From NCBI GenBank assembly GCA_019739225.1, contig JAHHDT010000007.1, positions 186,001 through 250,000 on the forward strand: a stretch of 64,000 nt of DNA, in the 5' to 3' direction. Position numbers and translations under genes: made by a program. This DNA comes from Aquamicrobium sp. GTDB taxonomy: Bacteria > Pseudomonadota > Alphaproteobacteria > Rhizobiales > Rhizobiaceae. Positions 1 to 64,000 of the stretch are shown piece by piece (the first letter of the stretch is position 1; every line of letters begins with the position of its first letter). The notes below the pieces were generated by a model. The model was not told the DNA's origin. It saw nothing but the letters and a program-made list of their open reading frames with translations, and did no database searches.

Positions 1-19
1 TGCGCAGTTGATCGGCTGA

Positions 20-1261
20 CTAGCGAGGCGAGGGCGCGCGCGGCGCGAGCTCGCCTTCGTGCTCGGGACAGGACGGCAGCAACTCAAGCACCGCGTCTCT
101 CTGGGCTACCAGTCGCTGGGTGTAATTGGTGGTGGCGACGGCCATGCGGTCGGCGATCTCGACACGCTCGGCCGACGCCCGGAGGAACTGGTCCTTCAGC
201 AATTCGGGATCGAAATGTTCGATATGCTGCGAGAAGCCGTAAAGGCCGATCTGGCGCAGCAGCGCTTCGTTCTTTTCCGCATAGCCGAGCGAGATCAATG
301 GTCTTCTCAACTTGATGGCGCAGACGATGTTGTGAAACCTGCTGGCAACCACGATGTCGGTCAGCGCGATCTGCCTCATCAACTCGATCAGGGTCGTTGT
401 AGGCTCGACGACAAGCGCGGCGGACAGCTCCGGCGCAACCGTTGCCTGGAGGCGCTCAAGTGCATGCCAGACCGCTCGCTGATCCATGATGTCGCCTGTC
501 AGGAGCCGCACATCGTGCCCCTTCTCCAGCAGCCATCCGACAAAGGAAACGATCTTGCTTATGTAGAGATCATAGATCTCCTCGGAATCGGGATTGCGAT
601 TGACCCAGCCCGAATAGGACATGACGCCGACCCCGACGGCCAGCGACGGCCGCACGGGGCGCAGCCTGTCCGGGGGCGGCGTTAGCGCGAAGGCGACGTC
701 AGGGCAAACCTGGTCCGTGCCGCGGCCGATCCCCAGTTCCGCCATGAAGTCGCGCGACGGCGTATCCCTGTAGGAACGGAAGTGACACAGCCTTGCGGCC
801 ATGGTCATGAAGAAACGGCTCATCGGATGTCGGATGGGGCCCGCTCCGATGCCGACGAATGCCAGGCGGGCACCGACCAGGCGGGCGGCCAGGGACCAGC
901 GCAATATCATCAGCGGCCACCCTCGGGGAACTTCCTGGAAATCGTCCAGAAATCCCGTTCCGGGGACCAGCATCAGATCTGCTTTCCTAAGCTGTCGGAT
1001 CGGATCCATCAGACGTACAACCCGGCCGGGAAGCCGGAACAACATCCGGTCGACAAACGCCCCGATCCTGCCGGTCATGGCCGGACGCGACGTCGCGATG
1101 GCAGGGATGCCGAGATCTGCTTCTACAACGGCCGGGTTCGGACACGCGCAGACGATCTCGGCGTTCGGACGCGCATCGCGCAACAGGTCCGCCATCGCTT
1201 TCAGTGATCCGTCATTGCCAGTGTTTCCGCAGCCGAACTGCCCGAACAACACAATCTTCAT
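20..1261 (-). CDS. Polysaccharide pyruvyl transferase family protein
   Basis: A 413-residue protein of the WcaK/CsaB-type pyruvyl transferase family, which adds pyruvate ketals to sugars of surface polysaccharides. The glycine-rich N-terminal strand-loop has GNTGNDGS at residues 12-19, and the C-terminal half has the family block SRFHNIVCAI near residue 315, followed by a GY-K acceptor-site-like stretch. I chose the ATG at 1261, which puts MKIVLFG at the N-terminus. An upstream in-frame start at 1342 would add 27 residues of unlikely composition. It is divergent from the glycosyltransferase gene at 1553 and begins the polysaccharide locus. The family call is firm. The acceptor sugar is unknown, and some family members have other roles. 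Confidence 0.85.
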   Translation of the reverse strand: MKIVLFGQFGCGNTGNDGSLKAMADLLRDARPNAEIVCACPNPAVVEADLGIPAIATSRPAMTGRIGAFVDRMLFRLPGRVVRLMDPIRQLRKADLMLVPGTGFLDDFQEVPRGWPLMILRWSLAARLVGARLAFVGIGAGPIRHPMSRFFMTMAARLCHFRSYRDTPSRDFMAELGIGRGTDQVCPDVAFALTPPPDRLRPVRPSLAVGVGVMSYSGWVNRNPDSEEIYDLYISKIVSFVGWLLEKGHDVRLLTGDIMDQRAVWHALERLQATVAPELSAALVVEPTTTLIELMRQIALTDIVVASRFHNIVCAIKLRRPLISLGYAEKNEALLRQIGLYGFSQHIEHFDPELLKDQFLRASAERVEIADRMAVATTNYTQRLVAQRDAVLELLPSCPEHEGELAPRAPSPR

Positions 1262-1552
1262 GCCCACCCCTCGTGGCACGCCTTGGCTCTTGATGGCCGG
1301 CCATCCATAGTGCCGCGCTGCCTGCGCCGTGCCAGTTGACATTTCGAAGGTGGTTCAAAAAACGCCAGACACAGGGATGCGGGCCCGACACACCAATGCA
1401 CCGCGCCTAATCCGCAAGCACACGTTCTCAACACAAAGGGGTAGGGCCTGTTTGCACCAATGCCGGACTATCGAGCCGGGGCGTTTCGCCTAGCATGGAA
1501 CGGATTCAGGCGGCGCTGTGCGTCCCGGCGATGGAAAACCGACGGTGACCTC
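1262..1552. promoter_or_regulatory. Divergent intergenic region of the polysaccharide locus
   Basis: This 291-bp gap separates the divergent pyruvyl transferase and glycosyltransferase genes and must carry both promoters. I see no convincing sigma-70 boxes or palindrome. Open frames across it (an 81-base N-terminal extension on the minus strand, a 93-base extension on the plus strand) look like non-coding extensions of the two genes. Confidence 0.4.
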
Positions 1553-2773
1553 GTGAAACTCGCATATTTCGTCAAGCCGCATCTGGGCGGCACATACACT
1601 GTCTTCCGGCAACTTCGGAAGGGGCTGCTGGCCCATGGCATCGACGTCCAATGGGTGGGCCTGTCGCATGATGCGCGCGAAGCCGTCGCCTGGACGGATA
1701 CGTCGGAAAACGGCGTGCTCCTCCACACCGAGAGCTGCAACAGCGAGAAGCAGCAGGCCGAGGCCATCATGGCCGCCCTGCATGAGCGCGGATTCGATGG
1801 GGTGTTCGTCAATGTGCTTGCCGATCGCGTGCAGATGAACCTCGCGCGCTATCTGCCTGCCAAGATGCTGCGCATCATGATCGTCCACAACATCACGCCC
1901 GGCACATACGCGGCAGCCCGCGCGCTGCGCGACCATGTCCATGCCACGGTCGGTGTTTCGCAGCGTTGCCGACGCGACCTGATTGTCCGCCACGGTTTTC
2001 CTGTCTCGCGCACTTTCGCGATTCCAAACGCGATGGAGGTTGAGGCGCTTCCGGCCGCAAACCGCCATCGTGAGCCCGGAGCGCCGCTGAAGGTTCTCTA
2101 TCTCGGGCGTGTGGAAGACGCATCCAAGGGGGTCTTCTGGCTTCCCGAGATCATGGCGACGATGACCGAGCCGGTGACACTGACGGTGGCCGGCGACGGG
2201 CCGGACCTCGAAGCGCTGAAAAAGCGGCTCGAACCCCATGCCGCCAGAACCACTTTCCTCGGCGCGGTGTCGCCGGACCAGGTTCCAGAAACGCTCGCTT
2301 CGCATGATGTGCTGCTGATGCCGTCGCGCTTCGAGGGCTTTGGCCTGACGTTGCTGGAGGCCATGGCGGCAGGCTGCGTGCCCGTTGTGTCCGATATTTT
2401 CGGTGTCACCGATACGATCGCGGAAAACGACGTGTCGGGCATTCTGTTTCCCATCGGCGACTGGCGCGCAGCGGCGCGCAGCATCGACGAGCTTGCGCGC
2501 AATCCGCAGCGGCTCGCGGTGATGTCTGTCGACGCGCGGCACCGCGTTGAGGAGAAATTCGGCCTCAAGCGCATGGCTGGAAGCTATGCACGTCTCATCG
2601 CAGACATGGTGCAGCAGCGCCCCACGATCGCGCTGCCGCTGCCGATGGACGAATGGGCGACGCCGCTGGGCCTTCGGGCCGGCCTGCGAACCTACCTGCC
2701 CGCGCCAGTGAAAAACTGGCTGCGGGTCGCGCGCGAACGTTGGTACCGAAATCCGTCGAGGGATGCAGCCTAG
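1553..2773 (+). CDS. Glycosyltransferase family 4 protein
   Basis: A GT-B fold retaining glycosyltransferase of about 406 residues, acting in the cytoplasm on polysaccharide or lipid-linked sugar assembly. The C-terminal nucleotide-sugar half has the GT4 signature around residue 260, EGFGLTLLEAMAAG, with the E-x7-E pattern, preceded by the acceptor-side sequence VLYLGRVEDASKG. I chose the GTG at 1553 because the first core strand reads VKLAYFVKPH. The ATG at 1460 adds a 31-residue Arg-rich leader without family likeness. Its stop is directly followed by the ATG of the aminotransferase gene, so the two are likely co-transcribed. The donor and acceptor cannot be read from sequence. Confidence 0.88.
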   Translation: MKLAYFVKPHLGGTYTVFRQLRKGLLAHGIDVQWVGLSHDAREAVAWTDTSENGVLLHTESCNSEKQQAEAIMAALHERGFDGVFVNVLADRVQMNLARYLPAKMLRIMIVHNITPGTYAAARALRDHVHATVGVSQRCRRDLIVRHGFPVSRTFAIPNAMEVEALPAANRHREPGAPLKVLYLGRVEDASKGVFWLPEIMATMTEPVTLTVAGDGPDLEALKKRLEPHAARTTFLGAVSPDQVPETLASHDVLLMPSRFEGFGLTLLEAMAAGCVPVVSDIFGVTDTIAENDVSGILFPIGDWRAAARSIDELARNPQRLAVMSVDARHRVEEKFGLKRMAGSYARLIADMVQQRPTIALPLPMDEWATPLGLRAGLRTYLPAPVKNWLRVARERWYRNPSRDAA

Positions 2774-4132
2774 ATGATCACCGACTTCACGCGATCCGAC
2801 GCGCTTCGCAGCCGTGCCGCGGAACTCATTCCCGGCGGTGCCCACACCTATGCCAAGGGAGACGACCAGTACCCCGTGCTGTCGCCCGGTTTCATCGCCC
2901 GTGGCGAAGGCTGTCACGTCTGGGATGTGGATGGCAACCGCTACATCGAGTACGGCATGGGCAACCGTGCCGTGGGTCTCGGCCACGCCTACGCTCCGGT
3001 CATCGATGCCGCCGCTCGGGCGATGCGCGATGGAGCGAATTTCACGAGGCCGCACCGGCTCGAAGCCGAATGTGCCCAGTCGTTTCTGGACACGGTCAAG
3101 GGCGCCGAGATGGTCAAGTTCTGCAAGGACGGATCGGATGCCACCTCCGCGGCTGTGCGGCTGGCCAGAGCCTACACCGGGCGTGACATGGTCGCGTGCT
3201 GTGCCGATCATCCGTTCTTCTCCACCGACGACTGGTTCATCGGCACCACGCCGATGAACGCCGGCATTCCCGAAGCCGTCAGACGTCTGACCGTGACTTT
3301 CCGTTACGGCGATGCCTCAAGCGTGGAGGCCCTGTTTGCGCTCTATCCCGGCCGGATCGCGGCGGTGATCATGGAGCCCTCGCGGGGGGATGACCCGCCG
3401 GCCGGCTATCTGCATGAGGTGCAGCGTGTCTGCCGGGACAACGGCGCGCTGCTGATCCTTGACGAGATGATAACGGGGTTCCGCTGGCACGAAGGCGGCG
3501 CGCAGACGCTGTACGGTATCGTTCCGGACCTTTCGTGTTTCGGCAAGGCGCTCGGCAACGGCTTTTCCATTTCAGCGCTTGCGGGACGGCGCGAGATCAT
3601 GCGGCTGGGCGGGCTAGACCATGTCGACCGGCCACGGGTGTTCCTGCTTTCGACCACCCACGGTGCAGAGACGCATGCGTTGGCGGCGGCGATCGCGACC
3701 ATGAAGGCCTATGAGGAAGAACCGGTCGTCGAACATCTCTACCGCCAGGGCAGGCGGCTGCGGGAGGGGGTGACACAGGCAGCGAAGAAGCGTGGGGTGG
3801 CGGATCACTTTTCCGCCGTGGGACGCGACTGTTGCCTGGCATTCAGCACGCTTGACGGATCGGGCCGGCCTTCCCAGGCCTTTCGCACCCTGTTCCTCCA
3901 GGAAATCATCCGCCGCGGCGTGCTGGCGCCGTCCTTCGTTGTCAGCTACACGCACGGCGACGCGGAAATAGACGAGACGGTGTCAGCCGTCGATGCCGCT
4001 TTAGAGATCTACGCGCGGGCGCTTGAGGATGGCGTCGAGCGCCACCTTGTCGGTCGGCCGTCGCAGGTGGTTTTCAGAGCGTTCAACGGTGGTGCGACAG
4101 CGGAGCCCAAGCAACTGGCCGCCGCCAGATAA
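2774..4132 (+). CDS. Class III aminotransferase (glutamate-1-semialdehyde aminomutase-like)
   Basis: A 452-residue fold-type I PLP enzyme resembling HemL. The N-terminus carries IPGGAHTYAKGDDQYP, typical of the GSAM branch. The PLP aspartate lies in LILDEMITGFR and the Schiff-base lysine is predicted at Lys258 in FGKALGNG. It starts immediately after the glycosyltransferase stop and ends 4 bp before the DUF4038 gene, so it belongs to that operon. In such loci these enzymes probably act as sugar or amino-acid aminotransferases rather than in haem synthesis, but that is inference from context. A genuine hemL would normally be elsewhere in the genome. Confidence 0.85.
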   Translation: MITDFTRSDALRSRAAELIPGGAHTYAKGDDQYPVLSPGFIARGEGCHVWDVDGNRYIEYGMGNRAVGLGHAYAPVIDAAARAMRDGANFTRPHRLEAECAQSFLDTVKGAEMVKFCKDGSDATSAAVRLARAYTGRDMVACCADHPFFSTDDWFIGTTPMNAGIPEAVRRLTVTFRYGDASSVEALFALYPGRIAAVIMEPSRGDDPPAGYLHEVQRVCRDNGALLILDEMITGFRWHEGGAQTLYGIVPDLSCFGKALGNGFSISALAGRREIMRLGGLDHVDRPRVFLLSTTHGAETHALAAAIATMKAYEEEPVVEHLYRQGRRLREGVTQAAKKRGVADHFSAVGRDCCLAFSTLDGSGRPSQAFRTLFLQEIIRRGVLAPSFVVSYTHGDAEIDETVSAVDAALEIYARALEDGVERHLVGRPSQVVFRAFNGGATAEPKQLAAAR

Positions 4133-4136
4133 CGGG

Positions 4137-5450
4137 ATGCTGGCGACCCTCCGTACAGTTCTCATGGCGCTCTTGTTGCTCACGACGGCTTCCACCGCCT
4201 ATGCGACCGCTTTCCCGCTTCGGATCAGCGATGAAAGGAATTATCTCGTCGATGCAGATAATCGTCCTTTCCTTCCACACGGCGATACCGCCTGGTCGCT
4301 GATCGCTGAACTGACGAAGGATGAGGTCGACGTCTATCTCGCCGACCGTCGCTCGCGTGGCTTCAATACGCTTGTCGTGTCGCTTATCGAGCACAAATTC
4401 GCCAGCAACGCTCCTGCCAACGCCTATCGCGCGCGCCCGTTTGCCGAGGGACGGCCCTTCGAGCCGAACGAGGCGTATTTCGATCATGCGCGATGGGTCT
4501 TGTCACGTGCGCGGGAGGAGGGATTCGTCGTGCTGCTGACGCCAGCCTATCTCGGCTTCGGGGGCGGCGAGGAAGGCTGGTATACGCAGATGCAGGCTGC
4601 CGGCACGCAGAAGCTCGAGGCGTACGGCCGATATCTGGCCGAGCACTTTCGTGGGCTCGACAACATCATATGGCTGCACGGCGGCGACTACGACCCGATC
4701 GATCCGTCAATCGTCGAGGCTGTGATTAATGGCCTGCGCGCCGGCGGCGATACGGCTCTGGCGGCCGCCCACGCAGGACCCGACTCGATCCCGGCACAGG
4801 TCTGGCCGAAAGCCGACTGGATGGATATCGAGACGATCTATTCCTACTCCGATGTCCATCGCCAAGTCCTCGAACGATACCAGATGGAACTGGGCCGGCC
4901 TCTACTGCTGCTGGAGGGGTTCTACGAAGGGGAGCACGACTCGACGGAGCAATCGCTGCGCGAAATCGCCTATGGCGCTCTTCTCGGCGGCGCGGCGGGA
5001 CAGGTGTTCGGCAACAACCCCATATGGCATTTCAGCGGACCCGGAATCTACTCCGTCGAAGAGACGTGGCGCGAGGCACTCGCGAGCCGCGGCGCGCAGA
5101 GCATGACGCACCTGAAAACGCTCTTCGACGGGATCGAGTGGTGGACGCTGGCGCCCGCCTCTGTCGATGGACCGGTCCGGGCAGAGGGAGGCCGACTGAT
5201 GACGGCGGTCGCCGGGGACCGAAGCTGGTCGGTTTCCTATCTCGTGGCGCCAATGGCCGTTGAGATCGATCCCGTTGCGCTCGGCACTGGCCGGCTGAGC
5301 ATACGCTGGTACGACCCCTCGGCCGGGATCATGGCGCCGCCGCTCGAGGTTTCGGCAGAGCAGGGAAAGCCTGTCACTGTAGCGCCACCCGCACAGCAAA
5401 ACCGGGCAGGCTTCGCGGACTGGGTTCTGCTCGTTTCAGCCGGAGAATAG
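4137..5450 (+). CDS. Secreted DUF4038 (apiosidase-like) glycoside hydrolase-like protein
   Basis: A 437-residue protein with a clear Sec signal peptide: a hydrophobic run at residues 4-17 and likely cleavage after AYA. The rest matches the DUF4038 apiosidase-like TIM-barrel family: N-terminal DADNRPFLPHGDTAW, then YLADRRSRGFN, a central WLHGGDYDP with candidate acidic residues, and LLLEGFYEGEHD. The C-terminal ~90 residues look like the beta-sandwich domain usually called a putative collagen-binding domain. The ATG at 4137 is 4 bp after the preceding stop; an upstream in-frame start at 4023 would bury the signal peptide. It is probably periplasmic or extracellular and may trim the polysaccharide made by this locus. 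The exact substrate is unknown. Confidence 0.8.
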   Translation: MLATLRTVLMALLLLTTASTAYATAFPLRISDERNYLVDADNRPFLPHGDTAWSLIAELTKDEVDVYLADRRSRGFNTLVVSLIEHKFASNAPANAYRARPFAEGRPFEPNEAYFDHARWVLSRAREEGFVVLLTPAYLGFGGGEEGWYTQMQAAGTQKLEAYGRYLAEHFRGLDNIIWLHGGDYDPIDPSIVEAVINGLRAGGDTALAAAHAGPDSIPAQVWPKADWMDIETIYSYSDVHRQVLERYQMELGRPLLLLEGFYEGEHDSTEQSLREIAYGALLGGAAGQVFGNNPIWHFSGPGIYSVEETWREALASRGAQSMTHLKTLFDGIEWWTLAPASVDGPVRAEGGRLMTAVAGDRSWSVSYLVAPMAVEIDPVALGTGRLSIRWYDPSAGIMAPPLEVSAEQGKPVTVAPPAQQNRAGFADWVLLVSAGE

Positions 5451-5452
5451 CT

Positions 5453-6175
5453 CTAGGGCGAAACCTTCCGCGCAAGCGCCACAAGCGTCCAGCCAAGCCC
5501 CAGGCGTTCCTTGAGATTTTCGAACCTGTCGCCGAAGAGAGCCCTGATCGGATAGTTGACCTTGCGCGAGTTCAGCAGGCGCAGAAAACCTCGATTGGCC
5601 CTCGGTGTCACGGACTTCAGCTCAAGGACGCGGAAGGAGCGGGAGAGCAGGCCGGCCAGTTCACGGGCGTCGACCCATCGTCTGATCTGCCCCGGCCCCG
5701 GTGGTTCGATACGGTTGAAACGCTCCAGTACGGGACGGTTCTGCGTGGCGAGCATCAACAAGCCGCTAGGCTTGAGCAGCTTTGCGATGCGTTCGACAAA
5801 AGCCTGCTGGTCGGCAACGTGTGCAAGCACTTCGAGAGTGACGACAACGTCGAACTGTTCCGGCTCCAGTTCCAAGGTCATGAAGTCTCCGGCGAGGAAC
5901 TGGACCTGGGGAAACAGGGCGCGAGCGGTTTCGATCTGCGTCGGCGAGAGATCGGTCGCCGTGACGCTGCCGAACGCTGCGAGCCGCGGGCAAAACCAAC
6001 CGGTGCCGCAGCCGACCTCCAGCAGCTTCATGTCCGGAACGTCAACAGTCGACAGCCAATCACAGATGATTTTCGCCTGACGAGCCGATATTTCCTCGTA
6101 TCCCTTGTCGCCTGAAATGGCGGCCCAGCTATCCCAGAACCTCTGTTGCAGGGTGAGCGGAGGTGGCGTTGTCAT
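5453..6175 (-). CDS. Class I SAM-dependent methyltransferase
   Basis: A 240-residue Rossmann-fold methyltransferase. Motif I is LEVGCGTGWF near residue 51, the acidic end of strand 2 is in VTATDLSP, and the later motif DVVVTLEVLAHVAD is typical of the UbiG-like Methyltransf_11/25 group. The substrate is unknown; the neighbours suggest a sugar or lipid of the surface-polysaccharide pathway. It is convergent with the DUF4038 gene (2-bp gap) and divergent from the SDR gene at 6403. The final ~80 residues are basic and less conserved. Confidence 0.85.
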   Translation of the reverse strand: MTTPPPLTLQQRFWDSWAAISGDKGYEEISARQAKIICDWLSTVDVPDMKLLEVGCGTGWFCPRLAAFGSVTATDLSPTQIETARALFPQVQFLAGDFMTLELEPEQFDVVVTLEVLAHVADQQAFVERIAKLLKPSGLLMLATQNRPVLERFNRIEPPGPGQIRRWVDARELAGLLSRSFRVLELKSVTPRANRGFLRLLNSRKVNYPIRALFGDRFENLKERLGLGWTLVALARKVSP

Positions 6176-6402
6176 CGTCTTTTGCCCGGGAGAAATGTCT
6201 CATGACGATGCGCCCAGTTCGAAGACCCTGTCGAAGTGGCAAACTCATCCTTGGCACGCATGCGGAGCGCCAACCAACGGTCAGTAGACCTCCCATCGGC
6301 TGATACCTGACCACCAACACCCGCCGTATTCATCCTTTCGGCGACCTCGTTGCGCGGCGGCGGAAGAGGCTAGCCTTGCAGCAACCGAAACGCTGAAAAC
6401 GG

Positions 6403-7479
6403 ATGTATGCAATGCGTGTGCTTGTTACCGGCCATAAGGGCTATCTTGGATCCGTGATGGTACCGCACCTGCTCAGGGCAGGGCATACGGTCACAGGACT
6501 AGACTCCGACCTCTACGAACGATGCACGTATGACGAAGGCGGTGCGCAGGCTTCCGTTCCGCATATCCGCAAGGACGTCCGCGATGCCGCCCCCGAGGAT
6601 TTCGCAGGGCAGGACGCGGTGATCCATCTGGCGGCGCTGTCCAACGATCCCTTGAGCAACCTCAATCCCAACGTTACCTACGACATCAATCACAGAGGCA
6701 GCGTGCATGTGGCGCGCATGGCGAAGGAAGCGGGCGTGCGCCGTTTCCTGTTCGCGTCGTCGTGCAGCAACTACGGCCAGTCCACAGCCGAACTGATCGA
6801 CGAGACTGGCACGCTTCGTCCGGTGACGCCGTACGGCTGGTCCAAGGTTCTTGCCGAGCGCGACATCATCAAGCTGGCCGATTCCGACTTTTGCCCGGTG
6901 TTCTTCCGGCCGGCGACCGCCTATGGCATGTCACCTCGCATTCGCTTCGACATCGTGCTCAACAATCTCGTGGCGGGCGCCGTCGCGGACGGCAGCATCT
7001 TCCTGAAATCCGACGGCACTCCCTGGCGACCGATCGTTCATGCGCAGGACATCGCCCGTGCATTCGCGGCCGGGCTCGTCGCGCCTCAGGAGCTGGTTCA
7101 TGCCCAGGCGTTCAACGTCGGCACCACGGCCCACAACTACCGGATCAGCGAGATCGCCGAGATCGTCGCAAGCGTGGTGCCGGGCTGCCGAGTGGACTAT
7201 GCCGAAGGCGCCGGGCCGGACACACGGTCCTATCGCGTCAGCTTCGAGAAGCTTGCACGGATATTGCCGGCCGCGCGGCCGCAATGGGACGCGGAAGCCG
7301 GCGCCAGAGAACTCTACGCCGCTTTCTCGCAGTCCGGCGTGTCGCGCGACGATTTCGAAGGACCGCGCTTCCAGCGTATCGCCCATATCAAGCAGCTGAT
7401 GCAGGACGGCGTCATCGACAGCGAGCTGCGCCATACCGGAGGGGCCAGGGTCGACAAGACGCTTTCACTTGTCGGTTGA
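6403..7479 (+). CDS. NAD-dependent epimerase/dehydratase (SDR) family protein
   Basis: A 358-residue extended SDR. The NAD site is [10 protein letters not shown] at the N-terminus, the catalytic serine lies in the SSCSNYG block and the YxxxK dyad is in TPYGWSK. It resembles NDP-sugar 4-reductases and 4-epimerases more than the CDP-glucose 4,6-dehydratases, whose N-terminus normally reads TGHTGFKGSW. It probably performs the last reduction or epimerisation of a nucleotide sugar. Translation could begin at 6403 or at the ATG at 6412, which places the glycine motif in the usual position. Genes for a DUF4910 protein, RmlC-like epimerase, C-methyltransferase and cytidylyltransferase follow. Confidence 0.85.
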
Positions 7480-7490
7480 CCGTCGCGGCA

Positions 7491-8810
7491 ATGGACGTAC
7501 GCGCACCCGATCCAGCCTTGACCGACGCCGGCGAGACCGACGTCGGTCAAGCCATATACGACCTTGCGAGTGCCCTGTTCCCGATCTGCCGCAGCCTGAC
7601 AGGGCAGGGGTTGCGGGATACGCTCGATATTCTGTCGCGAACCGTCGAACTGCAGCGCCGTGCTGTCGCGACCGGTACCCCGCTCTTTGATTGGGTCGTG
7701 CCTCCGGAGTGGACGATCAGGGATGCGTTCATCAAGGCGCCCGACGGAAGACGCGTCCTGGACTTCGCCGCGTCCAATCTGCATGTGGTCGGCTACAGCA
7801 TGCCGATCCGCCGCCTGATCGATCTGGCCGAACTGAAACGCCATGTTTTCACGCTACCGGATCAGCCGGACCTCATTCCATATCGAACCTCCTATTACGG
7901 CCGAAGCTGGGGCTTCTGCATGAGCCACAACAAGCTCATGTCCCTCCCGGACGCGGTCTATGAGGTCTGTATCGATTCCGAGCTCAAGGAAGGCCAGCTC
8001 GACTATGGAGAATATGTCCATCGCGGACGTACCGAAGACGAGGTCCTGCTGACAACGCACATCTGCCATCCGTCGCTTGCCAACGACAACTGCTCGGGCA
8101 TGGCGTTGCTGGCCAGCGTGGCACGCGCGATGCGTGGCCGCGAAACGCGCTACACATACCGCTTTCTCTTCGCGCCGGGCACGCTTGGCCCGCTGGCATG
8201 GCTGTCGGCGAACGAGGACCGGGTCGACAGGGTGAAGCATGGTATGGCCGTTTCCTGCGTCGGCGACGGAGGCGGACTGACCTACAAGCGCAGCCGGCGG
8301 GACGACGCAACCATCGACCGCGTCATGACGCACATACTCTCCGGTGAAGGTGATGGAGCGCGCTCGGTGCCGTTCTCGCCCTATGGATATGACGAGCGCC
8401 AGTTCTGTTCGCCGGGCTTCGACATGCCGTTCGGCCTCTTCCAGAACAGCGCTTTCGGTACCTTTCCCGAATACCATACGTCGGCCGACAATCTGGACTT
8501 CATACGTCCCGAACATCTGGCGCGGTCCTATCGCATCGTCGCCGATGCGATCGATATTCTCGAGGAAGATTGGGTTCCGGTCAGCCTTAACCCGAAGGGC
8601 GAGCCACAACTGGGGCGGCGGGGGCTCTACGCGTCGGTCGGCGGCCCCTCCTCGGGCGGCCATTCCACCATGCCGATGTTGTGGGTGCTGAACCTGGCGG
8701 ATGGTCGGCACTCGCTGGTCGACATAGCCGAGCGTTCGGGCCTGCCGTTTTCGCAGATCATCGAAGCAGCGCGCAGGTTGCGCGAGCACGATCTGCTGCG
8801 GCCGGGCTAG
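7491..8810 (+). CDS. DUF4910 aminopeptidase-like protein with C-terminal winged helix
   Basis: A 439-residue protein of the DUF2172/DUF4910 type, an M28-like zinc-peptidase fold recurrent in polysaccharide loci. Candidate metal ligands are His190 in THICHP, Asp199 in NDNCSG and the acidic/His cluster in FPEYHTSAD. The last ~50 residues (SLVDIAERSGLPFSQIIEAA) look like the winged helix-turn-helix that closes this architecture. I chose the ATG at 7491, 11 bp after the SDR stop; the frame is open much further upstream only as a shadow of that gene. The substrate is unknown; hydrolysis of an amide on a sugar intermediate would fit the context but is inference. Confidence 0.82.
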   Translation: MDVRAPDPALTDAGETDVGQAIYDLASALFPICRSLTGQGLRDTLDILSRTVELQRRAVATGTPLFDWVVPPEWTIRDAFIKAPDGRRVLDFAASNLHVVGYSMPIRRLIDLAELKRHVFTLPDQPDLIPYRTSYYGRSWGFCMSHNKLMSLPDAVYEVCIDSELKEGQLDYGEYVHRGRTEDEVLLTTHICHPSLANDNCSGMALLASVARAMRGRETRYTYRFLFAPGTLGPLAWLSANEDRVDRVKHGMAVSCVGDGGGLTYKRSRRDDATIDRVMTHILSGEGDGARSVPFSPYGYDERQFCSPGFDMPFGLFQNSAFGTFPEYHTSADNLDFIRPEHLARSYRIVADAIDILEEDWVPVSLNPKGEPQLGRRGLYASVGGPSSGGHSTMPMLWVLNLADGRHSLVDIAERSGLPFSQIIEAARRLREHDLLRPG

Positions 8811-8817
8811 ATTCCCG

Positions 8818-9357
8818 TCAGGCTTCCGTCATTTCGAGGAGAGGCCATGCGCGGTCCCGGTCCGAAAGGGTCGTCGGCCGGGCAGGCCATTCGATGCCGA
8901 GGAAGGGATCGTCGAACCGAAGGCCACACGCCGCATCCGGCACGTAGTAGGTGGACATCAGGTAGTTGACCAGACAATGGTCTGCGAGCGTGATGAAGCC
9001 CTGTGCGAAGCCCTTCGGCACATAGAGGAGCCGGCGGTTTGCGGCGGAAAGCTCAACCGCGAGCCATTGCCATCTGGTGCTGGAGTCTGGACGCATGTCG
9101 ACGATGACATCGAGCACGGCCCCGTTGATGCACGAGACGAGCTTCGTTTCGGCATGTGGCTCCCGCTGGAAGTGCAGGCCGCGCAGCGTGCCCTTCTTCA
9201 CGGAGTAGGAATGGTTGTGCTGCACGAAGCGGTGTTCGAGCCCGCGGCTCTCAAACGCCTCTGAGCAAAATGTCCGGGTGAAGGTGCCGCGCGCGTCGCG
9301 GAACGGTTCTGGTTCGACGATCCAGGCGCCGTTGAACCGCGTTTCGATGAATTTCAT
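8818..9357 (-). CDS. rfbC: dTDP-4-dehydrorhamnose 3,5-epimerase-like protein
   Basis: A 179-residue RmlC-family cupin of normal length. The core LRGLHFQ (candidate base His62), Lys72, Tyr132 and Tyr138 align by simple numbering with the active-site residues of RmlC enzymes (63, 73, 133, 139). The usual GFAHGF block reads GFAQGF, so the active-site histidine near 120 is Gln119. That could mean an epimerase with altered specificity, for example 3-epimerisation only. The start at 9357 gives MKFIETRFNG; the upstream in-frame start would add 40 unlikely residues. It lies opposite to its neighbours, convergent with the DUF4910 gene and divergent from the methyltransferase gene. The gene symbol is by family; the CDP-sugar context argues against a true dTDP-rhamnose role. 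Confidence 0.8.
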   Translation of the reverse strand: MKFIETRFNGAWIVEPEPFRDARGTFTRTFCSEAFESRGLEHRFVQHNHSYSVKKGTLRGLHFQREPHAETKLVSCINGAVLDVIVDMRPDSSTRWQWLAVELSAANRRLLYVPKGFAQGFITLADHCLVNYLMSTYYVPDAACGLRFDDPFLGIEWPARPTTLSDRDRAWPLLEMTEA

Positions 9358-9667
9358 GATTTCGCCCACGCTCTTTTTGTGGGGCGATGATCGGTTCTCC
9401 GTGTCCGCGATGCAAAATACGCTTTTGGCTGATACCGGCGCTGTTGGTGCTACCAACGGCGTATCGCGGCAACTCACACAGCCAAGGGCAGAGCCGGTTC
9501 TGCCCCAACCCTATCCAGCCTACTCCATTGGGGGATGCGGTTGCCCATTCTGCGGTCTCGGCTTCAAGGAGTCCGGCCCGTATCGTCCATGGCAGGCTTT
9601 GGCGGGCACATATTGGGAACGTCGCCCGTCTCTTCCAAAACCGCAGAACGACCTCTGGAGAAACGCA
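9358..9667. promoter_or_regulatory. Divergent intergenic region with palindromic element
   Basis: A 310-bp gap between the divergent epimerase and methyltransferase genes. No gene is supported. It contains an imperfect inverted repeat at 9440-9462 with 10-base arms CGCTGTTGGT and ACCAACGGCG around a GCT loop (one mismatch). GATA and TATC flank it at 9431-9434 and 9463-9466. This could be an operator or a hairpin. The plus-strand gene has a GGAG ribosome-binding site just upstream of 9668. Confidence 0.4.
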
Positions 9668-10963
9668 ATGAATTATCAGGCGGTGGAGACCACGTATCGA
9701 GTTTCGTCGGTTCATCCGGCCGCCAGTTGCAGGCTCTGCGGGTCGCCGTTGTCGGCAACGTTCGTCGATCTCGGCATGTCGCCGCCCTGCGAGGATTTCA
9801 GAACGGCGCAGCAGCTCGACGAAGCGGAAGTCTATTACCCGCTGCATGTGCAGGTTTGCGACAAATGCTTCCTCGTTCAGCTCAAGGAGTATGTCAGCCC
9901 GGACGCGATCTTCACCGAATATGCCTATTTCTCGTCCTATTCGACGAGCTGGGTCGCGCATGCCAAGGCCTATTGCGAAAGCATCACCGACAGGCTCGGG
10001 CTTTGTGGCAATCACCTCGCCGTCGAGCTGGCGAGCAACGACGGATATCTGCTCCAGCACTTTGGCGCGCTGGGTGTACCGGTGCTTGGTATCGAGCCGG
10101 CCGCCAATGTCGCGCAGGTCGCGATCGACAAGGGCATTCCGAGCCGCGTCGATTTCTTCGGCGTGCGGCTCGCCCGAGAGTTGATCGCGGAAGGCATCGG
10201 TGCAGATCTCATCATCGGCAACAATGTGCTGGCGCAGGTGCCCGACCTCAATGATTTCGTCGCCGGCATCAAGCTGCTGCTGAATCCGGAAGGGGCGGTA
10301 ACCCTGGAGTTTCCGCATCTCGAGCGGCTGATCGCCGAAAATCAGTTCGATACGATCTACCACGAGCATTTCTCCTATTTCTCGCTGCTGACCATCCAGG
10401 AGATGGCGCGACGCCACCACCTCAAGGTGTTCGATGTCGAGAAGCTGCCGACCCATGGCGGATCGCTGCGTGTCTATCTTGCGCATGTGGACTCGGCGCA
10501 CGACGTCGGTCCAGCCGTCGGTGAACTTGAGGCGCGGGAGCGCGAACTCGGTTTCGACCGGATGGAAACCTACACCTCGTTTGCGGCCAGCGCGCAGCGA
10601 GCGAAGCGTGACATCCTCTCGTTCCTGCTGACGGCACAGAGCGAAGGCAAGGTCGTGTGCGGCTATGGCGCCCCCGGCAAGGGCAACACTTTGCTCAACT
10701 ATTGCGGCATCGGTCCCGACCTCTTGCGCTTCACGGTCGATCGCAACCCCTACAAGCATGGTCGCTATACGCCCGGCATGCACATCCCGATCCTGCCGGT
10801 CGAGGCTATCGAGGAGGTGCGGCCAGATTACATCCTGATCCTGCCGTGGAACCTGCGGCACGAGATCGCGCAGCAGCTCAGCTATGTCGCCGGCTGGGGC
10901 GCGAAGCTCGTCGTGCCGATCCCCAACGTCCGCATTGCATCGCCTACGGAGTTCGCAAGATGA
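9668..10963 (+). CDS. NDP-sugar C-methyltransferase family protein
   Basis: A 431-residue protein with the three-part architecture of sugar C-3 methyltransferases such as TylC3. The N-terminal zinc-binding domain has Cys pairs in CRLCG and CDKCF. The central Rossmann SAM domain has VELASNDGYLLQHF and GIEPAANVA. The C-terminal Methyltransf_14 domain has GYGAPGKGNTLLNYCG. The family methylates carbon 3 of NDP-4-keto-6-deoxysugars. The start at 9668 has GGAG about 7 bp upstream. The stop overlaps the next ATG by four bases (ATGA), so it is translationally coupled to the cytidylyltransferase. A branched deoxysugar made by this locus is a reasonable inference. Confidence 0.88.
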   Translation: MNYQAVETTYRVSSVHPAASCRLCGSPLSATFVDLGMSPPCEDFRTAQQLDEAEVYYPLHVQVCDKCFLVQLKEYVSPDAIFTEYAYFSSYSTSWVAHAKAYCESITDRLGLCGNHLAVELASNDGYLLQHFGALGVPVLGIEPAANVAQVAIDKGIPSRVDFFGVRLARELIAEGIGADLIIGNNVLAQVPDLNDFVAGIKLLLNPEGAVTLEFPHLERLIAENQFDTIYHEHFSYFSLLTIQEMARRHHLKVFDVEKLPTHGGSLRVYLAHVDSAHDVGPAVGELEARERELGFDRMETYTSFAASAQRAKRDILSFLLTAQSEGKVVCGYGAPGKGNTLLNYCGIGPDLLRFTVDRNPYKHGRYTPGMHIPILPVEAIEEVRPDYILILPWNLRHEIAQQLSYVAGWGAKLVVPIPNVRIASPTEFAR

Positions 10964-11775
10964 AAGTCGTTCTTTTCTGCGGCGGTCTCGGGACCCGCAT
11001 CCGCGAGTACAAGGAAGGCGTGCCCAAGCCGATGATCCCGCTGGGCCAACAGCCGATCCTCCATCACGTCATGCAGTACTATTCAGATTACGGGCACCAG
11101 GATTTCGTCCTGTGTCTCGGCTACAAGGCGAACGTCATCAAAGATTTCTTCCTCAACCTGAGGCCGCAGTCCTTTGCCGACTGCGTGGTGTCGGCTGGCG
11201 GACGCCAGGTTGAATATCTCGGCGATATTCCCACCGACTGGCGTATCGCGCTGATTGACACCGGCATCTGGCGCAAGATCGGCGAGCGCCTCTGGGCGGT
11301 GCGCGAGATGGTCGAAACCGAGGACATGTTTCTTGCCAATTACAGCGACGGATTGTGCGATGTCGACCTCGACGACATGGTCCGGCGTTTCAAGGCCAGC
11401 GACAAGCTTGCCTGTTTCCTCGCCGTTCGTCCGCCGCTGACCTATCACCTGGCCGATATCGCGGAAGATGGCCGGGTGGTCGAATTCAGGACTTCCGATC
11501 GGTCCGACATCTGGATCAACGGCGGATACTTCCTCTTCCGCCGCGAGATATTCGACTACATGCGCGAGGGCGAGGAACTCGTGCTGGAACCGTTCGAGCG
11601 GCTGATCCGGGAGGACAAGCTCATGGCCTACAAGCATGAGGGGTTCTGGCGGTCGATGGACACGCTGCGCGACTGGCAGGCGCTGGAAGAGATGGTCGAG
11701 CGCGGCGAGATGCCGTGGAAGCGCCATACGATTGCGCCGGCTGCCTCGAAAAAGCTCGAGCTCGCGCTGCCATGA
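10960..11775 (+). CDS. rfbF: Glucose-1-phosphate cytidylyltransferase
   Basis: A 271-residue sugar nucleotidyltransferase. It makes CDP-glucose from CTP and glucose 1-phosphate, the entry step to CDP-dideoxy and CDP-branched sugars. The N-terminal nucleotide-binding motif is present as FCGGLGTRI, followed by PKPMIPLGQQPILHH as in RfbF. Other hallmarks are YSDGLCDVD for the metal-binding aspartate and WINGGYF. RfbF proteins are about 257 residues, so length fits with a small C-terminal extension. It overlaps both neighbours by ATGA junctions. A CDP-glucose 4,6-dehydratase (rfbG), the normal next enzyme, is not visible in the window. Confidence 0.92.
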   Translation: MKVVLFCGGLGTRIREYKEGVPKPMIPLGQQPILHHVMQYYSDYGHQDFVLCLGYKANVIKDFFLNLRPQSFADCVVSAGGRQVEYLGDIPTDWRIALIDTGIWRKIGERLWAVREMVETEDMFLANYSDGLCDVDLDDMVRRFKASDKLACFLAVRPPLTYHLADIAEDGRVVEFRTSDRSDIWINGGYFLFRREIFDYMREGEELVLEPFERLIREDKLMAYKHEGFWRSMDTLRDWQALEEMVERGEMPWKRHTIAPAASKKLELALP

Positions 11776-12428
11776 GGTCGCTGGAACTCGCGCGCGGCAA
11801 CGAGCCGCTGACCGTTTTGTGCCTCGGCGCGCACTCCGACGACATAGAGATCGGGCTCGGAGGCACGCTCATCTCCATGGTAGCGGCCGACCGGCCCTTG
11901 CGGGTTTTCTGGTGCGTGTGCAGCGCCAACGGCATTCGCGCTGACGAGGCCGAGGCGTCAGCCAATGCGTTTCTTGGTCCCCAGGTCGAGCGCCACACGC
12001 ATTTCGGCAATTTCGAGGATAGCTATTTTCCTTCGCAGAGCATGTCGATCAAGCAGTGGATGACCGAGATCCGCGATACCGTCGCGCCCGACGTGATCTT
12101 CACGCATACGCGCGACGACGCCCATCAGGATCATCGCGAGATCAGCCTGCTGACCTGGAACGTGTTTCGTGACCAGGTCATCCTGGAATACGAGATACCG
12201 AAATGGGACGGCGACGTCGGGCGTCCAAATGTCTATGTGCCGCTCAGCAGGGACGCGATGGATCGCAAGATCGATCTCCTGTCCTGCCACTTCGCGACCC
12301 AACGCTCGAAGGACTGGTTCGACGAGGAAACGTTCCGCGGGCTTGCGCGGTTGCGGGGGATGGAGTGTCGTGCTCCCGAACGCTACGCGGAAGCGTTTCA
12401 CATTCGCAAGGCAACCGTAGTCTTCTAA
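11772..12428 (+). CDS. PIG-L family deacetylase
   Basis: A 218-residue LmbE/PIG-L-type zinc hydrolase that typically removes N-acetyl groups from sugars. The metal motif is GAHSDDIEIG at residues 19-28, a variant of the usual AHPDDE with Ser for Pro and Ile for Glu. A second metal block, THTRDDAHQDHRE, has the expected His-x-x-His spacing. It overlaps the cytidylyltransferase gene by four bases. Its placement suggests deacetylation of an amino sugar in the same pathway, but the substrate is not known. The DDE-to-DDI change removes the residue following the catalytic Asp, which also varies in family members. Confidence 0.87.
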   Translation: MRSLELARGNEPLTVLCLGAHSDDIEIGLGGTLISMVAADRPLRVFWCVCSANGIRADEAEASANAFLGPQVERHTHFGNFEDSYFPSQSMSIKQWMTEIRDTVAPDVIFTHTRDDAHQDHREISLLTWNVFRDQVILEYEIPKWDGDVGRPNVYVPLSRDAMDRKIDLLSCHFATQRSKDWFDEETFRGLARLRGMECRAPERYAEAFHIRKATVVF

Positions 12429-12451
12429 CAGCTGGCGGTGGGGAGGGTCTC

Positions 12452-13972
12452 ATGTTCGGCAAGCCCGCAGATCGGCTGGAGCGCAACAGCGTCGCGTTCG
12501 AGACCATGCCCCTCGTCAAGCCGTCAGGCTTTCGCGAATACGATGCGCGCTGGTGGATCGGCTATCCGGGCTCGGATGTCGAGCCGGAGATCAACCTGTC
12601 GGGCCTGCAGGCGCTGGGCCTCGGTCTCGGCACCCTCATGCGCCGCATGGGCAAGCCGCCCGAGATCGTCACCGGGCACGACTTCCGCTCCTACTCACAG
12701 TCCGTCAAGCAGGCGCTGACGCTGGGTCTGATCACGGCTGGCATACGCGTGCACGACATCGGGCTGGCGTTGTCGCCGATGGCGTATTTCGCGCAGTTCG
12801 CGCTTGGCGTGCCGTCGGTGGCGATGGTGACCGCATCGCATAACGAGAATGGCTGGACCGGCGTCAAGATGGGCGTCGAGCCGCCGCTGACGTTCGGCGT
12901 CGACGAGATGTCCGCATTGCGCGACATCGTTCTTTCGGGCGCGGGAGAGCCGGTGCCCGGAGGCGCATATGTGGCCGTATCGGGCATGCGGCAGCGCTAC
13001 CTTGACGATCTTGCCGGACGGATAACGCTGAAGCGGCGCCTGAAGGTGGTGGCTGCATGCGGCAACGGTACCGCGGGCGCCTTTGCCCCGGAGCTTCTTG
13101 AGCGTATCGGCTGCGAGGTCGTTCCCCTCGATATCGAGCTCGACCACAGCTTCCCGCGCTACAACCCGAATCCCGAAGACATGAAGATGCTGCATGCCAT
13201 CCGCGACGAGGTGCTGCGCAGTGGCGCAGATCTCGGATTCGGCTTTGACGGAGATGGAGACCGCTGCGGTGTTGTCGACGATACGGGGCGGGAGATATTC
13301 GCCGACAAGATCGGCCTGATGATTGCGCGCGACATCGCCGTGCAGCATCCCGGCTCGCGCTTCGTCGTCGATGTGAAGTCCACGGGCCTGTTCAAGGAGG
13401 ATCCGCTGTTGCGCGAGAACCGCGCTGCGACGGAATACTGGAAGACCGGCCATTCGCATATCAAGCGGCGGATGAGCGAAACAGGCGCCATCGCCGCTTT
13501 CGAGAAATCCGGCCACTTCTTCTTCGGGGAGCCGATCGGTCGCGGGTACGACGACGGGCTTATGACCGCGATTGCCGTCTGCCGGATGCTCGACCGCGAG
13601 GGCGCGCCAAGCCTTTCTCGCCTCTATGACGAGCTGCCCGTCACCTACGGAACGCCGACCATGTCTGCGCATTGCGACGACGGCGAGAAATACGATGTCG
13701 TCAGTGCCGTCAGCCGGCAGGTCGGAGATGCTGCGCGCAACGGCGAGATGATCGGCGGCGGTTCGGTGCGCGAACTGATCACCGTCAACGGCATTCGCAT
13801 CGTGCTCGACGATGGCACCTGGGGGCTTGTCCGGGCTTCGTCCAACAAGCCGGAGATCGTCGTGGTCGTGGAAAGCCCCGTCTCTGGCGAGCGCAGGCGG
13901 GCCATGTTCGACGCGGTGGATATGGTCCTGCGCCGCCATCCCCAGGTCGGACCGTACAATCAGACTTTCTGA
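12452..13972 (+). CDS. Phosphomannomutase/phosphoglucomutase family protein
   Basis: A 506-residue alpha-D-phosphohexomutase. The phosphoserine loop is TASHN at 127-131 (Ser129), the metal loop is FDGDGDRCG with Asp266, Asp268 and Asp270, and the later sugar-binding loop is FEKSGHFFFGE. It interconverts hexose 1- and 6-phosphates and would supply the sugar 1-phosphate for the neighbouring cytidylyltransferase. The ATG at 12452 is preceded by a strong GGGGAGG site; the frame upstream of it is a shadow of the PIG-L gene. It ends the plus-strand polysaccharide operon, with 15 bp before the convergent modC. Specificity (mannose or glucose) cannot be settled here. Confidence 0.9.
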   Translation: MFGKPADRLERNSVAFETMPLVKPSGFREYDARWWIGYPGSDVEPEINLSGLQALGLGLGTLMRRMGKPPEIVTGHDFRSYSQSVKQALTLGLITAGIRVHDIGLALSPMAYFAQFALGVPSVAMVTASHNENGWTGVKMGVEPPLTFGVDEMSALRDIVLSGAGEPVPGGAYVAVSGMRQRYLDDLAGRITLKRRLKVVAACGNGTAGAFAPELLERIGCEVVPLDIELDHSFPRYNPNPEDMKMLHAIRDEVLRSGADLGFGFDGDGDRCGVVDDTGREIFADKIGLMIARDIAVQHPGSRFVVDVKSTGLFKEDPLLRENRAATEYWKTGHSHIKRRMSETGAIAAFEKSGHFFFGEPIGRGYDDGLMTAIAVCRMLDREGAPSLSRLYDELPVTYGTPTMSAHCDDGEKYDVVSAVSRQVGDAARNGEMIGGGSVRELITVNGIRIVLDDGTWGLVRASSNKPEIVVVVESPVSGERRRAMFDAVDMVLRRHPQVGPYNQTF

Positions 13973-13987
13973 AGTCTCTGCCGTCCC

Positions 13988-15082
13988 CTACGACGCATCG
14001 TGCTGCACGTCGTCGCGCGCCACCGCCATTGATTTCACGATGGCGAAGCAGGGCGCTCCTTCTTCGAGCGACAGTGCGTGGACCGACCGGGCCGTAATGC
14101 GGGCCAGCAGCTCGTGGCCGGCAAGGTCGAGCCGCACCACTGCCCCTGGACCGTCGCCCTCGGCCAACCCCTTCACGACGGCAGGCAACACATTGAGCGC
14201 CGAGATTTCCTGCGGGCGCTGGCGCGCAACGATGACTTCGTGCGCGTGGATGCGAACCTGAACACGCGCGCCGGGGCTTGCATCCAGCCCGGGCAGCCAG
14301 ATCTGGCCCGCCGGCGTGGAAAGCCGCGTGAGGCCGTCATGCTCATGCGCTTCCACCGATGCCGGCAGCACGGAAACGAGATCGCGCAGGCCCATCGCGC
14401 GCAATGCCGCCGGGTCGAACATGATCTCCGCTGTGGTGCCGGTTCGCACAAGGCGGCCATGCTCGATCACGACGATACGGTCGGCGAGTTCGCGGGCCTC
14501 TTCCAGGTCGTGCGTCACGAGCACGGTCGGCATCCTGAGATGCGAGCGCAGCGCGCGCAGTTCCCGGTAGAGAATCTGGCGTGTCGCGCGGTCGACGGCC
14601 GAAAAGGGCTCGTCGAGCAGCAGAGCCGCCGGTTCGCGCGCCAGCGCGCGGGCAAGCGCCACACGTTGTTGCTGGCCGCCGGACAACGCGGCCGGCTTGC
14701 GATGCTCCAGGCCGGGAAGGTTTACCAGCGACAGCAGTTCCATTGCCTTGTCGACCTTATCCCGCCGCGGGACATGGCCCATCGCCGCCACAACGTTTGC
14801 GAGGGCGCTCATGTGCGGAAAGAGTGCATAGGACTGGAAGACGATGCCGACGCGCCTGCGATGTGCGGGAAGATCGACACCGGTTTCCGTGTCCAGCCAT
14901 GGCTCGCCGCCGACCGAGATGCTTGCGTGCGCGGGCGTCCACAAGCCTGCGATCGAGCGCAGGATCGTGGTCTTGCCGGACCCTGAATGGCCGACAAGCG
15001 CCATCAGTTCGCCGGGTGCCACACGAAAGGAAACATCCAGAGGGATCGGCCCTGCCGCTTTCGCTGACATTTCCAGCGCCAT
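13988..15082 (-). CDS. modC: Molybdate ABC transporter ATP-binding protein
   Basis: A 364-residue ABC ATPase. The Walker A motif is GHSGSGKTT at 31-39, the signature is LSGGQQQR, Walker B is ALLLDEPF and the switch His is in LVTHDLEE. The C-terminal third has the molybdate-binding (MOP/TOBE) domain ending near [18 protein letters not shown]. It energises uptake through ModB. The start at 15082 overlaps the modB stop by one base (TGATG). A much longer open frame on this strand is only the shadow of modB. The modA-modB-modC order and lengths match alphaproteobacterial operons. Confidence 0.93.
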
Positions 15083-15750
15083 CAGCCGAGCCTCCGCCCG
15101 ACACGCGCCGAAAGCCAGAAGGTGAGCGAGATGGTGGCGAGCGAAATCGCCAGCAGCACTGCCGACATGATGGCGGCAGACTGATCGTCGAAGGCCTGGA
15201 CCCGGTCGTAGATGGCGATCGCGATCGTCTTGGTTTCGCCGGGAATGGAGCCGCCGACCATAAGCACGACGCCGAACTCGCCGAGCGTGTGCGCGAAGGT
15301 CAGCACCATGGCCGTCAGCAGGCCAGGCCAGGCAAGCGGAAGCTCGACCTTCCACAGCGAACGAAGCGGGGAGAGGCCACAGCACTGTGCCGCCTCCCGC
15401 ACTTCCGTTGGAATTGCCTCGAAGCCACGCTGGGCCGGCTGGATGGCAAAGGGGAGATTGAGCACGACTGACGCCAGCACCAGCCCCTCGAAGGAAAAGA
15501 CCAGTTGCCGGCCGACCAGCGATTGCCATATCCCGCCGACCGGGCTGTTCGCCCCGAAAGCGACGAGCAGATAGAAGCCGAATACAGTTGGCGGCATCAC
15601 CAGCGGCAGCATGATCAGAGCTTCCGCGAGGCCTTTGCCGCGAAACCTCCGATAGGCCAGCAATCGACCCAGCAGGATCGACAGCGGCAACAGGATCAGG
15701 ACCGTCCAGCCAGCCAGGCGAAGCGACAGCCAAAGCGCTGTCCAGTCCAC
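15082..15750 (-). CDS. modB: Molybdate ABC transporter permease
   Basis: A 222-residue inner-membrane permease with about five hydrophobic helices. The EAA-type loop is present (EVREAAQCCGLSPLRSLWKV), followed by a C-terminal helix block. The hallmark TLGEFGVVLMVGGSIPG is typical of ModB/CysT permeases. It starts at a GTG (15748-15750), three bases after the modA stop, and overlaps modC by one base, so translation is coupled. It forms the channel for molybdate delivered by ModA. Confidence 0.93.
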   Translation of the reverse strand: MDWTALWLSLRLAGWTVLILLPLSILLGRLLAYRRFRGKGLAEALIMLPLVMPPTVFGFYLLVAFGANSPVGGIWQSLVGRQLVFSFEGLVLASVVLNLPFAIQPAQRGFEAIPTEVREAAQCCGLSPLRSLWKVELPLAWPGLLTAMVLTFAHTLGEFGVVLMVGGSIPGETKTIAIAIYDRVQAFDDQSAAIMSAVLLAISLATISLTFWLSARVGRRLG

Positions 15751-15753
15751 TGG

Positions 15754-16545
15754 CTACTGGCCCTTGGGCGGCGCGAAGCCGTAGCGTTCCAGGATTTCGC
15801 GTGCAGTCGGTTGGTCCATATATTCGTAGAATGCCTCCGCTACCGGACCTGCATTCTTGAGCAAGGCCATGCGCTGGCGCAAGGGCTCATGCCATTCCTC
15901 CGGAACAAGTTCGAAGGTGCCGCGCTCCCTGTTGCTTGGTGCGAGCGCAAGCGAATACGCAATGATGCCGCCGTCTGTGTTGCCCGATAGCGCAAACTGC
16001 GTGGCCTGGCTGACATTCTCGCCTAGCACGATGTGCGGCTGGATGGCGTCCCACAAACCTTCGTGGGTCAAGGCTTCGCGCGCGGCAACGCCAAAGGGCG
16101 CATGCTCGGGATTGGCGATCGCGAAGCGTCCCAGCGTACCTCCCGCCAGTGCCTCCTTCAGCGAGCCGAGGCTGCCATCCGCGGCCAGCTTGGATCCATT
16201 CGGCGTGATCACAACGATACGTCCGACGGCATATACCGTCCCCTCGTCACGCGTCAGGCCGTCCGCTGCCAGATCCAGCAGCGTCTTCTCGTCGGCTGCA
16301 AGGAAAAGTTCGAATGGAGCGCCCTGACGAATCTGGCGGGCGATATTACCAGTGGACCCCATCGAAAGGCGCACTTCCTTGCCCGTATCGGCTGCAAAGC
16401 TTTTCGCGATCTCTTCGATGGCGAACTGGAGGTTTGCCGCTGCCGCGATCACGGGGGCGTCTTCCTGAGCGCTGGCAGTTGTGGAGAACAGGCCAATAGC
16501 CAGCAACAGGCTGCCGGCAAGTCGAACACGAAATTCGCGAAACAT
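15754..16545 (-). CDS. modA: Molybdate ABC transporter substrate-binding protein
   Basis: A 263-residue periplasmic binding protein. The signal peptide spans about residues 1-26, with cleavage after the TASA of TTASAQ. The mature protein opens with VIAAAANLQFAIEEIA and contains SMGSTGNIARQIRQGAPFELFLAAD, the serine-rich oxyanion site of ModA proteins (here split at the 20-residue limit: SMGSTGN and QGAPFELF). The ATG at 16545 has a strong GGAGGG site 4-9 bp upstream, and a ModE-like operator lies immediately upstream of that. It captures molybdate, possibly tungstate, for ModBC. Confidence 0.93.
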   Translation of the reverse strand: MFREFRVRLAGSLLLAIGLFSTTASAQEDAPVIAAAANLQFAIEEIAKSFAADTGKEVRLSMGSTGNIARQIRQGAPFELFLAADEKTLLDLAADGLTRDEGTVYAVGRIVVITPNGSKLAADGSLGSLKEALAGGTLGRFAIANPEHAPFGVAAREALTHEGLWDAIQPHIVLGENVSQATQFALSGNTDGGIIAYSLALAPSNRERGTFELVPEEWHEPLRQRMALLKNAGPVAEAFYEYMDQPTAREILERYGFAPPKGQ

Positions 16546-16554
16546 GAAACCCTC

Positions 16555-16578
16555 CGTTATTTCTACGTGAATATATCG
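16555..16578 (-). promoter_or_regulatory. Candidate ModE operator upstream of modA
   Basis: On the minus strand this 24-bp element begins CGATATAT and ends ATAACG with an 8- to 10-bp centre. It resembles, from memory, the E. coli modA ModE operator (CGTTATAT ... ATAACG) in arm sequence and spacing. It abuts the modA ribosome-binding site, so molybdate-loaded ModE could repress the operon. No modE gene is present in the window. Confidence 0.55.
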
Positions 16579-16727
16579 ACATGGTTCTGGCGCGAAAGCA
16601 ATCGGGGGCTGATCGAAATTTACGGCCTCAGGTCGTCTGGCCGATTTCCATCGACCAAACGCTTGAGATGACACATGGGCGACCCCTGCATGGGAATGAA
16701 GAAACGCCTCCGACAATGAAGTCGGCG

Positions 16728-17735
16728 TCAGGACTCGACGATGAAACCGTGGGCGAAGGGGTCCGCCGGATCGATCACGAACTGGTTCATGCCCATCATG
16801 AAGGATTTGGTGCCGATGCTCGGCACGACGCAGGCATGACCGTTTGGCAGCTTCGAGCGTGTGGCCGTGCCGGTGAAGTGTGTGCCCAGCAAGCTGTGCT
16901 GCACGAAAGGCTCGTCCGGGTCGTGAACGCCCTTGGCGACGCGGAGGGCCAGATGGGCGCTGCTGCCGGTGCCGGACGGCGTGCGGCCCATCCGGCCGGG
17001 ACGGTAGACGTTAGCGGCCAGATAGCTACTGCCGCGATCGGCCTCCTGCCGCTGCACGAAGGTGAACAGGTCCACAGGCACCGACTTGCCGGTGGCGGGA
17101 TCGGCCAGAGCGGTCTTTTCGCCGATCGCTTCCCACAGCGCCTGCGCGGTGCTGACGATCTCCCGCTCGACCTTCTGAGAAAGCTCGATGCCGGCCGATG
17201 CGGCGTCGACGAAGCCGTAGAACAGTCCGCCGAATGCTATCTCGATGCCGACGGTGCGGCCGTCCGGCAACGCAACCTCGAAGTCGCCGACATGGTAGGA
17301 AGGCACGTTGCGGAAACGCACTTCGCGAACGATGCCGTCCCTGACGTCGGCTTCGATCTCGAGCGGACCCAGCACCGTATCGAGCGAAAACCGCGTTACC
17401 GGCTCGGTTGCGGGAACCATGCCCAGCTCGATCAAGGCTGCGGCGGTGGCGAACGTGCTGTCGCCGCACCCGTCGAACATGCCCGAAGGATGCAGGAAGA
17501 TGACGCCGTAGGCGGCATCGCCGCTGACGGGATCGGTGAGCACGGCGCCCAGCATGTTGCGATGGCCGCGCGGTTCACGCAGCATCGATTCATGCAGCCA
17601 GGACATGTTCGCGATGTAGTAGTCCGCCTTTTCACGCATGGTTGCGCCGCGGATGGCGGGATAGCCCGACAGGATGGTTCGCGACGCCTGCCCATGATGA
17701 TGGTCGACGCAGGTGACGATATTTCGCGCAAACAT
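16728..17735 (-). CDS. Proline racemase family protein (Cys/Ser active-site variant)
   Basis: A 335-residue PLP-independent enzyme of the proline racemase/hydroxyproline epimerase/dehydratase family. The first catalytic cysteine is Cys90 in FDGCGDST, where epimerases have MCGH. The second catalytic position reads RTPSGTGSSA, so Ser254 stands where racemases and 4-hydroxyproline epimerases have Cys. Trans-3-hydroxy-L-proline dehydratases have Thr there, so a dehydratase or unusual epimerase is possible. The start at 17735 gives MFARNIVTCVDHHH, the family N-terminus. It is the last gene of the D-amino-acid operon, 49 bp after the D-aminoacylase stop. Function within the operon is inferred as handling of a proline-like or other amino-acid stereoisomer. 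Confidence 0.83.
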   Translation of the reverse strand: MFARNIVTCVDHHHGQASRTILSGYPAIRGATMREKADYYIANMSWLHESMLREPRGHRNMLGAVLTDPVSGDAAYGVIFLHPSGMFDGCGDSTFATAAALIELGMVPATEPVTRFSLDTVLGPLEIEADVRDGIVREVRFRNVPSYHVGDFEVALPDGRTVGIEIAFGGLFYGFVDAASAGIELSQKVEREIVSTAQALWEAIGEKTALADPATGKSVPVDLFTFVQRQEADRGSSYLAANVYRPGRMGRTPSGTGSSAHLALRVAKGVHDPDEPFVQHSLLGTHFTGTATRSKLPNGHACVVPSIGTKSFMMGMNQFVIDPADPFAHGFIVES

Positions 17736-17784
17736 CAGAATGGTCCCTCCTAATTGCCCTGCAAGCCGTGCGCTGCCGCTGGGC

Positions 17785-19239
17785 TCAATCTGCTTCGCGC
17801 CGCAGCACCCGGCCCGGTCGCGCACCGGTCGACTTGCCATCGCGCCAGACGATGTTGCCGTTGACCAACACGGTGTCGATGCCCGCGGATAGCGCGATGG
17901 GCTTTTCGAAGGTCGCGCGGTCGATCACCGTCTCCGGATCGAACAGCGTCACGTCGGCGAAAGCGCCCTCGCGCAGGACGCCGCGATCTTTCAGGCCGAA
18001 CTCCAGCGCTGTCAGTCCGGTCATCTTGTGAACGGCCGTTTCGAGCGGGAACAGGCCGAGGTCGCGGCTGTAGTGGCCGAGTACGCGCGGGAAGGTGCCC
18101 CACAGGCGCGGGTGCGGCAACTCGTCGTGCGGCAGGCCGTCGGAGCCGATCATCGTCGGATCGAATTTGAGGATGCGCTTCACGTCCTCCTCGTTCATCC
18201 GGAAATAGACCGCGCCCGCCGGCAAAAGCCGCTCGACGGCCGTGTCGAGATCGCAGCCCATCTCGCTCATGATGTCGGAGAGTTCCTTGCCGGCGTGCTG
18301 CGGCATAGCCTTCGACCATGTGACGATCGTCTTGGGAGAACTCTTGGCATGGTCGGCGGTCAGGATCGTCGACGAGGCTGCGTAGGGATAGCAGTCGAGG
18401 CAGACATGCTGCCGCGCCATCTGGGCCTCGATGTGCTTCAGCGTCTCGATCGAGCGGCCGTGGTTCTTCTCACCGGCGAGCTTGTGGTGCGAGATGAGAA
18501 GCTGCACGCCCACTTCGCGGGTAATGCGGAACGACTCGTCCAGCGAGTCCATGGAGTGGTCACCCTCGTCTCGCATGTGGGTGCAATAGAGGCCGCGATA
18601 CTTTGCCATCGGCCTGCAGACCTCGATGACCTCCTCGGTGGTCGCGGCCTTGGCAGGCGGATAGGCAAGGCCCGTGGAGACGCCGATCGCGCCGGCTTCC
18701 ATCGCCTCGACGACATGCTCCTGCATGGCGGCGATTTCGGCGGCGGTTGCCGTGCGGCTCAGGTCGTCCATCGTGATGGCGCGCAGCGTCGTGTGCCCGA
18801 CCAGCATCGCGCAGTTGGTGGCTGCCGGCTGCTCGCGCAGCGCGTCGAGGTAGTCCCCGAAGGTGCGGTAGCGATACCAGTCGCCGCTGTCGTCGAGCAG
18901 GTCGAGCGGCGGCGTGACCGGGCGCTTGACCGGGCGGGGCATCGGCGCGAGCGAGATGCCGCAATTGCCGCCCACCACCGTTGTCACGCCCTGGCTGACC
19001 TTGGCGGTCATATCGCCGGCCGACAGCAGGATGCGGTCGTCATGCGTGTGGGCGTCGATGAAGCCGGGCGCGGCCACGCGGCCATTGGCGTCGATCTCGC
19101 GTTCGCCCCTGGCGTCGCGCAGGTCGCCCATCCGTGTGATGCGGTCTCCGGCGATGCCGATGTCTCCGGCGAAGCGCTCGCCGCCGGTGCCGTCGATGAT
19201 CGTCGCGTTGCGGATGAGGATGTCGAAGGTCTGCTGCAT
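17785..19239 (-). CDS. N-acyl-D-amino-acid deacylase (D-aminoacylase)
   Basis: A 484-residue amidohydrolase-superfamily zinc enzyme releasing D-amino acids from N-acyl derivatives. Zinc ligands are predicted at His64 and His66 (DAHTHDD) and Cys93 (GGNCGIS), positions close to Cys96, His67 and His69 of the Alcaligenes enzyme. A DGLPHDELPHPR block near residue 360 carries the catalytic Asp region. The start at 19239 gives MQQTFDILIRN; the extra 14 upstream residues are unlikely. It follows the ABC transporter ATPase and precedes the racemase-like gene. It is cytoplasmic, with no signal peptide, so it would act on imported substrates. Confidence 0.9.
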   Translation of the reverse strand: MQQTFDILIRNATIIDGTGGERFAGDIGIAGDRITRMGDLRDARGEREIDANGRVAAPGFIDAHTHDDRILLSAGDMTAKVSQGVTTVVGGNCGISLAPMPRPVKRPVTPPLDLLDDSGDWYRYRTFGDYLDALREQPAATNCAMLVGHTTLRAITMDDLSRTATAAEIAAMQEHVVEAMEAGAIGVSTGLAYPPAKAATTEEVIEVCRPMAKYRGLYCTHMRDEGDHSMDSLDESFRITREVGVQLLISHHKLAGEKNHGRSIETLKHIEAQMARQHVCLDCYPYAASSTILTADHAKSSPKTIVTWSKAMPQHAGKELSDIMSEMGCDLDTAVERLLPAGAVYFRMNEEDVKRILKFDPTMIGSDGLPHDELPHPRLWGTFPRVLGHYSRDLGLFPLETAVHKMTGLTALEFGLKDRGVLREGAFADVTLFDPETVIDRATFEKPIALSAGIDTVLVNGNIVWRDGKSTGARPGRVLRREAD

Positions 19240-19250
19240 GGCGTTTTCTC

Positions 19251-20906
19251 TCAGAGAGGGCGGAAATGCTGGAAGTCCCAATGGCGGCCGGGCGCGGCGT
19301 CGAGCAGGGCACGCGTATAGGCCTGCTGCGGGGTGGTCAGGACATCGGCGGCCGGGCCGAACTCGACCATGCGCCCGTCCTGCATCACCATGATCGTATC
19401 GCAGATTTGCGCCGCAACCCGCAGATCATGCGTGATGAAGAGCACGCCGATTCCGGTCTTTTCGCGGATGTCGTCGAGCAACGCCAGAACCTGCGCCTGC
19501 ACCGACACGTCGAGCGCCGAGACGGCTTCGTCCGCAACCAGCACGTCTGGTTCGAGTGCCAGAGCACGGGCTATGCACAGGCGCTGGCGCTGTCCGCCGG
19601 AGAACTGGTGCGGGAACCGTTGCAGCACGTCCGGCGACAGGCCGACCAGCGTCACCAGCTCGCGGGCCTTTGCGAGAGCGGCCTCGCGGCTGACGCCGAA
19701 ATTGGTCAGGCCTTCGGTGATGGAATCGCCCACCGTCAATCGCGGGTTCAGGGACCGGTAGGGGTCCTGGAATACCATCTGGACACGCTTGCGCATGGTT
19801 TGCAGCGGCTGACCGCGCAGGGCCGCGATGTTTTCGCCGCAGATCACGACCTCGCCGTTGGTGGGATCCTGCAGGCGCACCACGCAGCGCGCGAGTGTCG
19901 ATTTTCCGGAGCCGGATTCGCCGACGACACCAAGGATTTCGCCACGACGAAGGGTGAGGTTGATGTCGACTGCCGCAGCCACGTCGCGGCGTCGCTTCAG
20001 GAAGCGCTTTTCCGAATAGACCTTGCCGAGTTCCTTGACCGACAGCACGATCTCGTTGCGGTTTTCCGTGCGCTTGTCCGGCACCAGGCTTGGCACAGAC
20101 GACACCAGCATGCGGGTGTAGTCCTCCGCCGGTTCGGCCAGTATCTGGTCACGCTGGCCCATCTCGACCACCTCACCGCGGTTCATCACCACCACGCGAT
20201 CGGCGATGTCGGCCACTACGCCGAAATCGTGGGTGATGAACAGCACCGCCGTGTTGTGCTTTTCCTGCAGTTCGCGGATCAGCAGCAGGATCTGCCGCTG
20301 GGTGGTAACGTCCAGCGCCGTCGTCGGCTCGTCGGCGATCAGCAGCTTCGGTTCCAGGATCAGGGCAATGCAGATAACCACACGCTGCCGCTGACCGCCG
20401 GAAAGCTGGTGTGGATAGGAATTGTAGATCCGCTCGGGGTCCGGCAGATGCACGGATTCGAGCATTGCCATCACGCGCTGGCGACGCTCGCGCTTGCCGA
20501 GTTCCTTGCGGTGAATGCGCAGCACCTCGTCGATCTGGTCGCCGACGGTCTCGACAGGGTTCAGCGCCGTCATCGGCTCCTGGAAGACCATCGCCATCGT
20601 CGTCGCGCGCAGGGAGCGCATGCGCTCGGGACCGGCTTCCAGCACGTTCTCGCCCTGCAGAAGGATGCTTCCGCTCGTGCAGCGGAGCGCTTCGCTCGAA
20701 AGCAAACCCATGATCGAGAAGGCGGTCACGGATTTGCCCGATCCCGACTCGCCGACGACGCAGACCGTCTCGCCGGGGTTTACGGTCACGCTGACGTCGC
20801 GCACCACCTTGGTCTGGCCTACTCCCACCAGGCTGACGTCGAGGTTGCGGACGTCGAGAACCGGCTGCGCGGTTACATGGCCTGCGTCTTGCTTCTGGTC
20901 GGTCAT
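19251..20906 (-). CDS. Dipeptide/oligopeptide-type ABC transporter, fused double ATPase
   Basis: A 551-residue protein with two complete ABC ATPase domains, equivalent to DppD and DppF fused. Domain one has [18 protein letters not shown] and LIADEPTT. Domain two, from about residue 270, has [18 protein letters not shown] and LVADEAVS. Domain two's Walker B loop ends ADEAVS, with the catalytic Glu retained. The start at 20906 overlaps the permease stop by four bases. It powers import through the two permeases encoded upstream. Such fusions are common in GsiA/YejF-type importers of glutathione and peptides. Substrate here is probably N-acyl or D-amino compounds, by context. Confidence 0.92.
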
Positions 20907-21811
20907 GTGCGTTTCGCCATTTTCGGGTCGAGCACGTCGCGCAACACATCGCCCAGGATGTTGACGCTCAAAAGCGTGAGCGCCAGCACGATGCCGGGGT
21001 AGAGCACGAGGCCGGGATAGAGCTGGAAGTACATGCGGCCATCGGCCATCATGTTGCCCCATGACGGGATTTCGGTCGGAAGGCCGGCGCCGAGGAAGCT
21101 CAACGTCGCCTCCGTGAGGATGGCCGACGCGAAGATGAAGGTGCCTTGCACGATCAGCGGCGCGACCGTGTTCGGCACCATGTGGCGCGTCAGGATGCGC
21201 AGCGTCGGCGTGCCGAGCGACACGGCCGCTTCCACATAGGCCTCCGACCGGACGTTGAGGATGATGCTGCGCACCAGCCTGACGACGCGCGGTATCTCGG
21301 GAACCGTGATGGCAACGAGCACCGTCACCAGCGAGGCGCCGGTCAGCGAAACGAGCGCGATCGCCAGCAATATGCTCGGGATCGCCATGACGCCATCCAT
21401 CACGCGCATGATGATTGCGTCGAGCACCTTGAGATAGCCGGCCACCACGCCGATGACGAGCCCGGCTGCGATGCTGGCCGCCGCCGCGCCAAGGCCGACG
21501 ATGAGCGAAATACGCGCGCCGTAGAGCAGGCGCGAATAGAGGTCGCGGCCATAGGCATCGCTGCCCAGCCAGTATGCCTCCGAGATCGGGCTGAAGCGGC
21601 CTCCGGGGTTGATGGCTATCGGGTCGACGGTGCCGAGCACCGGCGCAAAGGCCGCCAGCACCACGACTGTAACGAGCACGATAAAGGCCAGCAGGACCGG
21701 GATGCTCTTCAGCGAAAGCAGGAGCTGGTTGAGGGTCGAGCTCTTCCTGTCGACGCCGGCGCCTGCTGGCGACAATTCGCCGACGGCCGGATTCTGGATG
21801 GTCTTCATCAT
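20903..21811 (-). CDS. Peptide-type ABC transporter permease (DppC-like)
   Basis: A 302-residue membrane protein of the OppC/DppC branch with an N-terminal cytoplasmic tail, a first helix at residues ~35-55, a periplasmic segment and five C-terminal helices. SEAYWLGSDAYGRDLYSRLL is the typical OppC segment, and the EAA loop YVEAAVSLGTPTLRILTRHM is intact. Possible starts are 21841, 21811 and 21808. I chose 21811 because it is 7 bp after the stop of the companion permease with a GAGG site. It pairs with the DppB-like permease and is translationally coupled to the ATPase. Confidence 0.9.
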   Translation of the reverse strand: MMKTIQNPAVGELSPAGAGVDRKSSTLNQLLLSLKSIPVLLAFIVLVTVVVLAAFAPVLGTVDPIAINPGGRFSPISEAYWLGSDAYGRDLYSRLLYGARISLIVGLGAAAASIAAGLVIGVVAGYLKVLDAIIMRVMDGVMAIPSILLAIALVSLTGASLVTVLVAITVPEIPRVVRLVRSIILNVRSEAYVEAAVSLGTPTLRILTRHMVPNTVAPLIVQGTFIFASAILTEATLSFLGAGLPTEIPSWGNMMADGRMYFQLYPGLVLYPGIVLALTLLSVNILGDVLRDVLDPKMAKRT

Positions 21812-21818
21812 CGCGGCC

Positions 21819-22760
21819 TCAGTAGCGGATCCGCGGATCAAACACGGTGTAGAGAATGTCGACCGTGAGGTTGATCAGCACGTAGGTGAACGAAAACAGG
21901 AGGATGAGCCCCTGGATGACGGGGTAGTCCCGGGCAAGCACGGCCTCCACGACAAGCCGGCCGAGGCCAGGCAGGTTGAAGACGGATTCGGTCACGACGA
22001 CACCCGTAATCAGAGACGCCACGCCGATGCCGATGACGGTGACAATCGGCACCGCGGCGTTGCGCAGCGCGTGACGCAGCAGGACCGTGCTTTCGCGTGC
22101 ACCCTTGGCGCGGGCGGTGCGGATGTAGTCTTCGCCCATCACCTCGATCACGCTGCTGCGCGTGATGCGGGCGACCAGCGCGACGTAGATGCCGCTGAGC
22201 GCGATGGTGGGCAAGACGAGCCGGTGCAGGAACGGCCCGATACCCTTTTCGATCGGGCTGTAGCCCTGCACCGGAAACCAGCCCAGCTTGAGCGACAGCA
22301 GATAGATCAGCAGATAGCCGATAACGAAGGTCGGGATCGAAAATCCCATGACCGAAAACGTCATGACGGTGCGGTCGAGCAGCTTGCCCGGCCGCCGCGC
22401 TGCCACGACGCCCATCGGCACGGCGACGATGATCGTCAGTACGATGGTGGCCAGTGCGAGCGAGATGGTCGGGGCAACACGCGAACCGATCATACTGACG
22501 ACCGGAGTGCCCGAAATGAGGGACACTCCGAGATCGCCCTGAAGCAACTGCTTCAGCCACACGAAGAGCTGGGTCAGGATCGGCTGGTCCAGTCCCATCG
22601 TCCGGCGAATCTGCTCGAGCTGCGCGCCCGAAGCATCATCGCCGGCAAGGATCGCGGCCGGGTCGCCAGGCGTCAGCCGAAGCATGGCGAAGACCACGAC
22701 CGCGACCATCGTCATCACCGGTATCGTCGCCAGTACCCGCTTGATGACATAAGGGAACAT
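21819..22760 (-). CDS. Peptide-type ABC transporter permease (DppB-like)
   Basis: A 313-residue inner-membrane permease with the OppB/DppB N-terminal helix MFPYVIKRVLATIPVMTM and the following LTPGDPAAIL. The EAA loop is present in YIRTARAKGARESTVLLRHA and the C-terminus is the usual DPRIRY. It forms the transmembrane channel with the DppC-like protein. The gene starts 7 bp after the stop of the substrate-binding protein gene, so all transporter parts are in one transcript. Confidence 0.92.
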   Translation of the reverse strand: MFPYVIKRVLATIPVMTMVAVVVFAMLRLTPGDPAAILAGDDASGAQLEQIRRTMGLDQPILTQLFVWLKQLLQGDLGVSLISGTPVVSMIGSRVAPTISLALATIVLTIIVAVPMGVVAARRPGKLLDRTVMTFSVMGFSIPTFVIGYLLIYLLSLKLGWFPVQGYSPIEKGIGPFLHRLVLPTIALSGIYVALVARITRSSVIEVMGEDYIRTARAKGARESTVLLRHALRNAAVPIVTVIGIGVASLITGVVVTESVFNLPGLGRLVVEAVLARDYPVIQGLILLFSFTYVLINLTVDILYTVFDPRIRY

Positions 22761-22767
22761 CGTTTCC

Positions 22768-24366
22768 TCACTCAGCCGTTTTCTGGACGTTCCAGAAGAG
22801 GGTGACCGGAGCCTTCGGGAAGCCCGTCCACTCGGTGCTGTAGGCGGCCGGGATGCGGAACTGGCCGAGCGGCCCCACGACGCCTTCGTCGATCGCGAGC
22901 TTCTGGATCTTCACCGCGATCTCCTTCTGCTCTTCCGGCGTTGCCGCGCGCGCATAGTCGAGCCTCAGCGCCTCGATCTCCGGCACGTCGGGCCAACCGG
23001 CCCAGGAAGAGCGTCCGGCGGTCGACAGCGTGGTGTTGCCGAACGGATCGCCGCTGGTCGCCAGGATGCTGTAGGTCGAGAAGATGCTCCAGCCGCCCTC
23101 CGAAGGCGCGTTCTGGTTGCCCTGCTGGGTCACGACCGTCTGCCAGTCCATCGTCTTCATCTCGACGGTGAAACCGGCCTTGCGCAGCGCGTCGCCGAGC
23201 ACGATCGGCTGGGCGGCCAGCATGGCGATGTCGGTCGGCTGGAGAAGCACGACGGGCGTGCCGTCGTAGCCGGCCTCCTTCAGCAGGGATTGCGCGCGCT
23301 CGATGTCCGAGTTGACGACCCACTCGGCGCCATATTCATCGCCGTTCGGGTTGCCGCAGCCCATGACGGCGCCGCAGGTCTGATAGAATTCCGGATTGCC
23401 GACCAGCAGCTTGAGCACGTCTTCCTGCCCCACGGCTGCCATCGCCGCCTGTCGCACCAGCTTGTTGTCGAAGGGCGGATACAGGTGGTTCATGCGGAAG
23501 TACGTCCAGGCGCCGAGCTCGTCCATGACCTCGGCCTTGATGCCGTCGGCAGCCTCGACCAGCGGCAGCAGGTCGAACGGCACTTCCTGGATGAAGTCGA
23601 CCTCGCCGTTCTGCAGCGCGTTGATGGCCGTCATCTGGTCGGGCATCGTCACCCATTCGACGCGGTCGACATTCACGACCTTGCCGCCGGCGGTCCAGCT
23701 CGACGGCTCGTCGCGTGGCACGTAATCCTCGTTCTTCTCGTAGACGACCGAGATGCCCGGCTGGAATTCTGCCTCGACGAACTTGAACGGACCCGAGCCC
23801 ACGAATTCCGTGATCGGCTCTGAGGACGGCGTCTCGGCGATGCGCTTGGGCATGATGAAGGCCGGCCGCGAGCTGAGCTTGGAGAGGCCGGACAGGACGA
23901 GCGTCGTCGGCTGGCTGAGCTTGATCTCGAACGACTTGTCGTCGACGGCGTCGATGCCTTCGACCATGGTCATGAGCGCCTGGCCGGTGGTGTCGACCTC
24001 GGCCCAGCGCTTAAGCGAGACGACGGCGTCCTCGGCGGTAACCGGCTCGCCGTCATGCCACTTCAGTCCGTCGCGCAGCGTGAATGTATAGAGCTTGCCG
24101 TCGTCGGAGACGGTCCAGCTCGCCATCTGCGGCTGTACCTTGAAGTCGGAGTCCACGCCGAGCAGCGTGTCGTAGATCATGTAGCCGTGGTTGCGTGTCA
24201 GGAACGCGGTGCTGAGTATTGGGTCCATGACACGAAGGCCGGACTGCATTACGGCGCGCAGGGTTTCGGCCTGTGCCACCGAATGACCGGCCATCGGCAC
24301 CATCACCGCTGCCGCGCATAGCAGCGCGCGGGCATGCCTGAAGAAACGTCCATATGTCTGCATCAC
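22768..24366 (-). CDS. Peptide-type ABC transporter substrate-binding protein
   Basis: A 532-residue SBP_bac_5 (DppA/OppA-like) periplasmic protein. The signal peptide occupies about residues 1-32, with cleavage after VAQA. The mature N-terminus RAVMQSGLRVMDPILSTAF and WTVSDDGKLYTFTLRDGLKWHDGEP (cut here: LRDGLKWHDGEP) are diagnostic. Such proteins bind peptides, amino-acid derivatives or other small molecules. Given the D-aminoacylase and D-amino-acid dehydrogenase in the operon, an N-acyl-D-amino acid or D-peptide ligand is plausible but unproven. Two ATG codons open the frame (24366, 24363); either could be used. Confidence 0.9.
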   Translation of the reverse strand: MMQTYGRFFRHARALLCAAAVMVPMAGHSVAQAETLRAVMQSGLRVMDPILSTAFLTRNHGYMIYDTLLGVDSDFKVQPQMASWTVSDDGKLYTFTLRDGLKWHDGEPVTAEDAVVSLKRWAEVDTTGQALMTMVEGIDAVDDKSFEIKLSQPTTLVLSGLSKLSSRPAFIMPKRIAETPSSEPITEFVGSGPFKFVEAEFQPGISVVYEKNEDYVPRDEPSSWTAGGKVVNVDRVEWVTMPDQMTAINALQNGEVDFIQEVPFDLLPLVEAADGIKAEVMDELGAWTYFRMNHLYPPFDNKLVRQAAMAAVGQEDVLKLLVGNPEFYQTCGAVMGCGNPNGDEYGAEWVVNSDIERAQSLLKEAGYDGTPVVLLQPTDIAMLAAQPIVLGDALRKAGFTVEMKTMDWQTVVTQQGNQNAPSEGGWSIFSTYSILATSGDPFGNTTLSTAGRSSWAGWPDVPEIEALRLDYARAATPEEQKEIAVKIQKLAIDEGVVGPLGQFRIPAAYSTEWTGFPKAPVTLFWNVQKTAE

Positions 24367-24429
24367 GATATTCCCCTTTTTGTTGGTCGCCGAGGCGTTC
24401 CTGCCCCTCTGGCGGATTGATGCTCTTTG

Positions 24430-25680
24430 CTAGTGAAGCGCGAACTTGCCCTCCCTGATTGCCGTGGGACGGCGCGCAATCCGGTCCCGCAGCAGGCCGG
24501 CGCTTCCCGCCGCCAGCGTGAATCCCAGGCTTCCGTGCCCGGCATTGATCCAGAGGTTCGTATAGGGCGTGGCCCCGATCAGCGGCGTGCTGTCCGGCCG
24601 CGCCGGCCGGAGGCCGGCCCAAGCCTCGGGCTCCGCCGCCGGTGCGAGCTGCGGCAGGAAATCGCTGACCTGCGCTTTCAGCAACTCGATGCGGCGGTTG
24701 CGGATGCCCGCGTCGCCGTCGCCGATGTCCACCATGCCGGCGACGCGAAGCCGGTCGCCGAGCCGCGCATAGACGACCTTGGTCCTGATGTCGCTGACGC
24801 TCAGCCGGGGCGCCTGGCTTTCAGGCGTCAGCTGGTAGGTGAGGCTGTAGCCCTTGAGCGGGTAGATCAGCGGGTTGAAACCAGCCTGCGTGGAAAGCCG
24901 CTGGGCGCCCAGACCGTTGGCGATCACATAACCGTCTGCCTGCAGATGGCCGGCGCTGGTGTCGAGCGCGGCGATGCGATCACGCTCAAGCCGTAGGCCG
25001 CGGACTTCCGTGTCGAAATGGAAGTCTACCCCTGACGTTGGATGCGCAAGCTTCCGGTGAAGCTGTGTGCAGAGCTTCAGGCAGTCGCCGGCATCCTCCT
25101 CCGGCAGGAAGATGCCGCCGACGATGCCGCGGCCGCTTTGCGCCAGAGTTGGCTCCATGTCTAGGCAGGCCTGCGTCGTCAGCACGCTATGCTCGCCGCC
25201 CGAGCGATCCTGAAACGCCATCTGCGCGCGTGCCTTGGCGTAGCTGGCATCGTCCTCGTAGACAAGCAGCTTGCCGGACGGTGAAAAGTCGAAGTCGAAG
25301 CCTTCGTCCGCCACCATCTTGCGCAGCAGTTCGCGGCTGGAGATGCCGAGCTCAAGCAGGTCCATCGTGACGCGCCGAGCCGTGGCGCGCTGGCACGCGC
25401 GCAGGAAGGACAGCCCCCAGCGCCATTGCTGCGGATCGGCGCGGAGACGGAAATGCAGCGGACCGTCCTTGTCGGTGAGCCAGGACGGCAGTTTCGGCAG
25501 AACGCCCGGATCGGCCAGCGGCGCGACGAAGCTGTAACTCAACTGCGCACCATTGGCCTTGCTCGTTTCGGTGCCAGGTTCGCTCTGCCGGTCGATAACC
25601 GTTACGGCATAGCCTTCGCGGCGCAGGAAATACGCCGTGGTCATGCCGATAATGCCCGCTCCGATGACGGCGATGCGCAT
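24430..25680 (-). CDS. dadA: D-amino-acid dehydrogenase small subunit-like (DadA family)
   Basis: A 416-residue FAD-dependent oxidoreductase. The dinucleotide motif is GAGIIGMTTAYFL at residues 7-19, followed by VTVIDRQSEPGTETSKANG, typical of DadA (EPGTETSKANG shown). The C-terminal INAGHGSLGFTLAAGSAGLL closes the FAD site. DadA enzymes oxidise D-amino acids to 2-oxo acids and pass electrons to the membrane quinone pool. It lies between the ThDP-enzyme gene and the importer, matching a route from D-amino acid to 2-oxo acid. The operon context supports this over other DAO-family oxidases. Confidence 0.87.
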   Translation of the reverse strand: MRIAVIGAGIIGMTTAYFLRREGYAVTVIDRQSEPGTETSKANGAQLSYSFVAPLADPGVLPKLPSWLTDKDGPLHFRLRADPQQWRWGLSFLRACQRATARRVTMDLLELGISSRELLRKMVADEGFDFDFSPSGKLLVYEDDASYAKARAQMAFQDRSGGEHSVLTTQACLDMEPTLAQSGRGIVGGIFLPEEDAGDCLKLCTQLHRKLAHPTSGVDFHFDTEVRGLRLERDRIAALDTSAGHLQADGYVIANGLGAQRLSTQAGFNPLIYPLKGYSLTYQLTPESQAPRLSVSDIRTKVVYARLGDRLRVAGMVDIGDGDAGIRNRRIELLKAQVSDFLPQLAPAAEPEAWAGLRPARPDSTPLIGATPYTNLWINAGHGSLGFTLAAGSAGLLRDRIARRPTAIREGKFALH

Positions 25681-25688
25681 AAGCCCTG

Positions 25689-27353
25689 CTACCTGTTTGC
25701 CGCGCGCAACGCGTCGATGGTCGCCGCTGCCGAAATGTGTTGGAGGCTGGTTTTGACCGAGATCACGACCGGGCGGTCAGCCGAAAGCGCGGTCGCGATC
25801 GTCTCTTCGATCTCGCCGACAGTCTCGACCCGCAGTCCAAGCGCACCGTAGGCGGTTGCCATGGCCGCAAAGTTCGGGTTCGTCAGGGCGGTCATGCCGA
25901 CGCGTCCCGGGAAGTGCTTTTCCTGATGCATCCTGATGGTGCCGTAGGAGCCGTTGTCCGAGATGACGAGGATGGGCGCCGCGCCGCTTTGCATGGCGGT
26001 CGCGAGCTCGCTTCCCGTCATCAGGAAGCCCCCATCGCCCACGAAACAGACGACCTTGCGATCCGGGTGCCGCAGGCTGGCCGCGACGGCTGCCGGCACG
26101 CCATAGCCCATCGCACCGGATGCAGGCGCCAGCATCGCGCGGCCGCCGCCGAAGCGCATGTGCTTCTGCACCCAGCCGCCGAAATTGCCTGCATCGAGCG
26201 TGATGATGGCCTCGTCGCCCAGCAGCCGGTCGAACGTCTCCACGAACGCGCCGAAGACGATGCCGTCCGGTGCCTCCGCCGCTCCGGTCCATTGGCGCAG
26301 AGCGGTCGCGGTGGCGTGAAGCTCGGCGCACCATCTGATGCGCTCCTCGCTCGGCGTCTCAGGCGCGACGGCGCGTAGCTGATCGAGGAACAGGAGCGGA
26401 TCGGCGGCGATGCCCATGTCGAGGCTGCGAACACTGCCGACCGCGGCTGCATCCGGCCAGACCTGCACCACGCGTTGTTCAGGTGCGGGTGCCGCTGGAA
26501 AGGCATAGCCCTGGGTGGTGACGTCTCCCAGCCGCGTGCCCACGGCGATTACGAGGTCCGCCTGTTTGAGGCCGCGCAGCAGTTCGGCCGGCGCGCCATA
26601 GGTCATGTGACCCGCATAGTTCGGGTGGTCGCCGGGCATGAGGTCGGCATGCCTGACGGCGGCGGCAACGGGCACGCCGAAGGCCTCGGCCACGGATCGC
26701 AGCGCTGCCTCGCCACCCTTTGCCTTCAGAAGGCCGCCAGCGACAATCAACGGCCGCCTTGCTTCGTCTAACAGCGTCCTCAGCCGGGTGATGTCATCAT
26801 GAGGTGCTGCGGCACGGGCCACTCGATTGACCGTCACCGGCGCGTCGTTCACGTCGTCTTCGAGCATGTCCTCGGGTAGCACGACGACCGCAGGGCCGGG
26901 CGTTCCGCTCGCCGCCGCATGGAACGCGGTTGCCACCGTGTCGGCCAGCCGTGAAGCGTCGTTCACCTCGGCGACCCACTTCACCATCGGGCCGAACACG
27001 CGGCCGTAATCGACCTCCTGAAACGCTCCCATGTTGCGATGGGCACGTTCCACCTGGCCGATGAAGAGCACCAACGGCACGGCATCCTGTTGCGACGAAT
27101 GCACGGCGATGGCCGCATTCATCGCGCCGGGGCCGCGGCTGACGAAGGCTACGCCGGGACGCCCGGTAAGGCGGGCATCGGCGAGCGCCATGAAACCCGC
27201 GCCGCTTTCATGCCGCGTGGTGACGACGTCGATTTCATCGCGTGTGGTCATCGCGTCCAGCACGCTGAGATAGCTTTCACCTGGCACGCAGAAGAGCCGG
27301 TCGACGCCATGGGCGACAAGCGCATCTACCAGCAGATCGGCAGCGCGCGTCAT
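25689..27353 (-). CDS. Thiamine-diphosphate-dependent enzyme (acetolactate synthase/benzoylformate decarboxylase-like)
   Basis: A 554-residue ThDP enzyme with the usual three domains. The catalytic Glu lies in FCVPGESYLSVLDAM (residue ~25), the central domain resembles FAD/ADP-binding folds, and the cofactor motif runs from GDGGFLMTG to SDNGSYGT. It probably decarboxylates or carboligates a 2-oxo acid, which would be the product of the adjacent DadA-like enzyme. The start at 27353 overlaps the tetR stop by four bases; the longer open frame is a shadow of tetR. It is annotated as acetolactate synthase-like by homology, but the catabolic setting makes biosynthetic IlvB unlikely. Confidence 0.87.
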   Translation of the reverse strand: MTRAADLLVDALVAHGVDRLFCVPGESYLSVLDAMTTRDEIDVVTTRHESGAGFMALADARLTGRPGVAFVSRGPGAMNAAIAVHSSQQDAVPLVLFIGQVERAHRNMGAFQEVDYGRVFGPMVKWVAEVNDASRLADTVATAFHAAASGTPGPAVVVLPEDMLEDDVNDAPVTVNRVARAAAPHDDITRLRTLLDEARRPLIVAGGLLKAKGGEAALRSVAEAFGVPVAAAVRHADLMPGDHPNYAGHMTYGAPAELLRGLKQADLVIAVGTRLGDVTTQGYAFPAAPAPEQRVVQVWPDAAAVGSVRSLDMGIAADPLLFLDQLRAVAPETPSEERIRWCAELHATATALRQWTGAAEAPDGIVFGAFVETFDRLLGDEAIITLDAGNFGGWVQKHMRFGGGRAMLAPASGAMGYGVPAAVAASLRHPDRKVVCFVGDGGFLMTGSELATAMQSGAAPILVISDNGSYGTIRMHQEKHFPGRVGMTALTNPNFAAMATAYGALGLRVETVGEIEETIATALSADRPVVISVKTSLQHISAAATIDALRAANR

Positions 27354-28000
27354 TGGTCGGTTTCCTTCGGCGTGCGGCGCGTCTCGAGCGAGCGCAGCGA
27401 TTGTTCCTTGAGGTCTGGCGGTAATGCGCCCGTCAGGTGCTGGGTGGCCTTCCATAGCCTGTCCCAGCCTTCGGGCGTACGCAGCGAGACGCCGAGGAAG
27501 TATTCCTCGGTCTTGGAGCGGAGCATCAGGTAGAGAATGCCGGCCAGCATGATGCTGACGACGGCCGGCACGTCGACGTCGTCGGTCAGGCCGTCGACAC
27601 GATCGATGAAGGCGCGGGCGGCACTTTCGCGGCGGTCTGCGAGCTTGGCGCTTACCTCGTTGCGCTCGATCAACTCCCAGCGGCGGACCTCGCAAAGGGC
27701 CTGGTTGTTTGCCAGGCCGTCCATCTGCTCGCGCAACATCGCGAGGATGAGCGCTGCGGGTGTCTGCTCGCTCGACTCGTCGTTTTTCACGACGTTGGCG
27801 CGCTTCGTCCAGAAGTCCTGTTCCTGCATCCAGGCCATCATCAGGCCCGGCATGCCGTCGAAATAGCGGTAGATCAGCTCCTTGCTGACGCCGGCCCGCT
27901 TGGCCACGGAATTGACCCCGACGCCGGCCATCCCGGTTTCGCGGATCTGATCCTCCAGCGCCTGGAGGATCGCGCGTTCGGTTCGCTCACGCCGCGACAT
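27350..28000 (-). CDS. TetR/AcrR family transcriptional regulator
   Basis: A 216-residue repressor with an N-terminal helix-turn-helix at about residues 8-55 (GVNSVAKRAGVSKELIYRYF) and a divergent all-helical ligand domain. It is the second gene of the operon and overlaps its upstream neighbour by 14 bases and the ThDP gene by four. A palindrome overlapping the operon promoter (28979-29002) is the likely operator, so the gene probably autoregulates the operon. The inducer would be a substrate or intermediate of the pathway. Confidence 0.88.
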   Translation of the reverse strand: MSRRERTERAILQALEDQIRETGMAGVGVNSVAKRAGVSKELIYRYFDGMPGLMMAWMQEQDFWTKRANVVKNDESSEQTPAALILAMLREQMDGLANNQALCEVRRWELIERNEVSAKLADRRESAARAFIDRVDGLTDDVDVPAVVSIMLAGILYLMLRSKTEEYFLGVSLRTPEGWDRLWKATQHLTGALPPDLKEQSLRSLETRRTPKETDQ

Positions 28001-28928
28001 CGGAAAGCCTCGCCATCATGAAGTTTCGGGAGCCCGCCTCGTCCTGCGGATGGGCGGTGCCGCCTGCCATCCGGGCGAAAAGCTCGGTGGCAGCGATGCC
28101 GATCCTGCGCTCGCCCTGCCAGACTTCCGCCGAGAGATAACCTGCGGTGCCGATCCGGTCGGCGGTTAGAAGGGCCGGGTTCGCCGTTTCCAGCCCGACG
28201 ATGTCACCGACTCTGTCGACAACGATGCGGTCAGTCTGTGCACGGCGGAAAGTGACCGGCCTGGCAAGCCTCAGGAATGAGTGTCGGGCGGGGTCGCCGG
28301 TGAGCGCCTGCCAGGCAATGCCGGACAACGCGTCTGCGAGGCTCTGACAGGGACCGTCGGCTATGAAGATCGAATTATGGAGCAGGGCGAAGCCGCGATC
28401 GGCGTCGCTGCGGCGGGCTTGTCCAAGATCGCTGCGGCGCTGGACACGCGCCGAGTTCGCCCAACCAAGTGCACCATCGGCGGTGATCGCGATCAGGCCG
28501 GCGTCGATCTCGGGTGACTGCGCAAACTCTGCATCGATTGCCGCCTGCGGTGCTTCGTCGGCATTCAGGCGCGCAAGCACGGCATCATTGATCGGAACGT
28601 CGCTGGTATTGGGCGCGTGCGGGAGGCGATGGCCGGTCACCAGTCCGTATCCATCTGTGCCGGGCAGGAACTGGATCAGCGGTTCGGGGCGGTTCGGGCC
28701 GCTCGAAATACACGCCGCGATCCCCGCATCATGCCATGAAGCTGGAATGTCGAGCGTGCCGACACCGCCGTCCTGCGTCCAGCGGTGATGCACTTTGCCG
28801 TCGGCGTCGAGGATCGCGAAAACGGCAAAGCCGCCGATTGCACCCCGGCCAAGCAACTCGGCGGCGAGCACGGCATTGAAAACAGCCGCCCCGGAACGGG
28901 GACCGAAAGAAGCGATGCCGATCGTCAA
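27987..28928 (-). CDS. Uncharacterised protein, first gene of the D-amino-acid operon
   Basis: A 313-residue protein that I do not recognise with confidence. It begins MTIGIASFGPRSGAAVFNA and is rich in Gly/Ala in the first 45 residues, with no signal peptide or membrane helix. The N-terminus superficially recalls the DUF1028-type Ntn-fold proteins and, from memory, the family called DUF6963, which I could not check. The start is a TTG at 28928 with a near-perfect AGGAGG site six bases upstream, which fixes the start. It leads the D-amino-acid operon and overlaps tetR by 14 bases, so it is likely functionally tied to that pathway. Confidence 0.7.
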   Translation of the reverse strand: MTIGIASFGPRSGAAVFNAVLAAELLGRGAIGGFAVFAILDADGKVHHRWTQDGGVGTLDIPASWHDAGIAACISSGPNRPEPLIQFLPGTDGYGLVTGHRLPHAPNTSDVPINDAVLARLNADEAPQAAIDAEFAQSPEIDAGLIAITADGALGWANSARVQRRSDLGQARRSDADRGFALLHNSIFIADGPCQSLADALSGIAWQALTGDPARHSFLRLARPVTFRRAQTDRIVVDRVGDIVGLETANPALLTADRIGTAGYLSAEVWQGERRIGIAATELFARMAGGTAHPQDEAGSRNFMMARLSDVAA

Positions 28929-28978
28929 GGACTGCCTCCTTCTGCGCCGTGTCGCGAGACATTTCGAGCTGCCGGGCT

Positions 28979-29002
28979 AAATGTGAACACCCGGTCACAT
29001 TT
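28979..29002. promoter_or_regulatory. Palindromic operator of the D-amino-acid operon
   Basis: A perfect inverted repeat, AAATGTGA and TCACATTT, separated by eight bases. It lies between the -10 box and the first gene's start, covering the expected transcription start. This is the classic position for repression, and the TetR protein encoded two genes downstream is the obvious candidate to bind it. Confidence 0.65.
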
Positions 29003-29005
29003 GCA

Positions 29006-29034
29006 ACGCTAGGCGGGAGCCTGCGCCTTGTCAA
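29006..29034 (-). promoter_or_regulatory. Sigma-70-type promoter of the D-amino-acid operon
   Basis: On the minus strand a consensus -35 box TTGACA (29029-29034) is followed after exactly 17 bp by TAGCGT (29006-29011) as the -10 box. The palindromic operator begins four bases downstream of the -10. The -35 is perfect and the -10 is three of six. Confidence 0.55.
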
Positions 29035-29425
29035 TCGGCAAACGCAACGGAAAATCGAACTGGCAACAGGTGGTTCGCGCGCTTTGTCACACCGGAGGTA
29101 AAAGGCCTGAATAGCTTGGCCATCAAGGCGTTCCGGCATGTCCGGCGCTCGTCATCCAACTGGCGCGGCTTGACATTCGCCAAGCGATCGCCCACCTCTG
29201 CCAGTATGAGCAAGACCGAGCATCGCATTTCCATCCGTTACCGGGTGTGTCCTATCGCGGGACACTGACCCGCGGCTCGGTCGCGTCGCGCCCCGGCCGC
29301 GGGGAATCGGCTTTAGCCTGAAGGGCGGTAGGCCGGATACGCGACAAAAAAATCAGCAATTTCTAAACCGACCGCAGGCCCTTGCCGATGCAAGCGCGGC
29401 TACACGGTCAACAGGATTTCCAGCA

Positions 29426-29863
29426 ATGGCTGCAGACAACAAGAAACATCGCAAGCCCGCGATCTCCATGACGCGTTCCGACCATGAGCGGCTGTCGCTG
29501 CTCGCGGAGTCGTTCGCGGAGCGTAACCCCGCCGTCGCCGAACAGCTCTTTGCCGAGTTGGACCGGGCGCGCCTGGTCGCGGATGGCCGGCTTGGCGACA
29601 ACATCGTGCGCATGGGCTCGACCCTTCGCTTCACGACGGATGCGGGCGAGGACCGTACCGTCACACTCGTCTTTCCAGGCGAAGCGGACATCGCGGAAGG
29701 CAAGATCTCGATCCTGACGCCGATCGGCGCTGCGCTGATCGGCTTGTCGGCCGGGCAATCCATAGACTGGGCGTCACGAGACGGCCGCAGCCATCGCCTC
29801 ACCGTAGAAAGCGTTGGCGCAGCGGCTGCCACGGCTGGTGTCGATGCCGTAAGCGAAAACTAG
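29426..29863 (+). CDS. rnk: Rnk/GreA-like regulator of nucleoside diphosphate kinase
   Basis: A 145-residue protein with an N-terminal coiled segment (residues 15-50) and a C-terminal GreA/GreB-type domain. The latter shows DRTVTLVFPGEADIAEGKISI followed by TPIGAALIGLSAGQSIDW (given in parts), the hallmark of Rnk proteins. These bind RNA polymerase or influence nucleotide pools. AGGA lies a few bases upstream of the ATG. A second, more divergent family member follows at 30019. Confidence 0.83.
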   Translation: MAADNKKHRKPAISMTRSDHERLSLLAESFAERNPAVAEQLFAELDRARLVADGRLGDNIVRMGSTLRFTTDAGEDRTVTLVFPGEADIAEGKISILTPIGAALIGLSAGQSIDWASRDGRSHRLTVESVGAAAATAGVDAVSEN

Positions 29864-30018
29864 CGTGGCATGAACCCCGTTCCGCTTCTCTGCCGCCTCA
29901 AGCTTTTCGGAGGCTGCCTCATCGCAGGATCGTAGCCCCTGTGCCGCCCACGCGGCCAGGGGATTCTCCACACTCGTTTCAATTTTGCCGCCTTCGGGCG
30001 GAGCGATGGAGAACTGCG

Positions 30019-30558
30019 ATGTCGGCAGAGAGCTGCATTCTCACAACCAAGGATTTCACCATTCTCGAGGTGATGCGCGACCGCTGCCTCGGGCGCGAGG
30101 ACCTGCTTGCGCCGCTTCTGAAAAGGAAGCTCGATACCGCCCTAGTCGTCTTTCGCGACGACGTGCCTGCGAACGTCGCGACGCTCAGTAGCCGCGTGAA
30201 TTTCAGCGTCAACGGCGGTGAGCGGGACACGCGGGTTATCTCGGACGGAAACATGTCTGCTCCAGTCGGCCTCTTTCTGCCAATCAGCAATCCGCGCGGA
30301 CTGGCGCTTCTCGGTCTGATCGAGGGACAGGAATTCTGCTTCACCGACCCCGACCGGGTGGAGCGCCGCGTGATGCTGGAACAGGTCCTTTACCAGCCCG
30401 AGGCTGTCCGGCGCGAGAAGGAAGCGATGAGCGGGCTTTCGCGACCCGCGACGCGCAGGCCCGTGCTGCGGCTCGTCCATTCCGCTGGAGGAGCGGTGCG
30501 CCAGCCCGTTCCGGCAGGGCCGGAAGGTTTTGACGATCCCGGCCCTTCTGCGGCATAG
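30019..30558 (+). CDS. Divergent Rnk/GreA-like protein
   Basis: A 179-residue protein with the same layout as the preceding Rnk-like gene. The N-terminal segment (DFTILEVMRDRCLGREDLLAP) is followed by a GreA/GreB-like domain with VGLFLPISNPRGLALLGLIEG, where Rnk has a similar Pro-x-Gly-x-Ala-Leu-x-Gly-Leu pattern. The last ~40 residues are a basic, Pro-rich tail not seen in the first copy. The ATG at 30019 has GGAG seven bases upstream; the upstream in-frame extension is unlikely. Gene duplication with divergence is the simplest reading. Confidence 0.68.
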   Translation: MSAESCILTTKDFTILEVMRDRCLGREDLLAPLLKRKLDTALVVFRDDVPANVATLSSRVNFSVNGGERDTRVISDGNMSAPVGLFLPISNPRGLALLGLIEGQEFCFTDPDRVERRVMLEQVLYQPEAVRREKEAMSGLSRPATRRPVLRLVHSAGGAVRQPVPAGPEGFDDPGPSAA

Positions 30559-30592
30559 GCTTTGCCGCCGCGAGTCGGCGGAGAGGAAATCC

Positions 30593-31339
30593 ATGACAGA
30601 CTATCTGGTGCTGGCCGCGGCGGCATTTTTCGCAGGCATGCTCAATACGGTGGCGGGCGGGGGCACGTTTCTGACGTTCCCCGCTCTCGTCTATACCGGC
30701 GTGCCGGTGGTCGCTGCAAACGCGACCAGTGCCGTCGCGGTCTTTCCCGGCTACCTTGCGGGGGCCGCCGGTTTCCGGCGGGAGATCGCGACGTTCGACC
30801 GGGTCAGGTTGGTGAAGATCGTGGTGGCGACCGCCATCGGCGGATTGATCGGGTCGGTCCTCTTGCTGTTTTCCTCCAACGAAGCCTTCTCCGCGGTCGT
30901 GCCGTTCCTGCTGACGCTCGCTACCCTTGCCTTCGCGTTCGGAGACAAGATCAGGGACTGGGCGCAACGTCACAGCTTCGGCTCCGCTGAAGGGCCGGTG
31001 GGCACCGTGCTGGTCTCCATTTATGGCGGCTATTTCAACGGCGGGCTCGGCATCGTGCTGCTTGCTCTGTTCTCGTTGTGGGGCATGCGCGACATCAACC
31101 TCATGAACGGGCTCAAGACCGGCCTTTCCTTCGTGTTGTCCGCGATTTCGGTCGCGACCTTCGCGCTGGCGGGTCTCGTCGCCTGGCCGCAAGCCCTCGT
31201 GATGATGGCGGCTGCCACTGCGGGCGGCTACGCCGGCGCGCCGCTGGCCCGGGCGCTGCCTCGGTCGACTGTCCGCGCGGTGGTCATCGTCGTCGGCGCG
31301 GCCATGAGCGCGATCTTCTTCTGGCGACTGTTTGCCTGA
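30593..31339 (+). CDS. TauE/SafE family sulfite exporter-like permease
   Basis: A 248-residue membrane protein with seven to eight hydrophobic segments. The family motif GMLNTVAGGGTFLTFPAL sits in the first helix pair and is repeated in degenerate form as GGYFNGGLGIVLLALF. The start at 30593 has GAGAGGA upstream. TauE/SafE proteins export sulfite, sulfoacetate or other organosulfur anions; here nothing nearby points to a substrate. Confidence 0.87.
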   Translation: MTDYLVLAAAAFFAGMLNTVAGGGTFLTFPALVYTGVPVVAANATSAVAVFPGYLAGAAGFRREIATFDRVRLVKIVVATAIGGLIGSVLLLFSSNEAFSAVVPFLLTLATLAFAFGDKIRDWAQRHSFGSAEGPVGTVLVSIYGGYFNGGLGIVLLALFSLWGMRDINLMNGLKTGLSFVLSAISVATFALAGLVAWPQALVMMAAATAGGYAGAPLARALPRSTVRAVVIVVGAAMSAIFFWRLFA

Positions 31340-31438
31340 CGCAATGCGTTCCCTGCGAGCACGCAGCAGGTCATGAAACCTATCCGGCGCTCGGCGGTTG
31401 GTTGCTTGTCGGACAAGCAATCAAACGGAGCCGCTGCC

Positions 31439-31942
31439 ATGTCATACGCTCGCTTTGCCGCCATGATCGCAACGTCGACGGTGGTGATGTTCGGGTTGAT
31501 GTACCTGAATACCTATGCCCTGGACCACGTGGCCTACAGCCAGACCCGAACCTGGATGGCGCTTCTGATGGGCGCTACGATGGCGATCATCATGTTGGCC
31601 TTCATGTGGTCGATGTATCGCAACAGGACGGCCAACGCCCTCATCATCGGTGCCAGCGTCGTCGTCTTCGCGAGCTCGCTATGGCTCGTCAGGAGCCAGG
31701 AGACTGTTTCGGACGTGTCCTACATGCGGGCGATGATCCCGCATCACTCCATCGCGATCATGACCAGCGAAAGGGCCCATATACGCGATCCGCGCGTGCG
31801 CGAACTCGCCGACGGTATCATCGAGGCGCAGGTTCGCGAGATCGACGAGATGTATCGCCTGATCGCAGATATAGAGGCAAATCCGATCCCGGAGGATGCC
31901 CCGGATTTGCCACCTGCCGCCTCAACCGATGAGCCAACCTAG
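31439..31942 (+). CDS. DUF305 domain membrane protein
   Basis: A 167-residue protein with three predicted transmembrane helices (about 8-25, 38-58 and 66-85) and a C-terminal DUF305 helical segment carrying MIPHHSIAI (PHH at 101-103). DUF305 proteins are ferritin-like and often linked to copper handling. The ATG at 31439 has a GGAG site; the upstream in-frame ATG at 31373 would add residues before the first helix. Confidence 0.8.
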   Translation: MSYARFAAMIATSTVVMFGLMYLNTYALDHVAYSQTRTWMALLMGATMAIIMLAFMWSMYRNRTANALIIGASVVVFASSLWLVRSQETVSDVSYMRAMIPHHSIAIMTSERAHIRDPRVRELADGIIEAQVREIDEMYRLIADIEANPIPEDAPDLPPAASTDEPT

Positions 31943-32318
31943 CCGGTTGGCGGCGAGCGCCCCCGTTTCGCCGGGCATCGTGTTGGCGAGTTGGCGCCGG
32001 CCGAAAGCTGCCTGCAGGTTTGCTTCGGTGCTTCTTTTCTTCCACCATCTGAACATCGCGACATCCTTTCATCGAAGCCGCTGCCGTGGCGGTGGTTGAG
32101 GCTGGCCGCTTCGGCCGCATCATCCCATTCCGCCACCTGAACGATAGTGTGTTACAGCTTTGCACGTCCAACGAGTATTCGTCATGTGGCGATGAAGCCG
32201 GCTCATGGCTGCTGCGACCTTTCGCGACCTTGTTGCTGCTCAGGTCTGAGGCAGTCTTTCGCATGTCCGTGTCGAACGCGGACATGCTTGGGAAAGTGCC
32301 CGCAATGGAGCTCGTTCA
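31943..32318. other. Intergenic region upstream of the DsbA-like gene
   Basis: A 376-bp stretch without a supported gene. Short open frames on both strands have no features. The only structure noted is a perfect inverted repeat near its downstream end (32261-32287). Confidence 0.5.
32261..32287. repeat. Inverted repeat upstream of the DsbA-like gene
   Basis: Perfect 9-bp arms GCATGTCCG and CGGACATGC separated by nine bases, ending about 31 bp before the GTG start of the thioredoxin-like gene. It could be a regulator site or a 5' hairpin in the transcript. It has no T-run, so it is not a typical terminator. Confidence 0.5.
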
Positions 32319-32921
32319 GTGACGATCAAGAGAAGAACGCTGTTCGTTGCAGGCGCCGCCATGTTTGCCGCCGGCCCCGCCGCGGCACAACCGGGTCCCG
32401 CGCTGTCGGACATTTTGCACGATCCCGCGCTGCCCGTGCTTGGCAATCCGGAAGGCGATGTCACGGTGGCCGAGTTTTTCGACTATGCCTGCCCCACCTG
32501 CAAGGCGCTTCATCCACATATCAAACGGGTCGTTGCGGAAGATGGGGGCATTCGCCTGGTCATGAAGGATTGGCCGATCAATGGCGGCGAGGTTCTCTAC
32601 CCCGCCAGGATGGTGCTCGCTGCCAATACGATCGGAGTCTATGCGCAAGCGCATGATGCGATCATGGCGCTCAAGGGACGGCTGACGCTGCGCCGTATCG
32701 ACGACGCCATGCGCGACGCGGGTGTCGATGTCGGCGCGGTGCGGGACGCGCTCGATGTGCACCTGCCTGCCATAGACGCGCTGCTCGAACGCAACCACGC
32801 GCAGGCGCGAGCGCTGTCTTTGGTGGGTACGCCCGGCTTCATCGTCGGCAGTACGCTCTACAGGCGGCCCGTTGCACCGGACGAGCTGCGCAATCTCGTT
32901 GCCGCGATCCGTCGCGGCTAA
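32319..32921 (+). CDS. DsbA-like thioredoxin-fold protein
   Basis: A 200-residue periplasmic oxidoreductase. A signal peptide with a twin-arginine-like start (KRRTLFVAG) ends after AAAQ around residue 24. The redox motif is CPTC at residues 58-61 and the cis-proline is in VGTPGFIVG, as in DsbA/DsbG family members. It likely forms or reshuffles disulfides of exported proteins. The start is GTG at 32319 with GGAG ten bases upstream. Confidence 0.88.
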   Translation: MTIKRRTLFVAGAAMFAAGPAAAQPGPALSDILHDPALPVLGNPEGDVTVAEFFDYACPTCKALHPHIKRVVAEDGGIRLVMKDWPINGGEVLYPARMVLAANTIGVYAQAHDAIMALKGRLTLRRIDDAMRDAGVDVGAVRDALDVHLPAIDALLERNHAQARALSLVGTPGFIVGSTLYRRPVAPDELRNLVAAIRRG

Positions 32922-33019
32922 CGACAACTTCCACCAACATCTCAATTGCCTTCTTCCGGTCCTCGCCACGGGATCGCACGCATTTGTGAACGATTACGTG
33001 GGCATCTGACCGCTTTCAC

Positions 33020-33047
33020 TTGACACTCCGCCGGATCGGCAAAATAA
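33020..33047 (+). promoter_or_regulatory. Putative promoter of the GntR/ABC/GGT operon
   Basis: TTGACA at 33020-33025, then AAATAA at 33042-33047 after 16 bp. The -35 is perfect and the -10 weak. The start of transcription would fall in or next to the 24-bp palindrome that follows. Confidence 0.4.
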
Positions 33048-33053
33048 ACGAAG

Positions 33054-33077
33054 GGAACCAATTCATGAAATGGTTCC
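33054..33077. promoter_or_regulatory. Near-perfect palindromic operator for the GntR regulator
   Basis: A 24-bp palindrome with outer arms GGAACCA and TGGTTCC and a perfectly symmetric core TTCATGAA; only one base pair breaks symmetry. It lies just after the putative promoter and just before the GGAGG site of the GntR gene, so it is the likely autoregulatory operator. An ATG at 33070 lies inside it and is probably not used. Confidence 0.7.
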
Positions 33078-33093
33078 TCTCGGAGGGGTGGGA

Positions 33094-33855
33094 TTGCAGG
33101 CTGAACGGCCGACATCAAATTCGTCTATCGCGCTCGAACAGCTACGCCAGCTCGTGCGCGAACATCGCGACGATGCGGAATGGCGGCTACCGCCGGAGCG
33201 CGACCTGGCATCGTCCATGGGGTTGGGGCGGCGGGCGGTTCGCCGGGCGATGGAAGTGCTCGAGGCCGAAGGAATCGTCTGGCGGCGGCAAGGCAAGGGA
33301 ACCTTCATCGGACGTCGTCCCGCCATCCAGCCGTTGCTCGTCGGCAATCTGGCAGATCGAACCAATCCGCTGGAGGTCATGGAAGCGAGGCTTCAGATCG
33401 AACCGGCGCTTGCGCGCATGGCGGCGATCCGATGCTCGGCGGAAGACATCGAGGCACTTCGACGCCTTGCACAGAAAACGTCGTCCGCGCTCGACGATGA
33501 CGGCTGGGAGCTGTGGGACAGTGCCTTCCACCGACGCATCGCAGAATGCGCACGCAACGGCCTGCTGCTGTCGCTGTTCGATGTCGTACAGACCATCCGC
33601 CGCGAGCCGGATTGGCGGGCCCTGCGTGCACGGGCGCGCAACGACGAGCGCCGCGACAGCTCCTTCCGCGAGCATCTGGTGATCGTCGAGGCGATCGCCG
33701 ACCGCGATGCTCCGGCCTCGGAGCGTGCGATGCGGCGCCATCTCAACGCCATCAACGCCAACCTTCAGTCGATAGCGCTGGGTGACGACGAAGAAGGGCG
33801 GATGGACGCCATGATCGACGAAGCCGAGGAACTGAACGTGAGGACGAGAGCATGA
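33094..33855 (+). CDS. GntR family regulator with FCD domain
   Basis: A FadR-type regulator, 253 residues from the TTG at 33094. The winged helix lies at about residues 10-70 (RLPPERDLASSMGLGRRAVRR). The FCD ligand domain shows the metal-ligand pattern: Asp/His in WDSAFHRRI, His in REHLVIVEAI and His in MRRHLNAIN. I prefer TTG 33094 because GGAGG (33082-33086) sits seven bases upstream. An ATG at 33070 would give 261 residues but lies inside the palindromic operator. The stop overlaps the next ATG (ATGA), so it is the first gene of the peptide-importer operon and probably its repressor. Confidence 0.85.
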   Translation: MQAERPTSNSSIALEQLRQLVREHRDDAEWRLPPERDLASSMGLGRRAVRRAMEVLEAEGIVWRRQGKGTFIGRRPAIQPLLVGNLADRTNPLEVMEARLQIEPALARMAAIRCSAEDIEALRRLAQKTSSALDDDGWELWDSAFHRRIAECARNGLLLSLFDVVQTIRREPDWRALRARARNDERRDSSFREHLVIVEAIADRDAPASERAMRRHLNAINANLQSIALGDDEEGRMDAMIDEAEELNVRTRA

Positions 33856-34895
33856 GCCGGCCGCAAGCCCTGGATGACGGCACTACGCCGTCAGTCTCGC
33901 CGGCCATGGAGCCTGTTCTAGCGGTCAAGGACTTCTCATTGACCTTCAAGGCGGGCGCCGAGACCAATCTTGTCGAAAGCGTTTCCTTTTCCGTGTCGCC
34001 TGGCAAGACGCTCTGCATCGTCGGGGAGTCCGGTTGCGGCAAGAGCGTGACCTCGCTGGCGCTGATGGGGCTGCTGCCGTCTCCGCCGGCGCGGATTGTC
34101 TCGGGAACTGCGGAGTTTAACGGCCGGAACCTGTTCGCGATGCCGGAGCGGGCCCGCGCGGACCTGCGCGGCAACGAAATGGCGATGATTTTCCAGGAGC
34201 CGATGACGTCGCTCAATCCGGCTTTTACGGTCGGGCAGCAGATCGCCGAGGGCATCATGCGCCATCGCGACGTCTCGAAAGCAGAAGCGCGGGCCGAGGC
34301 GCTGAAGATGCTTGAATGGGTGCGCATTCCCGCGCCCGAGAAGCGGCTCGATGCCTACCCGCACCAGCTTTCCGGAGGCATGCGGCAGCGGGTCATGATC
34401 GCGATGGCGCTCGCTAACCGGCCGAAATTGCTGATCGCCGACGAGCCGACGACGGCACTGGACGTGACGATCCAGGCGCAGATCCTCGCTCTCGTGCGTC
34501 AGATCCAGGCCGAGACCGGCACGGCGATGATCCTCATCACCCACGACCTTGGCGTTGTCGCGGAGGTGGCCGACGATGTGGCTGTCATGTATGCCGGGCG
34601 CATCGTCGAAAGCGGCCCGGTCGAGGCGATCTTCGGCGATCCCCAGCATCCATACACGATCGGGCTTTTCGGTTCGGTGCCGTCGCTCGGGCGCAGACAG
34701 GGCAGGCTCGCAACCATCAAGGGCGCCGTGCCGCCTTTGGACCTGATGCCGAAAGGTTGCCGCTTCGCACCGCGTTGCCCCCTTGCCGACAGCCGCTGCC
34801 ACGATGAGGTCCCACCAACCGTGCCGTTCGGCGACGGTCATAGCGCGGCCTGCTGGTATGCGCCCATCGAGCAGACCATGGAGGCGCGGCAATGA
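33852..34895 (+). CDS. Peptide-type ABC transporter ATP-binding protein (DppD-like)
   Basis: A 347-residue ATPase with GESGCGKSV as Walker [28 protein letters not shown] and LLIADEPTT. The C-terminal oligopeptide-family extension has the [11 protein letters not shown] cysteine motif. It works with the next gene's ATPase. It overlaps the regulator gene and the next gene by four bases each. The first ~18 residues are a low-similarity leader; an in-frame ATG at codon 19 is an alternative start. Confidence 0.92.
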
Positions 34896-36019
34896 GCGCT
34901 GCGACGGCGGAAGCGCCGATCCTCGAGGCGCGCGGCCTCGTCAAACGCTTCGGTGGGCGGCGCGGGCTGTTCGAGTCCTCGCCGACAGTGCATGCCGTGA
35001 ACGATGTCTCGCTGCAGATACGCCGTGGCGAGACCTTCGCCATCGTCGGCGAATCCGGCTGCGGAAAATCGACACTCGGCCGCCTTCTTCTGCGGCTGAT
35101 CGAGCCCAGCGAGGGCGACGTCCTTTACGAGGGGCAGTCGATCACGTCGCTGACCTCGCGGGACATGCGGCGCCTGCGGCGCGACCTGCAGATCATCTTC
35201 CAGGACCCGTTCGCGTCCCTCAATCCGCGAATGACGGTCGGCGACATCATCGCCGAACCGATCCGCCTGCACGGGCTGGCTCGCGGCGCCGCAGTGCGTG
35301 CCCGCGTTTCCGAGCTTCTGGGCATTGTAGGATTGCGGCCCGAATATGCCGATCGCTACCCGCATGAGTTCTCCGGCGGTCAGCGCCAGCGCATCGGGAT
35401 TGCCCGCGCACTGGCGGGCGAGCCGAAGCTCATCATTGGTGATGAGCCGGTCTCGGCGCTCGATGTCTCTATCCAGGCGCAGGTGATCAACCTGATGGAG
35501 GATCTGAAGGAACGCTTCGGTCTGACACTGGTGATCGTCGCGCACGATCTGGCGGTCATCCGCCATATGAGCGATCGCATCGCCGTGATGTATCTCGGCG
35601 AGATCGTCGAAATGTCGCCCGTCGACCCGCTCTACGAGAAGCCGCTGCACCCCTATACGCAGGCGCTGCTTCGGGCCATCCCGGCCCCCGATCCGAAGGA
35701 CAGGGTCGCGCCGCAATTGCTGCAGGGCGACGTGCCCAATCCGACGGACTTGCCGACCGGCTGCCGCTTCCACACGCGTTGCCCGCATGCGCAGCCGCGC
35801 TGCGCGCAGGAGCACCCGGCACTAGAGGACGCCGGCGACGGGCGGCTGGTCGCCTGCCATTTCTGGCGCGAGATCGGTGAGGCCGAACCCGGCATCGAGG
35901 CCGACGACAGCGCGGACACCGCGCTCAGCCGTCGCCTCGAAGTCTACCGCACATTCCAGGCTCGCCGCGAGGCGGAGCCGTCGACACCGGACATCAACCA
36001 ACAAGGAGGCCAGACATGA
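34892..36019 (+). CDS. Peptide-type ABC transporter ATP-binding protein (DppF-like)
   Basis: A 375-residue ATPase with GESGCGKST, the DppF-type [31 protein letters not shown] and LIIGDEPVSALDVS, plus the C-terminal CRFHTRCPHAQ motif. It forms the nucleotide-binding pair with the DppD-like protein. The last ~40 residues are a variable tail. It overlaps the first substrate-binding protein gene by four bases. Confidence 0.92.
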   Translation: MSAATAEAPILEARGLVKRFGGRRGLFESSPTVHAVNDVSLQIRRGETFAIVGESGCGKSTLGRLLLRLIEPSEGDVLYEGQSITSLTSRDMRRLRRDLQIIFQDPFASLNPRMTVGDIIAEPIRLHGLARGAAVRARVSELLGIVGLRPEYADRYPHEFSGGQRQRIGIARALAGEPKLIIGDEPVSALDVSIQAQVINLMEDLKERFGLTLVIVAHDLAVIRHMSDRIAVMYLGEIVEMSPVDPLYEKPLHPYTQALLRAIPAPDPKDRVAPQLLQGDVPNPTDLPTGCRFHTRCPHAQPRCAQEHPALEDAGDGRLVACHFWREIGEAEPGIEADDSADTALSRRLEVYRTFQARREAEPSTPDINQQGGQT

Positions 36020-37509
36020 AAAGACTGCTGACACTGACACTGGGCGCGATGCTGATGGCTAGCGCCGCATCGGCGGCCGATCTGCGGATCGCGCTGCAGG
36101 ACGATCCGGACGTGCTCGATCCGCATCGCGCGCGCACCTTCGTCGGCCGCATCGTCTTCACCTCGCTTTGCGACAAGCTGGTCGACATCGACGAGAAGCT
36201 CGCCATCGTGCCGCAGATCGCGACCGAATGGTCGTGGAACGACGACAGCACCGTGCTGACCATGTCGCTGCGCGAGGGTGCCACGTTCCACGATGGCGCG
36301 CCGATCGACGCGGAGGCCGTGAAGGCCAATCTCGACCGCGCCCGTACGGATGAGGAGAGCCTGCGCAAGAGCGAGGTTGCGTCTATCTCGGACATCGCGG
36401 TGGTCGACGCTCAGACCGTCCAGATCACGCTGTCGCAGCCGGACGCCGGTTTCCTTGCGCAGTTGACCGACCGCGCCGGCATGCTGATGTCGCCGGCTTC
36501 GTTCGAAAACGATCCAGGCCAGAACCCCGTCTGCTCCGGCCCCTACAAGTTCGTCGAGCGGGTGCAGAACGACCGCATCGTGCTGGAGAAGTTCGCCGAG
36601 CACTGGAACGCGGATGCCTATGCCTTCGACAAGGTCACCTTCGTGCCGATTCCGGACACGACAGTGCGCCTTGCCAATCTGCGCTCGGGCGACGTCGATA
36701 TCATCGAGCGCGTCGCACCGTCGGATCTCGCAACTGTGGAAGGCGACGACAGCATCAAGCTCGCCTCCGTCACCGGTCTCGGCTTCCAGGCGATCGAGGT
36801 CAACATGGCCAATGGCGACCGGGCCGATAATCCGCTCGGTCAGGACAAGCGCGTCCGTCAGGCCCTCGACCTTGCCATCGACCGCAACGTGATCAACGAG
36901 GTCGTCGGCGCCGGCACCTATCAGCCGGCCTATCAGGCATTCCCGCCGGCAAGCTTTGCCTACAACCCCGAGACTGGCGGTGACGGCCGCAATGTCGAGC
37001 GGGCCAAAGAGCTGCTTGCCGAGGCGGGACACGAGCGTGTCGCCTTCGAGCTGACCTTCGGCAACAACACCGTCATGCAGCAGGTCTTCGAACTGGTGCA
37101 GGCCATGGGTGCGGAAGCCGGTTTCGACATCACGCTGCGCCCGACCGAGTTCGCGGCACTTCAGTCCGCGCTCAAGGCCGGCGACTTCGAGGTTGGTCAG
37201 TCGGGCTGGTCCGGCCGCGTCGATCCGGATGGCAACATTCACCAGTATGTCACCTGCGAGGGCAGCCTCAACGATGCGAAATACTGCAACGAGGAGGTCG
37301 ACCGGCTGCTTAACGAAGCGCGTACGGTGACCGGCGAAGCGGAACGCAAGGCGCTCTACGATCAGGCGCAGGAAATCCTGCGTGACGAGATGCCGATCAT
37401 CTACCTCTTCTATCTGCCCTGGCCGTTCGTGCACCAGGCTTCGATCGAGGGCTTCACCGCATATCCCGACGGGATGATCCGTCTCGCCGGCGTCACCATG
37501 GCCGAATAG
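36016..37509 (+). CDS. Peptide-type ABC transporter substrate-binding protein, first copy
   Basis: A 497-residue SBP_bac_5 protein. The signal peptide runs to SAASAADL (cleavage after about residue 21). The mature start RIALQDDPDVLDPHRARTF and the later SGPYKFVERVQNDRIVLEKF are typical. It is strikingly similar to the next gene product, with long shared blocks through the whole length, so the two arose by tandem duplication. Ligand unknown; the gamma-glutamyltransferase-family gene in the operon hints at gamma-glutamyl compounds or glutathione-like peptides. Confidence 0.92.
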   Translation: MKRLLTLTLGAMLMASAASAADLRIALQDDPDVLDPHRARTFVGRIVFTSLCDKLVDIDEKLAIVPQIATEWSWNDDSTVLTMSLREGATFHDGAPIDAEAVKANLDRARTDEESLRKSEVASISDIAVVDAQTVQITLSQPDAGFLAQLTDRAGMLMSPASFENDPGQNPVCSGPYKFVERVQNDRIVLEKFAEHWNADAYAFDKVTFVPIPDTTVRLANLRSGDVDIIERVAPSDLATVEGDDSIKLASVTGLGFQAIEVNMANGDRADNPLGQDKRVRQALDLAIDRNVINEVVGAGTYQPAYQAFPPASFAYNPETGGDGRNVERAKELLAEAGHERVAFELTFGNNTVMQQVFELVQAMGAEAGFDITLRPTEFAALQSALKAGDFEVGQSGWSGRVDPDGNIHQYVTCEGSLNDAKYCNEEVDRLLNEARTVTGEAERKALYDQAQEILRDEMPIIYLFYLPWPFVHQASIEGFTAYPDGMIRLAGVTMAE

Positions 37510-37516
37510 GCCTCAT

Positions 37517-37541
37517 GGGGAGCCGGCCCGGCCGGCTCCCC
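37517..37541 (+). other. Intercistronic hairpin after first substrate-binding protein gene
   Basis: A perfect 10-bp GC-rich stem, GGGGAGCCGG and CCGGCTCCCC, with a five-base loop, eight bases after the stop. There is no T-run, so it more likely stabilises the upstream mRNA than terminates transcription. Confidence 0.6.
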
Positions 37542-37581
37542 GAACTGCTGACAAAAAAACACACAACAGGGGAACGTCATC

Positions 37582-39081
37582 ATGAAACTGCTACTATCAT
37601 CCTTGCTGACGACAACGATGCTGCTGGCCGCGGGTGCTGCCTCGGCGCAGGAGTTCCGCATCGGGCTTCAGGAAGACCCCGACGTGCTCGACCCGCACAA
37701 GTCGCGCACTTTCGTCGGCCGCCTCGTCTACGCGTCGCTTTGCGACAAGCTGATCGATGTCGATGCCGAGCTGAAATTCGTTCCGCGCGTCGCTACCGAC
37801 TGGAGCTGGAACGAAGACAATACCAAGCTCACCTTCACCATCCGCGACGACATGACCTTCCATGACGGCACGAAGCTGGACGCTGCCGCCGTAGTTGCAA
37901 ATCTCGAACGGGCGCGGACGCTGCCGGACAGCCTGCGCAAGAGCGAGCTCACTTCGGTAACGGGTATCGAGGCGCCCGATGCCACGACCGTGGTGCTGAC
38001 GCTGGCCCAGCCCGATGCGACGCTGCTCGCGCAGCTTTCGGATCGTGCCGGCATGCTTCTGTCTCCGGCCACTTTCGAGAGCGACATCGGCACGAACCCG
38101 GTTTGCTCCGGCCCATACAAGTTCGTCAGCCGCGTTCAGAACGACCGCATCGTGCTGGAAAAGTTCGCCGATCATCCGGATGCGGACGACTATCATTTCG
38201 AGCGGCTTGTCTTCCAGCCGATCCCCGATTCGACCGTGCGGCTCGCCAACCTCCGCGCCGGCGACCTCGACATGCTCGAGCGGCTGAACCCGTCTGATGC
38301 GGCTGCAGTGCGCGAGGATGCGAACCTGCAGTTCATGCCCATCGCCGGGCTTGGCTATCAGGGCATCACCATCAACACCAGCGGTGAAGGCGATGGCGAC
38401 AATCCGCTCGGCACGGACAAGCGCGTGCGTCAGGCGCTTCAGCTCGCAATCGGCCGCGACATCATCAACGAGGTGGTGGGCAACGGGCTGTTCGAGCCCG
38501 CGCAGCAGCCTTTCCCGCCGGCGAGCCCCTACAACAGCGACGACTATCCGGTCGTCACCCGCGACGTCGAGGCGGCCAAGGCGCTGCTTGCGGAGGCCGG
38601 CCATGAGCGCGTCGCCTTCACGCTCAGCTTCGGCAACAACACGACAGCCACGGCGATCAATGAGCTGATTCAGGCCATGGCGACCGAAGCCGGTTTCGAC
38701 ATCAGCCTTCAGCCGACCGAGTTCGCCGCCATGCAGCAGGAAATGCAGGCCGGCAACTATCAGGCGGCGCAGATCGGCTGGTCCGGTCGCGTCGACCCGG
38801 ACGGCAACCTGCATCAGTTCGTCACCTGCGAGGGAACCCTCAACGATTCCAACTACTGCAACGAGGAGGTCGATCGCCTTCTCAACGAAGCGCGCGAAAC
38901 GCCGGACCCCGAGGCACGCCTGCCGCTTTACAACCAGGCGCAGGCGATCCTGCAGGACGATCTGCCGATCATCTATGTCTACCACCAGCCCTGGCCGTTC
39001 GTGCTCGCCTCGAACGTCGAGGGCTTCCAGCCCTATCCGGACGGCATGTTGCGCCTCAAAGGCGTGACGATGGCCGAATAG
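37582..39081 (+). CDS. Peptide-type ABC transporter substrate-binding protein, second copy
   Basis: A 499-residue paralogue of the preceding protein. The signal peptide ends at about ASAQEF, then RIGLQEDPDVLDPHKSRTF. The two copies share blocks such as SGPYKFV, QNDRIVLEKFA and FVTCEG/YVTCEG. Differences cluster in the central binding lobe, for example at residues 255-330, which suggests that the copies have diverged in ligand rather than being redundant. Strong AGGGGA site upstream. Confidence 0.92.
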   Translation: MKLLLSSLLTTTMLLAAGAASAQEFRIGLQEDPDVLDPHKSRTFVGRLVYASLCDKLIDVDAELKFVPRVATDWSWNEDNTKLTFTIRDDMTFHDGTKLDAAAVVANLERARTLPDSLRKSELTSVTGIEAPDATTVVLTLAQPDATLLAQLSDRAGMLLSPATFESDIGTNPVCSGPYKFVSRVQNDRIVLEKFADHPDADDYHFERLVFQPIPDSTVRLANLRAGDLDMLERLNPSDAAAVREDANLQFMPIAGLGYQGITINTSGEGDGDNPLGTDKRVRQALQLAIGRDIINEVVGNGLFEPAQQPFPPASPYNSDDYPVVTRDVEAAKALLAEAGHERVAFTLSFGNNTTATAINELIQAMATEAGFDISLQPTEFAAMQQEMQAGNYQAAQIGWSGRVDPDGNLHQFVTCEGTLNDSNYCNEEVDRLLNEARETPDPEARLPLYNQAQAILQDDLPIIYVYHQPWPFVLASNVEGFQPYPDGMLRLKGVTMAE

Positions 39082-39089
39082 TCGAAACC

Positions 39090-39118
39090 GGGCGACGGCG
39101 GCCTCTGCGCCGTCGCCC
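39090..39118 (+). other. Intercistronic hairpin after second substrate-binding protein gene
   Basis: An 11-bp perfect stem, GGGCGACGGCG and CGCCGTCGCCC, around a seven-base loop, just after the stop codon and before the permease gene. Like the hairpin after the first copy, it lacks a T-run and could give high binding-protein and low permease expression. Confidence 0.6.
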
Positions 39119-39141
39119 CTGCATTGCGTGAGCCAAACCGG

Positions 39142-40089
39142 ATGCTGAAGATCATCGCCAGGCGCGTTTTCGTCGCGATCCCCACGCTGGTGCTCGTGAC
39201 ACTGATCGTGTTCGGGCTTCAGAAGATACTGCCGGGCGATCCGCTGCTGACCATGGCAGGCGAGGAGCGGGACCCCCAGGTGCTTGCCTTCCTGCGCGAA
39301 AAGTATCGCCTCGACGATCCGTTCCACGTCCAGTACCTCGCTTGGCTCGGCAACGTCCTCACCGGCGATTTCGGCAATTCGCTGCGCACCGGCGTCCCGG
39401 TTTCGACGCTGATCGCGCAGAAGCTGCCGGTGACGCTGCAGCTTGCGGTTATGGCGATCGTCATGGCGATGCTGATCGGCATTCCAGCCGGCATCATCGC
39501 GGCGGTGCGGAAGGGGACGGTAACGGACTATGCCGCCAACGCCGTCGCGTTGTCCGGCATGTCCATTCCGAATTTCTGGCTCGGCATCATCCTCATCATG
39601 ATCGTCTCCGTGCAGTGGCGGCTGCTTCCCGCGTCCGGCTACGTGCCGCTGACGGAAGACCCGCTGCAATCGCTGCGCACGATGCTGATGCCATCCTTCG
39701 TGCTTGGCACGGCGCTGGCTGCATATCTGATGCGGCATACTCGCTCGGCGATGCTCGGCGTGCTGACCTCCGATTACATCAGGACAGCGCGGGCGAAGGG
39801 CCTGCTGCCGAAGACGGTGATCCTCAAGCATGCGCTGCGCAATGCGCTGATGCCCATTGTGACCCTGTCGACGCTGCTGTTCGGCGAGTTGCTGGCCGGC
39901 GCCGTGCTGACCGAACAGGTCTTCACCATCCCCGGTTTCGGCAAGCTCATCGTCGATGCCGTGTTTACGCGCGACTATGCCGTTGTGCAGGGCGTTGTCT
40001 TGTGCACGGCCGTCGGCTTCATCTTCATGAACCTGATTGCCGACGTGCTCTACATCCTCATCAATCCGCGTCTGAGGCATCCGCAATGA
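39142..40089 (+). CDS. Peptide-type ABC transporter permease (DppB-like)
   Basis: A 315-residue permease with the OppB start MLKIIARRVFVAIPTLVLV, GLQKILPGDPL, the EAA loop YIRTARAKGLLPKTVILKHA and the C-terminal NPRLRH. I chose ATG 39142; a TTG at 39124 is in frame. Its stop overlaps the next ATG by four bases. It is one half of the importer channel. Confidence 0.92.
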   Translation: MLKIIARRVFVAIPTLVLVTLIVFGLQKILPGDPLLTMAGEERDPQVLAFLREKYRLDDPFHVQYLAWLGNVLTGDFGNSLRTGVPVSTLIAQKLPVTLQLAVMAIVMAMLIGIPAGIIAAVRKGTVTDYAANAVALSGMSIPNFWLGIILIMIVSVQWRLLPASGYVPLTEDPLQSLRTMLMPSFVLGTALAAYLMRHTRSAMLGVLTSDYIRTARAKGLLPKTVILKHALRNALMPIVTLSTLLFGELLAGAVLTEQVFTIPGFGKLIVDAVFTRDYAVVQGVVLCTAVGFIFMNLIADVLYILINPRLRHPQ

Positions 40090-40952
40090 GCGTCCAGGCA
40101 GAAGCCATCGCGCCGCGCCGGAAGCTCGGGCGCACGGCGACCAAGTTCCTCTCCAACCGCAGCGCCGTGTTTGGCGGTGTGCTCGTTGCAGCCTTTATCC
40201 TGCTCGCGTTGTTTGCGCCGCTGCTTGCCGGCTACGACCCCTTCGCGACCTCGTTCACGTCGATCCGCAAGCCGCCTTCGGCCGAGTTCTGGCTGGGCAC
40301 CGACGAACTGGGTCGCGACATCTACACGCGCATGCTCTATGGCTCACGCGCTTCGCTGATGGCAGGCGTTGTGTCGGTCGCCATCGCGGTCGCGGTCGGC
40401 GTGCCGTTCGGCCTGCTTGCCGGCTTCTATGGCGGTTGGGTGGATGCCGCCGTTTCGCGCGTGACAGAGGCGCTGCTGGCGATCCCGTTCCTGATCCTGG
40501 CCATCGCGCTTGCCGCGTTCCTGGGCCCGAGCCTCACCAATGCGATGATCGCCATCGGTCTGTCTGCCACCCCCATCTTCGTGCGCTTGACGCGTGGCCA
40601 GACGCTTGCGGTCAAGACGGAGGATTATGTCGAGGGCGCGCGCGCCATCGGCCTGCCGAACGTACTCATCATCATCCGCTACATCTTCCCCAACGTGCTG
40701 CCGCCGATCGTGGTGCAGGCAACGATCACGATTGCGACCGCGATCATCGCGGAGGCGAGCCTCTCCTTCCTCGGCCTGGGGCAGCAACCGCCGAACCCGT
40801 CCTGGGGTTCGATGCTCAACACTGCAAAGAACTTCATGACCCAGGCCCCCTGGATGTCGATATTCCCCGGCGGCGCGATCTTCCTGGTCGTGCTCGGCTT
40901 CAATCTTCTCGGCGACGGGCTGCGCGATGCGCTCGACCCACGCGACAACTGA
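40086..40952 (+). CDS. Peptide-type ABC transporter permease (DppC-like)
   Basis: A 288-residue OppC-type permease. The N-terminal tail is followed by a first helix near 27-48, the FWLGTDELGRDIYTRML segment, the EAA loop YVEGARAIGLPNVLIIIRYI and SLSFLGLGQQPPNPSWG, and it ends LRDALDPRDN. It overlaps the partner permease gene; the longer open frame upstream is a shadow. It completes the importer. Confidence 0.92.
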   Translation: MSVQAEAIAPRRKLGRTATKFLSNRSAVFGGVLVAAFILLALFAPLLAGYDPFATSFTSIRKPPSAEFWLGTDELGRDIYTRMLYGSRASLMAGVVSVAIAVAVGVPFGLLAGFYGGWVDAAVSRVTEALLAIPFLILAIALAAFLGPSLTNAMIAIGLSATPIFVRLTRGQTLAVKTEDYVEGARAIGLPNVLIIIRYIFPNVLPPIVVQATITIATAIIAEASLSFLGLGQQPPNPSWGSMLNTAKNFMTQAPWMSIFPGGAIFLVVLGFNLLGDGLRDALDPRDN

Positions 40953-40973
40953 CCAGACCACGGAGCAGCATCC

Positions 40974-42770
40974 ATGTTCACTACAAGGCCCGAGATCCTC
41001 GGCACGTTCGGCGTCGTCACCACCACCCATTGGCTCGCCTCGCAATCCGGCATGGCGATGCTGGAGCGCGGCGGCAACGCTTTCGACGCCGCGGTGGCAG
41101 CCGGGTTCGTGCTGCAGGTGGTCGAACCGCACCTCGTCGGCCCCGGCGGCGAAGTGCCGATTGTCTTCCACTCGGCAAGAACCGGAAAGACCGAAGTGCT
41201 GTGCGGGCAGGGCACGACGCCGGCAGGCGCGACCATGGAACACTACAAGGGGCAGGGGCTGACGCTGATCCCCGGCAACGGCCTGCTGGCGACCGTGATC
41301 CCGGGCGCATTCGATGCCTGGATGCAGCTTCTGCGCGATCATGGCTCGCTGCCGCTGGCCGATGTCATGGCGCCCGCGATCCACTATGCCGAGAACGGTC
41401 ATCCGATGCTGCCGCGCGTCGCCAACACCATTGCGGGGCTGAAGGACTTCTTCACCCGCGAGTGGCCGACTTCAGCGGCCTTCTTCACGCCCGGCGGCCG
41501 GTTGCCGGAGGCGAAGAAGCTGTTCCGCAACGAGGCGCTGGCGAACACCTGGAAGCGTGTCATCTCGGAATCGCAGGCGGGCGGCGGCAGCCGCGAAAAG
41601 CAGATCGAGCGCGCCCGCGACGCGTTCTATCGCGGCTTCGTTGCCGAGGCGATCGACCGGTTCGCACGCGAGAATGAGGTGATGGACGAAAGCGGCTCCC
41701 GCCACCGCGGCGTGATCACCGCCGACGACATGGCCGGTTGGCAGGCGACCTACGAAAAGCCGCTGACCTATGACTATCATGGCTATCGCCTGAACAAGAT
41801 CGGTCCATGGGGGCAGGGGCCGGTCTTCCTGCAGACGCTAGCGCTGCTGAAGGGCTTCGACATTGGGGCCATGGAAACGCGCGGGCCGGATTTCGTCCAC
41901 ACGCTGACGGAGGCGATGAAGCTCGCCTTCGCCGACCGCGAATATTACTATAGCGATCCGAATTTCATCGACGTCCCGATCGAGACGCTGCTGTCGGATG
42001 CCTATAGCGACGAGCGGCGCAAGCTGATCGCCGAGACGGCGTCGCTTGAGCTGCGGCCGGGCCGTATCGACGGCTACGAGGACCAGATCGCGCGCATGGA
42101 TGCCGCCCTCGAGCGCCTGTCGCGGGTGGCCAATCCCGACGCGGCTTCGGCCGAGCCGACCATGGCGGACATGCGCTCGGTGCGCCGTGGCGACACCGTC
42201 CATCTCGACGCCATCGACAAGGACGGCAACATGGTCGCGGCGATGCCTTCCGGCGGCTGGCTGCAGTCCTCGCCCTACATTCCCGAGCTCGGCTTCATGC
42301 TCAACACACGCGCCCAGATGTTCTGGCTGGAGGAGGGGCTGCCGGCGAGCCTGGCACCCGGAAAGCGCCCACGCACGACGCTGACGCCAAGCCTCGCCGA
42401 AAAGGACAGCCGCCCCTACATGGTGTTCGGCACGCCGGGCGGCGACCAGCAGGAGCAGTGGCAGCTCCAGTTCTTCCTCCGCCATGTCCATCACGGCATG
42501 AACCTGCAGGAGGCAATCGACCTGCCGATGTCGCATACGGCGCACTTCCCGAACTCGTTCTATCCGCGCGACCGCAAGCCCGGCAACCTCGCCATCGAGG
42601 AAACATTCGGCGCGGAGACGATCGAGGCGCTCAAGGCACGGGGGCATCGTGTCGACGTGACGCCGGAATGGTCGATCGGCCGCATGGTCGCTGCCGCGCG
42701 CGACGAGGACGGGATGCTGCGGGCTGCCGCAACGCCACGTTTGATGCAAGCCTACGCCGTCGGCCGTTAG
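40974..42770 (+). CDS. Gamma-glutamyltransferase family protein
   Basis: A 598-residue Ntn-hydrolase of the GGT family. The predicted autocleavage nucleophile is Thr408 in RRGDTVHLDAIDKDGN, corresponding to Thr391 in the E. coli enzyme's TTHYSVVDKDGN. Other landmarks are ERGGNAFDAAVAA near residue 27, the substrate-loop QSSPY and GTPGGDQQEQ. There is no signal peptide, so it is cytoplasmic, unlike periplasmic E. coli Ggt. It is the last gene of the importer operon. It probably cleaves an imported gamma-glutamyl or related amide compound; GGT-like acylases for other substrates exist, so specificity is open. Confidence 0.88.
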   Translation: MFTTRPEILGTFGVVTTTHWLASQSGMAMLERGGNAFDAAVAAGFVLQVVEPHLVGPGGEVPIVFHSARTGKTEVLCGQGTTPAGATMEHYKGQGLTLIPGNGLLATVIPGAFDAWMQLLRDHGSLPLADVMAPAIHYAENGHPMLPRVANTIAGLKDFFTREWPTSAAFFTPGGRLPEAKKLFRNEALANTWKRVISESQAGGGSREKQIERARDAFYRGFVAEAIDRFARENEVMDESGSRHRGVITADDMAGWQATYEKPLTYDYHGYRLNKIGPWGQGPVFLQTLALLKGFDIGAMETRGPDFVHTLTEAMKLAFADREYYYSDPNFIDVPIETLLSDAYSDERRKLIAETASLELRPGRIDGYEDQIARMDAALERLSRVANPDAASAEPTMADMRSVRRGDTVHLDAIDKDGNMVAAMPSGGWLQSSPYIPELGFMLNTRAQMFWLEEGLPASLAPGKRPRTTLTPSLAEKDSRPYMVFGTPGGDQQEQWQLQFFLRHVHHGMNLQEAIDLPMSHTAHFPNSFYPRDRKPGNLAIEETFGAETIEALKARGHRVDVTPEWSIGRMVAAARDEDGMLRAAATPRLMQAYAVGR

Positions 42771-42842
42771 CATCAACGGCTTTGCGTTCGCGCGCGCCTG
42801 CGGCTAACGTTCCCGTTCGATAAGCATGGGGGAGGACATGCG

Positions 42843-44243
42843 ATGGCGGTGCAGGCGGCACGCAAGCTGCGGGAACCTGTTGGCGATCCGGAATTCGGCC
42901 CCTGGCTGGCGCAGGCATCGATCCTGATCATCGATGACGAGCCGGGCATGCGCAATTTCCTGATGCGCACGCTCGGCCCACGCTGCAAGCGGATAGAGGA
43001 GGCCGCTGACACGGACGAGGCGACCCGCAAGCTCGACGAGCACCATTTCGACGTCGTCATTCTCGACAACATCATGCCGGGAAAGAACGGCGTCGACTGG
43101 CTGGCCGAGCAGCGCGCGATCGGCCTCTTTGCCGACGCCATCCTGATCACTGCATTCGCCGATCTCGAAACCGCGATCCAGGCGCTGAGGGCAGGGGCCG
43201 CGGATTTCGTGCTCAAGCCGTTCCGGTCCAACCAGATCCTCAACGCGGTGGCGCGATGCCTCGACCGGGTGCGCCTGCAGCGTGAGAACTACGTGCTGCG
43301 CTACGAACTGCGCGCGGCCTCGGACCACATGTTGCTTCGAGACCGGCTGATCGGGGAGTCGGATGCCATCCGCCAGGTTCGCGAAACCATCGCCCGCGTC
43401 GCGCCGCTCCCTACATCGGTGCTGCTCACGGGCGAATCCGGAACGGGAAAGGAAGTGGCGGCTCGGTCGCTGCATTCGCTGTCCGAGCGTGTCGACAAAC
43501 CCTTCGTGCCCGTCAACTGCGCGGCGATCCCGCCCGACATGATCGAGAGCGAACTTTTCGGTCATGTCAAAGGCGCTTTCACAGGTGCCGAAGGATCGCG
43601 CGAAGGCATTTTCATGCACGCGCAGGGCGGCACGCTGTTCCTGGACGAAATGGGCGATCTGCCGCTTGCCCTGCAAGGCAAGCTTCTGCGGGTGCTGGAA
43701 GACCGTCGGGTGCGGCCGGTCGGATCGGAGCGCGAGGTGCCGGTCGATCTGCGGTTCGTCTTCGCGACCAATGTCGATCTTGCGCGCGCTGTCGAGGAGG
43801 GGCGGTTCAGGGCCGATCTCTATTTCCGCATCAATGTGATGCAGATCCATCTTCCGCCGCTCAACGAACGCGACGACGACGTGCAGGAACTCGCCGACCT
43901 GTTCATGCGCAAGCTCTCCCAGCAGCTCGGCATGCCGCCGGTGCAGCTCGAGGAGGAGGCGCGAGCCGCGCTGGCGCGGTACGACTGGCCGGGCAATGTG
44001 CGCGAACTGCGCAACGTCATTGAGCGTACCCTGATCCTTGGGCGCTTCCCGCTGGAGCAGCTCGGTGCAAGCCGGTCACCGCCGCGCGGGACTGACGAGA
44101 GTGACGGCAGTCTTGCCGACCTCGAACGCCGCCACATCCTCTCCGTGCTGAGGGACAGCGGCGGTAACCGGGAGGAGGCGGCCCGGCGGCTGGGCGTCTC
44201 GCGCAAGACGATCGACCGCAAATGCGCGGCGTGGAATGTCTGA
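42843..44243 (+). CDS. Sigma-54-dependent response regulator (NtrC family)
   Basis: A 466-residue three-domain activator. The receiver has its phospho-acceptor at Asp75 in VVILDNIMPG. The AAA+ domain has Walker A GESGTGKE at 197-204 and the sigma-54 contact loop GAFTGA at 244-249. A Fis-type helix-turn-helix closes the protein (REEAARRLGVSRKTIDRK). It activates transcription from sigma-54 promoters when phosphorylated by the kinase encoded next, whose gene overlaps by eight bases. A likely target is the MFS gene, which has a sigma-54 promoter and paired palindromes upstream. GGGGGAGG lies seven bases before the ATG. Confidence 0.94.
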   Translation: MAVQAARKLREPVGDPEFGPWLAQASILIIDDEPGMRNFLMRTLGPRCKRIEEAADTDEATRKLDEHHFDVVILDNIMPGKNGVDWLAEQRAIGLFADAILITAFADLETAIQALRAGAADFVLKPFRSNQILNAVARCLDRVRLQRENYVLRYELRAASDHMLLRDRLIGESDAIRQVRETIARVAPLPTSVLLTGESGTGKEVAARSLHSLSERVDKPFVPVNCAAIPPDMIESELFGHVKGAFTGAEGSREGIFMHAQGGTLFLDEMGDLPLALQGKLLRVLEDRRVRPVGSEREVPVDLRFVFATNVDLARAVEEGRFRADLYFRINVMQIHLPPLNERDDDVQELADLFMRKLSQQLGMPPVQLEEEARAALARYDWPGNVRELRNVIERTLILGRFPLEQLGASRSPPRGTDESDGSLADLERRHILSVLRDSGGNREEAARRLGVSRKTIDRKCAAWNV

Positions 44244-46272
44244 GACGACAGCCGATGCAACTGCAAAGATGAGGGAACGCGGCCGCTCGGTCCGCTTCAG
44301 GCTGCTCGCCATCGCGCTTCTGCCGACGCTCGTGCTGCTGCCGCTGTTGCTGGGCGTCACCGTCTTTCGCTGGAATGCCAAGTTCGACGCAACGCTGATT
44401 TCCAAGGTCAATGGCGACCTCACCATTGCGCACCAATATCTGGCGCGCATCCTTGAAAACACCGGCGAGCAGATCGCTGCGCTGGGCGCTTCCGCCCGCT
44501 ACCGCGATACCGTCGAATTGCAGCGGACCGCGCCGGATTCGCTGGAGCAGCTTCTGGAGGAGACCCGGCGCGCGCTTGCCTTCGACTTTCTTTACCTGAC
44601 CGACGAGGCAGGCGATATGGTTGCCTCGGCGCGCTCGCTGACCGACGGGCGAAGACGGACCGACTGGCCGATTATCGTGTCCGCTCTGGCAGGAAACCCT
44701 GAAACAGCCATCGATATTTTCAGCGGCGAAGATCTGGCTGCGATCTCGCCCGACCTCGCCGCGCAGGCGCGCGTCGAACTGGTGCCGACGGCTAATGCCG
44801 TGCCGACCGATCGCAGCGAGGAGACGCGCGGTATGGTCGTGCATTCGGCCAGCCCGGCCGCACTCGGAAACGGCGAGACAGGGGCGCTCGTTGGCGGTGT
44901 GCTGCTCAACCGCAACCTCGAATTCATCGATACCATCAACGACCTCGTCTATCGTGAGGCGAGCCTGCCGGAAGGAAGCCAGGGAACCGCCACGCTGTTC
45001 GTCGACGACGTTCGCATCAGCACGAATGTGCGCCTGTTCGAAGGACGGCGTGCGCTGGGGACCCGCGTTTCGGCGATCGTGCGCTCCGCCGTGCTCGACA
45101 AGGGCCGGACCTGGCTCGACAGCGCGTTCGTGGTCAACGACTGGTACGTCTCCGCCTACGAACCGGTCATCGACAGCTACGGCAAGCGGGTCGGCATGCT
45201 CTATGTCGGCTTCCTCGAGGCACCGTTCACCGAAGCCAAGCGCGAGACGTTGCTGACGATCCTGCTGGCGTTCCTGGCCATTGCGATGGTCAGCGTGCCG
45301 ATCTTCCTGCGCTGGGCTGGGTCGATCTTCCTGCCGCTCGAGCGCATGACGGGCACCATCGCCAAAGTCGAGAGCGGTGATCTCGGTGCGCGAACGAACG
45401 TGGCCGAGGCTCGCGACGAGATCGGTCGCGTCGCCGTACACCTCGATCACCTGCTGGATCAGTTGCAGGAGCGCGACCGGCAATTGCGTGCCTGGAACGA
45501 AGAACTGAATGACCGGGTGGACGAGCGAACCCGCGAACTGCAGCTTGCCAACCGACAGCTCGAGGCAACTACCAAGCAGCTCATCATGTCGGAGAAGCTC
45601 GCAGCGATCGGCGAGATCACGGCGGGCGTGGCGCATGAGATCAACAACCCGATCGCCGTGATGCAGGGCAATCTCGAAGTCGTGCGGGCAGTCATGGGCG
45701 ACAGGGCGGACGAGGCGAAAACCGAATTCCGCCTCCTCGACGAGCAGATCCATCGCATCAGCCAGATCGTCACCAAGCTTCTGCAATTCGCCAAGCCCGA
45801 AGAGTATGCCGGCTATGTCGAGCGGCATGCGCCCGACACCGTCATCGACGATTGCCTGCCGCTGGTCCAGCATCTGCTCAACAAGGCGGAGATCGACATC
45901 GTCCGTGAGAAGGGAGCCAAGCGCTTCCTGCTGATGAACCGCACGGAACTGCAGCAGGTGCTGGTCAACCTGATTGTGAATGCCATCCATGCGATGCCGG
46001 ACGGCGGTCAGCTTACTTTCGTCACGCGCGACGAGGATATCGACGGGCGGCCGGGCCTGGCGATCGTGGTGACCGATACCGGCGTCGGAATGAGCGACGA
46101 ACTGATCCGCAAGGTCTTCGATCCGTTCTTCACCACCAAGCGCAGCGAGGGCACGGGGCTCGGCCTTTCCATCAGCCAGACCCTGATAAAGCGCCAGGGT
46201 GGGCGGATCGCGGTCGAGAGCGAAGAGGGCAGGGGCACCACCTTTACGATCTGGCTGCCTGAAGCTGCCTGA
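44236..46272 (+). CDS. Sensor histidine kinase partner of the NtrC-type regulator
   Basis: A 678-residue membrane kinase. The first membrane helix lies at about residues 21-43 and a large periplasmic (Cache-like) sensor follows up to about residue 335. A second helix lies at about 337-360, with a HAMP domain and a coiled coil (ERDRQLRAWNEELNDRVDER) after it. The phosphorylated His467 is in VAHEINNPIAV. The HATPase domain has NLIVNAIHAMPDGG, DTGVGM and GTGLGLSIS. It resembles the DctB/NtrB group, which senses dicarboxylates or similar anions. The ligand is unknown; an organic acid exchanged by the adjacent MFS carrier is a fair inference. Confidence 0.92.
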   Translation: MSETTADATAKMRERGRSVRFRLLAIALLPTLVLLPLLLGVTVFRWNAKFDATLISKVNGDLTIAHQYLARILENTGEQIAALGASARYRDTVELQRTAPDSLEQLLEETRRALAFDFLYLTDEAGDMVASARSLTDGRRRTDWPIIVSALAGNPETAIDIFSGEDLAAISPDLAAQARVELVPTANAVPTDRSEETRGMVVHSASPAALGNGETGALVGGVLLNRNLEFIDTINDLVYREASLPEGSQGTATLFVDDVRISTNVRLFEGRRALGTRVSAIVRSAVLDKGRTWLDSAFVVNDWYVSAYEPVIDSYGKRVGMLYVGFLEAPFTEAKRETLLTILLAFLAIAMVSVPIFLRWAGSIFLPLERMTGTIAKVESGDLGARTNVAEARDEIGRVAVHLDHLLDQLQERDRQLRAWNEELNDRVDERTRELQLANRQLEATTKQLIMSEKLAAIGEITAGVAHEINNPIAVMQGNLEVVRAVMGDRADEAKTEFRLLDEQIHRISQIVTKLLQFAKPEEYAGYVERHAPDTVIDDCLPLVQHLLNKAEIDIVREKGAKRFLLMNRTELQQVLVNLIVNAIHAMPDGGQLTFVTRDEDIDGRPGLAIVVTDTGVGMSDELIRKVFDPFFTTKRSEGTGLGLSISQTLIKRQGGRIAVESEEGRGTTFTIWLPEAA

Positions 46273-46278
46273 GACCTT

Positions 46279-46315
46279 TGGACATTTTGTCCATGCCTTC
46301 CGGACAAAATGTCCA
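46279..46315. promoter_or_regulatory. Paired upstream activator sites for the NtrC-type regulator
   Basis: Two 14-base inverted arms, TGGACATTTTGTCC and GGACAAAATGTCCA, separated by nine bases. Each arm is itself a GGACA-N3-TGTCC dyad, as expected for two activator dimers. They lie 53-89 bp upstream of the -24 element of a sigma-54 promoter and just after the kinase gene. They form one large hairpin as well, but the spacing to the promoter favours activator binding. Confidence 0.75.
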
Positions 46316-46366
46316 TAGGGCTTTTCTCTTACTCGATAAGTCTCTGAAATCGTTGAGCCGCGCAAC

Positions 46367-46382
46367 TGGCACGTCCGTTGCT
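46367..46382 (+). promoter_or_regulatory. Sigma-54 promoter of the MFS carrier gene
   Basis: TGGCACG-N4-TTGCT, an exact match to the sigma-54 consensus, with the invariant GG at 46368-46369 and GC at 46380-46381. Transcription should start near 46393, leaving a leader of about 160 bases before the MFS gene. Confidence 0.85.
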
Positions 46383-46416
46383 TATGGTTAAAGGCAACCA
46401 AACGGGAGGAGTGCGG

Positions 46417-46443
46417 ATGAGGCGGGGACGCCGCAAGCCATAG
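46417..46443 (+). other. Possible leader mini-ORF MRRGRRKP
   Basis: An eight-codon frame (MRRGRRKP) with a strong GGGAGGAG ribosome-binding site sits in the leader of the sigma-54 transcript, about 110 bp before the MFS start. It might be a regulatory leader peptide or chance; there is no other evidence of translation. Confidence 0.25.
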
Positions 46444-46551
46444 ACGTTCGGGCGGCCGCTGCCACGGAGGGCGGCGCGGCAGCCAATAATCATCAGACGT
46501 AACCAGCAGGACGACCCGCGCGGATGCACTTCGGCGGGCGGAGGAGAATTC

Positions 46552-48210
46552 ATGTCCACAGCAAGTGAAACCTACACAGGCGGCAATGTCGGTGTCGGCA
46601 TACTCGACAAGGAGCGCATCATCGCGCGGCCGGGCTTCAACCGCTGGCTCGTGCCGCCGGCAGCGCTCGCCATCCATCTCTGCATCGGCATGGCCTACGG
46701 CTTCAGCGTGTTCTGGCTGCCGCTGTCGCGCGCCATCGGCATCGATCAGCCGGTTGTCTGCGCGGACCTGAACCTGTTCACGGCGCTGTTCACGACCACC
46801 TGCGACTGGCGGGTGTCCGACCTCGGCTGGATGTATACGCTGTTCTTCGTCTTCCTCGGCTCGGCGGCTGCCATCTGGGGCGGCTGGCTCGAGCGCGCCG
46901 GCCCGCGCAAGGCGGGCCTGGCGTCTATGGTCTGCTGGTGCGGCGGCATGGTCATCGCCGCGATCGGCATCATCACCCACCAATTGTGGCTGATGTGGCT
47001 GGGCGCCGGCGTCATCGGCGGTATCGGCCTCGGGCTCGGCTACATCTCGCCGGTCTCGACACTCATCAAATGGTTCCCCGACCGGCGCGGCATGGCCACC
47101 GGCATGGCGATCATGGGTTTCGGCGGCGGCGCGATGATTGGTGCGCCTCTGGCCAATTTCCTGATGAACACGTTCCGCACGGAAGATTCGGTCGGCGTCT
47201 GGCAGACCTTCGTCGTGATGGCCCTGCTTTATGCCGTTGCGATGACGCTCGGGGCTTTCGGTTATCGCATCCCGCCATCGGGCTGGCGGCCGGAAGGCTG
47301 GTCCCCGCCCGCCAGCACCAACAAGGCGATGATCACGACCCGGCACGTCCACCTGCGGGACGCGCATAAGACGACCCAGTTCTGGCTGATCTGGGCGGTA
47401 CTCATGCTCAACGTCTCGGCCGGTATCGGCGTCATCGGCATGGCCTCGCCGATGCTGCAGGAAATCTTCGCCGGCGACCTGATCGGGCTGCCCGACCTTT
47501 CCTTCAACGAACTCGACGCCAGCCAGAAGACCGCGATCGCCGGCATTGCCGCAGGCTTCGCGGGGCTCCTGTCGCTGTTCAATATCGTCGGGCGCTTCTT
47601 CTGGGCGTCCCTTTCCGACTATATCGGCCGCAAGAACACCTATTACACCTTCCTGCTGCTGGGCATCGTGCTCTATGCGCTTGCGCCGACCGCGGCGCAT
47701 ATGGGCAGCCAGCTTCTGTTCGTGCTGATGTTCGGCATCATCCTGTCGATGTATGGCGGCGGCTTCGCAACGATCCCCGCCTATCTCGCGGACATATTCG
47801 GCACCCAGTTCGTCGGCGCGATCCACGGCCGGCTGCTGACCGCATGGTCGACGGCGGGCATCGTCGGGCCGGTGGTGGTCAATTACATCCGCGAGTTCCA
47901 GCTTGCGGCGGGCATTCCGCGCGCCCAGGTGTACGACTTCACGATGTACATCCTCGCCGGAATGCTGGCGCTGGGGGTCGTGGCCAACTTCTTCGTGCGA
48001 CCACTCGCTGAGAAGTGGTTCATGTCCGACGCCGAGGTTGCGGAACTGCAAGCCAAGACCGCAGCCTCGCAAACGGTGCAGACCGGTTCGTTCGGCATTG
48101 GCAAGGGCGGGCTCGACGCCAAGGCGGCCATCGCCTGGACCGCCGTCGGTATCCCGATCCTTCTGGGCATCTGGGTCACGCTGCAGCAGACGGCCGCGCT
48201 CTTCGGCTGA
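46552..48210 (+). CDS. Oxalate/formate antiporter-type MFS carrier with C-terminal extra helix
   Basis: A 552-residue OFA-family MFS transporter. Twelve helices are predicted, with the cytoplasmic-loop signatures GYISPVSTLIKWFPDRRG and RFFWASLSDYIGRKNTYY. The C-terminus adds a Gly-rich linker and a 13th hydrophobic segment, AAIAWTAVGIPILLGIWVTL. That segment resembles, from memory, the separate MFS small subunit encoded next to some OFA carriers, so this looks like a fusion. It likely exchanges a small carboxylate. GGCGGAGGAG lies just upstream, and the sigma-54 promoter controls it. Confidence 0.88.
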   Translation: MSTASETYTGGNVGVGILDKERIIARPGFNRWLVPPAALAIHLCIGMAYGFSVFWLPLSRAIGIDQPVVCADLNLFTALFTTTCDWRVSDLGWMYTLFFVFLGSAAAIWGGWLERAGPRKAGLASMVCWCGGMVIAAIGIITHQLWLMWLGAGVIGGIGLGLGYISPVSTLIKWFPDRRGMATGMAIMGFGGGAMIGAPLANFLMNTFRTEDSVGVWQTFVVMALLYAVAMTLGAFGYRIPPSGWRPEGWSPPASTNKAMITTRHVHLRDAHKTTQFWLIWAVLMLNVSAGIGVIGMASPMLQEIFAGDLIGLPDLSFNELDASQKTAIAGIAAGFAGLLSLFNIVGRFFWASLSDYIGRKNTYYTFLLLGIVLYALAPTAAHMGSQLLFVLMFGIILSMYGGGFATIPAYLADIFGTQFVGAIHGRLLTAWSTAGIVGPVVVNYIREFQLAAGIPRAQVYDFTMYILAGMLALGVVANFFVRPLAEKWFMSDAEVAELQAKTAASQTVQTGSFGIGKGGLDAKAAIAWTAVGIPILLGIWVTLQQTAALFG

Positions 48211-48231
48211 CGTACTCGCTGCAAACCGCTT

Positions 48232-48254
48232 CCCGGCGCGAACCGCGTGCCGGG
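48232..48254 (+). terminator. Stem-loop after the MFS gene
   Basis: Arms CCCGGCGCG and CGTGCCGGG (one G-T pair) around a five-base loop, 22 bases after the MFS stop. No T-run follows, so it is a weak or Rho-type terminator candidate or an mRNA-stabilising hairpin. Confidence 0.4.
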
Positions 48255-48300
48255 GAGCATTCGCCAGTCACGCACTGCGTAAGGCTCGGGGTTGCGTGTC

Positions 48301-49176
48301 ATGCTGATCGAACGGCTCGAACTCTTCATCGTGTTGGCCAAGGAAGGCCATTTCGGCCGCGCCGCCGAGGAATGCGGCGTGACGCAGCCGACCTTGTCTT
48401 CGGCCATCAAGCAGCTCGAGACCATGCTAGGCGTGATGCTGGTGGAGCGGGGCTCGCGTTTCCGCGGTCTCACGCCGGAGGGCCGGCAGGTGCTGACGTG
48501 GGCGCGCCGCATCGTCTCCGATACCCGCACGATGCGCGAGGAGATGCGCGCGGCACGGCTCGGCCTCTCGGGCCGCATACGCATCGCGGCCATTCCTACC
48601 GCACTGGCGATGGTCGCCGGCATCACCACACCTTTTCGCGAGCGGCATCCCGGCGTCGGTTTCTCCGTTCTGTCGCGTACCTCGGTTGAGATCCTGTCGA
48701 TGCTCGGCAATTTCGACATCGATGTCGGCATCACCTATCTCGATCATGAACCCTTGGGAAACGTCACCACCGTGCCGCTCTACAGCGAGCGCTATCATCT
48801 GATCGTCGGTGCGGGCGGGCCATTCGCCGACCGCGAGGAAGTGACGTGGTCGGAGGTCGCGCAGGTGCCGCTCTGCCTGCTGACGCCCGACATGCAGAAC
48901 CGGCGGATCATCGACCGGCATCTGGCCGCGGCCGGCGCAACAGTGCGGCCGACGCTGGAGTCCAACTCGATGGTCGTCCTGTTCTCGCATGTGCGCACGG
49001 GCGAATGGTCGTCGATCATGCCGCTCAACCTTGCGGCGGCTCTCGATTTCGCCGAGCCCATACGCCGCATTCCGATCGTCGCGCCGGCTGTAAGCCATAT
49101 GGTCGGGCTCGTGGCAGCGCGGCGCGAACCGAATACTCCGCTCGTGTCGGCATTGTTGGCGGAGGTGGGGGGCTGA
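48301..49176 (+). CDS. LysR family transcriptional regulator
   Basis: A 291-residue LysR protein with an N-terminal winged helix (LFIVLAKEGHFGRAAEECGVT then QPTLSSAIKQLE; given in parts) and a co-inducer-binding domain from about residue 90. It most resembles regulators of formate dehydrogenase or CbbR-type genes. I use ATG 48301; an in-frame TTG at 48292 is possible. It follows the MFS gene by 90 bp and may regulate it or distant genes; no divergent gene is adjacent. Confidence 0.87.
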   Translation: MLIERLELFIVLAKEGHFGRAAEECGVTQPTLSSAIKQLETMLGVMLVERGSRFRGLTPEGRQVLTWARRIVSDTRTMREEMRAARLGLSGRIRIAAIPTALAMVAGITTPFRERHPGVGFSVLSRTSVEILSMLGNFDIDVGITYLDHEPLGNVTTVPLYSERYHLIVGAGGPFADREEVTWSEVAQVPLCLLTPDMQNRRIIDRHLAAAGATVRPTLESNSMVVLFSHVRTGEWSSIMPLNLAAALDFAEPIRRIPIVAPAVSHMVGLVAARREPNTPLVSALLAEVGG

Positions 49177-49252
49177 AAGAGGCACCCAGCCGTGGGCCCG
49201 GATGCCTGCCAGACGGTAGCGTAGCTTAGCCCCCAAGCCCGTTAACACATAA

Positions 49253-49284
49253 ACGGCCGCCAGCGTGGCAACGACGGCGGCCGT
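49253..49284. terminator. Bidirectional terminator between lysR and aldehyde dehydrogenase genes
   Basis: Perfect 9-bp arms ACGGCCGCC and GGCGGCCGT with a 14-base loop sit in the 133-bp gap between convergent genes. On the minus strand a T-rich TTATGTGTT follows; on the plus strand AGGGTCTTT. This fits a shared terminator. Confidence 0.6.
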
Positions 49285-49309
49285 AGGGTCTTTGGAGTAG
49301 TTTTAAGCC

Positions 49310-50758
49310 TCAGGCGGCGAGGGTCACCAGTTTCGGCACGAGATAGGCGTTGATCGCTTCCGACCCACCTTCGCTGCCATATCCGGAATCCCGCACACCG
49401 CCGAAGTGGATTTCCGGGAGGGCGAGGCCATTGTGGTTGATCGAGGTCATGCCTGCCACGATGCGCTTGCCGAGCTGATCCGCCGTCTCGGTCGAGCGCG
49501 TGAACGCATAGCTTGCAAGGCCGTAGGGCAGGCGGTTTGCTTCCGCGATCGCATCCTCGGTGGTGGCGAAGCGGTTGATGATGGCGACAGGCCCGAACGG
49601 CTCCTCATTCATGATGCGCGCGTCCGTTGGCACATTGGCCAGCACGGTCGGCTCGAAGAAGTTGCCCTTGTTGCCGATGCGCCGGCCGCCGGTTCGCAAT
49701 TCGCCACCCTGCTCAACGGCGTCGGCAATCAGGGATTCGAGCACGGGGATGCGCCGCTCGTTGGCGAGCGGCCCCATGGCGGTACCTTCCTCGAAGCCGT
49801 TACCGACCTTTACTGCCTTCGCGGCCGCCGTGAAGGCGTCCACGAAACCGTCGAATGACTTTTCCTGGACGAGGAAGCGTGTCGGGGACACGCAAACCTG
49901 GCCGGCATTGCGGTATTTGGACGCCGACAGAACCTTCACCGCCTTGTCGATATCCGCGTCGTCGAAGACGATCGCCGGAGCGTGGCCGCCGAGCTCCATC
50001 GTGGCGAGCTTCATGTGCTGCCCGGCAAGGGCCGCCAGATGCTTGCCGACCGGAGTCGATCCGGTGAAGGAGATTTTGCGGATCGTTGGATGCGGGATGA
50101 GATATTCCGAAATCTCGGCGGGAACGCCGTAGACCAGCCCGATCACGCCAGCCGGGATGCCGGCATCGGCAAAGGCACGCACCAGCGCTGCCGGTGCTGC
50201 GGGGGTTTCTTCCGGAGCCTTGACGATGATCGAACAGCCCGCGGCAAGTGCAGCAGAAAGCTTACGCACGACCTGGTTGATGGGGAAGTTCCAGGGCGTG
50301 AAAGCGGCGACCGGACCGACCGGCAGCTTGACGATCATCTGGGTGACGCCGGGCGCGCGTGCCGGCACGACCTGTCCGTAGGTGCGGCGGGCCTCCTCGG
50401 CGAACCAGTCGATGATGTCGGCGCCTGCAAGGGTTTCCATGCGCGCTTCGCCCACGGGTTTGCCCTGTTCCAGCGTCATCGCCTGTGCGATCTCGTCAGC
50501 GCGCTGCCTGAGTATGTCGGCAGCCTTGCGCATCAGCTTGTAGCGCTCGAATGGCGAGGTTTCGCTCCAGGTGGCAAAGCCGCGCTCGGCCGCTTCCAGG
50601 GCCGCGTCGAGATCCACGCGCGTAGCGTGGGCGACCGTGCCGATCGCCTCGCCGGTTGCCGGATCGACCACGTCGATCGTCTTGCCTTCTCTTCCGGGTC
50701 GCCATTCACCGTCGATGAAGAGCTGTGTCGATGGGTAATTTGGCGTCGTCCGTGTCAC
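49310..50758 (-). CDS. Succinate-semialdehyde dehydrogenase-type aldehyde dehydrogenase
   Basis: A 482-residue NAD(P)-dependent aldehyde dehydrogenase of the GabD branch. The oxyanion Asn157 is in PWNFP, the general base Glu255 in MELGGHAP and the nucleophile Cys289 in [12 protein letters not shown]. The start is GTG at 50758 with AAGGAG nine bases upstream. It oxidises an aldehyde to its acid and is the last gene of the minus-strand arm: ATPase, kinase, aldolase-like, dehydrogenase. That order suggests it oxidises the aldehyde released by the aldolase-like protein, as SLA dehydrogenase does in sulfoglycolysis, although no sulfosugar evidence exists here. Confidence 0.88.
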
Positions 50759-50771
50759 TGATAAATGCTCC

Positions 50772-51824
50772 TTACGCTGCCTTGAGGACCGGCTGGCTGA
50801 CAAGCTGATCCTCGTCCAGCGCGATGCGCGCCGGAATGCGTCCTTTTGTCAGCCGGTCGTGATAGAGCGACACGCCGTCGGCGGGTGTCAACTCATCATC
50901 GGCAACGCGGCGAAGAATTTCGATCAGGTCGAGCGGCGATTCCGCCTGATTGATCTTGCGTCCGAAGAGCGCAAGCCGCGCTCCATGTCGCTTCGACTGA
51001 GCGAGCAGTTCGAATGTGTCGCGGGTGGTGCCGCCGGCACCGCCAAGCACGCCGACGATCATCTCGTCATCATACGCCACCAGTTCTTCCATCGCGCGCG
51101 GCCCGTTATAGGCGACCTTGAGGAAAATGGGTGCTGCCTCGCGATCGACGCCGGCCAGGCAGCGCACGATGCAGTCGTTGACGAACTGGCCGACTTCTTC
51201 GCCGGCAAGCGTGCCGACATTCGGGTTGAAGACTTCGAGGAAGTGCCTGAAGCCGAGCGCGTTGCACTCCGCGCGAAACGCATTGTAGGCGGTCAACGTG
51301 CGATGGTCGGCATCGACATCATTGGTGAAGGTCAGGCTGTAGAGGCCGAGATCGGCACCTGCCACACCCTTCGGCAAGGGGGGATGTCCACCGTGCATGA
51401 CACGCGACAGGTCGGCTGTGCGGAATGGCTGAGACGGAGAGGCGCGATAGGCGCCGTGGCGCGGAAGCCAGATTTCGCTGGTGTCGTTGACACGGGCCGC
51501 CCGGGCCATGTTGCTGTTTGCGAAAAGGTCCTCCTCCACCGCCAGCTTATGCAGATTGTACGCGGAGAGCAGCATCAGGTCGACGATGTCCTGCTTCACG
51601 ACCGCCCGGACGATATCGAGGAATTCCCGGCGATTGCGTGGCCGTTCCTTGCCGTTCTCGTAGCGGGCCATGCCCAGCGCGGCAATGCCGCGCGCCATGT
51701 CGGGGTCCTTGGCGTCGCAGATCAGAAATTCCTTCGAACCGGACGGGTCGCGCCTGATCGCGGCCAGTTTCTCGTCGAGCCTGGTGTTGCGTTCCATGGG
51801 GGTCGGAGTGAAACCTTCAGTCAT
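50772..51824 (-). CDS. Class I aldolase-like (DeoC/LacD-type barrel) protein
   Basis: A 350-residue protein that I assign only loosely to the DeoC/LacD/AqsF-like class I aldolase fold. A predicted TIM-barrel strand carries the candidate Schiff-base Lys236 in FLKVAYNG, then a Gly-rich [10 protein letters not shown] and an Arg/Lys-rich [10 protein letters not shown], where phosphate binding is common. Early acidic residues (ICDAKDPD) could be part of the site. The start at 51824 overlaps the kinase stop by four bases, so kinase and aldolase are coupled. It would split a phosphorylated ketose. Which sugar, and the assignment itself, need testing. Confidence 0.65.
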
Positions 51825-52756
51825 CGTGCGACAATCCAATTCAGATCGAGTGTGGGGTCGAAGCGCTGGAGCGCCTGCGGTGTCGGGAGCCCGACGCGAC
51901 CGCCGGGGACAGTGCATTTGAGGGCGGCAACGCTATTGGCGAAGCGGATCGTCTCTTCGAGCTCTCGTCCGTGGGAGAGAGCCAATGCAAAGGCGCCGTG
52001 AAACGCGTCGCCGGCGCCAACGGTATCGACAACCTCGACACGTGGCGGACGGACATTTCGCAGCGCATCGCCGTCGAGCCAGTAGAGGCCGTCCGCACCG
52101 TCGGTAACGCCTACGACCTTGTGGCCGGGACGGCGGGCGCGCCCCAAACCCTCTTCTATCGAATCCGTTTCCGTGAACTGGGCGAGGCCCGGTCGGGAGA
52201 ATACGACATGGTCGCAGCCGGCGATGATGGGTTCGACCACCTCGCGCGGGTGACGCGTAATCTCGGCGTCCAGCACCGATGGAATGCCTTCCCGTTTCGC
52301 CTGCTGCAGACAGGCAAGCGCGCCTTGCGGCCACGACAGATCGCAAAGCAGCGCGCCGCCTAGCGTTTCCGGGCGCAACCAATCGGCTTCGGTCGGCGTC
52401 TCGGGATCGACATAGGCGACGATCAGCCGCTCGCCTTTTTTATCCACGAGAATGACGGCCCCGGGCGACCGGTTGTTATCGAATGCGCGCAGCCAAGTCG
52501 TATCGATGCCTTCGCCGCGAAGCTCATCGGTAATCGCATTTCCGGTGGCGTCCGCGCCTATGCGCGCTGCAATCGCCGCGCGACCGCCGAGCCGGGCGAT
52601 CGCAACGGCTGCCGTCGCGGCCGGCCCGCCGCCGACTTCTCGGCGCTCCCGCGCATAAATCTTCACCGGCTCGCTGGGTATTTCATCGACCGAGAAAATC
52701 GTATCCTGGATGGCAAGGCCGACGCAGAAGACCTCGCCGCGACGCCGGTCAGACAA
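51821..52756 (-). CDS. PfkB family sugar kinase
   Basis: A 311-residue ribokinase-fold kinase. The sugar-binding GGGPAA is at 42-47 and the ATP/anion-hole motif DTVGAGDAF is at 244-252, with Asp250 as the base. It probably phosphorylates a ketose or ketose-like sugar made by the isomerase-like enzyme of the same locus. The start is uncertain: TTG at 52756 or GTG at 52765, both overlapping the ABC ATPase gene. No ATG is available. Coupling to the aldolase-like gene supports a joint metabolic role. Confidence 0.88.
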   Translation of the reverse strand: MSDRRRGEVFCVGLAIQDTIFSVDEIPSEPVKIYARERREVGGGPAATAAVAIARLGGRAAIAARIGADATGNAITDELRGEGIDTTWLRAFDNNRSPGAVILVDKKGERLIVAYVDPETPTEADWLRPETLGGALLCDLSWPQGALACLQQAKREGIPSVLDAEITRHPREVVEPIIAGCDHVVFSRPGLAQFTETDSIEEGLGRARRPGHKVVGVTDGADGLYWLDGDALRNVRPPRVEVVDTVGAGDAFHGAFALALSHGRELEETIRFANSVAALKCTVPGGRVGLPTPQALQRFDPTLDLNWIVAR

Positions 52757-53843
52757 GGCGCACACCTGTATCCGGATGGAAAAGGTGGATGGCCTCGCCG
52801 TCGATGCGGAACCGCATGCCCTTGTCGCCGGTGTCGGCGGCGCCGGGGCGGATGCGGGCCATGACCTCGCGCTGGCCGAGATTGACCACGGCAATCGAGT
52901 CGGCGCCATGTTCCTCGACGAGCACGACATCGGATTCGAACTCATCCGAACCTTGCGGACCGTCTGCGATGGATAGGTGTTCCGCACGCATGCCGACATC
53001 GACATTTTTGACGTCGCCCCGCTCGATACTCTCGTTGCGCGAGGCCGGCAGTCGGATCGTCTGATCCTTGCCGAAATCGAGAAGGAAGGCATCGCCATCC
53101 CGCCGCAGCGTGGCGGGCACGAGGCTCATCGGCGGTGAGCCGATGAAGGTGCCGACGAAGCTGTTGACGGGGCGCTGGTAGATGTCGCCCGGCGTTCCGA
53201 TCTGCTGCACCTCGCCCAGCTTCAGGACAACGATCCGGTCGGCCATGGTCATGGCCTCGATCTGGTCGTGCGTAACATAGATGCTCGTCGTGCCGAGCGC
53301 ATTCTGGAGCTTGCGTATCTCCATGCGCATGCCGACACGCAGCTTTGCATCGAGGTTGGAAAGCGGTTCGTCGAACAGGAACACCTTGGGGTCGCGGATC
53401 AGGGCGCGTCCAAGCGCGACGCGCTGACGCTGCCCGCCCGACAACGCCCGCGGCTTGCGCTCGAGCAAGGCGTCGAGTTCCAGCATCTTCGCAACTTCGG
53501 AAACCTTCGCGTCGATCTGCTCGGGGGAGAGCGAGCGCATCTTGAGCGCGAAGCCGAGGTTTTCCGCGACCGTCATGTGCGGGTAGAGCGCGTAGTCTTG
53601 GAACACCATGGCCATGTCGCGGTCGCGCGGCGCCACCTGGTTCAGGCTGTGTCCGTCAAGCTTGATTTCGCCCGATGTGATCTCTTCCAGACCGGCGATC
53701 ATGCGCAGAAGCGTACTCTTGCCGCAGCCGGAAGGTCCTACCAGCACGATGAATTCGCCATGATCGACGTCGAGGTCCACGGCCTTCACCGCCTCCACCC
53801 CGCCGAACTGCTTTTGCACCGCCCGCAGTGTCAACTCTGCCAC
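52749..53843 (-). CDS. MalK/UgpC-type sugar ABC transporter ATP-binding protein
   Basis: A 364-residue CUT1-type ATPase. Walker A is GPSGCGKST at 36-44, the MalK-like MVFQDYALYPHM and [15 protein letters not shown] are present, and a C-terminal regulatory TOBE region follows. It is the predicted motor for the binding protein and two permeases of the plus-strand arm, despite lying on the other side of the regulator. It starts at GTG 53843 with GGGAG upstream. The promoter lies in the 76-bp divergent gap. Confidence 0.92.
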   Translation of the reverse strand: MAELTLRAVQKQFGGVEAVKAVDLDVDHGEFIVLVGPSGCGKSTLLRMIAGLEEITSGEIKLDGHSLNQVAPRDRDMAMVFQDYALYPHMTVAENLGFALKMRSLSPEQIDAKVSEVAKMLELDALLERKPRALSGGQRQRVALGRALIRDPKVFLFDEPLSNLDAKLRVGMRMEIRKLQNALGTTSIYVTHDQIEAMTMADRIVVLKLGEVQQIGTPGDIYQRPVNSFVGTFIGSPPMSLVPATLRRDGDAFLLDFGKDQTIRLPASRNESIERGDVKNVDVGMRAEHLSIADGPQGSDEFESDVVLVEEHGADSIAVVNLGQREVMARIRPGAADTGDKGMRFRIDGEAIHLFHPDTGVRLV

Positions 53844-53860
53844 TTTGTTCTCGCTCCCTG

Positions 53861-53903
53861 TTGACAAGTCGCTCCCATAAAGCAGAATAATTACACAGTG
53901 TAA
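53861..53903. promoter_or_regulatory. Divergent promoter and ROK operator
   Basis: The 76-bp gap between the ATPase and ROK genes holds the palindrome TTACACAGTGTAA (53891-53903). On the minus strand a TTTACA, 17 bp, TTTATG promoter overlaps the palindrome; on the plus strand a TTGACA lies at 53861-53866 without a good -10. The ROK regulator is the likely ligand of the palindrome, controlling both arms. Confidence 0.55.
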
Positions 53904-53919
53904 ACATGGCGGAGAGCCG

Positions 53920-55110
53920 ATGTCCGGACGATTTGTCCCCCGTAGCAGAAAGCAGACGAGAGCGACCGTTCTCGAAAGCCTTTTGCGCACGAAAGGTGCG
54001 TTTCGTACTGATTTGGCTCGGGAAACAAGCCTCACCGAGGCGAGTGTTTCACGCATCGTAGCGGATTTGCGTACTGAAAAACTAGTCGAAGAGAGGAAGG
54101 AATCTGCTCCTCATGCCGGCGGGCCGACCGCTCTCGTTACATTGAGTAATAATATAAACGTGCTCGGTATCGAGCTGTCGAACAGTCGTTTGTCGCTGGG
54201 TGTCGGCAATTTTGGCGGTACGCTCGACTACGTCGAGCGAATGCCGGCGTCTCCGAACCTCGATCAGGACGAGTTCGAAAGGCTGTTCTCGGCAAGCGCC
54301 GTGGCGTTGCGCGAATGGGTTGATGCCCGCGGCATCGACCTGCGCCAGGCGGCAATGTCCATCCCGGGCTACGGGCGCGAGGCCGGCAACCCGATCTTTC
54401 CGTGGGACATGGCGCGCCTGGAAGGGTTCCTGGGCAAAGTGCTGCCGGGTCTGCCGCTCGCGCTGACGAACTCGGTCGTCGCTCAGGCCGCCTTCAACCG
54501 ATATGCGATGCCATCCACCTATGCTGTCGAAGGCGATCACCTGTTCCTGTTCGTTGGCCATGGCGTGGCGGGTGTCATCGTCAACGAGGCCGAGCCCATC
54601 GATGCCTTTTCCCCGTTCGAGATGGGGCACATGGTGATCGAGCGCGACGGTCTCGTATGCCGCTGCGGCCATCGCGGCTGCGTTGAGGCCTACACCTCCC
54701 TGCGCGCCGTTTCGACGATCATCGGCGTGCCGGGCAACGAAATTCTCGCGCGGGGAGACCGGTTCCTCGATGCGCTCGAAGTCGACAATGTTGCGCGCGA
54801 CATGCTGCGCGAGCGCCAATTCCTGCTCGGCCTGGCGCTGGGAAATGCGCTCAACCTGCATCCGGTCCCGGCAGTCGTGATCAGCGGCTGGCCGTCGCTG
54901 ACGCCCGAGTCGGACCGCAGCGCAATTTTTGACGGACTGAACCAGAGCCTGCTTGGCGGCTATGACGAAGGGCGGCTTTCGCTCTCCTTCATCGCGCCGT
55001 CGATCGGGAACGACCCAAAGGCCGCGCTCAGCTATGCGGCCTATTGTTTTGTAAGCGGCGGCGGGCTCGAGGCGGCTTCCGATGCGCGCGCGATGGAGGA
55101 GACTGCCTGA
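53920..55110 (+). CDS. ROK family transcriptional regulator
   Basis: A 396-residue NagC/XylR-type regulator. A winged helix occupies about residues 20-75 (GAFRTDLARETSLTEASVSR), and the sugar-sensing ROK domain follows. The zinc motif CRCGHRGC starts at about Cys247. It begins the plus-strand arm of the sugar locus and is divergent from the ATPase gene, with a palindrome between them. It is likely a repressor released by a sugar of this locus. GGAGAG precedes the ATG. Confidence 0.9.
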   Translation: MSGRFVPRSRKQTRATVLESLLRTKGAFRTDLARETSLTEASVSRIVADLRTEKLVEERKESAPHAGGPTALVTLSNNINVLGIELSNSRLSLGVGNFGGTLDYVERMPASPNLDQDEFERLFSASAVALREWVDARGIDLRQAAMSIPGYGREAGNPIFPWDMARLEGFLGKVLPGLPLALTNSVVAQAAFNRYAMPSTYAVEGDHLFLFVGHGVAGVIVNEAEPIDAFSPFEMGHMVIERDGLVCRCGHRGCVEAYTSLRAVSTIIGVPGNEILARGDRFLDALEVDNVARDMLRERQFLLGLALGNALNLHPVPAVVISGWPSLTPESDRSAIFDGLNQSLLGGYDEGRLSLSFIAPSIGNDPKAALSYAAYCFVSGGGLEAASDARAMEETA

Positions 55111-55111
55111 A

Positions 55112-56464
55112 ATGCTGACCAGAACCAAGCCGGCCGATACGGACGGGCGCCATATCGGTGTGCTCTTCGTGGCTTCGCCGCTCTTTTCGGAAGCCGCCGC
55201 GGCTGAGCTAATCACGCGCACTGGCCGGCTGATGGGCGAGGGCGGGCTGCAAGGGTGGTTCACGCTGGCAGGCAAGCTCGCCCGCGACCGCGAGAGCTGC
55301 CGTGAAGCGCTTTCGTCGCTCGATTTCGACGCCCTCGACGGGCTGGTTGTCCAGCTTTCTACGTTCTGCACGGCCGAACTCCTGCATGATGTGCTCGACG
55401 CCGTCGGCGACCGGCCGATCCCAATTGCGATCTGGGCGCTCGAGGAGGCCGAGGAGATTGTCACCAATTCGCTTTGCGGTGCGCAGCTCTGGGCATCGAC
55501 ACTGAGCCGCTTCGGTCACGGTTTCACCTTGCTGCTCGGCAACCCGGAAGATCCGGCCCTTGCCGGAGGACTCACCGCATTCGCCGCGGCATCGCGTGCG
55601 CACAGCCGCCTGCGCGGCGCACGGATCGCGTTGATCGGCTCGCATGCCGACTGGTTCACGAACCTCGCGGTAGACCCCTGGATGCTGCGCCAGCGTCTCG
55701 GCATCACCATCCAGCAGACGACGCTGGTGCGTTTCCTGGAAGGCTGCAAGGCGGATGACGATGCCGTGCGGCTTGGCGCGAGCCGCTGGGCGGAGGCCTC
55801 CTTCGACGGAGGCGATGAGGAGGCAGGCCGCCTCGCGCTGGGGCGCACCTATGCGCAGCTTGCCGCGGGTCTGGACCGGATCGAAGCCGACGCCGTCGCA
55901 ATCCGAGACTGGCCGGAAATTCTCTACGCCGACAACTTCAAGGGTACCTGGGGCGCGCTGGGCGAGCTCTCCGACCGCGCAGTGCCGATCGCGCCGGAGG
56001 GCGATGTGATGGGTGCCGCGACCGCCCTCGTGGCGCGCGCGTTCGATCCGGCGTCGCTGCCGTTCCTTACCGACATTTCCGGGCTCGACCGGGCAAGAAA
56101 CCGGCTGGTGCTGTGGCACTATGGCGTCAGCCCGCGCCTTGCCGACGGCCCGCGCTCGCTCGATCCTGTGCTGAAGCAGGAAACCTTCCCGCTCAAGGCC
56201 GGCCCGATGACGCTGATACGGCTGTCGCTGCGCGACGACGGCACGCTGCGCATTTTTGTCTGCGAAGGCGAGATCGAGGCAGAGAAGTCGCGTGCCAATC
56301 GCGCCGCGGGCTATTTCCGCCCCGCCGAGGCTGGCGCGGAGGAACTTGTTCGTCGCTTCATCGACGAAGGCTACGAGCATCACGTGACCGCCGTCTACGG
56401 GCGCTGGGCCGACGCCGTGCTTCATCTCGGGCGGCAGCTTGGCGTGCAGGTTGATCATGTCTGA
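55112..56464 (+). CDS. L-fucose/L-arabinose isomerase-like protein
   Basis: A 450-residue protein assigned to the fucose/arabinose isomerase-like fold from its length, the N-terminal HIGVLFVASPLFSE strand-loop and the Rossmann-like middle domain (RGARIALIGSHADWF). An acidic region, PEILYADNFKGTWG, and a later RIFVCEGEIEAEK could supply metal ligands, though the exact isomerase signature is not certain. It lies between the ROK and GH31 genes and overlaps the latter by eight bases. It would convert the aldose freed by GH31 into a ketose for the kinase. Start at 55112 is chosen over an in-frame ATG at 55082. Confidence 0.68.
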   Translation: MLTRTKPADTDGRHIGVLFVASPLFSEAAAAELITRTGRLMGEGGLQGWFTLAGKLARDRESCREALSSLDFDALDGLVVQLSTFCTAELLHDVLDAVGDRPIPIAIWALEEAEEIVTNSLCGAQLWASTLSRFGHGFTLLLGNPEDPALAGGLTAFAAASRAHSRLRGARIALIGSHADWFTNLAVDPWMLRQRLGITIQQTTLVRFLEGCKADDDAVRLGASRWAEASFDGGDEEAGRLALGRTYAQLAAGLDRIEADAVAIRDWPEILYADNFKGTWGALGELSDRAVPIAPEGDVMGAATALVARAFDPASLPFLTDISGLDRARNRLVLWHYGVSPRLADGPRSLDPVLKQETFPLKAGPMTLIRLSLRDDGTLRIFVCEGEIEAEKSRANRAAGYFRPAEAGAEELVRRFIDEGYEHHVTAVYGRWADAVLHLGRQLGVQVDHV

Positions 56465-58442
56465 CGCGCCGATGGTCATAGGTCTCGACAAGGTCGCCGC
56501 TGATGCCGCATGGCGGCCGGTGTCGATCGGCTGGAGGGCCGATGGCGGCTCCTGGACGCATCTGCCGGCTGACCGTGCCGACGGCGTGCGAATGACGGTG
56601 AGCGCCGAAGCCGATGGCCGGCGCTTGCTCATCACGCTTGAAAAGGACGATGCGGCGGCGCTCGACATCGCGTTTGGCGTGCCGCGCAAGTTTCAGGCCT
56701 TCGGCGGCGGCGAGCGTTTCGAGACGCTGGACCTGCGCGGCCAGTCGGTGCGCTACTACCTGGAGAATTTCGGCCTCGGAAACGGCACCTATCTTCCGTC
56801 GCCCTGGATCGCGACAACGCTCGGCTACGGGCTTTATCTGCCTGAAGAAGCGCCGGCGGTGTTCCACATCGCGGCACCTTTCGATCCGAACATGCTGCGC
56901 ATCCAGGTCGAAGGCGGCCGGCTCGACCTCGAAATCCATCTCGGGGATCTCGGCGACCTCTACGCTGCGCTGATCGAGAGGATCGGTCCGCCGCTGATGC
57001 CGGAAGCGAGCTTCTTCGATCTCTGGAAGGCTGGCGACTGGCGGATCGAAAACGCGAAGACCGTGCAGGCCGACATCGATGGCCACGCCGCGCTCGGCCT
57101 GCCGATGGGCGTCAAGCTGATCGACGCCTATTGGGCGAGCGAAGTGCATTCCTTTGCCTTCGACACGCAGAAATACCCCGATGCCGACGCCATGATCCAG
57201 CGGATGGCGGAAGACGGGACCGAAATCTATCTCTGGCTTTGCCCGTGGGTCGTCGTCGGCACCAAATCCTTCGAGTTCGCGCGGGCGAAGGGATACACGA
57301 TAGTCGACGCGCAGGGCGAACTGATCACGCGCAGGCCGGGTGCCAACCCCAACATCGTGGCGGCGCTGATCGACTATTCGAACCCGGAAGCTGCCGCATG
57401 GTGGTCGGACAGTCTGCGCGGCCTGCTGCGGCAGGGCATCAAGGGCTTCAAGGCCGATTTCGGCGAACAGTTGCCCGAGCATGCCGTGCTCCACTCCGGC
57501 GAGACCGGTGGCAAGGCGCACAACGCCTTCGTGCGCTACTATCTCGAGGCGACGATCGCCGCCTTTGACGGCAAGGTGCCGGCCGTCATCAGCCGGTCCG
57601 GTTCGCCGCGCGTGCGCGCGCCGATCTGGACCGGTGACCAGACATCGGATTTCTGCCCCAAGACCGGCCTGCCGTCTTCCGTGCGTGCGGTCCAGAGCGC
57701 TGCATTCGGCGGCTGGTCCTTTGTGGGCAGCGACCTCGGCGGCTATTTCGGCACGCCGACGCCGCAGGTCTTTGCGCGCTGGACGCAGTTCTCTTGCTTC
57801 ACGCCGCTTATGATGCTGCACGGCCTCGGCTGCCGCGAGCCCTGGGACATGGATGAGCAATCCGCTGCCGTCTATCAGACCTACGGCAAGCTGCATCTGG
57901 CGCTCAGGCCGATCTTCGAGCGCTACGGACAGGAAGCTGCGCAGGGCGGGGCGCCGATGATGCGGATGATGCCGCTCGCCTTCCCCGAGATCGACTGGTC
58001 GGCCGTCAACGACTGGGATCAGCAATACATGCTCGGAGACGACATTCTGGTCGCGCCCGTCGCGTTCTACGGCAACACGCGCGCGATCTATCTGCCGCAG
58101 GGCGAATGGTTCGACGTGCTGACGGGCGAGTACGTGTCCGGCCTGGCGTGGCGCATCCACGACGTTCCGCTCGACAGAATGCCGATCTTCATACGCAAGG
58201 GCGCGCGGCTGACGCTGGCCAGCGACATAGCTGCTCGCCGCGCGGTTCAGCTTGTCTTCGGCGATGCGGGAGATTCGGTTCAGCCTGAACCCGAAGGTGG
58301 TTGGTCGATCGATGCCATCGGCGTCGCCGGCAGTTCGACCGGAAGCCCGGCGACGCTACCGATAGGCGAGGACCTAGAGGCGTGGTTTGGAACCGGGTTC
58401 GCCTGGACACGCTCAACAGACGAGGCAGGCAGCTCAACTTGA
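56457..58442 (+). CDS. GH31 family alpha-glycosidase
   Basis: A 661-residue GH31 enzyme. The nucleophile is predicted at Asp334 in FKADFGEQLP and the acid/base at Asp394 in WTGDQTSDF. Flanking signatures VGSDLGGYFG and FTPLMMLHG are present. The sulfoquinovosidase signature (a QDWSGIR-like loop) is not seen at the expected site, so it is not a clear sulfoquinovosidase; an alpha-xylosidase or other exo-glycosidase is equally possible. There is no signal peptide, so it works on imported glycosides. It overlaps the isomerase-like gene. Confidence 0.9.
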   Translation: MSDAPMVIGLDKVAADAAWRPVSIGWRADGGSWTHLPADRADGVRMTVSAEADGRRLLITLEKDDAAALDIAFGVPRKFQAFGGGERFETLDLRGQSVRYYLENFGLGNGTYLPSPWIATTLGYGLYLPEEAPAVFHIAAPFDPNMLRIQVEGGRLDLEIHLGDLGDLYAALIERIGPPLMPEASFFDLWKAGDWRIENAKTVQADIDGHAALGLPMGVKLIDAYWASEVHSFAFDTQKYPDADAMIQRMAEDGTEIYLWLCPWVVVGTKSFEFARAKGYTIVDAQGELITRRPGANPNIVAALIDYSNPEAAAWWSDSLRGLLRQGIKGFKADFGEQLPEHAVLHSGETGGKAHNAFVRYYLEATIAAFDGKVPAVISRSGSPRVRAPIWTGDQTSDFCPKTGLPSSVRAVQSAAFGGWSFVGSDLGGYFGTPTPQVFARWTQFSCFTPLMMLHGLGCREPWDMDEQSAAVYQTYGKLHLALRPIFERYGQEAAQGGAPMMRMMPLAFPEIDWSAVNDWDQQYMLGDDILVAPVAFYGNTRAIYLPQGEWFDVLTGEYVSGLAWRIHDVPLDRMPIFIRKGARLTLASDIAARRAVQLVFGDAGDSVQPEPEGGWSIDAIGVAGSSTGSPATLPIGEDLEAWFGTGFAWTRSTDEAGSST

Positions 58443-58486
58443 TAACAGCAGCAGCGCCGAAGGGCGCACAGTGGAGGAGAATACCT

Positions 58487-59716
58487 ATGCGACATTTTCT
58501 GAAATACAGCACAGCCGCGGCAGCACTCGCCGCCACGCTTGGCGCGACGCCGGCCTTTGCCGACAACGTCGTGCTATGGGTGAACGCACCGCTCGCCTCG
58601 GCGCCGGATGCACCGATCTATGCCGAATTGAAGGCCTTTGAGGCGGAGACCGGCCACACGGTTGAAATCCAGGCGGTTCCGCACATGGAGATGGAGCGCA
58701 ACCTCTTCGTCGCCATGTCCGGCGGTGCCGGACCGGACGTTATGGCGCTCGACATCGCCTGGGTTGCGGGTCTGGCCGATGCCGGCCTGCTTGCCGATGT
58801 GACCGACAAAAGCGACCCGATCGCCGATCAATATCAGCCCGGACCTCTGTCGGCCGGGCGGTTCAAGCAGCGCCAGTATGCGATGCCGCTCTACACCAAC
58901 AACGTCGCGCTCTACGTCAACAACAAGATGCTGGCGGAAGCGGGCATCGACGCGGCGCCGAAGACCTGGGACGAATTCCAGGCAGCGGCCATCGCCATGA
59001 CCGACAAGGACGCAGGCACGTTCGGCCTTACGTTCGGCGGAAGCCGCGTCGGCGCGTTCCAGCTCTACCCGTTCATCTGGCAGAGCGGCGCCGAGATCAT
59101 TGCCGACGATGGCACGGTCGGCGTCGATTCTCCGGAAGCCATCGAGGCGGTACAGTTCATCTCGGGTCTCTATACCGAGCACCAAGCCATGCCCGCATCG
59201 GTATTGACCGCCAATTCGTGGGACGAGGTCAACGCGCCTTTCATCCAGGAACGCGCTGGCATGCTGATCAGCGGCGACTGGGCGATCGGTGCGCTCAACA
59301 ACGGCAATCCCGATCTCGATTATTCGATCGTGCCGCTGCCTGCCGGCAAGGAGGCCGCGACGGTAATCGGTGGCTACAACCTCGCGATCAACGCCAACTC
59401 CGGTGTGTCCGATGCGAGCTGGGAGTTGGTGGAGTGGCTGACCGGTCCGCGCAGCGTCGAACTCATGGCGCAGTACAATCGTCTCTCCGCTCAGGCGGCG
59501 GCTGCAACCGACGAGGCTATCGCCAAGCTGCCTGAAGAGCTGCAGCCGTTCATGATGCAGGCAAGTGCCGGCCACGCCCGTCCAGTGGTTGCGCAATGGA
59601 GCCAGATCCATTCCGACGTGTTCGGCACGGTCTGGGATTCAGCGCTGCGCGGCGAGCCCATCGACGAGGTGATGACGCAGGCGGCAACGCAGATCAGACA
59701 GATACTGGGTCAGTAA
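58487..59716 (+). CDS. Sugar ABC transporter substrate-binding protein (family 1)
   Basis: A 409-residue periplasmic protein. The signal peptide ends at AFADN (about residue 25). MalE-like features include PDVMALDIAWVAGLADAG and GMLISGDWAIGALN, with the binding-lobe segment YNLAINANSGVSD. It delivers an oligosaccharide or glycoside to the downstream permeases. GTGGAGGAG upstream gives a strong start. Confidence 0.92.
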   Translation: MRHFLKYSTAAAALAATLGATPAFADNVVLWVNAPLASAPDAPIYAELKAFEAETGHTVEIQAVPHMEMERNLFVAMSGGAGPDVMALDIAWVAGLADAGLLADVTDKSDPIADQYQPGPLSAGRFKQRQYAMPLYTNNVALYVNNKMLAEAGIDAAPKTWDEFQAAAIAMTDKDAGTFGLTFGGSRVGAFQLYPFIWQSGAEIIADDGTVGVDSPEAIEAVQFISGLYTEHQAMPASVLTANSWDEVNAPFIQERAGMLISGDWAIGALNNGNPDLDYSIVPLPAGKEAATVIGGYNLAINANSGVSDASWELVEWLTGPRSVELMAQYNRLSAQAAAATDEAIAKLPEELQPFMMQASAGHARPVVAQWSQIHSDVFGTVWDSALRGEPIDEVMTQAATQIRQILGQ

Positions 59717-59720
59717 CGCC

Positions 59721-60665
59721 ATGAATGCGCGCGCTCCAAGAAACCAGCAGCTGCGGCGAACCTGGTCGTCCGTCTTCGAGACGGGCACGGGCGCGCGCAT
59801 CTATCCCTATCTGATGGTGCTTCCCGCCATCATCATCGTGGTCGGCGTGGTGGTCTATCCCCTTGTGTCCGGCGTTATGTCGGCCTTTTACGACGTCACC
59901 TTGCGCACGCTCAACAGCGGCGACATGGCCTTCGTTGGCCTGCGCAACTTCGAGCGCGTCTTTGCCGATCCGAGCTTCGGCATTGCGTCGTTCAACACAC
60001 TTGTCTGGGTGGTGCTGAACGTCGTCGTGCAGCTTTCCCTCGGCCTTGGCCTGGCGTTGCTGCTCCACCGGGCAATCCCCGGGATCGGCTTCTTCCGGTC
60101 GGGCATCCTGGTTCCGTGGGTGGTCCCCAGCGTGGTTGCCGTGCTGACATGGCGCTGGATGTACGACCCCAGCGTCGGCATCGTGAACGAGCTTCTGGTT
60201 CGCTGGGGCATCATCGATGACTATCATCCGTGGCTCGGCGATACGGCGACCTCGCTCTACGCGGTCACCGTGGAAAGCATCTGGAAGGGAACGCCGTTCG
60301 TCATGCTGCTGCTGCTTGCCGCGCTGCAGCTCGTTCCGCGCTCGATCCTGGAGGCGGCGTCCATGGACGGCGCGTCCGGCTGGCGCAAATTGTGGCATGT
60401 GATCCTGCCGCAAATCCGGGTCTCGTTCGCGATCGCGGCGGTGTTGACCTTCATCCTGACGGTCAACAACTTCAACGCCATCTGGCTGATGACCGAAGGC
60501 GGGCCGCTCAACTCGTCGGAGATCCTGTTCACGCTCGCCTACAAATACGGCTTCCAGCGCTACGATCTCGGCATGGCCTCGGCCGTGGCCACAATGCTGT
60601 TCGTCGGTCTGGTGATCGCCACAACGCTCTATCTCAAGCTTATCCAGGCAAAGGAGGGCGAGTGA
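59721..60665 (+). CDS. Sugar ABC transporter permease (MalF-like)
   Basis: A 314-residue CUT1 permease with six helices and the EAA loop EAASMDGASGWRKLWHVILP. The N-terminal helix begins YPYLMVLPAIIIVV. It pairs with the next gene's permease, starts four bases after the binding-protein stop and ends six bases before the second permease start. Confidence 0.92.
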   Translation: MNARAPRNQQLRRTWSSVFETGTGARIYPYLMVLPAIIIVVGVVVYPLVSGVMSAFYDVTLRTLNSGDMAFVGLRNFERVFADPSFGIASFNTLVWVVLNVVVQLSLGLGLALLLHRAIPGIGFFRSGILVPWVVPSVVAVLTWRWMYDPSVGIVNELLVRWGIIDDYHPWLGDTATSLYAVTVESIWKGTPFVMLLLLAALQLVPRSILEAASMDGASGWRKLWHVILPQIRVSFAIAAVLTFILTVNNFNAIWLMTEGGPLNSSEILFTLAYKYGFQRYDLGMASAVATMLFVGLVIATTLYLKLIQAKEGE

Positions 60666-60667
60666 TC

Positions 60668-61567
60668 ATGAGCAGCGCCGCCATCACCGCCACTTCTGCC
60701 GGCACCGCTGTGTCGGTACCGCCGCTGCGCCGGAGCTGGACGCCGAAATGGCTCCGTGTCGGCTTCCTCTATGCCGGCCTGTGGGTCGCCTTCGTCTGGT
60801 GCGTCTTCCCGTTCTACTGGATGATCGCGACTTCGCTGCGTGCCAAGGACGAGCTTTTCGCAAGGCCGCCCAGCCTCGTGCCGCATTCGTTCACGTTCCA
60901 GAGCTATGTCGATTTGCTGGTCGGTGCCGAATTCTGGCGGTTCGCCCTCAACAGCCTTATCCTGACGGCCAGCGTCACAATCATCAGTGTCGCGATCTCG
61001 GTGACGGCCGGCTACGCGATGGCGCGGCACCGCTTCAAGGGATCGGTGGCCCTGCCGCTGTTCATGCTCTACGGGCAGATGTTCCCACCGGTGCTGCTGC
61101 TCATTCCGTTCTACATCCAGCTTCGCTGGCTGGGCTGGCTCGACAGCCTCTACGGCCTGATTCCCGTCTATCTCAGCTACATGCTGCCGCTCTGCGTGTG
61201 GCTCATGCGCGGGTTCTTCTCGCAGGTGCCGCACTCGCTCGAGGATGCGGCAAGGCTCGACGGCTGCACGCGCTGGCAGGCGTTCTGGCGCGTCATCCTG
61301 CCGATGGCACGTCCGGGCATCGTGGCGGTTGCAACCTGGGTGATGATCCACACCTGGAACGAGTTCCTATATGCCAGCACCTTCATCCTCTCCGACAAGA
61401 ACCGCACGCTGCCGCTCGGCCTGTCGGGCCTGATCGGCCAGTACACCACAGACTGGGGCATGCTGATGGCCGGTGGCGTCATCACCTCGGCGCCGATCCT
61501 GCTGGTGTTCTTCTTCCTCCAGAAGCATCTGGTTTCCGGTGTCGGCGGCGGCGCGGTGAAGGGCTAA
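60668..61567 (+). CDS. Sugar ABC transporter permease (MalG-like)
   Basis: A 299-residue CUT1 permease. The EAA loop is EDAARLDGCTRWQAFWRVILP and the C-terminus HLVSGVGGGAVKG is typical of MalG. ATG at 60668 is used; a GTG at 60662 would overlap the upstream stop. It completes the importer together with the MalK-type ATPase of the minus arm. Confidence 0.92.
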   Translation: MSSAAITATSAGTAVSVPPLRRSWTPKWLRVGFLYAGLWVAFVWCVFPFYWMIATSLRAKDELFARPPSLVPHSFTFQSYVDLLVGAEFWRFALNSLILTASVTIISVAISVTAGYAMARHRFKGSVALPLFMLYGQMFPPVLLLIPFYIQLRWLGWLDSLYGLIPVYLSYMLPLCVWLMRGFFSQVPHSLEDAARLDGCTRWQAFWRVILPMARPGIVAVATWVMIHTWNEFLYASTFILSDKNRTLPLGLSGLIGQYTTDWGMLMAGGVITSAPILLVFFFLQKHLVSGVGGGAVKG

Positions 61568-61572
61568 AGCAC

Positions 61573-62703
61573 ATGACAAAGATCAAGCGTATCCAGGCCT
61601 TCGCATTGTCCTGCCCGACGCCGGGCGGTGCGGTATTCGCTGTCGGTCGGTCCGCCAAGCGCGACATGGTGCTGGTGCGGATCGAGACCGAGTGCGGCAT
61701 CGTCGGCTACGGCGAGGCGCACCATGCGCAGACGCCGAGCACGATTGCCGCATTCATCAACGACGCGCTCGGTCCCTCGCTCATCGGCATGGACGCGCAC
61801 GAGACCGAAGCGATCTGGGACAAGTCCTACAGGCACTACATAGCGACCCACGGGCCGGGAGCTGCTGCGGTGATCGGGCTGAGCGGGGTCGACCTTGCAC
61901 TGTGGGACATCAAGGGCAAGGACCTCGGCCAGCCGGTCTATCGGCTGCTCGGCGGCAAGAGGCGGCCGATCCGCGCCTATGCCGGCGGCATCAGCCTTGG
62001 CTTCCAGCCGGTGGACGATCTCAAACGTGAGATCGAGGGGTTCATCGCGCGCGGGTACGACTTCATGAAGCTGCGCGTCGGCGATACGCTTGAGAAGGAC
62101 CTCGAGCGCGTGAGCGCAGTCAGGGCGGCATTCGGTCCCGAGATCACGCTTGCGGCGGACGCCGGCACCCGCTACCGCACCGCCGACGTCGCCCGCATCG
62201 CCGAGGTCTGCGAGGCAGGTCGCCTTGCCTGGCTGGAGGAGCCGTTCACGCCGGACAACCTGCCCGGCTACCGGCGTCTGCGCGACCTGACGGCGACGCC
62301 GCTGGCGGCCGGCGAGAACCATTTCACGCGGCATGAACTGCGCACCCTCATCAGCGAGGAGGTCATTCAGTTCGTGCAGGCGGATTGCTGCAAGACGGGC
62401 GGTATCACCGAGATTCTGAAAATTGCTGCCCTGGCAGGCGCATGGCACCTTCAGTTCGCGCCGCATACGAGCGCTTCGGTGCTGAGCACGGCTGCGTCCA
62501 CCCATGTGCTTTCGGTGGCGCCGAACGCTTTCATCTACGAGGCCGACGTCTCCGCCATCAACGCGTTCCGCGATGAGCTTGGCACCCCGTTCGAAATCGT
62601 CGACGGAACCATTCTCGCGCCGGATGCGCCGGGGCTCGGGGTCGAGATCGACGATACGGTGATCGAGAAATATCCGTTCATTCCCGGCGCGTCGTACCAA
62701 TAG
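61573..62703 (+). CDS. Enolase-superfamily (mandelate racemase/muconate lactonizing type) protein
   Basis: A 376-residue enolase-superfamily enzyme. The metal ligands are predicted at Asp196, Glu222 and Glu248 (AADAGTRY, LEEPF, AGENHF), and His298 in FAPHTS is the usual base region. The second lysine of the KxK motif is replaced: MKLRVG has Lys166 and Arg168. That points to an acid-sugar dehydratase or epimerase of unusual specificity. It follows the permeases and probably processes an acid made from the imported sugar. Start at 61573 is six bases after the permease stop. Confidence 0.85.
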   Translation: MTKIKRIQAFALSCPTPGGAVFAVGRSAKRDMVLVRIETECGIVGYGEAHHAQTPSTIAAFINDALGPSLIGMDAHETEAIWDKSYRHYIATHGPGAAAVIGLSGVDLALWDIKGKDLGQPVYRLLGGKRRPIRAYAGGISLGFQPVDDLKREIEGFIARGYDFMKLRVGDTLEKDLERVSAVRAAFGPEITLAADAGTRYRTADVARIAEVCEAGRLAWLEEPFTPDNLPGYRRLRDLTATPLAAGENHFTRHELRTLISEEVIQFVQADCCKTGGITEILKIAALAGAWHLQFAPHTSASVLSTAASTHVLSVAPNAFIYEADVSAINAFRDELGTPFEIVDGTILAPDAPGLGVEIDDTVIEKYPFIPGASYQ

Positions 62704-62709
62704 GCGGCG

Positions 62710-63099
62710 TCAGGGCTTGCGCGCTGCGACCACCTCGACTTCGACCACGAATTCGGGTCGCGAGAAGCCGGATACGATCACGAGCGTGGACGCGGGATAT
62801 GGCTCGGCAAAGAGCCGGTTGCGGACCTCCATATAGGGAGCCATATGCTCGCGCGCCGTCACATAGGCATTGATGCGCACGACATCGGAAAGACCCATGC
62901 CGGCGGCGCGCAGGATCGCTTCGGCATTGGCAAAGCACTGCTCCGCCTGCGCGGCACAACCTTCCGGAACGCTGCCATCGGGCGCGTTGCCAAGCTGGCC
63001 GGAACAGAACAGCACGTCGCTTCCGGCCGACACCAGCATGCCGTGACTGTAGTTGGAGAAGGGGGCCGCTATGTCGCTTGCGTTGACGGATTTGGGCAA
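62710..63099 (-). CDS. RidA-like (YjgF/YER057c) protein
   Basis: A 129-residue single-domain protein with the family core CSGQLGNAPDG and VVRINAYVT. The catalytic Arg of canonical RidA imine/enamine deaminases, normally in an ARST-like block, appears as PASTLV, so the Arg is missing. It may be a Rid subgroup member without classical deaminase activity. It is convergent with the enolase-superfamily gene and divergent from the creatininase gene. GGGAG lies upstream of the start. Confidence 0.83.
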   Translation of the reverse strand: MPKSVNASDIAAPFSNYSHGMLVSAGSDVLFCSGQLGNAPDGSVPEGCAAQAEQCFANAEAILRAAGMGLSDVVRINAYVTAREHMAPYMEVRNRLFAEPYPASTLVIVSGFSRPEFVVEVEVVAARKP

Positions 63100-63413
63100 T
63101 GTCGAATCTCCCTGCCGGGTTCTTTGATGCTGCTCAAGTCTCTAGGACAGAAGTGCCTGTTGCGGAACCGTTTCTCCCGTGGCGGGCACGGGTATCAGGC
63201 GCTTGACAGTGCCGTTGCCTTCGATGACATTGCGGTACCCCATGGCACAGGGCTTTTACGGAACGAGCCGCAATTCGACCGGTCGCATGGCGATCAGCAG
63301 AAAAGCGAGATGTTCGGAAAAAGCCTCATGAATATCCCCCACTATCGAATCGATCGGCGACGCTTCTCGCGCTTCGGCCGCACCTTGCCATCATCCAATG
63401 GGAGCATGCCGTC
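63100..63413. other. Divergent intergenic region before the creatininase-family gene
   Basis: A 314-bp gap without a supported gene. A TTGACA at 63203-63208 with GACATT 17 bp later is the only promoter-like pair on the plus strand, and it is weak. Frames spanning this gap on either strand lack features. Confidence 0.45.
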
Positions 63414-64000
63414 ATGACGCGCCATCTCGCCCGATGGGCCGATCTTTCACGCGCGCAGTTCGCAGCCATCGATCGAAGCCGCACGATTGCTGTGCTGCCG
63501 GTTGGCGCCATCGAGCAGCATGGCCCGCATCTGCCGGTTTCGGTCGACCGCGATCTTGCCGAAGCGGTGCTGGAGCGCTCGCTCGCGCATCTGCCGGCAG
63601 AGCTGCCGGTGCTGGCCATGCCGGGCTTTGCCTATGGCAAGAGCAACGAGCATGGCGCGATACCCGGCACGATAAGCCTCTCCGCCGAAACGATGCTGCG
63701 GCTTCTGACGGACATTGCCGCGAGCCTCGCGCGGACCGGCTTTCGCCGGCTGGTGCTGCTCAATGCTCATGGTGGCAACGCGCCGGTGCTCGACATCGCC
63801 GCGCGCGACCTCAAGATCGCGCACGACCTGCATGTAGCGACCTGCAACTGGTACAACTTCAACGAGGCCGACCGGCATGGCGATGCACGGGAGCGTTCGT
63901 TCGGCATCCACGCCGGCCTCGTCGAGACCAGCGCGATGCTGGCACTGAAGCCGGACCTCGTCGCCATGGACGCGGCCGCTGATTTCGGAAACGCGGCCGA
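63414..64000 (+). CDS. Creatininase family protein, partial (3' end outside window)
   Basis: The reading frame is open from ATG 63414 to the end of the window (195 residues seen), so the C-terminus is missing. It is a clear creatininase/MftE-type metallo-amidohydrolase. EQHGPHLP at 34-41 gives the metal-ligand Glu34 and His36, Asp45 follows in SVDRD, His119 is in NAHGGN and Glu171 in HAGLVETS. GGAG nine bases upstream supports the start. The family cleaves cyclic or linear amides such as creatinine and formamide derivatives; the substrate here is unknown. Confidence 0.88.
   Translation, partial: MTRHLARWADLSRAQFAAIDRSRTIAVLPVGAIEQHGPHLPVSVDRDLAEAVLERSLAHLPAELPVLAMPGFAYGKSNEHGAIPGTISLSAETMLRLLTDIAASLARTGFRRLVLLNAHGGNAPVLDIAARDLKIAHDLHVATCNWYNFNEADRHGDARERSFGIHAGLVETSAMLALKPDLVAMDAAADFGNAA

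Follow-up and report, generated by a model that had tools for sequence, protein, structure and literature searches.

Within the window, by which we mean the whole stretch of 64,000 nucleotides that was analysed, a two-component system, a pair of predicted activator sites, a sigma-54 promoter and an MFS carrier gene lie next to one another, and we hold with good confidence that they form a self-contained switch for the uptake of formate. The preliminary description of this DNA had left the acid open; comparison with relatives points to formate as the most likely one. Among the matches listed, the closest relative of the regulator came from Mesorhizobium sediminum, and the source organism is a bacterium related to Mesorhizobium.

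The first gene of the system (42843–44243, + strand) encodes a sigma-54-dependent response regulator of 466 aa. Its Pfam domains Response_reg, Sigma54_activat, AAA_lid_14 and HTH_8, the last a Fis-type HTH, are above their cut-offs, and the translation holds GAFTGA in the AAA+ domain, which makes it a sigma-54 activator of the response-regulator class. The description of the protein as NtrC-type therefore stands for its architecture and its GAFTGA motif but not for NtrC itself: the NtrC equivalog TIGR01818 gave 370 bits against a cut-off of 558.6, and the regulator was far below the cut-offs of other families as well (best 25 of 110 models), so that it is NtrC-like in build, not NtrC. The second gene (44236–46272, + strand) overlaps the first by 8 bp and encodes a sensor histidine kinase of 678 aa with Pfam sCache_3_3, HAMP, HisKA and HATPase_c domains, the first of which bears out the Cache-like sensor proposed earlier. 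The periplasmic part of the kinase has two PAS-like modules, the second being of Cache_3 type with R260, T263 and T276. Further upstream, a peptide-type ABC permease gene (39124–40089) is followed by a gamma-glutamyltranspeptidase-like gene (40974–42770), which among the best 80 of at least 584 regulator loci is common to the window and locus L020 only.

The spacer that separates the kinase stop (46272) from the MFS start (46552) holds a distal predicted activator dyad, GGACATTTTGTCC (46280–46292, no strand assigned), and a proximal one, GGACAAAATGTCC (46302–46314, no strand assigned), each reading GGACA-N3-TGTCC directly and spaced 22 bp centre to centre. They are followed by a −24/−12 sigma-54 promoter, TGGCACGTCCGTTGC (46367–46381, + strand), assigned by sequence and conservation. 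This is the arrangement of a sigma-54 promoter with upstream activator sites, in which a conserved −24/−12 element is accompanied by a pair of dyads roughly 100 bp upstream. The transcription start is predicted near 46393, and the MFS gene has a likely ribosome-binding site, GGAGGAG, at 46540–46546 (+ strand, by sequence). Both dyads and a consensus promoter had been described in this spacer, and both are indeed there: these two dyads and TGGCACGTCCGTTGC are the only zero-mismatch sites of their kinds in the 64-kb window. The inverted GGACA/TGTCC arms were also described correctly, but the length of 14 was not, the core being 13 bp (10 fixed bases plus N3). Downstream, an eight-codon leader ORF of the MFS gene (46417–46443, MRRGRRKP), with a Shine-Dalgarno-like stretch, was set aside: among the loci scanned the same ORF occurs in the near-copy L020 only, and L003, L008 and L061 carry different short ORFs at this position.

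Dyad sites with at most one mismatch number six in the window against a mean of 1.73 in shuffled sequence, and six were reached in 0 of 100 shuffles. The −24/−12 alone is not enriched in the window (29 sites with at most two mismatches vs 31.8 expected), and single elements are weak across the genome too, with five exact −24/−12 sites vs three in the reversed control and nine single dyads vs five. Such common −24/−12 matches are what would favour a chance look-alike or relic in front of an MFS gene that does not depend on sigma-54. In the 5.35-Mb genome there is one exact dyad pair (reversed control, 0), and a relaxed pattern of pair plus TGG matches this place alone; the genome-wide search that had been proposed for further copies of pair and promoter thus returned this locus only. 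The combination of dyad pair and promoter is not a chance event. The genome holds an rpoN gene above the model cut-off, and no sign of a further regulon was found in it by this search: the seven other single dyads include no pair and none with a −24/−12 (at most one mismatch) within 1.5 kb, and the four other exact −24/−12 sites have no dyad within 1.5 kb.

To follow the switch in relatives, GTDB genomes were scanned for relatives of the regulator, giving at least 584 stretches, of which the best 80 (65–98% identical) were used; several of these loci end early at contig ends. An MFS gene lies within 1,200 bp after the kinase gene in 58 of these best 80 of at least 584 loci, and the 22 left out comprise 17 without an MFS match, four with a gap over 1,200 bp and one with a different order. 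The module was defined as a dyad pair (at most one mismatch each, 19–24 or 42–43 bp apart) with a downstream −24/−12 (at most two mismatches). It was complete in 55 of the 58 kinase–MFS loci, and when the same spacers were shuffled by dinucleotides it appeared in 0 of 1,160 cases. Near-copies are numerous among the relatives (about 22 rows are of Bradyrhizobium type), so these and the other counts of loci overstate the number of independent events. The exceptions were L059 and L064, whose −24/−12 has three mismatches, and L081, with a single dyad. The proximal dyad and the −24, each counted from its first base, are 64–67 bp apart in 49 of the 55. The spacer sequences otherwise differ among loci while the whole module is kept, and a look-alike or relic is, on this evidence, the least credible of the readings considered. 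Poor conservation of the dyads had been named beforehand as an outcome that would speak against the switch; dyads, spacing and promoter all proved strongly conserved.

The exact dyad pair was found in nine of 151 genomes of the family, all nine within the 22 that carry the regulator (at least 65% identity) and each no more than 3.5 kb from it, with none in the reversed control. The other 13 regulator-bearing genomes have no exact pair; among the 80 loci, sites with one mismatch are frequent. The dyad pair thus tracks the presence of the activator, in keeping with the earlier view of the dyads as a sign of both regulator and target. The spacing of the dyads is 42–43 bp, about four helical turns, in L039, L051, L054, L056, L059 and L062–L067, from Thalassospira, Roseibium, Stappia and others, in place of the usual 21–24 bp, or about two turns. 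Three exact dyads are present in L011 of Nitratireductor aquimarinus (9408–9455 of that locus).

Dyad 2 of the window matches the reverse complement of dyad 1 exactly. The pair could therefore fold into a hairpin and be read as arms of an intrinsic terminator of the kinase gene, not as activator sites: the arms would enclose a 9-base loop, 7 bp separate them from the kinase stop codon, and GCTTTTCTCTT comes after them. The relatives argue strongly against this. Exact complementarity of the dyads is found in only 11 of 55 relatives and TTTT within 12 nt downstream in only 3 of 55, the spacing jumps between 19–24 and 42–43 bp, and pairs also occur upstream of dnaK (L053, L057, L072, L080), not just behind a kinase gene. 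We regard the terminator as highly improbable and keep the dyads as activator sites.

A further element was found between the dyads and the promoter. In 51 of 56 rows (55 of the 58 loci, with spacer lengths of 150–430, plus the window), the best IHF-like match is placed 29–31 bp ahead of the −24. Matches with at most one mismatch were present in 42 of the 56 rows vs 1.8% of single-base shuffles, a test made after the fact, since the site was first noticed while reading the spacers. The copy in the window, TAAGTCTCTGAAA (46337–46349, no strand assigned; 30 bp upstream of the −24), has two mismatches to YAANNNNTTGATW, which we take to be the IHF consensus, and is not significant alone, as 14% of shuffles reach this level. 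The genome has an IHF-alpha gene above the cut-off, and 46337–46349 is a candidate DNA-bending site.

For the sensor part of the kinase, a phmmer search against the PDB returned only two matches at E ≤ 1, 8py1 (4.9e-5) and 8py0 (0.001). Both cover the second module, and their titles describe chemoreceptor sensor domains in complex with formate. An AF2 model of kinase residues 34–348 (pLDDT 87.5) showed two PAS-like modules, and VIA-align placed 8py1 on it with Z 14.2 and rmsd 2.3 over 136 residues and 8py0 with Z 14.7 and rmsd 2.2 over 151, the lowest rmsd values among the 50 matches listed. By phmmer E values (4.9e-5 and 0.001) and by Z (14.2–14.7), the module is thus homologous to formate-bound Cache domains. 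Taken as a whole, the model matches mostly structures of double-Cache sensors for a wide set of ligands, several of them at the same Z, DctB sensors among them (3by9, Z 15.2; 3e4p, Z 13.6); the top Foldseek rows are likewise double-Cache sensors of other ligands. R260, T263 and T276 are kept in 80 of 80 kinase rows, the window included, and are invariant in a 55-row alignment. Their R-x2-T-x12-T spacing equals that of R142, T145 and T158 of PacF, changes in which affect formate binding according to the available parts of the source (PMC12501870). For Atu0526, the accessible text reports an Arg common to CitA and DcuS, sensors of citrate and C4 acids, and an R115A change that raised the affinity for formate and abolished the response (PMC8698456). 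A conserved sensor Arg by itself is no mark of formate. These homologies suggest formate as the signal of the sensor.

The neighbourhood of the regulator was scanned up to 6 kb on each side (about 10 loci were shorter). Formate dehydrogenase (FDH) genes were present in 43 of the best 80 of at least 584 regulator loci vs none of 20 control loci, which are loci of same-class paralogous regulators (about 40% identity) and have no such MFS or LysR gene and no dyad pair. The kinds of enzyme differ among taxa: Rhizobium and others have FdsGBA together with FdhD, Bradyrhizobium has a fusion of NuoE/NuoF type accompanied by FdhD and MoeA, and two MAG loci that bear the name Gammaproteobacteria have a NAD-dependent FDH of the plant type. 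NCBIfam models support these names (FdsA 974 > 666 bits; FdhD of L002 197 > 141; NAD-dependent FDH 655 in L074 and 470 in L069, cut-off 329), and the FdsB-like proteins, which fall below the NuoF cut-offs and have no model of their own, are named FdsB by place and kin. Locus L074 has its dyads, with an exact promoter, immediately in front of the FDH gene. The count leaves out a gene for a 2-hydroxyacid dehydrogenase near L036, which scored 109 vs 329 bits as a formate dehydrogenase. Among 94 plasmid records with a related regulator, five were examined. Two of these carry more distant kin of the regulator: a Pseudosulfitobacter plasmid has FDH3 genes annotated beside it, and a Paracoccus plasmid has an FdhF/YdeP-type gene, a type of uncertain substrate, about 6 kb away; the other three stretches contain no FDH.

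In the window itself no FDH gene was found. The genome encodes its own fds operon on contig C5, in which fdsGBA is preceded by a LysR gene, and in this genome the NCBIfam cut-offs are passed by FdsA (976 > 666), FdsG (256 > 198) and FdhD (209 > 141 bits). A LysR-type regulator (Pfam) is also encoded in the window (48292–49176, + strand), 81 bp after the MFS gene, and over 287 aa it is 73.5% identical to the one beside the fds operon. This kinship to a LysR beside fds genes makes it FdsR-like by position, and the gene order MFS-LysR-fdsG in L059, L064, L065 and L079 joins the three. Neither this link nor the IHF-like site was part of the preliminary description. The own fds locus has no dyads and no −24/−12, so the LysR pair is all that ties the switch to fds here, and the switch in this genome seems to serve the carrier alone.

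The carrier (46552–48210, + strand; 552 aa) is an OFA-like MFS protein (Pfam MFS_1, 122.5 vs cut-off 33.4), here a predicted formate (monocarboxylate) importer, with a fused C-terminal tail matching NF047966, 'MFS transporter small subunit' (27.8 vs 24 bits). Its best NCBIfam model is that of the L-lactate transporter SfMCT, NF049980, narrowly missed at 303.3 vs 320 bits, and the nearest PDB chain is likewise SfMCT (6g9x, E 1.9e-22); OxlT (8hpj) is matched at E 2.6e-15. In an alignment counted by hand, R348 falls on R272 of OxlT and R280 of SfMCT, and W432 on K355 of OxlT; both residues are invariant in the 62 relatives aligned. As far as the available text goes, R272 of OxlT binds the carboxylate, K355 is essential for oxalate and two basic pocket residues are said to be conserved in the OFA family (PMC10070484), and R280 of SfMCT binds the carboxylate (PMC6573034). 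The carrier keeps the Arg and has Trp for Lys, and so has neither the OFA pocket pair nor the Arg272–Lys355 pair of OxlT. At the SfMCT proton site D257, Asp is present in 34 of 50 close relatives, and 12 distant ones have a gap. The earlier assignment as OFA-type is accordingly right as to the nearest models, and annotated relatives carry the OFA name, but the protein reaches neither the cut-off of the family model TIGR00890 (142.6 vs 374.85 bits) nor the Lys of the pocket pair.

These data bear on two other readings of the cargo. The carrier might exchange oxalate for formate in the manner of OxlT, taking in oxalate and expelling the resulting formate; its OFA-like character would suit this, and FDH could oxidise the oxalate-derived formate. 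The residue essential in OxlT according to the accessible text (K355; PMC10070484) is Trp in the window and in all 62 relatives, the oxalate/formate antiporter model TIGR04259 gave 122 of 335 bits, and no oxalyl-CoA decarboxylase above the cut-off was found in the genome (best 207 vs 739 bits). Oxalate is therefore unlikely as the acid, and we give the exchange very little weight. Somewhat more should be left for the same switch serving another acid, such as lactate, glyoxylate, acetate or another monocarboxylate, with the FDH genes nearby for another reason. SfMCT as the closest model and nearest structure would fit this, as would sugar ABC genes next to the Shinella plasmid loci and the 23 loci, the window's closest relatives among them, that have the MFS gene and no FDH in reach. 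It accounts poorly for the recurrence of several unrelated kinds of FDH beside the regulator but not beside its paralogues, and for the fact that both PDB sequence matches of the sensor are formate complexes. Another acid thus appears improbable, and formate, moving inwards, is the cargo suggested by sequence comparison.

The sites with their conservation and link to the regulator, the gene neighbourhoods and the homologies are computed; from them we infer phosphotransfer, DNA binding, IHF binding, signal, cargo, transport direction and the role of LysR as follows. Formate outside the cytoplasmic membrane would be sensed by the kinase, probably through R260, T263 and T276 of the second, Cache_3-type module, and the kinase would phosphorylate the response regulator. 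An oligomer of the regulator may then bind both dyads, centred at about −107 and −85 relative to the predicted transcription start, while IHF would bend the DNA between dyads and promoter and so aid looping. The AAA+ domain with its GAFTGA motif would open the sigma-54 promoter, and the OFA-like carrier would be made and import formate. Inside the cell, formate is probably the signal to which the LysR regulator of the adjoining gene responds, and FDH, encoded elsewhere in this genome or beside the switch in many relatives, would oxidise it.

In seven loci (L053, L057, L060, L071, L072, L073, L080) dnaK and dnaJ precede regulator and kinase; clpB follows in six of them, and L072 also has groEL. 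Together with L068, whose short stretch has no chaperone genes, these loci form one nested clade (SH-aLRT 95, quick method), which adjoins the two MAG loci with NAD-FDH (SH-aLRT 100). The kinases of the branch keep R/T/T, and five of its genomes contain 14 relaxed modules of pair and promoter vs 0 in the reversed control. The dnaK of the branch is one of two copies in the three genomes tested. M. atlanticum has five modules within about 63 kb, one of them preceding an MFS gene 78.9% identical to that of the window, and the same stretch holds genes for an FdhF/YdeP-type oxidoreductase (915 > 582 bits) and, below equivalog cut-offs, a cytochrome bd-like protein; with this MFS gene and the FdhF/YdeP-type gene near modules, the link to formate-type genes persists in the branch. 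Records L203–L206 of the branch also show the same dyads and sigma-54 promoters. We tentatively suggest, at somewhat less than even odds, a family of formate-sensing kinase and sigma-54 activator pairs that drive uptake, with one nested branch recruited to stress clusters under the same operators. The proposed family would span alphaproteobacteria and some MAGs named Gammaproteobacteria, and the stress clusters would comprise a second dnaK, dnaJ, clpB and once groEL, near the FdhF/YdeP-type oxidoreductase and cytochrome bd genes. If the branch holds, formate would act as a cue to repair proteins, and formate sensing would be tied to protein quality control.

The analysis yields a candidate ligand for a sensor kinase and a full predicted parts list of a promoter inducible by formate, for which the genome search gave one target; formate uptake is relevant to C1 metabolism, to rhizobia and to formate-based biotechnology. 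In the open-access literature, which omits most subscription papers, we found no sigma-54 two-component system for formate. Sigma-54 control has been predicted for formate dehydrogenases (in one COG, 32% of its 176 members) and, in various phyla, for GroEL, DnaK and DnaJ, with no mention of this system in the accessible part of that study (PMC12316311). A Cache_3-type module, here the predicted formate sensor, is shared with Atu0526, PacF and McpF, and the R/T/T spacing with PacF, as far as the available text describes them (PMC8698456, PMC12501870); those proteins are chemoreceptors, whereas the window protein is a kinase, and PacF, in the same partial account, binds formate at its distal module, whereas the match here is to the second, membrane-proximal one. 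The carrier shares with SfMCT and OxlT the MFS fold and a TM8 Arg that holds the carboxylate, but it is distant from both, lacks Lys at the K355 position of OxlT and reaches neither equivalog cut-off. FdsR of Cupriavidus necator belongs to the LysR class. The available text describes it as a formate-inducible regulator (PMC7057948), and the window LysR, whose closest tested kin stands beside fds genes, is likened to it by position.

Among systems for carboxylate uptake, a two-component system and sigma-54 activator devoted to a carboxylate carrier are also seen in MifS-MifR. Its carrier is PA5530, which depends on RpoN. The acid there is alpha-ketoglutarate, the utilisation of which in Pseudomonas aeruginosa is the function given in the accessible part of the report (PMC4482717), and the likeness is one of description. 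The switch for dctA of rhizobia shares with that of the window a double-PAS sensor kinase, an NtrC-type regulator and a sigma-54-driven carboxylate carrier. There the double-PAS periplasmic kinase DctB and the NtrC-type regulator DctD act on a sigma-54 promoter, and the system differs in its C4-dicarboxylates, its DctA carrier and its operators. FhlA of Escherichia coli is a formate-responsive sigma-54 activator that binds formate itself in the cytoplasm and is not a response regulator. The window regulator would likewise be a sigma-54 activator for formate, but it has a receiver domain and is paired with a kinase whose Cache sensor lies outside, and the proposed family, if true, would be the two-component counterpart of FhlA that reads external formate.
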